Below, one piece after another: positions 1 to 32,941 of a stretch of 32,941 nucleotides of DNA. Each line of letters opens with the position of its first letter. Position 1 is the first letter of the stretch. Position numbers and translations under genes: made by a program. Source of the DNA: an uncultured Verrucomicrobiales bacterium (GTDB lineage: Bacteria; Verrucomicrobiota; Verrucomicrobiia; Verrucomicrobiales; Akkermansiaceae). The DNA is taken from the NCBI GenBank assembly GCA_937128235.1, contig CAKZMG010000263.1, forward strand, positions 1 through 32,941, written 5' to 3'. A model generated the notes under the pieces. It searched no databases, was not told where the DNA came from, and was given only the letters and a program-made list of their open reading frames with translations.

Positions 1-38
1 TTAATGTGAAAGTGCACAAGATATACCTAATGACTTTA

Positions 39-53
39 ATATTGAGTCAATAT
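39..53. promoter_or_regulatory. 15-nt perfect palindrome upstream of PEP-CTERM gene
   Basis: ATATTGAGTCAATAT is a perfect 7+1+7 inverted repeat about 30 bases before the start codon at 83, a position suited to an operator. A related core, TATTG-N3-CAATA, also occurs at 7440-7452 in the divergent region between two other secreted-protein genes. A regulator binding site is inference; the regulator is unknown. Confidence 0.35.
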
Positions 54-82
54 AGAACACTAACATAAAAATAAATACTAAT

Positions 83-793
83 ATGAAACTGAAACAAATT
101 ATAATTGTTGCTTTATCCATGTTGACAGCTGGTGTCGCTTCTGCCGCATCTGTTGCTGTGGCTAATAGCAGCTTTGAAACAGCAACTGGCGGTGGTGGTG
201 GAGCAGGTACTGGTGCCTGGCAAAGTGACCCTACAAACTGGGTAGAACTCGGACCTACTGATAGCTACATTGAAGGAAATGGAATCGCCGCTGCCTCAAC
301 TCATCTGGATGGAGACTTCTGGGGATCTGTCGAAGGAGTGAATGGCGCGGACTTCGCAGGTGGCGTTGTTGGTGATGTGATCACTCAGGACTTAGGTGTT
401 GCTATACTTTCTAACACCACTTATACCATAGACTTCGCGCAGGCTCGCCGTGGTGATGGGACTAATGCTGGACAGCATACTTCTGGAATTATGAGTATAG
501 GTCTATTCACAGGCGCTGCTGACATCACAGCAGTGATTGCTGGATCAGCTAACTTTGATTCTGCAGACATCGCACCTAACTCAAGCTTAGCGAGAACCTT
601 TAGTTTTACCACTGGGGCGGTTGTTCCTGGAGGTAACGTAAGTGTTTTCGTTCGTGGATCTGATGGAAATGTGAGTGGAGTAAAGCTATACTTCGATGAC
701 ATCAAAATAGATGCTTCACCTGTGCCAGAGCCTAGCTCCACAGCATTGCTCGGTCTCGGTGGTTTCGCTCTGCTCTTACGCCGCCGTAAGTAA
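83..793 (+). CDS. PEP-CTERM sorting domain protein
   Basis: A 236-residue exported protein. Residues 1-21 form a signal peptide (MKLKQIIIVALSMLTAGVASA). The C-terminus from about residue 214 is a canonical PEP-CTERM tag: VPEPSS, then a hydrophobic stretch, then RRRK. This tag is recognised by an exosortase in the inner membrane, cut, and the protein is released or attached outside the cell, often with exopolysaccharide. The middle is glycine/alanine/serine/threonine rich, starts with an N-S-S-F-E motif and contains several Trp and Asp, suggesting a beta-sandwich (jelly-roll) fold, but I do not recognise a specific family. It is closed by a strong terminator at 823-857. The exosortase itself is not in this window. 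The tag is certain; the molecular function is unknown. Confidence 0.9.
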   Translation: MKLKQIIIVALSMLTAGVASAASVAVANSSFETATGGGGGAGTGAWQSDPTNWVELGPTDSYIEGNGIAAASTHLDGDFWGSVEGVNGADFAGGVVGDVITQDLGVAILSNTTYTIDFAQARRGDGTNAGQHTSGIMSIGLFTGAADITAVIAGSANFDSADIAPNSSLARTFSFTTGAVVPGGNVSVFVRGSDGNVSGVKLYFDDIKIDASPVPEPSSTALLGLGGFALLLRRRK

Positions 794-822
794 TTTGGAG
801 AAATCTAATTAAGAATATCTTT

Positions 823-857
823 ACGGCCTTACCCATTCGTGGGTAAGGTCGTTTTTA
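823..857 (+). terminator. Intrinsic terminator with TTCG tetraloop
   Basis: A 13-bp stem (823-835 with 840-852, one G-T pair) closed by a TTCG tetraloop at 836-839 and followed by a T tract. It terminates the PEP-CTERM gene and ends only about 6 nt before the ATG of the next gene at 863, leaving almost no separate leader for that gene. Confidence 0.85.
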
Positions 858-862
858 TAATC

Positions 863-3800
863 ATGAAAATCCATTATCTCATCGCTACTCTAGTTTTAGG
901 AGCTTGCTGTCATTGTATGGCGCAGTTGGAGGTCTCAGAAAATTTATCGAGCAGTGCGGATGCCTCACTGAAGAAATTAGGAAGCTATCTTAATGGGCAA
1001 CTTGAGGAAAAAGATCTAGCTATATTTGTCTCAGGAGAATGGAAGGGAGTGAATATTGTAACGGTGGGAAAGATTGATCAAAGGGTAGTTCCGGGTGACA
1101 TAAAGGTTTCTATGAAGCCGGTGGATCTTACTGGAAAAATGTCAGATTCTATCTATTCTTTAGCGAAGTGGAAGGCGAGCTATGGGGAAAAAATTCACCG
1201 CACAAAATTTAAAATTGTTCGTGTGTTGGTAAATGAAGATCTCCCGGGTAAATTTACCACTGAGACACTCATGATGGCAATCTCCACTAAGAACGGTAAT
1301 CTTAACGAGGTGCACCAAAGATGGAAGGCACAATGGCAGATCAAAGGAGAGAAGGCGCAGTTACTCAATATGAATTTAATGAGTGAGCATGCAGCCGGGC
1401 TAGTAGGTGAAAAACCACTGTATGCAGACCGTACATCAGCGGTTCTGGCACAAGAAAAAGAGAGGGAAATATTACTCAATCAGGGAGCAAACTACTGGAT
1501 GCAACGGTTAGAGACGGCCTTGAGACCAGACTTTTTTGGCGAAACTGGTGTCAGTGTGGCTGATGTGAATGGAGATGGGAGAGAAGATGTTTATATTTCT
1601 CAGCTAGGCGGACTTCCTAATCAACTATTCATTCAGCAGCAGAACGGGGTGTTTAAGGAGCTTCAAAATGCGTTGGGATTAGACATACTGGATAACACGA
1701 CTGGTGCTGTCTTTGCGGATTTAGATAATGATGGTGATCAAGATGCCGTGCTGGCCACAGCAGGAGGAGTGGCTATCTATGAGAATGCTACGAGTGATAC
1801 GAGGACTGAGTTCGTCTTGAAAAAACAGTTTCCCAAAGCGATCTATGGCAATGGTATGTGCGTTGCTGACTATGATCAGGATGGGCTGTTAGATTTTTAC
1901 GTCTGCCAGTATTACGCTACGGTAGAGGATAAGAGGGGAAGGGAGAATACTGGGGCGAAACAACTGACTCGTGGAAACTTCCCAGCACCATACCCTGTCT
2001 TCGATGCTACGAATGGGGGGCGTAACGGGTTATATAGAAACACTGGTGAAATGGATTTCGAGGATGTCACAGATCTCGTAGGTCTGGGGGTGAGTAACAG
2101 CCGATACAGCTACGCAGCGATGTGGGAAGACTGGGATAATGACGGTGATCAAGACCTCTATGTGGTCAATGATTTTGGACCAAATATCTATTACCGGAAC
2201 GAGGGGGGAACATTCCTCGATGCATCACAGGAGTCAGGCCTAGTTGGTAAGGCTTTCGGGATGGGAGTTACTAGTGGAGATTACAATGGTGATGGCTGGA
2301 TGGATATACACGTTTCAAACATGTTTTCTTCTGCTGGTAGCAGAGTGACGCGTCAAAAAGAATTTAAATCAGACTCAAGTCCGCAGATAAAACGCATCTT
2401 TGAACTACTGGCTAGAGGAAATACTCTGATGGTGAATAAAGCAGGAAAATTTGAGGATAGCAGCGAGGAGTCAGGTATCACGGTGGGACGTTGGAGCTGG
2501 GGGTGTTTATCTCCAGACATAAATAATGATGGCTATGAAGACCTCCTAGTGGCGAATGGATTTGTTACTGGGAAAGAAAAGGATGACCTCTGAAGTTACT
2601 GGTGGCGACAGGTCTTGTCGAATGCTCCAACTACACTGCTAGAAGCTGAGAAAGCCTTCTCAAAAGACTCTGCCTACCTTGAACATCTAGGTAAAGTTAA
2701 CGGCATGATGCACCGGGGGAAGTCTCTCAGCGGGAGGGAGAGAAACTGTGTTTTCTTGAATAGAGGTGATGGATCATTTGCCACTATCTCTGCATTAAGT
2801 GGCTACGATATGGCTGATGATGCTCGTGGACTAGCGGTGATGGACTGGGACTTTGATGGTAAGTTAGATTTTTGGTCGTCTGCACGGACAGCGCCTCGCA
2901 TCCGCTTCATGCATAATGAGCTGGTAGAAAGTGGAGAATGGATAGGGTTTAAACTCCAAGGCAATGGTAAATCAAATCGTGACGCGATAGGATCACGAAT
3001 CACGGTGACATTAAAAAATGGGCGTAAAATAATCCGCACGCTCAGAGCCGGTGAAGGCTATGTTAGCCAATCAAGTAAATGGGTACATTTCGGGCTAGGT
3101 GAGATAAAAGAGCCAGTAGTAATTTCTATCCGATGGCCAGACGGCTCTATAGAAAAACACGCAGATGTGTCAGTAGGGAGTTATTATCAACTTACCCAAG
3201 GAAGTAAACTGGTTGTTCATCAAAACAGAGATCTGAGTAATTCAGCAAGTGGGGAGCCTCTGCAAGCGCCAAAGGTACCTGCCGGGATTAGGGTGCCACT
3301 GCGTATTGCTATTCCTGCGCCGCCGTTACCTTACACTGATGAGGCTAATAAAAATAAGGCATTAAATTTAAAGCTGACCAGACCGCTGCTCATAAATCTA
3401 TGGGATCATGAGTGTGTGGAATGTGTGAAGGAATTACAGGATTTATCTGAAGAATGGGTAAAACTAAATGGAAAAATAGATATACTAGCGCTTCACATGA
3501 ATCCATCCGATGGTGATGACGCGGAGGGAATCGCATTTTTAAAGAAACTCAATATTCCTATTCAGTATGGATTACCAAAAGCGATTTCTCGGAAGTTGTT
3601 AGTGGATATTTTTCATTCTACATTTCCGCTACAGGTAGATATACCAAGCCCTTCTTCGCTATTGATTTCTTCTCAAGGTGAAATTGTAGCTCTTTATACC
3701 CGTTCGATGTCTCCGGAGGAACTCCTCAAGGACGTGAAGGAGTTAGCAATGGTGGCGACTACGATGCAAGAGCGTGATGAACTGGCAGCCCCTTATAGCG

Positions 3801-4333
3801 GACGATGGCTAAAGCAACCTCAGGACCTCGATGTTTTGTACCTGGCTCGGCAATTACAAAATGCAGGTCATCTAGCTGAAGCAGCACTTTACACGCGTTC
3901 GGCTTCTAAGCAGCTCTCTAAGCATAAGGAGTATGCGCTGATGTTATTGTGGATAGCGGAGACTTATCTGGCAAGGGGTGACATTGAGCAGGCAATGGCC
4001 TTCTATAAGGATGCTCTTGCTAGGGGTGGGAGTAAACCACAGGTGCTTAATAATGTGGCATGGCTGTATGCAACGAGTAAACATGCGATGGCTAGGAATC
4101 CTTTAGAATCTGTTCGTCTAGCTTATCGCGCCTGTAAATTGACGGAATGGAAAAATCCATATTATCTTGATACCTTGGCAGCTTGTTATGCAAGTACTGG
4201 CGAATTTAAAAATGCGCTCCAAGTAGCTAACATGGCACTCGTCATTTCTAAGACATCTGGCGACAAAGCGCTACAGGCGAGTATTGAAAAAGCGATGCAG
4301 TTTTATATGAGATCTGTAGATCCAAATAAGTAA
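863..4333 (+). CDS. Candidate selenoprotein: FG-GAP/ASPIC-UnbV/thioredoxin-like/TPR protein with in-frame TGA (Sec)
   Basis: One continuous frame interrupted only by TGA at 2591-2593. Read through, it gives about 1156 residues with Sec at 577. The start is the ATG at 863: it opens a signal or lipoprotein leader (lipobox-like LGAC), whereas a GTG at 839 lies inside the preceding terminator. Seven FG-GAP/VCBS calcium-binding motifs of the D-x-[ND]-x-D-G-x-x-D type sit at about residues 234, 286, 336, 423, 473, 552 and 661. Six precede the TGA and one follows, so a seven-bladed propeller needs readthrough. After it come an ASPIC/UnbV domain (about 690-780), a thioredoxin-like segment with CVEC at 851-854, and TPR repeats (about 985-1150). 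The residues around the site are KDDL-U-SYWWRQVLSNAP. A SECIS-like hairpin starts 15 bases after the stop codon. The protein is probably extracytoplasmic; its substrate is unknown. The alternative is a pseudogene split by a nonsense mutation, but both halves look intact. The Sec machinery is not in this window. Confidence 0.82.
2591..2632 (+). promoter_or_regulatory. Putative bacterial SECIS element (UGA plus stem-loop)
   Basis: TGA (2591-2593) is followed by 17 nt and then the loop GGTCT (2611-2615), held by a perfect 5-bp stem CGACA/TGTCG (2606-2610 with 2616-2620). A lower helix is possible: AGTT 2594-2597 with AACT 2629-2632, and GG 2601-2602 with CC 2627-2628. Known bacterial SECIS elements sit directly 3' of UGA inside the coding sequence and present a GU-containing apical loop to SelB. 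The E. coli fdhF element also has a GGUCU loop at nearly the same distance. The hairpin is seen directly; the function is inferred. Confidence 0.75.
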
Positions 4334-4350
4334 GCGATATTACTTAGCGT
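4327..4350. terminator. Weak hairpin between convergent genes
   Basis: TAAGTAA / TTACTTA (7 bp, loop GCGATA) covers the stop codons of the two convergent genes ending at 4333 and 4340 and is followed by GCGTTTTG. It is AT-rich and has a short T run, so it is a weak bidirectional terminator candidate at best. Confidence 0.3.
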
Positions 4351-6616
4351 TTTGTAGATCTTTCTCTGTCCATGGTTGAGTTCTTTTCGCAGCTTTTTCG
4401 CGGTAGATTTTGACTTGATCCACAGTGATCTGAGATGCTTCGTTTTCACCTAGGTTGCGGATGTAGTTGATGAGATCAGCGAGGTCTGAGTCTTTCTGGA
4501 GTGCCGTGTTCGCATTGTTTGGAGGCATGGCTACTGCGGTTTTAAATCTCTCTCCATTGAGAGTGATGGGACCAGTGAGGCCATTCATGATGACTTTGGT
4601 AAGGCGCTCCGGGTCGCCTGTGACCCAGTCTGATGGAGCTAGGGGCGGGAAGCCGGGTGCTGGAGCCTCTCCTTGCATGCCGTGGCAGCTTGCACAGGCT
4701 GCTGCGGCATAGACTTTCTCACCGCGCTTGAAGCTGGCTAGGTATTCTCCAGTGAGTCCCTCTCCAGATTTTTTCACCACGTTGGCAATGTGCTTTGAGC
4801 CTGCTTTTTTGATGAGATTGGCGAGTTTTTTGTCGCGGATGTTTGCGTTGGCTATTTTCTTGTTTTTAGATTTGGTAGTGCCTGTTAGATAGGCTTCTTG
4901 TAGGTATGAAATTTTAGGGAATTTCTTAATATTTTTATCTGCACGTGCAATTGATGCTTTGGTATTGATGACACCGAGAGCGTAAAGGTAAGAATTTGCT
5001 GCTTGCGATTTTGGCTGTGGGATAAGCTCAATGATACTTTGTGGAGTATTAGTGATGTGCGCTAGCTCTAGGGCGGATGTTTGCACGGAGAGATCAGTAG
5101 ATTTGATCGCGGTATTGAATACTTCTGTGGGAATGTTTCCGGTAGCCTCAAGTGACCAGAGGATATGGAGCTGCTGAAGTGGGTTCTTACTTGCCAGAAA
5201 TTCCTTGGTGAGGAGTGCTACCAGTGATGAGTTACCAGCTGTGAGTTTTGAGGTAATTTGAAGCTGTGCTTTGTCTCTAACAGTTCCATTCGTATGTCCG
5301 AGATGCTGGATGAGTTCAGCGTCGTCGAGTGTGCTGAGCTTAGGAACTTTCGCGAGTGGGGCAGAGTTGTGAGAGAGCCTGTAGATTCTGCCGTTGTTTG
5401 GCTTTGGTTTATCAAGACCTCTTGAGCTGTATTGCTTTCTGAGGTAGCTGGTCATGTAGGCTTTATGCTGAATGAGACCAAAATGGAGATCGAGCACCCA
5501 TGCGGAACCATCTGGTGCGGTGTAGATATTTACGGGGCGGAACCACTCATCTGTGGATGCGATGAGTTCTTTTTTGCCAAGCGGGTGGCTTCCGTTGGGG
5601 CGGTTTTGTGCATCACGCTTGATGTCGATAAGTTTGATGAGGTTCGCGCATGGTGAGGTGACTATTCCCATTCCTTGATATTTTTCTGGGAATTGGTTCC
5701 CACGGTAAATGGTCATGCCTGCGGCAGCGGTGGTTTTTTTTAATTTGCCTGTCTTCTCGTGCAGCAGTCCTTTTTGATAAGCGCGGTTTACACCTGGGTT
5801 CACGCGTATCGGGTAAACTTCGTTACCTCCGATACGTTGGCTAGCTTTGTATTTAAAGGAGACCTCTGGGTGATGGTAGTGCAGGCCTGGACGCTGGGTG
5901 TCACCTACGAGTAATGTCGAGTTGTTATTGTGGTAGAGCTTGCCTTGGTTGTCTTGAGCGATGCCCCATTGACCACGGAAAAGTGTTTTTTGTTTCACCC
6001 ATTTCCCGTTAATACAGCGGTAGCGGTAGTTGGATTTTGCATTGTAATACCAGTTGTCTAAGCCGCGGAGTAAGCCATTAGATTTATGCTCAGGGTTGCC
6101 GCCTTTTGCATAGTCTCTATCTACTAGTTCTGGCTCGCCAACAGGCTTTAGCCCATCTCGTTTGATGAAGAAGAGCTGATCTTTATGCGCAAAGAGCACA
6201 CCGTCTGGTGTGACTGCGATAGCTCTCGGGATGATGAGTTTGTCCAGAAATGTGGTGATTTTATCGAGCTTGCCATCGCCATTGGTGTCTTCTAGCACTC
6301 GGATCTGACCGGTGGGTTCATTTTCGCGGGTGCCGTCTAAATTTATCATGTAATTACGCATCTCTACTACCCAGGCTCTGCCATCGGCATCGAAGTCTAG
6401 GGCTACGGGCATGCATACCATTTCTCCGTGAGCGATCGGCTCTAGCTTAAAGCCATCTGCGACTTCAAATGTTTTCATGGAGTCTTCAATGCCTAAGTAT
6501 GGGGCGGGTGGAATCTCGCTCGCTGGGATAGGTTCTGGCTGTGGTTTACCCCTATCGCCTTGTTGAGCCAAGATGCTAGAGATGCCCAGTGCTGATAATA
6601 GAAGTATGCGTTTCAT
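4340..6616 (-). CDS. PVC-type c-heme membrane-associated dehydrogenase (beta-propeller plus cytochrome c)
   Basis: 758 residues with a signal peptide (MKRILLLSALGISSILAQ) and a long N-terminal region (about 40-410) of the PVC 'putative membrane-bound dehydrogenase' type. That region resembles a sugar/glucose-dehydrogenase beta-propeller, with VALDFDADGRAWVVEMRNY and VLEDTNGDGKLDKITTFLDK as typical segments. A helical region follows (about 430-620), probably HEAT-like. The C-terminal cytochrome c domain has heme motif CASCH at 641-645 and a likely axial Met near 697 in AMPPN. The likely role is periplasmic oxidation of a sugar-type substrate with electrons passed to the heme. It is the second gene of an operon, 15 nt after the DUF1080 lipoprotein gene, a pairing common in Verrucomicrobiota and Planctomycetota. 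The family assignment is firm; the substrate is unknown. Confidence 0.88.
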   Translation of the reverse strand: MKRILLLSALGISSILAQQGDRGKPQPEPIPASEIPPAPYLGIEDSMKTFEVADGFKLEPIAHGEMVCMPVALDFDADGRAWVVEMRNYMINLDGTRENEPTGQIRVLEDTNGDGKLDKITTFLDKLIIPRAIAVTPDGVLFAHKDQLFFIKRDGLKPVGEPELVDRDYAKGGNPEHKSNGLLRGLDNWYYNAKSNYRYRCINGKWVKQKTLFRGQWGIAQDNQGKLYHNNNSTLLVGDTQRPGLHYHHPEVSFKYKASQRIGGNEVYPIRVNPGVNRAYQKGLLHEKTGKLKKTTAAAGMTIYRGNQFPEKYQGMGIVTSPCANLIKLIDIKRDAQNRPNGSHPLGKKELIASTDEWFRPVNIYTAPDGSAWVLDLHFGLIQHKAYMTSYLRKQYSSRGLDKPKPNNGRIYRLSHNSAPLAKVPKLSTLDDAELIQHLGHTNGTVRDKAQLQITSKLTAGNSSLVALLTKEFLASKNPLQQLHILWSLEATGNIPTEVFNTAIKSTDLSVQTSALELAHITNTPQSIIELIPQPKSQAANSYLYALGVINTKASIARADKNIKKFPKISYLQEAYLTGTTKSKNKKIANANIRDKKLANLIKKAGSKHIANVVKKSGEGLTGEYLASFKRGEKVYAAAACASCHGMQGEAPAPGFPPLAPSDWVTGDPERLTKVIMNGLTGPITLNGERFKTAVAMPPNNANTALQKDSDLADLINYIRNLGENEASQITVDQVKIYREKAAKRTQPWTEKDLQNAK

Positions 6617-6631
6617 GATGAAGGTAGTGAT

Positions 6632-7369
6632 TTATTTAAGTTCTTTGAGAACGATGTTTTTCCAGCGTGCTTGGAAGGATTTACCTCCATGCACTTGAAG
6701 CCCGATGAAGCCTTCGCGGGTGTCATGTTTCTCATCTTTATCTACGAAGTCCACGCGCTTCTCGCCATTGAGCCAAGTCTGGATGTGGTTTCCTTTGCAG
6801 CGGATTTTGATGGTGTTCCAGCCTTCCCAGTTGAATTTTTCGTTTCCTTGTTTGGTGAATTTTTTTGCGAGTTCGACTTCTGCTTCGGTCTTGCCTTTAG
6901 TCGGGTAGAGCCATCCTCTGCGGGCTTCGTCATAGAGTCCTGCTGTCCAGCCTCGCTTGGTGTTATCGCCCTCGCACTGGTAGCCAAAGACTCTGCCGTT
7001 ACCGTCTTCAGAAGGTTTCTGGTTAGCTCTGAACATGACGCCAGAGTTTCCTTTTAGGTGATCAAATTTAAACTCAAAGGTGAGTTCGAAGTCCTTGTAA
7101 GTTTTCTCTGTCCGTAGAAATGTGTTGCCTCTAATATTTTCTCCAAATCCTACAATGCAGTCGCCTTCAATTTTGTATTGTCCGTTCCCGCCTACTATTT
7201 TCCATCCAGCGAGGTCTTTTCCATTGAAGAGTGGGGTGCCTTTGTCTTCTTCTTTAGCTTCGGTTTTAGTGTTTTCCTTAGTTTCTGGTGCTTTCTCTTT
7301 CGAGCATGCTGAGAGTGAGAGGCTGCAGCTGAGGAATGTGAGAGCGAATATAGAATTTCTGTGTTTCAT
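6632..7369 (-). CDS. DUF1080 (3-keto-disaccharide hydrolase type) lipoprotein
   Basis: About 245 residues from the ATG at 7369; an upstream start at 7387 would only add MLVVMI ahead of the leader. The leader ends in a lipobox (LSAC), so this is a lipoprotein, followed by a Lys/Glu/Thr-rich linker. The rest is a DUF1080 concanavalin-like sandwich: GTPLFNGKDLAGW near the start, then SGVMFRANQ, QCEGDN, NTIKIRCKGNHIQTWLNG and a closing F-x-A-R-W-K-N-I-x-L-K-E-L. DUF1080 proteins are abundant in PVC bacteria; some members cleave 3-keto-glycosides. With the downstream heme dehydrogenase this suggests oxidation-assisted glycoside cleavage in the periplasm. The family is firm; the reaction is inferred. 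Confidence 0.87.
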   Translation of the reverse strand: MKHRNSIFALTFLSCSLSLSACSKEKAPETKENTKTEAKEEDKGTPLFNGKDLAGWKIVGGNGQYKIEGDCIVGFGENIRGNTFLRTEKTYKDFELTFEFKFDHLKGNSGVMFRANQKPSEDGNGRVFGYQCEGDNTKRGWTAGLYDEARRGWLYPTKGKTEAEVELAKKFTKQGNEKFNWEGWNTIKIRCKGNHIQTWLNGEKRVDFVDKDEKHDTREGFIGLQVHGGKSFQARWKNIVLKELK

Positions 7370-7439
7370 AATCATTACTACTAGCATAGGAATAATGATA
7401 TTTCACCCTAATTGTCGCATTGTAGCAGAACGAATAGTT

Positions 7440-7452
7440 TATTGACGCAATA
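7440..7452. promoter_or_regulatory. TATTG-N3-CAATA palindrome in a divergent intergenic region
   Basis: TATTGACGCAATA lies between the divergent DUF1080 lipoprotein gene (start 7369) and the TraB-like gene (start 7550). Its half-sites are identical to those of the palindrome at 39-53. It is a possible operator; two sites are too few to define a regulon. Confidence 0.3.
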
Positions 7453-7549
7453 TGATTTTTCAAAGTGGAGATATTTTTGTAACTATTCACCCATGCTCAG
7501 CTAAGGTAGAGTGAGAAACATTTAAACAAATCAGTAAGTAAAATAAAAA

Positions 7550-8458
7550 ATGATGAAAAGAAAATATCTATGGGTTCTATCAGTGATGTCACTAGCTACG
7601 AGTGCTGTGGCAGTGGGGCAGGCAGTTAAAGAACCATTGACGAAAGAAGCGGTCAAAGAGGAGCAAAAGGAAAAAAAAGAGCAGAGGACTGATTTCATCC
7701 GAGTAGATGAAGATGAGAAAAATTCTCGACTCCAGACCTCTGTGACACGCTATGTGAAAGATGGGGTAAGCGTGGATCTGATAGGTGCGGTGCATATCGC
7801 TGATAAACAATATTTCCTAGACCTGAATAATCTGTTCACTCAATCTGAGGTGTTGCTCTTCGAGATGGTGGGTGGTGATAAAATGAAGGAAGGGAAGAAC
7901 CTGAATGATGCAAAGAAGAAAGATGCTCAGTTTAGTTTCCTAGAAACGATGTACAATACCATGCAAGACAAGCTTGATCTAACTGGGCAGAAAGATCATG
8001 TAGATTATAGTAAAGAAAACTTTGTCCATGCTGATTTATCAATGGAAGATTTCCAAAAACTACAGAAAGAGAAAAAGGAATCACTTCTTAGTTTCGCCAT
8101 GAAAAATGCTCAGAGTGCAAAGAAACCAGCGAAACAACCAGATATGGGTAAGCTTTTTAAAGCATTGCTGACCGGAAATTCAGATTTATTGAAGCTGAAT
8201 ATCGTTCACACGCTTGGTCAAGGCGATGACCAGATCGCGGCATTTGCGGGCAAGAGTGTGATCATTGGTGACAGAAACGTGAAGTGTCTAGAAGTCATGA
8301 ATGAGCAGATAGAAGCGGGTAAGAAAAACATCGGTATTTTTTATGGTGCCGCACATTTTCCGGATATGGAGGACAGAATGCTCAAGATGGGATTCAAGAA
8401 GACCAATCAATACTGGATGACCGCTTGGAACATAGATAAAGCGAAAGCGAATAGGTAG
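7550..8458 (+). CDS. Secreted TraB/GumN (TIKI-like) family protein
   Basis: 302 residues. The start is ATG-ATG at 7550/7553, followed by a signal peptide (KRKYLWVLSVMSLATSAVA) and a charged Lys/Glu segment (about 28-46). Two family signatures are visible: GAVH at 79-82 in VDLIGAVHIADKQYF, followed by LLFEMV, and GAAH at 266-269 in IFYGAAHFPDMEDRML. These paired G-x-x-H motifs mark the TraB/PrgY/GumN superfamily, which is related to TIKI-type metalloproteases, so the protein may be a periplasmic peptidase. No substrate can be named. It is monocistronic, with its own terminator at 8491-8526. Confidence 0.78.
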   Translation: MMKRKYLWVLSVMSLATSAVAVGQAVKEPLTKEAVKEEQKEKKEQRTDFIRVDEDEKNSRLQTSVTRYVKDGVSVDLIGAVHIADKQYFLDLNNLFTQSEVLLFEMVGGDKMKEGKNLNDAKKKDAQFSFLETMYNTMQDKLDLTGQKDHVDYSKENFVHADLSMEDFQKLQKEKKESLLSFAMKNAQSAKKPAKQPDMGKLFKALLTGNSDLLKLNIVHTLGQGDDQIAAFAGKSVIIGDRNVKCLEVMNEQIEAGKKNIGIFYGAAHFPDMEDRMLKMGFKKTNQYWMTAWNIDKAKANR

Positions 8459-8490
8459 AAATTCATCCCGAGAAAATTGAAAAAGCAAAA

Positions 8491-8526
8491 AACGGAGACT
8501 ATTTAAAAGTGAGTCTCCGTTTTATT
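8491..8526 (+). terminator. Intrinsic terminator after TraB-like gene
   Basis: AACGGAGACT (8491-8500) pairs with AGTCTCCGTT (8512-8521), a 10-bp stem, followed by a T-rich tail. It lies 33 nt after the stop codon. Confidence 0.85.
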
Positions 8527-8552
8527 TTATCAGATTAGAGGTAAGTTTTTAC

Positions 8553-8942
8553 CTATCTTCTGTAAGTGACGCGTAGTCTGCTTCCGCTGTTGCTGCATCC
8601 GCTTGAACGGTATCTTCTGCTTGAACTGTAGCGTGAACGGTTGTAGCTGCTGTTACAGTTGCTGCGTGAATAGTGTCCTCTGTTGTAGTGTCTGCTTGAG
8701 CTGTAGTGTCCTCTGTTTCTGTGGCAATTACAGCTAGCGGCTTGTCTGTAGTATCTGTAGATCGGTCTGCCGTAGCAGTCATGATTCACAAAGACTTTCT
8801 TAGTGTAAATAGGGCATCCGCATGATGAGTATCCGCTGATATAACTAGTAGTTCCGTGCGAGTGAGTCCTAGCTTCTGCCTGATTAGTAGAGATGAATAG
8901 GGCTGCTGTCAGTATGCTCAGGTATGTTAGTATTTTTTTCAT
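8553..8942 (-). CDS. Small secreted Cys/His/Arg/Ser-rich protein of unknown function
   Basis: About 129 residues from the ATG at 8942; a start two codons earlier is possible. A clear signal peptide (MKKILTYLSILTAALFISTNQAEA) precedes a Cys-containing module (SGYSSCGCPIYTKKVFVNHD and CYGRPIYRYYR). The second half is low complexity, made of degenerate Ser/Arg/His/Tyr/Asn units such as RGHYSSSRHYNRGHYSRS, with a strongly basic C-terminus. It sits alone on the minus strand between two terminators. Another frame of this repetitive DNA is also open (8549-8782), but it lacks a signal peptide. I do not recognise the family; the composition suggests a metal-binding or matrix/surface polypeptide, which is speculation. 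Confidence 0.68.
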   Translation of the reverse strand: MKKILTYLSILTAALFISTNQAEARTHSHGTTSYISGYSSCGCPIYTKKVFVNHDCYGRPIYRYYRQAASCNCHRNRGHYSSSRHYNRGHYSRSNCNSSYNRSRYSSSRRYRSSGCSNSGSRLRVTYRR

Positions 8943-9005
8943 AATCATTTATTTGTTGTGGTTCACTATGTTTGACCTGAGCCATTTAGTTTTTATTCAA
9001 ATGAA

Positions 9006-9045
9006 ATGAAAAAAAGCACCGACCCTCAGAAAAGGATCGGTGCTT
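9006..9045 (-). terminator. Intrinsic terminator after PspA-like gene
   Basis: AAGCACCGA (9014-9022) pairs with TCGGTGCTT (9037-9045). On the minus strand the hairpin is followed by a run of seven T (9007-9013 as A on the plus strand), so it serves the minus-strand gene ending at 9095. Confidence 0.8.
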
Positions 9046-9094
9046 GGTTTAAAAACTTACCTCTAGCAGAGATAAAATTGACACTACTGAATGA

Positions 9095-9883
9095 CTACTG
9101 AGTGACGCCAGGTCCCATGGAACCAGAGGATGGAGTTTCCTCGTCATCGCCCTCAGCTACGGGTGCTTCTGAAGCGGCTGGAGAGGCAGTCTTTTCTTCA
9201 CCATCAAGTGAGATGCCTTGCTCAGCTGCAAACTCCGCGAGTGCCATGTCCTGGAGTGCTTCTTGCTCAGATTCCTTCATGTTGATCTCAGAGAGATCCA
9301 TGCTGTCTCTAGCCACGCGGTTGCGTCCAGCAGCTTTGGTGCGCTCTTCTTGGACTATTTCTTCTAGTCTGTTGAGTGTGTCACCAGATCCTCCGATGCT
9401 CGTGATCATGCCAGATGCCATCTCGTTAAGCTCAGCAGCAGCCTTCTGAACCTTAGCATCATCGATGCCACGGCTGATTTCCTCGATCTTAGCGCGCGCT
9501 TCTCTAACAGAAACATCTCTAGCCTTGATGAGCTCTTTATACTGAGACTCTGCATCTTCGAACTGAGCCTTCACTTCATCATGCTCAGCATCTACTTTTT
9601 TGAGTTTAAGAGCGTATTGTCCAGCAAGTTCACGGTTGCCATTCTTGAGGTTAGCTGCTGTCTTAGCGCGCAGATCAGTCTCTTCTTTTTCCAGCTTCTT
9701 CACACGTGAGATAAGCTGTTCTACTAAGCCAGCATGTGAGGCTAGTCCGTTGTTAAATTTTGAGATCTGCTTGCGAAGATTTTCTTTTTCTACTTCGAGC
9801 AGCGCTTCAGGATTGCGTTTTTCGATTCCTCCGATGAAGAGTCCGAAGAATCCTTTGATGAGATTTCCTATTCTTTTAAACAT
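9095..9883 (-). CDS. PspA/IM30 family membrane-stress protein
   Basis: 262 residues, close to the usual PspA/Vipp1 length. An N-terminal amphipathic segment (MFKRIGNLIKGFFGLFIGGIE) is followed by a long Lys/Glu/Ala-rich coiled coil (about residues 25-165, e.g. LISRVKKLEKEETDLRAK). After an SGMITSIGGSGDTLNRLEEIV segment comes an acidic Ala/Pro/Glu tail (about 225-262). This matches PspA/IM30, which forms ESCRT-III-like oligomers on the cytoplasmic face of the inner membrane and stabilises it under stress. No pspBC or pspF is adjacent, so regulation is probably not of the E. coli type. The tail beyond the usual helix is a lineage-specific extension. Confidence 0.8.
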   Translation of the reverse strand: MFKRIGNLIKGFFGLFIGGIEKRNPEALLEVEKENLRKQISKFNNGLASHAGLVEQLISRVKKLEKEETDLRAKTAANLKNGNRELAGQYALKLKKVDAEHDEVKAQFEDAESQYKELIKARDVSVREARAKIEEISRGIDDAKVQKAAAELNEMASGMITSIGGSGDTLNRLEEIVQEERTKAAGRNRVARDSMDLSEINMKESEQEALQDMALAEFAAEQGISLDGEEKTASPAASEAPVAEGDDEETPSSGSMGPGVTQ

Positions 9884-9992
9884 TGGTTTAGAGTGTGGTG
9901 TTTAGTTGTTTGGTATTGGTTGTGATTAAGTTGCGCACATCCTTACCAATTATGGGTGAATCCGCAAGTATAAGTCTGAATTGATTTTGGAA

Positions 9993-10955
9993 TCACTTGC
10001 CTAAGTGAGCCGCTAGCTTCATCAGTGTAGGATCAATTTCGCATTTTGAGTCTGCTACTTCGTGGATAGGCAAGCTTCCGAAGCTTCCATCCTTGAAGGT
10101 CATGATCTGGTTCGTATTTCCAGCTATCAGGGACTCCACTGCTGCTACAGCAAATTTATAAGCCATGATGCGGTCTCTCACTGTGGGTGATCCGCCACGC
10201 TGAACATGACCTAGAACAGTAAGTCTGGCGTCCATATCAAGGTTCGTTTTGATCCAGCGCGTCAGGTATTCTGCCATGTTGGTGCCTTCTGCTACGATGG
10301 CTATAATATAGCTTCTGCCAGCGGCTACATCTTCTCGGAGTCTCTCACCAATGGAGTCCAGATCATACTCCATTTCTGGGGCAATACAGATCTCTGCACC
10401 GCTTGAGAGCGCACTTGTCATGGCTAAATATCCGCAGTGCCTGCCCATGGTCTCAATCACGAAAGCACGGCTGAATGACGTAGCCGTATCGCGAATAGAG
10501 TCCACAGATTCACGAATGACATTGAGCGCAGTGTCCACTCCGAGGCAGTAGTCAGTGCCGGGAATGTCATTATCAATGGTGGCTGGGATACCGGCGAAGG
10601 GAACCTTGAAGTCCTCGTAAAATTGATTGAGCGCACTAAATGAACCATCACCACCGATGACGATGATCTTGTTGATGCCGAGTTTTTGTAAATTATCGAA
10701 CGCCTGCTTGCGGTGCTCGTATTCAAAAAATCTCAGCGATCGGGATGAGCGCAGCACAGTGCCTCCACGGTGAAGGATGGAAGAGACATCTTCTTTAGTG
10801 GCTTCAGAAATTTTGCCATCGATGAGCCCGCGTAGTCCATCTCTGATTAGGTAAGGTTTAAATCCTTTTTTACGTGAGTATTCTACCGCGCATTTCACTG
10901 CGGGGTTCATTCCGGCAGCGTCTCCGCCAGATGTCATGATTGCTATGCCTTCCAT
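9993..10955 (-). CDS. pfkA: 6-phosphofructokinase
   Basis: 320 residues, the typical bacterial PfkA size. It phosphorylates fructose 6-phosphate to fructose 1,6-bisphosphate in glycolysis, in the cytoplasm. Visible signatures are the N-terminal nucleotide loop MTSGGDAAGMN (7-17), GGDGS at 101-105, the catalytic segment PATIDND at 124-130 and METMGR-type motif ETMGRHCG at 168-175. Gly at position 104 and the lack of Lys before TIDND point to an ATP-dependent rather than a pyrophosphate-dependent enzyme, by known family rules. GHVQRGGSPTVRDR near residues 248-261 is another family block. The gene is monocistronic, with 109 nt separating it from the PspA-like gene downstream. Confidence 0.95.
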   Translation of the reverse strand: MEGIAIMTSGGDAAGMNPAVKCAVEYSRKKGFKPYLIRDGLRGLIDGKISEATKEDVSSILHRGGTVLRSSRSLRFFEYEHRKQAFDNLQKLGINKIIVIGGDGSFSALNQFYEDFKVPFAGIPATIDNDIPGTDYCLGVDTALNVIRESVDSIRDTATSFSRAFVIETMGRHCGYLAMTSALSSGAEICIAPEMEYDLDSIGERLREDVAAGRSYIIAIVAEGTNMAEYLTRWIKTNLDMDARLTVLGHVQRGGSPTVRDRIMAYKFAVAAVESLIAGNTNQIMTFKDGSFGSLPIHEVADSKCEIDPTLMKLAAHLGK

Positions 10956-11197
10956 ATTGAGTTTGGATTGTTAGATCGTTAAAATGTAATAAATGTCGAG
11001 AGGGTGGATGCCTTCTTAAGGGGATGATTGTATTTTTGCAAGCATTGGCTGATCCTTCTTTTGTCAATTTTAGCGCAGCGCTATGAAAAAAATCAATGTT
11101 TAGGTGCTTTTGTGCTTGCAGATTTAAAAATTTAATGCATTTTGCGTTTCGCCTCGCCGAACGAAAGTAAAGCAAGGCAGATTCAAATCAGATAAAT

Positions 11198-11273
11198 GCA
11201 AGGATAGCTCAGTTGGTAGAGCATCTCGTTTACACCGAGGCGGTCGGGGGTTCAAGTCCCTCTCCTTGTACCA
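11198..11273 (+). tRNA. tRNA-Val(UAC)
   Basis: A full cloverleaf of 76 nt with encoded CCA. The acceptor stem GCAAGGA pairs with TCCTTGT, including one G-U at the end. The D arm is GCTC/GAGC, and the anticodon stem TCTCG/CGAGG encloses loop TTTACAC. The anticodon is TAC at 11231-11233, reading GUA valine codons. The T arm is GGGGG TTCAAGT CCCTC, and the 3' end is A-CCA (11270-11273). Confidence 0.95.
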
Positions 11274-11312
11274 TCTGAAATTCATTTGGATCTCATCTGG
11301 ATTCAAAAAATT

Positions 11313-11341
11313 AAGCTCAGCTCTAACGCTGAGCTTTTTTT
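11313..11341 (+). terminator. Intrinsic terminator after tRNA-Val
   Basis: AAGCTCAGC (11313-11321) and GCTGAGCTT (11328-11336) form a 9-bp stem with loop TCTAAC and a T tract to 11341. It may also slow transcription coming from the convergent lipoprotein gene. Confidence 0.85.
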
Positions 11342-11434
11342 GTGCTCCATTGTGGATTTAAATCCTAGATTTTAGATAGGTTCTTAGATAGCTCTGGTTT
11401 CCTCTAGTAGAAATATTCAAAGCCAAGTAGCTCA

Positions 11435-12046
11435 CTATCTGCCAGATTTATTTACCAGTTTGACCGGTATTCCTGTGGGATCAATAAGTTGCCATGTGAA
11501 ATGGAAGGTGACTTTACGACCTTTCACATACATGCTGACATCTTTTTTGTTCGCCCCACTTTCACTCCAGTATGCGGTACCTTTACTAAAATTCATCACT
11601 CCATTGGAATCTGGATTTCTGACGGATGCCATCACGCGACCTGAGAGGCTCAAGCGGAGAGTTTTCTCATCAAATTTAGAATCTATAGAGTAAGCTATTC
11701 CTGAAACTGGGAGATTATCTGATTGATGAGGTGTGCGATGCTCTTTGATGAGATGAATGGTAGCAGGCTTTTTTTCATTAAGTCTCATAATCAGGCTCGG
11801 AGCTTCACCGCTTTTATTCCTGCCAAGCTTGATGTCTTCAGAGCCACCAATCGATAGCGAGAGCCCTGAAATGCGACAAGAGACTCTGGCTTGAACGTAT
11901 TTTGCGTTACTCTCTTTAATGTCTATTTCTAACGGTTTCTGCGATGCAACACTATTAATCTTATTGGTTCCACCATAAATGTCTGGAGTAGAGCAAGAAG
12001 TGAAGCAAAGGACTGGAGTGAGTAATAATAGTAGTTGGCTTTTCAT
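11435..12046 (-). CDS. Lipoprotein of unknown function
   Basis: About 203 residues from the ATG at 12046; the open frame extends upstream to 12103, but only the internal start gives an N-terminal export signal (MKSQLLLLLTPVLCFTSC, lipobox-like FTSC, a form also seen in the lipoprotein at 25922). The mature part looks all-beta, with alternating hydrophobic strands such as YVQARVSCRISGLSLSIGG, KTLRLSLSGRVMASV and RKVTFHFTWQLIDP. I do not recognise a family. It probably lies in the periplasm, anchored to a membrane. It is convergent with the tRNA and divergent from the aquaporin gene. Confidence 0.7.
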   Translation of the reverse strand: MKSQLLLLLTPVLCFTSCSTPDIYGGTNKINSVASQKPLEIDIKESNAKYVQARVSCRISGLSLSIGGSEDIKLGRNKSGEAPSLIMRLNEKKPATIHLIKEHRTPHQSDNLPVSGIAYSIDSKFDEKTLRLSLSGRVMASVRNPDSNGVMNFSKGTAYWSESGANKKDVSMYVKGRKVTFHFTWQLIDPTGIPVKLVNKSGR

Positions 12047-12345
12047 AATGTGGTTCGCTTGATGTGGAGAAGGGCTATTGCTGAAAATAAATTCAACCGC
12101 CAAAGCTGTCTAGACTCAAACTCGCCACATTTTACAATCGCATTATTTAGCTAGTTTAGAGTGCTTATGCCGTGCATCAGGATGAGAAAGAGAAAAGCGT
12201 GGAAAGCTACCCGGTAAAAGTAAGTGCTGAGGACATGGTGGTGGTGTATCTCTAAAAAAGATGTGGCTTTTTGCTAGTTCTGTTTGTCTAAAGTTTTGTT
12301 CATGGTGATTTACGCCTTTGAAAACAACAACAACGACAAACAATT

Positions 12346-13035
12346 ATGAAAAAATATATAGCAGAATTAATAGGCACGATGTGGCTCGTCTTGGGCGGTT
12401 GCGGTAGTGCGATTTTAGCATGTACTGTGGATCATGGTATTGGTTACGTAGGTGTAGCGCTGGCATTTGGTCTCACGGTGGTTTCCATGGCTTATGCTAT
12501 TGGTCACATTTCTGGCTGTCACTTAAACCCAGCGGTGTCTGTTGGTTTGTGGGCAGGGGGTAGATTTTCTTCTAAGGATCTCGTTCCTTACATCGTGTCT
12601 CAGACAATAGGTGCGATACTTGGTGCAGGTATTATTTTCCTCATCTATACGAATAAAGCAGGCTTCACCGAGCTAGGTGGATTCGCCACAAATGGCTTTG
12701 GCAAGGGCTCTCCTGAGGGCTACAATATGGTGGCGGCTCTGATTATTGAGATCGTCCTTACAGCAGTGTTCCTATATGTGATCATGGGTGTGACTTGTAA
12801 GAAGGCAGCAGCTGGATTCGCTCCGCTCGCGATCGGTCTTACATTGACTCTGATCCACCTTGTGAGCATCCCTGTTACTAATACTTCTGTGAACCCAGCC
12901 CGCTCAACGGGTATGGCTGTGTTTACTGGCGGACTTCCTATGCAGCAACTCTGGTTGTTCTGGGTAGCTCCAATCGTAGGCGGTGTGATAGGTGCACTCG
13001 CATACAACTTCGTGAATAGCGGAGATACTGAGTAA
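12346..13035 (+). CDS. aqpZ: Aquaporin Z
   Basis: 229 residues with six membrane helices and two half-helices, the normal MIP size. The first NPA is at 61-63 (HLNPAVSVG) and the second NPA at 183-185 (SVNPARSTG). The selectivity-filter residues F41, H171, T180 and R186 match the Phe-His-Thr-Arg set of E. coli AqpZ in identity and spacing, so a strict water channel is expected rather than a glycerol facilitator. It sits in the inner membrane. The gene ends in a strong terminator whose sequence is repeated after the next gene. The 299 nt before its start hold no gene I would support. Confidence 0.95.
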
Positions 13036-13061
13036 TTTTTAGTAATTGAATTACTTATATT

Positions 13062-13112
13062 CCAATGGTTGTTCAGCCTCAGGTCTTTTGATCTGAGGCT
13101 GAATTTTTTTTT
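13062..13112 (+). terminator. Terminator copy 1 (aqpZ), part of duplicated 3' UTR
   Basis: TTCAGCCTCAGGTC (13072-13085) pairs with GATCTGAGGCTGAA (13090-13103) around a TTTT loop, a 14-bp stem with one G-T pair, followed by nine T. The stem and the CCAATGG box 10 nt ahead of it are repeated at 14098-14145. Confidence 0.9.
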
Positions 13113-13153
13113 GGGGAGAATGTGGGCGATGTTTTTTGTTTCGGTACTTTTTC

Positions 13154-13181
13154 TTGACGTTTATAGGTTGTTTATTATATA
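13154..13181 (+). promoter_or_regulatory. Sigma70-like promoter of second PEP-CTERM gene
   Basis: TTGACG (13154-13159), a 16-nt spacer, then TATATA (13176-13181), giving a predicted start near 13188 and a leader of about 33 nt before the ATG at 13221. The surrounding DNA is very AT-rich. This rests on consensus match only. Confidence 0.45.
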
Positions 13182-13220
13182 GTACTTTTTATATTATTTA
13201 ATTTAACTTAATGAAATGCT

Positions 13221-14069
13221 ATGAAAAAATTCAATTTTAATTCTTTTTTAATCATGACTTCTGTATTGCTTGTTGTTGAAGGTCGATCTCAGATAGTTTT
13301 AACTTCAGAGGCTTACAGCGGTTTTGTGTATGATGATGATCCTAATAATGCTTTGTATCAAATAGATAGTGATAGTTCAAATGACGGTTCAAGTGCTACA
13401 TTGTCTAGCTCAGCTTATGATGAAGACTATCAGTTTACAGCGACATCTTCTGCTACGGCTAGCTCTCAATCTCTCAAAGCACAAGCAGTTGGAGCGTTGA
13501 ACGCGGTAAATACAGGTGTTGGCTTTGATGTGTTTACGAACTCTCCAGACGGGTTAGGTAATCCGGATACATACGTATCTAGTGCTAAGGCGGCTTACTC
13601 AGAAACACTTACTTATGGAGGAACAGCGGTACATTATAACTCAAGATATATCCTAAACTTTACAGGCACGATAGAAGGTTATAATAATTATGCTGTGATT
13701 ACATTACAACATGCGAATAATGCAGTCCAACAGTGGGTCTTTTCGGAACCAGGGGATTATAATGAAACGCTTGTTTCAAATGCGTTTGTTCATGGTCAGT
13801 TTCCTCAGGATTTCTCTTTGTCGATACAAAGCACGGTGAATTTGAATACCTTGGATGGGGCTCCTCAGTCAGGTGAAGTGGATTTGGGTCATACTTTGAA
13901 TGTCGTTGGCATTGATCTACGCGATAATACTGGAGCTTTATTGACTGGTGACAGTGTGACAGGTGAATCTGGAAGCGTCTATAATATCGTAGCCGTTCCA
14001 GAACCTTCTTCAGGTCTGTTATTTTTACTAGGTGCTAGTAGCTTAGCTCTGAGGCGTTCACGTCGTTAA
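13221..14069 (+). CDS. PEP-CTERM sorting domain protein
   Basis: 282 residues, exported. The signal peptide covers about residues 1-24 (MKKFNFNSFLIMTSVLLVVEG). The C-terminal tag begins at residue 259 with VPEPSS, followed by a hydrophobic stretch and a basic LRRSRR end, the substrate signature for exosortase. The mature region is rich in Ser, Thr, Asn, Asp and Tyr and low in Lys/Arg, as usual for PEP-CTERM surface proteins. No catalytic motif or named domain is visible. It is not closely similar to the PEP-CTERM protein at 83-793 outside the tag. It has its own promoter-like sequence and terminator. Confidence 0.88.
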   Translation: MKKFNFNSFLIMTSVLLVVEGRSQIVLTSEAYSGFVYDDDPNNALYQIDSDSSNDGSSATLSSSAYDEDYQFTATSSATASSQSLKAQAVGALNAVNTGVGFDVFTNSPDGLGNPDTYVSSAKAAYSETLTYGGTAVHYNSRYILNFTGTIEGYNNYAVITLQHANNAVQQWVFSEPGDYNETLVSNAFVHGQFPQDFSLSIQSTVNLNTLDGAPQSGEVDLGHTLNVVGIDLRDNTGALLTGDSVTGESGSVYNIVAVPEPSSGLLFLLGASSLALRRSRR

Positions 14070-14097
14070 GTTTTAGTAACTTTACAACCTCTTTTTC

Positions 14098-14145
14098 CCA
14101 ATGGTGAGTTCAGCCTCAGATCTTTTGATCTGGGGCTGAATTTTT
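14098..14145. terminator. Terminator copy 2, bidirectional
   Basis: TTCAGCCTCAGATC (14109-14122) pairs with GATCTGGGGCTGAA (14127-14140) around TTTT, then five T. It is nearly identical to the terminator at 13072-13112. It lies between two convergent genes and can serve both. Confidence 0.88.
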
Positions 14146-14157
14146 ATATTGAATAGT

Positions 14158-15471
14158 CTAGTTATCTAACAGGGCGAATTTTAGATCGCCTGAGGATACT
14201 ACTTCTCCGTTGACTAGACAGCGGCAGGAGGCGAAGCCTATGTTGCGGCGGATCTTTAGGATCTCGGCTTCGATGAATAAGGTATCGCCGGGGAGAACTG
14301 GGCGTCTCCATTTGACGTTGTCTGCGCTCATGAAGTAACCGATTTTTCCTTGGTTCTCAGGCTTGCGTAGCATGAGAATGGATGCGACCTGAGCCATAGC
14401 CTCTACTTGGAGGACGCCGGGCATGATCGGGTGATCTGGGAAATGTCCTGGGAAGAATGGCTCGTTCATGGTGACGTTTTTGATACCGGTGCATTTGCTG
14501 TCGCCTTCGAAATCTACCACGCGATCCACGAGTAGGAACGGGTAGCGGTGAGGGAGAATTTTTGTGACGTCATTGATGTCGAGCACGGCTTCTCCTTCTG
14601 GAATTTTAAGCGGCGGAACCATAGAGCGCATGCGGGTGTATTCTTCCTTTAGAATGCGTGCCATTTCAGTGTTTGGTCCGTGTCCCGGAGCTACGCAGAT
14701 GACGTGTCCGGTGATGCGTTTTCCGCCGAGCATGAGATCGCCAATCAGGTCGAGCGCCTTGTGGCGCGCGAACTCATTAGTGAAGCGCATGGGTTCCTTG
14801 CTCATGATTTCTTCTCCGCGCACGACGACTGCATTTTCGATAGATCCGCCTTTAATGAGACCTTTATCTAGCAGTGGTTTCACGTCCTCGTAGTAAACAA
14901 ATGTTCTCGCTGGAGCGATTTCCTTTTCGTAGATCTCTGGAGTGACTGTGGTGGTGAAAAACTGGGTGAATCTGCCATCTGGTCCTACATTGGTAACGGA
15001 CACGCGGAACTCTTTATCAGGGACGATGGTGATGGTGGAGCCTCGTTTATTATCAAAATGGATAGGTTCACGGATTTCCCAAACTCTCGCTGGCTGGTCC
15101 TGCTCGGTACGTCCTACGCTCTGGATGAGTTTCACGTAGGGAGCGGATGATCCGTCACCGATGGGTGGCTCGTTGGCGTCCATTTCGATAAGCGCATTAT
15201 CGATTCCTAATCCTGTGAGAGCTGAGAGAATATGCTCAACGGTGTGTACTTTCACAGAGCCTTCTGCGAGTGTGGTGGCACGCTCTACGGTCTGGACCTT
15301 GCTGACATCAGCATCGATAAATGGCTGGTCAGGGAGATCTACACGGCGAAATTTAAATCCATGGTCAGCCGGTGCTGGCTTAATGGTAAGAGTGACCTTT
15401 TGACCAGTGTGTAGTGAAGTGCCTTCTAGTGAGGCTGGTGCTGCGATAGTGTGTTGCATTTCAGTGGGCAT
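14158..15471 (-). CDS. lpxC-fabZ: Bifunctional UDP-3-O-acyl-GlcNAc deacetylase / 3-hydroxyacyl-ACP dehydratase (LpxC-FabZ)
   Basis: About 437 residues from the ATG at 15471; the ATG at 15459 (MQHTIAAPASLEG) is an equally typical LpxC start. The N-terminal LpxC part (about 5-290) catalyses the committed step of lipid A synthesis. It has SLEGTSLHTG, zinc-site HTVEH (H76, H80) and HKALDLIGDL (H237, D241). The C-terminal FabZ part (about 296-437) dehydrates 3-hydroxyacyl-ACP in fatty acid elongation. It has LPHRYPFLLVDRV and GHFPDHPIMPGVLQVEAMAQ, with catalytic His 343 and Glu 357. The fusion couples lipid A and fatty acid synthesis; such fusions are known in some Gram-negative lineages. It shows that this organism makes an LPS-type outer membrane. 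Confidence 0.95.
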   Translation of the reverse strand: MPTEMQHTIAAPASLEGTSLHTGQKVTLTIKPAPADHGFKFRRVDLPDQPFIDADVSKVQTVERATTLAEGSVKVHTVEHILSALTGLGIDNALIEMDANEPPIGDGSSAPYVKLIQSVGRTEQDQPARVWEIREPIHFDNKRGSTITIVPDKEFRVSVTNVGPDGRFTQFFTTTVTPEIYEKEIAPARTFVYYEDVKPLLDKGLIKGGSIENAVVVRGEEIMSKEPMRFTNEFARHKALDLIGDLMLGGKRITGHVICVAPGHGPNTEMARILKEEYTRMRSMVPPLKIPEGEAVLDINDVTKILPHRYPFLLVDRVVDFEGDSKCTGIKNVTMNEPFFPGHFPDHPIMPGVLQVEAMAQVASILMLRKPENQGKIGYFMSADNVKWRRPVLPGDTLFIEAEILKIRRNIGFASCRCLVNGEVVSSGDLKFALLDN

Positions 15472-15591
15472 GGTTAGAGTCAAATGCGAATCGCTCAAAT
15501 TTGCAAGTTTCAAGTTATTTATGATAGATCGTAAATGTATTCTCAGGAGTAAGGTGCTTGAAAGGTGGGGATTTTGTTTTAGGCTGAGAGC

Positions 15592-15627
15592 ATGAGCGAA
15601 AAAGATTGCATGAGCGAAAAAGATTAC
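15592..15627 (+). repeat. 18-bp tandem duplication over the start codon
   Basis: Two adjacent copies of ATGAGCGAAAAAGATT (plus GC or AC) encode MSEKDC-MSEKDY. Both ATGs are in frame, so the gene has a duplicated start site. Confidence 0.8.
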
Positions 15628-17031
15628 GAGGTGATAGTTATTGGTGGTGGTAGCGGGGGATATGCTGCGGGAAATTTTCTACAAGACGCGGGTGTGAAGG
15701 TAGCGCTGATAGATAGTGCAGATGAACTCGGTGGGCTTTGCATTCTCAGAGGATGCATGCCGAGTAAGAGCATCATTGAGTCTGCGAAGCGGTATGAAGC
15801 GATTAAGGAAGCGGCAGAATTCGGGATTCATGTGAGTGAGGCGAGTATTGATATTGAAAAGGTGATGCAGCGTAAAAAAGTGCTCATCGATGACTTCAAA
15901 GGATACCGCCAGAAGCAACTTACGGATGGGAGATTTGAGCTCTTCAGAGGCAAGGCAGCTTTTACAGACTCGCACACGGTGTCTATCCAGATGAATGATG
16001 GCTCTGAGAAATCGATCAGCGCGAAGGCATTTGTCATCGCTACTGGTTCATCAGTGTTTGTTCCAGAGATAGATGGTTTAAAAGATGCAGGTTATCTAAC
16101 AAGTCGAGATGTGTTAGAGTCTAACAGTATTCCTAAATCGATCACGGTTCTGGGTGGTGGAGCGATTGCGCTGGAGTTAGCTTATTTTTATGCGGCTTGT
16201 GATACTGAGGTCACGGTGATTCAGCGTAGTGAGCAGATACTTTCTAACATGGACAGGGACATTGCAGATGAGGCTCAGGCTGCGCTTGAGGAAGTAGGGA
16301 TTAAATTTTTCTGTGGCACAGACATCTCAAAGGTTTCTGCGAGTGATGGTAAAAAGGTGGTAGAATTTTCACATGATGGAAAGACGGTTTCAGTCAGTTC
16401 TGATGAAATTTTATGCGCACTAGGAAGGTCTCCTAATACTGCTAACTTAGGTTGTGATGCAGCGGGATTAGATTTAAATAGAGGTAAGCTGGTGGTAGAT
16501 CTCACTATGCAGACGAACCAGACCCATATCTATGCTGCTGGCGATGTCTGTAGCCCGCTAGATGTAGTGCATCTAGCCATAGCGCAGGGTGAAGCTGCTG
16601 CTCAAAATATTCTTAATCAACTTAAAGATAATACTGATGTCAAGCCTGAGACTGTGGATTACAGCCTGTCGCTTTATGGAATTTTTACCGAGCCTCAGAT
16701 AGCAGCTGTTGGGCTCTCAGAAGCGGAAGCGAAGGATCAAGGCATAGACTACGCAACGGCAAGCTATCCATTCAATGATCACGGAAAATCCATGGTGCAT
16801 GGATCCAAGCATGGCTTCGTGAAGCTCATGGTGGATAAGAAATCTAACAAAATTATCGGTGGCTCAGTGATCGGTCCAGAGGCGGTGGAGCTGATTCACG
16901 AGATCGTGGTCGCGATGTCGTTTGGAGCCACTGCGAAACAACTACTCCACATCCCGCACTATCACCCGACTCTGAGTGAGATCTGGACTTATCCGGCAGA
17001 AGATTTAGCTGAACATTTAGCTGAAATTTAG
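15592..17031 (+). CDS. Dihydrolipoamide dehydrogenase-like FAD/NAD(P) disulfide oxidoreductase
   Basis: 479 residues, the usual length for class I pyridine nucleotide-disulfide oxidoreductases. The FAD-binding GGGSGGYAAG is at 18-27. The redox-active pair lies in GGLCILRGCMPSK (C50 and C55). A second Rossmann motif, VLGGGAIALELAY, is near residues 185-197, and IYAAGDVC is at the second FAD contact. The C-terminal active-site block HYHPTLSE supplies H458 and E463. This fits dihydrolipoyl dehydrogenase, but no 2-oxoacid dehydrogenase E1/E2 genes are adjacent, so another disulfide substrate is possible. The start is ambiguous: 15592-15627 is a tandem duplication of 18 bp containing two in-frame ATGs. 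The downstream gene begins within 40 nt, so co-transcription is likely. Confidence 0.88.
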   Translation: MSEKDCMSEKDYEVIVIGGGSGGYAAGNFLQDAGVKVALIDSADELGGLCILRGCMPSKSIIESAKRYEAIKEAAEFGIHVSEASIDIEKVMQRKKVLIDDFKGYRQKQLTDGRFELFRGKAAFTDSHTVSIQMNDGSEKSISAKAFVIATGSSVFVPEIDGLKDAGYLTSRDVLESNSIPKSITVLGGGAIALELAYFYAACDTEVTVIQRSEQILSNMDRDIADEAQAALEEVGIKFFCGTDISKVSASDGKKVVEFSHDGKTVSVSSDEILCALGRSPNTANLGCDAAGLDLNRGKLVVDLTMQTNQTHIYAAGDVCSPLDVVHLAIAQGEAAAQNILNQLKDNTDVKPETVDYSLSLYGIFTEPQIAAVGLSEAEAKDQGIDYATASYPFNDHGKSMVHGSKHGFVKLMVDKKSNKIIGGSVIGPEAVELIHEIVVAMSFGATAKQLLHIPHYHPTLSEIWTYPAEDLAEHLAEI

Positions 17032-17067
17032 GGTTTATTCTTTAGAGTGGTAGCGTATGTTTCTTGC

Positions 17068-17916
17068 ATGACAGATCATGTAGAAACACTTATCGATTTA
17101 GCGCTTAAAGAAGACATTGGCTCTGGGGACGTAACCTCAGAATATTTTGTGCCGCAGGACGTGCAAGCGCGCGCACTGATGCTGGTGAAGGCGGATGGTG
17201 TGGTGGCGGGTTTAGAAATAGCACAGCGCGTGTTTGAAAAAGTAGATGACTCCGTAGAGACGAAAATCCTCATCGCTGATGGTAGTCGAGTAGTAAAAGG
17301 AGACTACGTGATGGAAATAAAAGGTCCCGCTAGATCTGTGCTTACGGGTGAGCGTGTGGCTCTGAATTTCATGCAGAGGCTCTCTGGGATAGCGACTAAA
17401 ACTGCGATGTTTGTGGATCTCACAGAAGGTACGATTGCGAATGTGTTAGATACGCGTAAGACCACTCCAGGATGGCGCGAGCTGGAGAAATATGCAGTAA
17501 CGCAGGGCGGGGGAATGAACCACAGAATGGGGCTGTATGATCGCGCTATGGTGAAGGATAATCACCTTGTTGCGGAGCATGACATTGATGATATTCAAGC
17601 GGCGATCACTCAATTAAAAACAGAAAAACCACAGGTGGAAGTGGAGCTAGAGGCGGATCGCTTAGACCAAGTAGAGGCATTTCTAAAGCTCGATGGTGTG
17701 GATCACATCCTGCTCGATAACATGACAAACGAACAAATGAGAGAAGCGGTATCGATGCGTGGTGACGAGAAATTTCCCAAGCTGGAAGCGAGTGGTGGAG
17801 TGAATGAAACCACCATTTATGAGATCGCCAGAACAGGCGTGGATTTCATCTCCGTTGGTGCTCTTACACATAGTGCTGTTGCATTAGATATTTCGCTGGA
17901 CTTTGTGGAGTTGTAG
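17068..17916 (+). CDS. nadC: Nicotinate-nucleotide pyrophosphorylase (quinolinate phosphoribosyltransferase)
   Basis: 282 residues from the ATG at 17068; the frame is open back to a GTG at 17047, but MTDHVETLIDLALKEDIGSG is the usual family N-terminus. It converts quinolinate and PRPP to nicotinate mononucleotide in de novo NAD synthesis, in the cytoplasm. Visible signatures are EDIGSGDVTSE, LDTRKTTPGWRELEKYAV, the GGGMNHRMGLYDRAMVKDNH block that binds quinolinate, VEVELEADRLDQ, ILLDNM and the closing ASGGVNETTI / ISVGALTHSA phosphate-binding segments. It follows the flavoprotein gene by 36 nt, so the two are probably one transcript. Confidence 0.95.
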   Translation: MTDHVETLIDLALKEDIGSGDVTSEYFVPQDVQARALMLVKADGVVAGLEIAQRVFEKVDDSVETKILIADGSRVVKGDYVMEIKGPARSVLTGERVALNFMQRLSGIATKTAMFVDLTEGTIANVLDTRKTTPGWRELEKYAVTQGGGMNHRMGLYDRAMVKDNHLVAEHDIDDIQAAITQLKTEKPQVEVELEADRLDQVEAFLKLDGVDHILLDNMTNEQMREAVSMRGDEKFPKLEASGGVNETTIYEIARTGVDFISVGALTHSAVALDISLDFVEL

Positions 17917-18295
17917 GGAGTGCGATGTATTGTTTTTGAGCTAGTTAAGCATTATTTTAAAAACTATAATACGCATGAATTGACTGTTAGATGAAACTGG
18001 ATTCCGTAGATCTATTCATTTAGAATGGTTTGCGCATAACGGGGTAGAAATTCCTTTAGCAGAGTTAATAAAATGCTCGGTCAAGTTTTAATTTTTTTGA
18101 ACTGTGGAACAGCTTGTGGAAAGGGAGATCTGAGACTCTAATTTATTTCACCAGTAAAAAACTTTGTCTAACTTTTCTGGTTCAGTGTAATACTTATTCC
18201 CGCTCCAAAAAACACCTTGTATTAGGTTTATGAAGAGCGAGAATTTAGTCACTCCAACATTTAATTTTTTCAACCACCAACACTTTTACACGACA
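17917..18295. other. AT-rich intergenic region before dnaA; possible origin
   Basis: 379 nt without a gene. It is AT-rich (runs of A/T at 17953-17973 and 18085-18099). Two DnaA-box-like elements on the same strand occur 12 nt apart: TGTGGAACA (18103-18111) and TGTGGAAAG (18115-18123, complement CTTTCCACA). Neither matches the E. coli TTATCCACA consensus, and no cluster of boxes is visible. The position before dnaA-dnaN is where origins often lie, but the evidence is thin. Confidence 0.3.
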
Positions 18296-19708
18296 ATGGA
18301 AGCAACCCAGAAAGACACAACAATTGAAACTGCACATCGAGTAAAAAAAGCTAAAGGAGGTGACGTAGTATGGTCTGCGGTCTCTGAGAAGCTCTCGGAG
18401 TTGGTGAGCAGTGATGCATTTGATCGTTGGTTCTCTGGTGTTTCAGGAGCAGTGTTATCGGAGACAGAATTTAAAATTTCTGTGCCCAATGATATCCATC
18501 AAGTATGGATAGAAACTAACTTTATGCCGGAGTTGCAAAATGCAGTCTCCGAGATATTAGACCCGCAAGTGAAAGCGATTGTCTTGGTAGAAGGCGAAGA
18601 GATACTTGAAGAGGCAGAGAATGGTGATGAAGGTGGAGTGAGGGCACCTGAAGTAAGTAAGAGATCTGAGCAGCGTATTAAGCATGTGGGCTTAAACCCT
18701 CAGTATAGTTTTGATAAATTTGTGGTGGGTCGCAATAGTGAGTTTGCTCATGCAGCTTGCCAAGCAGTGGCGAATGGCTCAGGGTTTTCCTACAACCCAC
18801 TCTTCATTCACGGTGGCTCTGGGCTTGGGAAAACTCATTTGATGCAGTCGATTGGTAACGAGATTTTACGCAAGAACCCTGATGCTAAGGTTACTTATCT
18901 GACCTCGGAGAAATTCACCAACGAGTTTATTGATGCGGTGAAGAAAGGAAACCTAGACAAGTTCCGCAAGAAGTATCGCAGAGCAGATGTGTTACTCATC
19001 GATGATATCCAGTTTGTGGCTGGCAAGGAGAGATCACAGGAAGAGTTCTTTCACACCTTTAACACACTACTTGATCTCCAGAGCCAGATTATTCTGACTT
19101 GTGACCGACCGGCTTGTGAGGTGAAGAAATTTGATTCGCGAATGATCTCACGTTTCGAGAGTGGTCTCACAGTTGAGCTTCAGGTGCCAATGATGGAGAC
19201 GCGTCTAGCGATTCTCAAGCGCAAGATGGATGACTGGCAGACGAAGCTTCCTGACGATTTAGTGAGATTCCTCGCAGACAAGATTAAGTCAAACATAAGG
19301 AGACTAGAGGGAGCTCTCGTGAGGGTAGCCACATTCGCCTCACTTGGGGGAAAAGATGTCACTATTGAGCGGGTAGAGCATTTATTGAAGGATATATTGC
19401 GTGAGGAAGGCTCAAAGAAGGTGACCATCGATAGCATTCAGAAAATGGTCTCTGAGCATTTTGACATCAATATTTCTGATATGACTAGCCGTAGAAGGCC
19501 TGCAAATATTGCTTTTGCTAGGCAGGTGGCAATGTTCCTCAGCCGCAAGCTCACTCAGTCTTCATTAATGGAAATTGGTGATGCCTTTGGAGGCAGAGAT
19601 CACGGCACTGTGATTCACGCTGTGAAGAAGGTTGAAAAGTCTATTTCTAAGGAAACATCTGTCAGAGACACTATAGATCTTCTAGGTGCGATGCTTCAGA
19701 GAAGCTAA
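18296..19708 (+). CDS. dnaA: Chromosomal replication initiator DnaA
   Basis: About 470 residues from the ATG at 18296; an in-frame ATG at 18230 would add 22 residues (492) with no resemblance to domain I. DnaA binds DnaA boxes at the origin and opens it in its ATP form. Domain I (VWSAVSEKLSELVSSDAFDRWF) is followed by an acidic linker. The AAA+ domain has Walker A GGSGLGKT at about 173-180 and Walker B LLIDDIQF at about 233-240. The C-terminal DNA-binding domain IV contains the signature GDAFGGRDHGTVIHAVKK. Length and domains are normal. It lies 205 nt upstream of dnaN in the same orientation, the classic dnaA-dnaN order. Confidence 0.97.
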   Translation: MEATQKDTTIETAHRVKKAKGGDVVWSAVSEKLSELVSSDAFDRWFSGVSGAVLSETEFKISVPNDIHQVWIETNFMPELQNAVSEILDPQVKAIVLVEGEEILEEAENGDEGGVRAPEVSKRSEQRIKHVGLNPQYSFDKFVVGRNSEFAHAACQAVANGSGFSYNPLFIHGGSGLGKTHLMQSIGNEILRKNPDAKVTYLTSEKFTNEFIDAVKKGNLDKFRKKYRRADVLLIDDIQFVAGKERSQEEFFHTFNTLLDLQSQIILTCDRPACEVKKFDSRMISRFESGLTVELQVPMMETRLAILKRKMDDWQTKLPDDLVRFLADKIKSNIRRLEGALVRVATFASLGGKDVTIERVEHLLKDILREEGSKKVTIDSIQKMVSEHFDINISDMTSRRRPANIAFARQVAMFLSRKLTQSSLMEIGDAFGGRDHGTVIHAVKKVEKSISKETSVRDTIDLLGAMLQRS

Positions 19709-19913
19709 TAAAATATAGGGGAATTAGCCATAGGATGAAGGTGGTCTAAGCCCCTACATATTGTGCTTACTAGTAACCACTGTGCCATATATCGGAATAT
19801 GGTGATATTTTGCTAAAGAATGCTTGATATAGTTGAGGGAAAGTTCAGTTTGTTTCTAGCACAAATATATTTTACTAGTAAGTGAAATACACAACACACT
19901 AATTCAGACTGAA

Positions 19914-21011
<1,098 letters not shown>

Positions 21012-21036
21012 TTTATACCAGACAATTTAAGACACT

Positions 21037-21072
21037 AAAAAGCCGCTACTTATCACTAAGTGGCGGCTTTTT
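21037..21072. terminator. Bidirectional terminator between dnaN and amidase gene
   Basis: AAAAGCCGCTACTTA (21037-21051) pairs with TAAGTGGCGGCTTTT (21056-21070), a 15-bp stem with one T-G pair and loop TCAC. It is flanked by A on the left and T on the right, as expected of a two-way terminator. Confidence 0.9.
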
Positions 21073-21098
21073 CTTGCAATAAATTTTACAAGAAATAT

Positions 21099-22097
21099 TT
21101 ATTTGCCGCGAGAGTTCAACGCATTACGGTAGCGGAAAATCCCTTCATACACTGCTGTAGCGATGACTGACTGATACTTCGTGCTCTCTATCAGACGCGC
21201 CTCACTAGGGTTACTCATAAATCCACCCTCGATCAGAATCGCCGGGTGTTTGATACCTGATAGCACACTAAATCTAGCACGCTTCACACCACGGTCTGGC
21301 ACCTTGTAGCCTTCCGTTCTCTCTTTCATTCTGCCATGGATGGCTGTGGCGAGAGCAATGTTTGCAGAGTCTTGGAAGTTTCCACTACGCGCTCGGTAGT
21401 CAGAGCTTTTCAGTCCTCTGCCATAGCCTGCCACTCCCACTGGAGAGAGCGTAAATGTCTCTATGCCTCTGGCTGATGAGCGGCTGCTTGCATTAAAATG
21501 GATCGAGATAAAAATCGCATTCGGATAGCGGTTTGCCACAGCCACACGCTGCTTCAGGCTAAGATAAACATTAGAGTCTCTCGTCATCACTACTTTAAAT
21601 CCCTTCGCTCTCAGCCCCGCCGCGAGAGTCCGCCCTACCTTAAGATTATAGCCAGCTTCCGTGCCCAGACGGTTCACCGCGCCAGCATCTTTCCCACCGT
21701 GTCCTGGATCGATCACGATCGTATTAAATGACTTCGCATTCGGGATGAAACTTGGCTTCAAAATAGGATCGATCATTTTAGCCACATCAGTATGCGAGAC
21801 GATGAATCTCGCGCCAGATGTTCCCACCGGCTTAGCAAGTACGTATTTCAGACCATTCATATAGCATGTAGAGCCACCCCTAGTGAACTCCATTTTAATC
21901 TTAGCTTTCCTAAGCACAATGCTTTTTCCAGACACAGACATCTTAGAAAATCCATAATGCGACTTGATGCTTCTCATTGTTACATATTTTTTCCCGCTGA
22001 TAGTCATCGTCTCCAGAGCCGCCTGAGCAGACATCATAGAGAAAATGAAGACAGTAAATAGAACGATAAATTTGAGTGCGTTAAACCGTTGGTCCAT
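21099..22097 (-). CDS. N-acetylmuramoyl-L-alanine amidase (Amidase_3)
   Basis: About 332 residues from the ATG at 22097; the upstream extension to 22160 would hide the signal peptide (KFIVLFTVFIFSMMSAQA). Residues about 29-110 form a small beta-rich domain resembling the copper amine oxidase N-terminal-like wall-associated module (KKYVTMRSIKSHYGF). The catalytic Amidase_3 domain follows. It has IDPGHGGKDAGA (zinc His 133), a Glu near 147, SIHFNAS (His 200), RGIETF and HPAILIEGGFMSN with the terminal catalytic Glu. It cuts the amide bond between N-acetylmuramic acid and L-alanine in peptidoglycan, in the periplasm, as in daughter-cell separation or wall turnover. Confidence 0.92.
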   Translation of the reverse strand: MDQRFNALKFIVLFTVFIFSMMSAQAALETMTISGKKYVTMRSIKSHYGFSKMSVSGKSIVLRKAKIKMEFTRGGSTCYMNGLKYVLAKPVGTSGARFIVSHTDVAKMIDPILKPSFIPNAKSFNTIVIDPGHGGKDAGAVNRLGTEAGYNLKVGRTLAAGLRAKGFKVVMTRDSNVYLSLKQRVAVANRYPNAIFISIHFNASSRSSARGIETFTLSPVGVAGYGRGLKSSDYRARSGNFQDSANIALATAIHGRMKERTEGYKVPDRGVKRARFSVLSGIKHPAILIEGGFMSNPSEARLIESTKYQSVIATAVYEGIFRYRNALNSRGK

Positions 22098-22275
22098 AGG
22101 TGTGATAATAATGAGTGGAAGGTGAAAATTAGAGATTTTTGCCCCAGATGGCAAACTCAAAGTTCATTTCAGGTAAATTCTCATAGAGAAAAATGCCACT
22201 ATTATGCCGATTATGATGCTTTTTACGCTCGTTTCAGACAATACAAAATCTCCACCTTCAGCTAATTTCTCCACC

Positions 22276-25200
22276 ATGTTATTTAAGAAAAAAGACACCA
22301 TCACTCCACTGCTAGATAAAGTAAGAGGCGCCACACTTACAGATCAGCAACTCGCAGAATCAGCTATAGAACTCGCTCGAGAAATCCTCATTTCATCATC
22401 AGATCAGATGAAACTCTCCGAGCGTTATCAAGCCTGGAAGATGAACCGCATGATGGATGATGCCCCAGGAAAGGCACTCACCCTCGCCATGGCAGATCAG
22501 GTCTTCCGCCCAGCTACTCACGTGCGCTCCGCAGATCAGTTCCGCTATCTAGTAGATGAATACGGAGTCCCATCTTACCTTCCACTACATGAGCAAATAG
22601 CCATGCGTGTGGGCGCTTCCGCATCTGCGCTCGCTCCAGACATCGTCATGCCCGCAGTCACTGCGAAAATGAGATCAGAATCAGCTAATGTCATCCTCCC
22701 AAGCGAGGATGATGAACTCAAGCCACACCTCCTCAAACGCCGCAAGTCAGATACCCGCATGAATATCAACCAACTCGGAGAAGCGATCCTCGGCGAGGAA
22801 GAAGCAGCCCACAGACTCCAGCAGGTGATCGAGCGACTTGAGAGCCCAGAGTGTGAGTACATTTCAGTGAAAATTTCTGCCATCTTCTCGCAGATCAACC
22901 TCGTAGCATACCACCATACCTTAGAGGAAATCAAAGAACGTCTTCGCCTCCTCTATCGCACCGCCATCAAGCATCAGTTCAAGCGTCAGGACGGCACCAT
23001 GGCCCCGAAATTTGTCAACCTAGACATGGAAGAATACCGTGATCTCCACCTCACCTGCGATGCCTTCAAGCAAGTGCTCATGGAAGAAGAGTTCCTAAAG
23101 ATACGCGCTGGAATCGTTCTCCAAGCCTATCTCCCGGACTCATTTGAGGTTCAGAAAGACCTCACCGAATGGGCGAAACACCGCGTCTCAACGAGCGGTG
23201 CCAATATCAAAATCCGCATCGTGAAAGGAGCTAACCTCGCCATGGAAAGCGTCGAAGCCAGCATCCATGATTGGCCCCAAGCTCCCTACTACACCAAGCT
23301 AGATGTGGATGCCAACTACAAGCGAATGGTCGAGTATGGCAGCCAGCCAGAGCACGCAGCAGTGGTAAATCTCGGTGTCGCATCACACAACCTATTTGAA
23401 ATTTCCTACGCACTCCTGCTCCGCTCCATGCACGGTGTCGATGAGCACGTAGAGTTCGAAATGTTAGAAGGCATGGCGAACCACCAAGCCCGCGCTGTCC
23501 AAGAATCTGCAAACGGACTCCTCCTCTACGCACCAGTAGTGAAAAAAGAAGACTTCCACTCAGCCATTTCCTACCTTGTTAGAAGGCTGGATGAAAACAC
23601 AGCAGAAGAAAACTTCCTGCACGACCTCTTCGGAATGAAACCCGGCTGCCCACTCTGGGATAAGCAAAAGCAAATGTTCCTCGATGCCTGCGCGAAAAAA
23701 GACACCGTCCAAGCCACACCGAACAGAACCCAAAACCGCGCCACCGAAGAGCACGTAGTGGACTACCACGCACCCTTCGAAAACGCCCCAGACACAGACT
23801 GGTCACTCCGCCATAATCAGAACTGGGCAGTGAAGCACGTGCGCGAGTTTGATGGCGTAGAAATTTCCACCATCCCCATCGTCATCAATGGAGAAACACT
23901 CACCACTACCACGCCTAACCTAGGCACCGGCAGAGATCCATCCAGAAATAAAGATGCCTACCAGTACTCACTCGCAGACGCAGAGCAGGTAAACTCCGCA
24001 CTCGAATGCGCAGTCGCTCACCAGTCAGCCTGGGAGGAAATGGGCATCGATGCTAGAGGTAAGATTTTAAAACAAGTCGCCACACAGCTAGCAAAAGGTC
24101 GCGCAGAAGCCATCGCCGTCATGGCGCTAGACGCTGGCAAAGCCATCCCAGAAGCCGATGCCGAGCACAGCGAAGCCATAGACTTCGCCACCTACTACGC
24201 AGACAGCCTCAGCTGGGATGGACTCTTCGATGGATCAGAAATGAAAGCCCTCGGAGTAGTCGTCATCACCCCACCGTGGAACTTCCCATTCGCCATCCCA
24301 TGCGGAGGCATCCTCGCCGCACTCATGGCAGGAAACACCGTCATCATGAAGCCACCACCAGAGACAGTCCTCACCGCCTGGGTCATGGTCAACATGCTCT
24401 GGGAGGCTGGCGTGCCGCGTGATGTGCTACAGTTCGTCACCTGCCCAGACAATGAAATCGGCAGGGGACTCGTCACAGATCCACGCGTCGGAGCAGTCAT
24501 TCTCACAGGCGCCTACGAGACCGGAAGAATGTTCCAAAACTGGAACCCTAACATGAACCTACTCGCAGAAACCTCTGGTAAAAATTCACTCATCATCACC
24601 AATGCAGCAGACCCAGACCAAGCCATCAAGGACCTAGTCAAAGGATCATTCGGGCACGCGGGTCAGAAATGCTCAGCATCATCACTCGCCATCATCGAGG
24701 CAGACGTCTATGATAATCCAGCCTTCATGCGCCAGCTCAGAGATGCCGCAGCTTCTCTAACAGTCGGTCAATCTTGGGAGCCAAAATCCATCATCACACC
24801 CATCATCCGCGAGCCAGGTAGAGAGCTCCACCGCGCACTCACTACCCTCGATGAAGGAGAAGAATGGCTACTAGAACCACAAATGATAGATGGCAATCCC
24901 TGCCTCTGGTCACCAGGAATCAAACTCGGCATCAAAGCAGACAGCTGGTATCGCCAGACAGAATGTTTCGGGCCAGTCCTCGGTCTCGTCAGAGCCAGAA
25001 ATCTCAAGCACGCGATGAAAATCCAGAATGACTCCGACTTCGGACTCACCGGTGGCATCCACTCACTAGACACTCGCGAGATAGCACTCTGGAGAGAGCA
25101 AGTAGAAGTAGGAAACGCCTACATCAACCGCCCCATCACCGGAGCCATCGTCAACCGCCAACCATTCGGTGGCTGGAAAAGATCCTGCTTCGGACCCGGA

Positions 25201-25836
25201 GCCAAAGCAGGCGGACCAAACTACGTAGCCCAGCTAGGAACCTGGAAACAAACCTCAGACCCAAAAGTCGGAGCCACTTCAGAAATTAGTAATGAACTCT
25301 CTGCCTACGTCTCCACTCTAAGCACAGATTTAAAACTTCAAAAAGCGACCCTAACAGCCGCTGCCGCAAGTTTCACCCACTGGCATGACAAAGAATTCGC
25401 CATCGAGCACGACCCGTCACAACTCAAAGGCGAGAGCAACCACTTCCGCTACCGCAGCCTCCGCAGAATCCTTGTAAGAGGAAACACCATGAGTAACCTA
25501 GACCTCGCGCTCGTGCAACTAGCAGGAAAAATTCTAAACGTCAAAATAGACATCAGTTTAGACCAAGCAAGAGAAGGCATCAACGCCACCATCGAGACAG
25601 ACGCAGCACTCTGTGCACGGCTAGGAAAAATCAGCCACCACTACGGTAGCCTCCGCGTACCAGGCGCTAGCGAAGATCTCCGCAGAGCAGCCAACGACGC
25701 GCCCATCCAGCTCATCGACTGGGAAGTCATCAGCAACGGCAGAATAGAACTCCTCCACTACCTAAGAGAGCAATCCATCTCCGAAACCACCCACCGCTAC
25801 GGCAACATCATCCCAAAACCCCACGAATGTGTGTGA
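22276..25836 (+). CDS. putA: Bifunctional proline dehydrogenase / 1-pyrroline-5-carboxylate dehydrogenase (PutA-like)
   Basis: About 1187 residues from the ATG at 22276 (the frame is open back to 22204). It oxidises proline to glutamate. The FAD-dependent proline dehydrogenase part has YISVKISAIFSQIN, FVNLDMEEYRDLHLT, GIVLQAYLPDSF and IRIVKGANLAMESVEAS. The aldehyde dehydrogenase part has ITPPWNFPFAIPCGG, catalytic Glu 765 in AETSGKN and catalytic Cys 799 in GHAGQKCSA, with the usual spacing of 34. About 190 residues follow the INRPITGAIVNRQPFGGWK block, a C-terminal domain as in long PutA forms. No N-terminal ribbon-helix-helix DNA-binding domain is seen, so it is an enzyme only. Codon use is strikingly C-rich compared with its neighbours, rising toward the 3' end. 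Confidence 0.93.
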   Translation: MLFKKKDTITPLLDKVRGATLTDQQLAESAIELAREILISSSDQMKLSERYQAWKMNRMMDDAPGKALTLAMADQVFRPATHVRSADQFRYLVDEYGVPSYLPLHEQIAMRVGASASALAPDIVMPAVTAKMRSESANVILPSEDDELKPHLLKRRKSDTRMNINQLGEAILGEEEAAHRLQQVIERLESPECEYISVKISAIFSQINLVAYHHTLEEIKERLRLLYRTAIKHQFKRQDGTMAPKFVNLDMEEYRDLHLTCDAFKQVLMEEEFLKIRAGIVLQAYLPDSFEVQKDLTEWAKHRVSTSGANIKIRIVKGANLAMESVEASIHDWPQAPYYTKLDVDANYKRMVEYGSQPEHAAVVNLGVASHNLFEISYALLLRSMHGVDEHVEFEMLEGMANHQARAVQESANGLLLYAPVVKKEDFHSAISYLVRRLDENTAEENFLHDLFGMKPGCPLWDKQKQMFLDACAKKDTVQATPNRTQNRATEEHVVDYHAPFENAPDTDWSLRHNQNWAVKHVREFDGVEISTIPIVINGETLTTTTPNLGTGRDPSRNKDAYQYSLADAEQVNSALECAVAHQSAWEEMGIDARGKILKQVATQLAKGRAEAIAVMALDAGKAIPEADAEHSEAIDFATYYADSLSWDGLFDGSEMKALGVVVITPPWNFPFAIPCGGILAALMAGNTVIMKPPPETVLTAWVMVNMLWEAGVPRDVLQFVTCPDNEIGRGLVTDPRVGAVILTGAYETGRMFQNWNPNMNLLAETSGKNSLIITNAADPDQAIKDLVKGSFGHAGQKCSASSLAIIEADVYDNPAFMRQLRDAAASLTVGQSWEPKSIITPIIREPGRELHRALTTLDEGEEWLLEPQMIDGNPCLWSPGIKLGIKADSWYRQTECFGPVLGLVRARNLKHAMKIQNDSDFGLTGGIHSLDTREIALWREQVEVGNAYINRPITGAIVNRQPFGGWKRSCFGPGAKAGGPNYVAQLGTWKQTSDPKVGATSEISNELSAYVSTLSTDLKLQKATLTAAAASFTHWHDKEFAIEHDPSQLKGESNHFRYRSLRRILVRGNTMSNLDLALVQLAGKILNVKIDISLDQAREGINATIETDAALCARLGKISHHYGSLRVPGASEDLRRAANDAPIQLIDWEVISNGRIELLHYLREQSISETTHRYGNIIPKPHECV

Positions 25837-25921
25837 TAAATTATTAGGTATAAGGTATTGGCTGCTCCCTGAAAAAAAACACAGCGTAGGGGCGCACCGC
25901 CACTAATCACCTGCCTTCTAT

Positions 25922-26503
25922 CTACCTTGGCCAGGCAAGGTGGAGGTGGGTGCTGTGGGCTCTGTTGCCAGGTCCGAGGACTTCTGTGGCTCCCTTTGCT
26001 CTGCCGGCTCTCATGAAGGCTTTATAGTAGGGGTTACTGTAACCTACTTTTCTGCCATTGATCATATCTACATCAAATGCGATTCCCGCGTAGTGCCTGG
26101 ATTTGCGGCTGTGAGATCCACCCGCAATGGCGGTGACGCGGTAGCTGTAGCCTTTTGTGTTAGCGAGGTAGAGCATGGTTTGGAGCATTTTTCTTCTCAG
26201 TTTTACGTATCCGCCTGGCGCTCTGCCGTAGCTACTGCGCTTGGCACTGTATCCGCGTGCAGTGGATGCGATGTTGTGGTATGAGCTAGCACCATCAAGT
26301 CTGCCGCTTACTTGCTTTTTTAAAAGTGTTATCTTGGGGTGAATCAGCACTTGCTTGGCTAATTTAGCGTTTGTAGAAAGGCTGGATGATTTGGTTTTGA
26401 CCGGTATTTTCTTATCTTTAGGGTCAGATCCGGAGAGAGAGCCACAGGAGGTGAAGAGGGAGGAAATAGAGATGATAACGAGTATTTTAAAGATGGTTTG
26501 CAT
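25922..26503 (-). CDS. M15-like D-Ala-D-Ala carboxypeptidase family lipoprotein
   Basis: 193 residues. The leader MQTIFKILVIISISSLFTSC ends in a lipobox-like site. The catalytic domain shows the M15 zinc pattern: SRHYAGIAFDVD with His 137 and Asp 144, and a C-terminal THLHLAW with His 186/188. TAIAGGSHSRKSRHYAG resembles VanY/Peptidase_M15 members that trim peptidoglycan stem peptides. The likely role is periplasmic wall remodelling, together with the amidase encoded 4 kb away. It is a single gene, convergent with the PutA gene; the 85 nt between them hold no convincing terminator. Confidence 0.8.
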   Translation of the reverse strand: MQTIFKILVIISISSLFTSCGSLSGSDPKDKKIPVKTKSSSLSTNAKLAKQVLIHPKITLLKKQVSGRLDGASSYHNIASTARGYSAKRSSYGRAPGGYVKLRRKMLQTMLYLANTKGYSYRVTAIAGGSHSRKSRHYAGIAFDVDMINGRKVGYSNPYYKAFMRAGRAKGATEVLGPGNRAHSTHLHLAWPR

Positions 26504-26685
26504 AGGTGGATAAATTTCGGTGCGGAAAGGTTAGTGATGAAAATTCTGGTTTGTCAAATAACAAGTGAAATAAAGGCTTGAATGCGTGAGATGTATCAGA
26601 TAGGCTAATATCAAACCCACCATTAGTGAGTCGTTTACTTATGGATAAAGGTTTGGATGGATACAATTACTAACATACTAATACA

Positions 26686-27552
26686 ATGAAAAATACACTA
26701 TTTGCAGGACTCGCTGCTGGTGCGCTTTTACTCACATCATGTGGAGATAAAAAGGCTGATACTGGCGTTGAAAAAGACAACCTTAAACCAAACGAAGCTG
26801 TTCAAAACTGGACCAAGGATTTATCTGAAGGTCGCGTTGCAAGCCTCTGGGATTCACTTCCTTCGAGCTATCAGTCAGACGTAGCTGGGATTCTCCACAG
26901 CGTAGGTGATAAGATGGATGCTGAAGTTTATAAAGAGGCGATGACTACTGTCACAGCAGCTACGGAACTACTTAAAGACAAGAAAAGCATGATCGTAGCA
27001 ATGGTGAAGGAGCAGGCACCGAAGTCAGAGAAGGAGAACATGGACAAGCTTGAAGCAAGCTACGATTCTATCGTTGGACTACTAAATGCGGTAGCAACTT
27101 CAGATGCTAAAGATGTGGACGGACTCAAGAACCTAGATGTGGCTAAATTCCTTGGTGATCTCCAAGAGCACACTAAAGAACTCTCATCTCTCTCTAGCCT
27201 AGCTGGTGAAGATATGGAGAACCTTAAGGCGATGACCGCTAAACTCGTTTCTGAGTCTGGAGATGCAGCTGAAGTAGAGATTACGATGGACGGTAGAGCT
27301 GAGAAGGTAAAGTTCGTTAAAAAGGATGACCGTTGGATTCCAGAAGACATGTCTAAGGAGTGGTCTGAGATGATTAAAGAAGCAAAAGCAGGTATCGGCG
27401 AGATGGCTGATCTTAAGCCAGTTCAAAAAGAGCAGGTTCTCGCTGTTCTTCGCATGGCTCAAGCTTCTATCAAGGAGCTAAAGAAAGCGGAAACTAAGGA
27501 AGACATGATGAATAAAGTAGGAGAAGTCATGCAGCAACTTGGCGGGATGTAA
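26686..27552 (+). CDS. Lipoprotein of unknown function, helical
   Basis: 288 residues. The lipoprotein leader is MKNTLFAGLAAGALLLTSCG with lipobox LTSC. The mature part is rich in Glu, Lys, Ala and Met and looks almost entirely helical. A beta segment near residues 195-220 (AAEVEITMDGRAEKVKFVKKDDRWIP) resembles the DUF4878/NTF2-like tail 'x-V-x-F-V-K-x-D-G-x-W' of lipoproteins that bind unknown ligands. I do not recognise a named family. It is monocistronic, closed by a terminator at 27587-27615. Confidence 0.75.
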   Translation: MKNTLFAGLAAGALLLTSCGDKKADTGVEKDNLKPNEAVQNWTKDLSEGRVASLWDSLPSSYQSDVAGILHSVGDKMDAEVYKEAMTTVTAATELLKDKKSMIVAMVKEQAPKSEKENMDKLEASYDSIVGLLNAVATSDAKDVDGLKNLDVAKFLGDLQEHTKELSSLSSLAGEDMENLKAMTAKLVSESGDAAEVEITMDGRAEKVKFVKKDDRWIPEDMSKEWSEMIKEAKAGIGEMADLKPVQKEQVLAVLRMAQASIKELKKAETKEDMMNKVGEVMQQLGGM

Positions 27553-27586
27553 TCTCGTTAGATTGATTAAACTAAAGATTAAAAGA

Positions 27587-27615
27587 AAAGTCAGGGGAAA
27601 CCCTGGCTTTTTTTT
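27587..27615 (+). terminator. Intrinsic terminator after lipoprotein gene
   Basis: AAAGTCAGGG (27587-27596) pairs with CCCTGGCTTT (27601-27610) around a GAAA tetraloop, followed by further T. It is a compact, strong terminator. Confidence 0.88.
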
Positions 27616-27712
27616 GGTTTAGAATACTTTTTAAGTGTTTAAATTAAGTGACTTGCGTTTGAAGTGGGGAAAATGGTCATATTTTCATGGTGTTTTACGC
27701 ATGTTGCTAGTA

Positions 27713-27813
27713 TGAGAGCGGTGCGCTGACAGGTTTCACCACCATTAGTAGCATTCACTTAAGGGCTGTGCACTGACAGGTCTCACCACCATTGGTCGCA
27801 TTTTAAGCTCTCA
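27713..27813 (+). repeat. Two 35-bp direct repeats inside a 7-bp inverted repeat
   Basis: Copies at 27721-27755 and 27768-27802 differ at 4 of 35 positions and are spaced 47 bp apart (shared core CTGACAGGT-[T/C]-TCACCACCATT). The pair is framed by TGAGAGC (27713-27719) and GCTCTCA (27807-27813). The structure ends about 40 nt before the desaturase start codon, so it may be a tandem regulator site or a structured leader. It matches no riboswitch I know. Confidence 0.6.
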
Positions 27814-27854
27814 CAAAATAAATAATACAACTAAAATTAAATCAATTAATCATT

Positions 27855-28976
27855 ATGTTCCGAGATTTCCCATTCCACAGAGTTAACTGGAAAACGAGTA
27901 TTTTCCTTATCACCACAACACTTGTATCACTGATATTCGTTCCTATTTATATCATGAGTCATAATTTCACGACTTCTGATATACTGTTCCAACTAGGCAT
28001 GTTCTTCTTCTACACGGTGGCTACCATCATGAGCATCACGCTCGGGTATCACCGCCTATTCTCACACCTATCGTTTAAGGCGAAGTGGCCAGTGAAATTC
28101 TTAACCCTGGTTTTCGGTGCGGCAGCATTTGAAAACTCATGCCTGAGCTGGGCATCTGACCACCGTCACCACCACAAGCACACTGACCATGATGGTGACC
28201 CATACGATATCTCTAGAGGTTTCTTCTACGCGCACATCGGATGGCTCCTTTTTAAGCTGGATCCTATGCCAGTGATGGACAACGTGAATGACCTGAAGAA
28301 AGATAAAATGGTAATGTGGCAAGATAAGTGGGTGCACTTGATTGGGCTCATTGTCGGACTTGTTATCCCACCTGCTATTGGTTATCTCGTGGGGGGAGCT
28401 ACAGCTGCACTAGGTTGTTTCCTTATCGCAGGTTTCCTCCGTATCGTAGTAGTTCAGCACTGCACATTCTTTATTAATTCACTGTGTCACACTATCGGAT
28501 CTCGTCCGTATAACTCTGGGAACTCAGCGAGAGACTCAGCGATCATGGCTGTATTCACTTGTGGTGAAGGATACCATAACTACCACCACGCATTCCAGCA
28601 CGACTACAGAAATGGTGTGAAGCCATGGCAGTTTGACCCTACGAAGTGGATGATCTGGACGCTTTCAAAGTTCGGCCTCACTAGTAACCTCCGCCGCGTG
28701 TCTGACGCTAAAATTCTCCTCGCAGAAATGAGAGAAGCAAAGCGTCTTATCGAGCAAAAGCGTGAGGCGAATGAAGTCAAAGAGTCTTGCACACTGAGCC
28801 AGAGAGCCGAGGAAATGATCGATGGATTGTCTGATCGTTTGACTAGCTGTTTCGCAGAGATTGATGAAGCTATCGCTAATAAGGTGGAGCTCTCAAAGTC
28901 AGCTCTTAAAGAGATTCATACAGAAATCCGTGCAGTAGTAAAAGGCATCGGCAAGGTGAAGGCTGTAGCGGCTTAG
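27855..28976 (+). CDS. Membrane fatty acid (acyl-CoA type) delta-9 desaturase
   Basis: 373 residues. This integral membrane di-iron desaturase introduces a double bond into saturated fatty acyl chains. All three histidine boxes are present: HRLFSH (66-71), HRHHH (103-107) and HNYHH (241-245, in GEGYHNYHH). Hydrophobic helices lie near 15-35, 43-63, 80-98 and about 160-205. The core ends near residue 283. The last 90 residues form an unusual charged helical, coiled-coil-like extension (e.g. LLAEMREAKRLIEQKREANE) that ordinary bacterial desaturases lack. The paired repeats upstream could mediate temperature or lipid control; that is inference. A terminator follows at 29011. Confidence 0.92.
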   Translation: MFRDFPFHRVNWKTSIFLITTTLVSLIFVPIYIMSHNFTTSDILFQLGMFFFYTVATIMSITLGYHRLFSHLSFKAKWPVKFLTLVFGAAAFENSCLSWASDHRHHHKHTDHDGDPYDISRGFFYAHIGWLLFKLDPMPVMDNVNDLKKDKMVMWQDKWVHLIGLIVGLVIPPAIGYLVGGATAALGCFLIAGFLRIVVVQHCTFFINSLCHTIGSRPYNSGNSARDSAIMAVFTCGEGYHNYHHAFQHDYRNGVKPWQFDPTKWMIWTLSKFGLTSNLRRVSDAKILLAEMREAKRLIEQKREANEVKESCTLSQRAEEMIDGLSDRLTSCFAEIDEAIANKVELSKSALKEIHTEIRAVVKGIGKVKAVAA

Positions 28977-29010
28977 TAACTAGGCGATTTAGAATTACCT
29001 TTATGAAAAG

Positions 29011-29037
29011 CGCGGTTCATTTTGAGCCGCGTTTTTT
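29011..29037 (+). terminator. Intrinsic terminator after desaturase gene
   Basis: CGCGGTTCA (29011-29019) pairs with TGAGCCGCG (29023-29031), a 9-bp stem with one T-G pair, followed by six T. Confidence 0.88.
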
Positions 29038-29206
29038 ATGTGCTTTTTTATGCGCTTTTGGCTAGGAATGTGGAAGCTAGCTTGGTAGATCTCTTAATGG
29101 TTACCTTAAATGACACGATTGAGGTTTTCACTCTCTAGCGAGATGGGGCAAAAGTGTCATTGTATAAATTTTACATCAATCAACAACTAAACAAGAACCA
29201 AATCAT

Positions 29207-30172
29207 ATGAGCAAGATATCAACGAGCATGGTGGACACTGTGGGGAATACTCCGCTGATCAAATTAAATAAAATTAGTGCAGGAGTAGGAGCTGAAATAC
29301 TCGTCAAAGCAGAATTTTTTAATCCGCTATTCAGTGTTAAAGATCGCATCGGTAAAGCAATGATCGAGGATGCAGAGAAGAGTGGAGCACTGAAGCCAGG
29401 AGGATGTATTATTGAGCCAACTTCCGGAAATACTGGAATAGGTCTCGCATTTGTAGCGCGTGCGAAAGGTTACCGCTGCATCCTGACTATGCCAGAAACC
29501 ATGTCTGTGGAGCGTAGAGTTCTACTTAGAATGCTCGGTGCTGAGCTAGTGCTTACACCTGGACCTAAGGGAATGGGTGGTGCTATTGCTAAGGCGAAAC
29601 AGCTCATCGATGAACACGGTGAAGGTGCCTTTGGTCCGCAGCAGTTTGATAATCCGGCAAATCCGGAGGCTCACCGCCAGACGACTGCGGAAGAGATCTG
29701 GGATGCTACGGATGGAAACATTGATGCCTTTGTGGCTGGCGTGGGAACTGGTGGCACGATCACTGGTGTGTCAGAAGTTCTCAAGCAGAGATGCGATATG
29801 AAAACTTACGCTGTGGAGCCAGTGAATAGCCCGGTTATTTCTGGTGGCAGCCCAGGACCACATAAGATCCAGGGAATCGGTGCAGGGTTTATTCCGAATA
29901 ACCTTAACGTGGACATCATCGATGAAGTTCTCAAGGTGTCAGATGATGATGCATTTACCACCGCAAGAGCACTGGCTCAGGACGAAGGATTACCGGCTGG
30001 TATTTCATCTGGTGCAGCAGTGTTTGCAGCGATGGAGCTCGGTAAGAGACCTGAGTATGCGGGCAAGCGAATCGTAGTGATCGCCGCATCATCCACAGAG
30101 AGGTACCTCTCCACACCACTCGCTGAGGCAGTAAGAGAAGAGGTGGCTCAGCTGCCTGTGTCTGAAATTTAA
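29207..30172 (+). CDS. cysK: Cysteine synthase A (O-acetylserine sulfhydrylase)
   Basis: 321 residues, the typical CysK length. This PLP enzyme makes cysteine from O-acetylserine and sulfide in the cytoplasm. The PLP lysine is K45 in NPLFSVKDRIG. The substrate loop PTSGNTGIG is at 71-79, and the phosphate-binding GVGTGGTITG lies near 178-187. AVEPVNSPVISGG and LPAGISSGAA are further family blocks. No CBS domain is present, so it is not a cystathionine beta-synthase. The gene stands alone; cysE and sulfate assimilation genes are not nearby. Confidence 0.95.
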   Translation: MSKISTSMVDTVGNTPLIKLNKISAGVGAEILVKAEFFNPLFSVKDRIGKAMIEDAEKSGALKPGGCIIEPTSGNTGIGLAFVARAKGYRCILTMPETMSVERRVLLRMLGAELVLTPGPKGMGGAIAKAKQLIDEHGEGAFGPQQFDNPANPEAHRQTTAEEIWDATDGNIDAFVAGVGTGGTITGVSEVLKQRCDMKTYAVEPVNSPVISGGSPGPHKIQGIGAGFIPNNLNVDIIDEVLKVSDDDAFTTARALAQDEGLPAGISSGAAVFAAMELGKRPEYAGKRIVVIAASSTERYLSTPLAEAVREEVAQLPVSEI

Positions 30173-30184
30173 TGACGATTTTTT

Positions 30185-30229
30185 AAATGGGGTGGTTACT
30201 TTATCTTCTTAATAGAAACCACTCCATTT
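30185..30229. terminator. Hairpin between convergent cysK and GH20 genes
   Basis: AAATGGGGTGGTT (30185-30197) pairs with AACCACTCCATTT (30217-30229), a 13-bp stem with one G-T pair that overlaps the last codons of the GH20 gene. Its loop is long and there is no good T run on either strand, so termination is only possible. Confidence 0.4.
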
Positions 30230-32397
30230 GAGTCAGAGCCAAGGTCACCGCAGATCTTGGCTTTTATTTTGAAACTAGCGCCCGTCTGGTAATTTTGGAT
30301 GTTTACCTGGTGCTTGCTCATTCTTCCTCCTCCGCCAGCGAATCCTTTCTCATTGCTGGTCGCTGATACAACGGTGTCATTTCTCACGACCTTGAGTCCA
30401 TCCACTGTGAGTCCAAACTCGCCTGAGGTGTAGATGAAGGTGATCTCGTATTTGCCGTTCTTGTCGATGAGTCCGGTGGCGTCAAATGTCTCTTCACGCG
30501 GAGTCTTGCCGGCGACTTTTCCTGCTTCCCATTTACCGATCACTGTGCCGTGCTTGGCATACTTTGATGGTTTCTTTTGGTGAGTAGCGGTGAGGCTTCT
30601 CATTTTAGTATGTGGTATAAATGTCGCTGCTTTGATGATGCTCTTGTCGGTTCCATTGATCGCTGTCTCCATCAGTTTTGATGATGAATTAGGCTCAGAC
30701 CCATCAGTGGTGAAGCGAACTTCTCCTCCAAAAACGGGCTCGTTAGCAGCAATACGAAATTTTCCTGTGCCCGTATTTCTAACAACAAATTCTGGAGTAG
30801 GTACACGGAAGTTATATCCTAATAAGAGGTAGCGATGATATTGGGTGCTCATGCGTTTAAGAAAGTCTTCATAGTTTTGATTTTGTTTCTTAGTCCAACC
30901 TACTTCAGCAGTGGCGGCAATGCGAGGAAGCGAGAGATATTCCATGTATGCTTCAGAAGCTGCGGTGCCTTTACCTGGTTTATCTGCTAGTTGTTTCGCA
31001 TTATGCAGGAAGCGATCATTCCATAGACAGGCATTGGGTCCGAGGATGTTCTTGGCTTGTTCCTTAGTTAGTCCCTTCGGGATCACGTCCCAGTTGTAGG
31101 CCTTGCTGAGTGTCACTGGCGGTGTCCAAGTCGCTGCTGGAGGCTCGCCTGGGAGCTTGCTTTCTGGGGTGTCAATATAGGTGTGCCTGACTGGAGACAT
31201 CACTACAGGGTGTCCGTTTTTAGCAGCTTCTACTGCGGTACTATACTTGTGCCAGGTCATGATGCCGGTGCTTTTCTCTACTCCACAGGCGAGAATTTCT
31301 TCCCATCCGAGGACTACTTTCCCTTTAGGTTCCAGATATTTAGCGATGCGTCTGGTTGCCCAGCCTTGGAGTGCGCGTTCGTCTTTGAGCTTGTTGTCTT
31401 TGATTACTTTCTGGCAGTGCTTGCATGCTTTCCAGCGATTATACCGCGCCTCATCACCACCGATGTGAATGTAAGCAGAAGGGAAAAGTGGCACTACTTC
31501 GTCCATGACATCTTGCAGAAACTGCCAAGTAGTTTCCTTCCCCACACAGTAAATCTCTGGAGAAATAGAGTGCCTCTCGGGTACTTTAAATTTCTTACCA
31601 TTGCAGCCAAGCACTGGGTAAGCAGCGAGAGCGGAGAGAGTGTGAGCGGGGATTTCTATCTCTGGAACAACCTGGATATTTCGCTCTGCCGCATAGGCTA
31701 CGATCTCCTTGATATCTTCCTGAGAATAAAATCCACCGTGTTTTTTATCACCAGATCCACGCCAGGCTCCTACTTCTGTGAGCTTAGGGTATTTTTTAAT
31801 TTCTATTCTCCAGCCACAGTCATCGATGAGATGCCAATGGAGGACATTGAGCTTATGCATTGCCATCATGTCTAGGTAACGGAACATGTATTCCTTGGTG
31901 ATGAAATAGCGCGCCGGATCGAGCATGACACCACGCCAAGGGAAGGCGGGTTCATCATAGATTCTTACTGCTGATATGTTCCATTCTGTTAGATTTTTGC
32001 TATCCGTGCTTACAGGGATCATCTGGACGAAGGTAGAGATTCCATTAAAAACTCCCGCTTCTTCTTTGCCTGTGATAATGACTGAATTTTCAATAGACTG
32101 TAGGTAGTATGCCTCAGGATTTTCGCTTTGTAGCTTCCCTATGGATAGGTGGATGCTATTTACCTTTGCTCGATTCGCTTTTTCCACATTGAGCTTTTTG
32201 CTGGTGTATTTTTGAATATAGCCTTGAAGTAGCTGTGCTTTCTCTGAGAGGTTATCTGACTCGTAAGTGATCTTGGTGCTGTCTTTTATGCTGAAGGAAT
32301 CTAGTTTCAATCCGTTTATTTCCTGCGGCTTAGGAATGATGTCTTGTGCACTGAGCAGAGCAGAAAAGAGGAGTGTGAATAGGACGAAAATTTTCAT
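30196..32397 (-). CDS. Beta-N-acetylhexosaminidase, GH20
   Basis: About 733 residues from the ATG at 32397, where the signal peptide MKIFVLFTLLFSALLSAQ begins; the frame is open for 85 more codons but these run through the promoter region of the divergent gene. The N-terminal GH20b-like domain (about 20-150) is followed by the GH20 barrel. It has FPWRGVMLDPARYF, LNVLHWHLIDDCGWRIEIKKYP, PEIEIPAHT and the catalytic pair D315-E316 in HIGGDEA. The C-terminus carries a chitobiase-type segment (about 530-600) and a small beta-domain with a carbohydrate-binding look. It removes terminal GlcNAc or GalNAc from chitin, mucin or peptidoglycan fragments outside the cytoplasm. Confidence 0.93.
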   Translation of the reverse strand: MKIFVLFTLLFSALLSAQDIIPKPQEINGLKLDSFSIKDSTKITYESDNLSEKAQLLQGYIQKYTSKKLNVEKANRAKVNSIHLSIGKLQSENPEAYYLQSIENSVIITGKEEAGVFNGISTFVQMIPVSTDSKNLTEWNISAVRIYDEPAFPWRGVMLDPARYFITKEYMFRYLDMMAMHKLNVLHWHLIDDCGWRIEIKKYPKLTEVGAWRGSGDKKHGGFYSQEDIKEIVAYAAERNIQVVPEIEIPAHTLSALAAYPVLGCNGKKFKVPERHSISPEIYCVGKETTWQFLQDVMDEVVPLFPSAYIHIGGDEARYNRWKACKHCQKVIKDNKLKDERALQGWATRRIAKYLEPKGKVVLGWEEILACGVEKSTGIMTWHKYSTAVEAAKNGHPVVMSPVRHTYIDTPESKLPGEPPAATWTPPVTLSKAYNWDVIPKGLTKEQAKNILGPNACLWNDRFLHNAKQLADKPGKGTAASEAYMEYLSLPRIAATAEVGWTKKQNQNYEDFLKRMSTQYHRYLLLGYNFRVPTPEFVVRNTGTGKFRIAANEPVFGGEVRFTTDGSEPNSSSKLMETAINGTDKSIIKAATFIPHTKMRSLTATHQKKPSKYAKHGTVIGKWEAGKVAGKTPREETFDATGLIDKNGKYEITFIYTSGEFGLTVDGLKVVRNDTVVSATSNEKGFAGGGGRMSKHQVNIQNYQTGASFKIKAKICGDLGSDSNGVVSIKKIK

Positions 32398-32444
32398 GGT
32401 ATAAATAACCTTCATGAGGGAGGGCAAGCGTGCAAGTTTAAAGT

Positions 32445-32472
32445 TTGAAATGAAATGGGATTCAACTATAAC
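32445..32472 (+). promoter_or_regulatory. Sigma70-like promoter of lemA
   Basis: TTGAAA (32445-32450), a 16-nt spacer, then TATAAC (32467-32472). The predicted start is around 32479, at or within 10 nt of the candidate start codons at 32480 and 32489, implying a leaderless or nearly leaderless mRNA. Consensus match only. Confidence 0.35.
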
Positions 32473-32479
32473 TACATAG

Positions 32480-32941
32480 ATGAGGTTGATGTTGATCATA
32501 GGACTTTTGGTGCTGGTTTTGTTAGTTTGGGCGGTTTGGACATACAATAGAATCGTGCGACAGAAAAACCGGCTGCGCGAGGCGTGGAGCGGGATAGAGG
32601 TGCAGCTTAAACGCAGGCATGATCTGATCCCTGGATTGGTAGAGGTAGTCAAGGGGTATAGCGATCACGAAAAAGAACTCCTCGTGGCAGTGACTGAAAG
32701 CAGAAGTGCGGCTAAGGATGTGGATCACGCGGAAGTCAGGAGAACTGGAAAAGTTGAGGATGGCTTGTCTGAAAATGTGGGCAGACTGATGATGCTAGTG
32801 GAGAGATATCCAGAAATAAAAGCGGATAAGCAGTTCGCTAATTTGGCAGAAAATTTAGTGGAAGTAGAAGACCAGCTTCAGTATGCGAGGCGGTATTATA
32901 ATGGCAGTGCTCGGGATATGAATAATTTGATCGAGACATTT
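32480..32941 (+). CDS. lemA: LemA family protein (partial, runs off the window end)
   Basis: 154 codons are visible without a stop. It begins MRLMLIIGLLVLVLLVWAVW, a single N-terminal membrane anchor; the ATG at 32489 is an alternative start. The LemA signature follows: YNRIVRQKNRLREAWSGIEV, QLKRRHDLIPGLVEVVKGY, then a helical stretch and YPEIKADKQFANLAENLVEV with EDQLQYARRYYNGSARDMNN. LemA proteins are small membrane-anchored helical bundles of unclear function; the remaining C-terminal segment lies outside. The gene is divergent from GH20 with about 80 nt between them. Confidence 0.92.
   Translation, partial: MRLMLIIGLLVLVLLVWAVWTYNRIVRQKNRLREAWSGIEVQLKRRHDLIPGLVEVVKGYSDHEKELLVAVTESRSAAKDVDHAEVRRTGKVEDGLSENVGRLMMLVERYPEIKADKQFANLAENLVEVEDQLQYARRYYNGSARDMNNLIETF

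Follow-up and report, generated by a model that had tools for sequence, protein, structure and literature searches.

The locus

The window (the whole stretch of 32 941 nt that was analysed) contains, at positions 863–4333 of the plus strand, two long stretches, 863–2590 and 2594–4330, that are open in one frame; the TGA at 2591–2593 stands between them and the stop codon TAA at 4331–4333 follows. A preliminary description of this DNA had claimed two same-frame stretches split by TGA alone, and the translation confirms one frame interrupted by a single TGA. The other two forward frames across the same interval hold 86 and 104 stops, and the probability of 579 stop-free codons past the TGA is ∼5e-17 by a crude estimate from base composition. 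The portion 5′ of the TGA has 576 residues counted from the ATG at 863, or 584 counted from the GTG at 839. The in-frame stop codon makes a large protein look interrupted; almost certainly the protein is a single intact one, in which that codon stands for selenocysteine (Sec). The features of the locus are as follows.

863–4333, plus strand: predicted single coding sequence of 1156 residues including one Sec (U577), from the open frame and from homologues with one in-frame TGA
863–925, plus strand: N-terminal signal peptide or lipoprotein leader (MKIHYLIATLVLGACCHCMAQ), judged by eye from the translation
1562–2542, plus strand: FG-GAP repeats, six Ca-binding-type motifs (DVNGDGRED to DINNDGYED), by eye and by Pfam FG-GAP_3
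2591–2593, plus strand: TGA, predicted Sec codon, residue 577, motif KDDL-U-SYWWRQV, from TGA/Cys in the loci of relatives
2606–2620, plus strand: putative bacterial SECIS-type hairpin, stem CGACA/UGUCG, loop GGUCU, from covariation and codon choice
2843–2869, plus strand: seventh FG-GAP-type motif, DWDFDGKLD, 3′ of the TGA, by eye
2984–3187, plus strand: ASPIC/UnbV domain (PF07593, 58.3 bits)
3311–3694, plus strand: TlpA/ResA-like thioredoxin domain, residues 817–944, with CxxC at 3413–3424, from phmmer, profile and CxxC conservation
3794–4252, plus strand: TPR repeats, from domain searches (including NCBIfam)

Upstream, at 83–793 of the window, a PEP-CTERM protein is encoded, while the minus strand of 4340–7387 encodes a DUF7133-cytochrome c protein and a 3-keto-disaccharide hydrolase domain protein.

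Domain architecture

The order of domains is leader, N-terminal part, six FG-GAP motifs, the UGA, the seventh motif, ASPIC/UnbV, a TlpA-like domain with CVEC and TPR; the N-terminal part ahead of the FG-GAP motifs has no significant Pfam match. The six motifs 5′ of the TGA and DWDFDGKLD 3′ of it, both named in the preliminary description, are seen by eye in the translation, and Pfam places FG-GAP_3 in five stretches. The downstream ASPIC/UnbV domain that had been proposed was recovered by Pfam as UnbV_ASPIC at residues 708–775, scoring 58.3 bits (cut-off 23.4). With PF13517, PF01839 and PF07593 all exceeding their cut-offs, the protein combines the FG-GAP repeats and UnbV_ASPIC domain by which members of the CRTAC1 / ASPIC-UnbV family are recognized.

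The TlpA-like domain (residues 817–944) and the TPR end had been overlooked. The former matches TlpA (1jfu) in phmmer with an E-value of 1.3e-5, and in profile comparison it matches TlpA (5.4e-14) and ResA (5.3e-11); for this part Pfam lists no thioredoxin family, and none of the NCBIfam TlpA, ResA and DsbE models is over its cut-off. Homology and the CxxC place it among the TlpA/ResA thioredoxin-like domains, with a predicted disulfide reductase activity. An AlphaFold model built from six sequences had a pLDDT of 56.7 (∼43 around the Sec), too weak to place the Sec relative to the CxxC, and was used solely for domain-level fold matches; these were clear in Foldseek for CRTAC1, TlpA and ResA.

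The predicted Sec codon in related genomes

The window protein, with U written as C, was searched against 142 relatives. It matched 90 of them, and the strongest among the matches listed nearly all carry exactly one TGA. The codon aligned to residue 577 was determined in 70 loci (the best match of 30 genomes, 20 loci picked for having one TGA and 20 mixed): it is TGA in 55, TGC (Cys) in 6 and another codon or a gap in 9. This choice of loci inflates the proportion with TGA and is biased towards full-length forms. The nine loci without TGA or Cys are divergent, the site segment being missing or unlike. The TGC forms read KDYC(T/S)xFW, with Cys aligned in the same column as Sec; two more Cys forms (L150, L151) came from the search of the phylum. 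Conservation extends to the residues flanking the site, and in 35 rows chosen from the 61 TGA/Cys loci the TGA/Cys column is invariant. The alignment of homologues, which had been suggested as a check, thus bore out an in-frame UGA that is conserved and exchanges with Cys.

In a scan of named genomes, all five Verrucomicrobia MAG loci have TGA (5/5). Re-examination of 14 further matches gave TGA at the site in 12; of the other two, one runs to the end of its contig and the other, G119:C196, has stops and is without the site. G094:C101 (L077) was rejected as a member with TGA at the site, its aligned codon being CGC and its TGA lying elsewhere. As for homologues that end at the site, which had been named as contrary evidence, two strong stop-less matches end near it: G074:C94 ends with its contig, and in G053:C139 the TGA lies just before the contig end.

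The sites fall into two types, ‘long’ and ‘short’, by our own definitions made from these sequences. A model of the long type, the only one counted here, found 117 copies in 26 of the 142 relatives under stricter filters (per-genome matches summed by hand). These counts bear on the explanation by pseudogene or sequencing error, i.e. an ordinary FG-GAP/ASPIC gene disrupted in the source genome by a nonsense mutation. A lone TGA within an otherwise intact ORF is in line with such an event; however, TGA occupies the same codon in most of the loci compared, and the independent genomes with TGA in the same column, together with the 117 copies of the site, refute it. Extra TAA or TAG codons do not restore the argument, as the extra stops in three G056 matches were, where looked at, the gene's end, and at G036 they are not within the matched part. 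We give this explanation practically no chance.

Another possibility is that two proteins are made, one ending at 2593 and the other begun from its own start further downstream. The TTG at 2615 opens an ORF of 572 aa that could serve for the second; however, as the preliminary description had it, this triplet starts within the hairpin, at the last base of the loop GGUCU (2611–2615). Also, the conservation spans both sides of the site, the Cys forms continue through it without a stop, and TAA or TAG occurs at the aligned codon in 0 of the 70 loci. Two separate products are therefore very improbable, and the reading as one protein with Sec at the UGA is preferred.

The hairpin downstream of the UGA

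In the window the arms CGACA (2606–2610) and UGUCG (2616–2620) form a stem of 5 bp around the loop, 17 nt after the UGA. A bacterial SECIS model in a review of 2026 (PMC13188914, in the part available) has a loop of 3–9 nt with G in the first two positions, a spacing of 16–37 nt and an upper stem of 4–16 bp; the geometry of the window hairpin agrees with it. Folding energies of −8.6 kcal/mol (53 nt), −7.0 kcal/mol (40 nt) and −13.1 kcal/mol (71 nt, with another pairing pattern) compare with the value of −7.5 kcal/mol or lower that is set for that model in the same part of the review. Folding energy as evidence of a SECIS was, however, rejected as non-discriminating: for the three stretches tried, 175, 129 and 187 of 200 shuffles folded at least as well, and 27% of 30 855 control windows reach the folding energy of the median TGA site. 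Across the window Rfam called tRNA-Val alone and no SECIS family. The claim of a SECIS-like hairpin therefore stands as to the expected distance and gains conservation with covariation across relatives, while as a single sequence the hairpin is not unusually stable; its support comes from the relatives rather than from its own stability.

Among 40 sites of the long type (39 distinct), the stem columns 15–20/26–31 have 94.0% of cells paired, as compared with at most 66.2% in slid structures; double-sided changes are present in three of the six pairs, and the covariation score was matched by 0 of 500 shuffles. In the nine short-type sites the loop is 4 nt and 92.6% of cells are paired (slid structures, at most 66.7%); their covariation score was matched by 1 of 500 shuffles. 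In both registers the relatives have thus kept a GGUC-loop hairpin through compensatory changes. L092, L094 and L095 show, by eye, a third solution, WRRVSS, where G-C replaces A-U; with the co-varying stem bases, it indicates that the residues vary while the hairpin persists.

Codon choice follows the same pattern. Of the 55 TGA loci, 51 use GTC for the first Val, which lies in the loop (background 0.36 of Val), 46 have AGT directly after the UGA (background 0.12 of Ser) and 44 have CAG at the Gln/Thr position; relatedness among the loci inflates these counts as well as those for the hairpin. The 55 loci comprise 51 distinct 48-nt windows, of which 49 were aligned (40 long and 9 short) and two, L052 and L059, were left out. 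We also observed a third motif, PDG-U-SCLWQVVVSQ, in L171 (G053:C34) and L172 (G045:C75), followed by sequence unlike both hairpin types; a second TGA at G053:C34, near the end of the match, looks like a stop. The source genome has a second family member, at G000:C260:5498-7210 (L071, L158), which is a short form (DLUSCFWRTVV) with a 4-nt-loop hairpin and no CxxC downstream.

Selenocysteine machinery and distribution of the site

The preliminary description had proposed a search for selA, selB, selD and the tRNA-Sec gene, and had named a genome lacking selB/selC as contrary evidence. All four were found together, over cut-off, in the source genome (347 contigs, 94.6% complete): selA with 504.3 bits, selB with 267.8, selD with 378.0 and tRNA-Sec, anticodon tca, with 62.3. 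Only matches over cut-off were counted; low-score matches to selB, selD and tRNA-Sec appeared in all 14 control genomes, being over cut-off in 2, 2 and 5 of them, respectively, and selA was over cut-off in 1 of 14. The selD gene (G000:C15:35565-36491, L048) is itself a selenoprotein gene, with TGA in GGUASK.

A selA match is present in 26 of the 26 genomes with the long-type site (25 over cut-off, that of G128 being a fragment) versus 36 of the 116 others (Fisher p 1e-11, not corrected for kinship). The 80 genomes lacking selA accordingly have no long-type site, whereas the 36 genomes with selA and no long-type site make selA not predictive of the Sec form. The family is much duplicated. All long-type sites in G053 (12) and G045 (11) coincide with family matches; G053 has 18 TGA sites, 12 long and 6 short (one of these cut by a contig end and one the variant PDG-U-SCLW), and G045 has 14, including L166, L172 and L173. 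In a sample of 387 genomes of the phylum, the TGA-bearing ones among the matches listed were only the source genome and G462, a distant genome that also has selA. The Cys form was seen in eight genomes: G117, G114, G008, G406 and G452 are without selA, G102 and G120 have selA and no long-type site, and G036 has selA, the Cys form and TGA forms together. Weaker non-TGA matches were in G426, G348 and G443, all without selA.

These distributions are relevant to the reading of the UGA as an amino acid other than Sec, by reassignment of the codon or by plain read-through. TGA is rare as a stop, terminating 2 of the 23 chosen ORFs of the window, as such a reading would have it; these two ORFs also imply that TGA works as a stop here too. 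Against it, Cys is the alternative wherever the segment is conserved, the long-type site is found only alongside selA, a conserved hairpin lies 3′ of the UGA, and nearly all strong matches carry one TGA, not many. We consider reassignment or read-through highly unlikely.

Comparison of the loci thus shows a UGA at one codon, swapping with Cys and followed by a conserved hairpin, with the long-type site in selA genomes only. The selenoprotein reading of 863–4333 is strongly supported by this comparative sequence evidence, and the gene very probably encodes one exported selenoprotein of the CRTAC1-type (FG-GAP/ASPIC-UnbV) family with Sec at the UGA.

The redox domain and a possible mechanism

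The TlpA-type CxxC, with both its Cys, is kept in all 46 long TGA forms examined. Among the Cys/Sec positions of the window protein, only 577, 851 and 854 are shared by every one of them; Cys 629 and 348 are common, not fixed. A downstream CxxC is present in 2 of 9 short TGA forms and in 0 of 6 Cys forms, and no second Cys is kept across all forms. The two short forms, L167:3965-5104 (also L074) and L075, carry CPAC and CPSC, tails that perhaps represent a separate gain of a thioredoxin-like domain. No thioredoxin-like partner gene stood out, by eye, among the neighbours of ten short-form loci; this, together with the scarcity of CxxC in short forms, indicates that reduction in cis is not general.

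SelB bound to a SECIS hairpin delivers Sec-tRNA at a UGA, and here SelB on the hairpin would do so at 2591–2593. The Sec would lie in a segment inserted between FG-GAP motifs six and seven and act as the redox-active residue, oxidized by a substrate that might be a peroxide or a disulfide. In long forms the CxxC of the fused TlpA-like domain may return the selenol to its reduced state in cis; in short forms without this domain an outside thiol would take that role. The role of the propeller would be to hold the substrate, that of the TPR end to hold a partner. A redox centre of this kind, with one Sec and with reduction in cis in the long forms, is plausible from the conservation described.

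Alternatively, the protein could be a selenoprotein whose Sec takes no catalytic part in thiol chemistry, serving as a metal ligand or a structural link in the propeller. FG-GAP motifs are of the Ca-binding type, most short forms are without a thioredoxin domain and no second Cys is common to all forms, which would fit; the TlpA CxxC, kept throughout the long forms examined, argues against it. A non-catalytic Sec seems to us unlikely, albeit with some weight. If the redox reading is right, one could speculate about a class of beta-propeller selenoenzymes, with Sec in a CRTAC1-type insert recharged by a thioredoxin of the same chain, the 18 TGA sites of one Verrucomicrobia genome serving many extracytoplasmic substrates; we regard this broader picture as possible, somewhat short of probable.

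Novelty and comparison with known systems

To our knowledge, no bacterial role is known for CRTAC1-type proteins, and with the Sec they gain a likely active-site residue as a target for tests. Annotation that takes TGA as a stop would divide each such gene into two pieces, and a large protein family has therefore likely been misread as fragments. One family alone would make some Verrucomicrobia rich in selenoproteins; as the largest bacterial sets of selenoprotein genes number 57 and 63 in the part of PMC13188914 available, 18 sites of one family in G053 are notable, not a record.

The preliminary description was aware of no selenoprotein family built in this way. Table 1 of PMC13188914, as far as available, lists 119 prokaryotic selenoprotein families and subfamilies, many with redox motifs, and has no FG-GAP, ASPIC/UnbV or CRTAC1 among its 119 entries; NCBIfam selenoprotein models do not match the window protein; and the literature, partially covered, had no ASPIC/UnbV, FG-GAP, CRTAC1 or beta-propeller selenoprotein, Verrucomicrobia included, among the matches listed. 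Selenoproteins were reported in Planctomycetes (PMC4807772), and with the candidates of that paper partly covered, an earlier listing of the family is possible. The sequences thus point to a real selenoprotein family of uncatalogued architecture, new within the covered parts of these sources.

With the families of the PMC13188914 catalogue (in the part available) the window family shares UGA/Sec. To CRTAC1 (cartilage acidic protein 1) the protein is similar in its UnbV_ASPIC domain, in its best match to a solved sequence (9etn, E-value 3.4e-12) and in the best fold match of the model, again 9etn (Foldseek E-value 4.4e-22, TM 0.66 on the target). However, the profile of the site aligns to CRTAC1 only as far as the residues preceding the Sec segment, and the matched chain has 586 residues, roughly half the length, with no TlpA or TPR part matched. 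The TlpA/ResA thiol-disulfide oxidoreductases resemble the protein in the profile matches and the kept CxxC, whereas here the domain is one part of a much larger Sec protein. The SECIS of Escherichia coli fdhF has the loop GGUCU and a UGA-to-loop spacing of ∼17–18 nt; in both respects the window hairpin is like it, while the coding sequence is unrelated.
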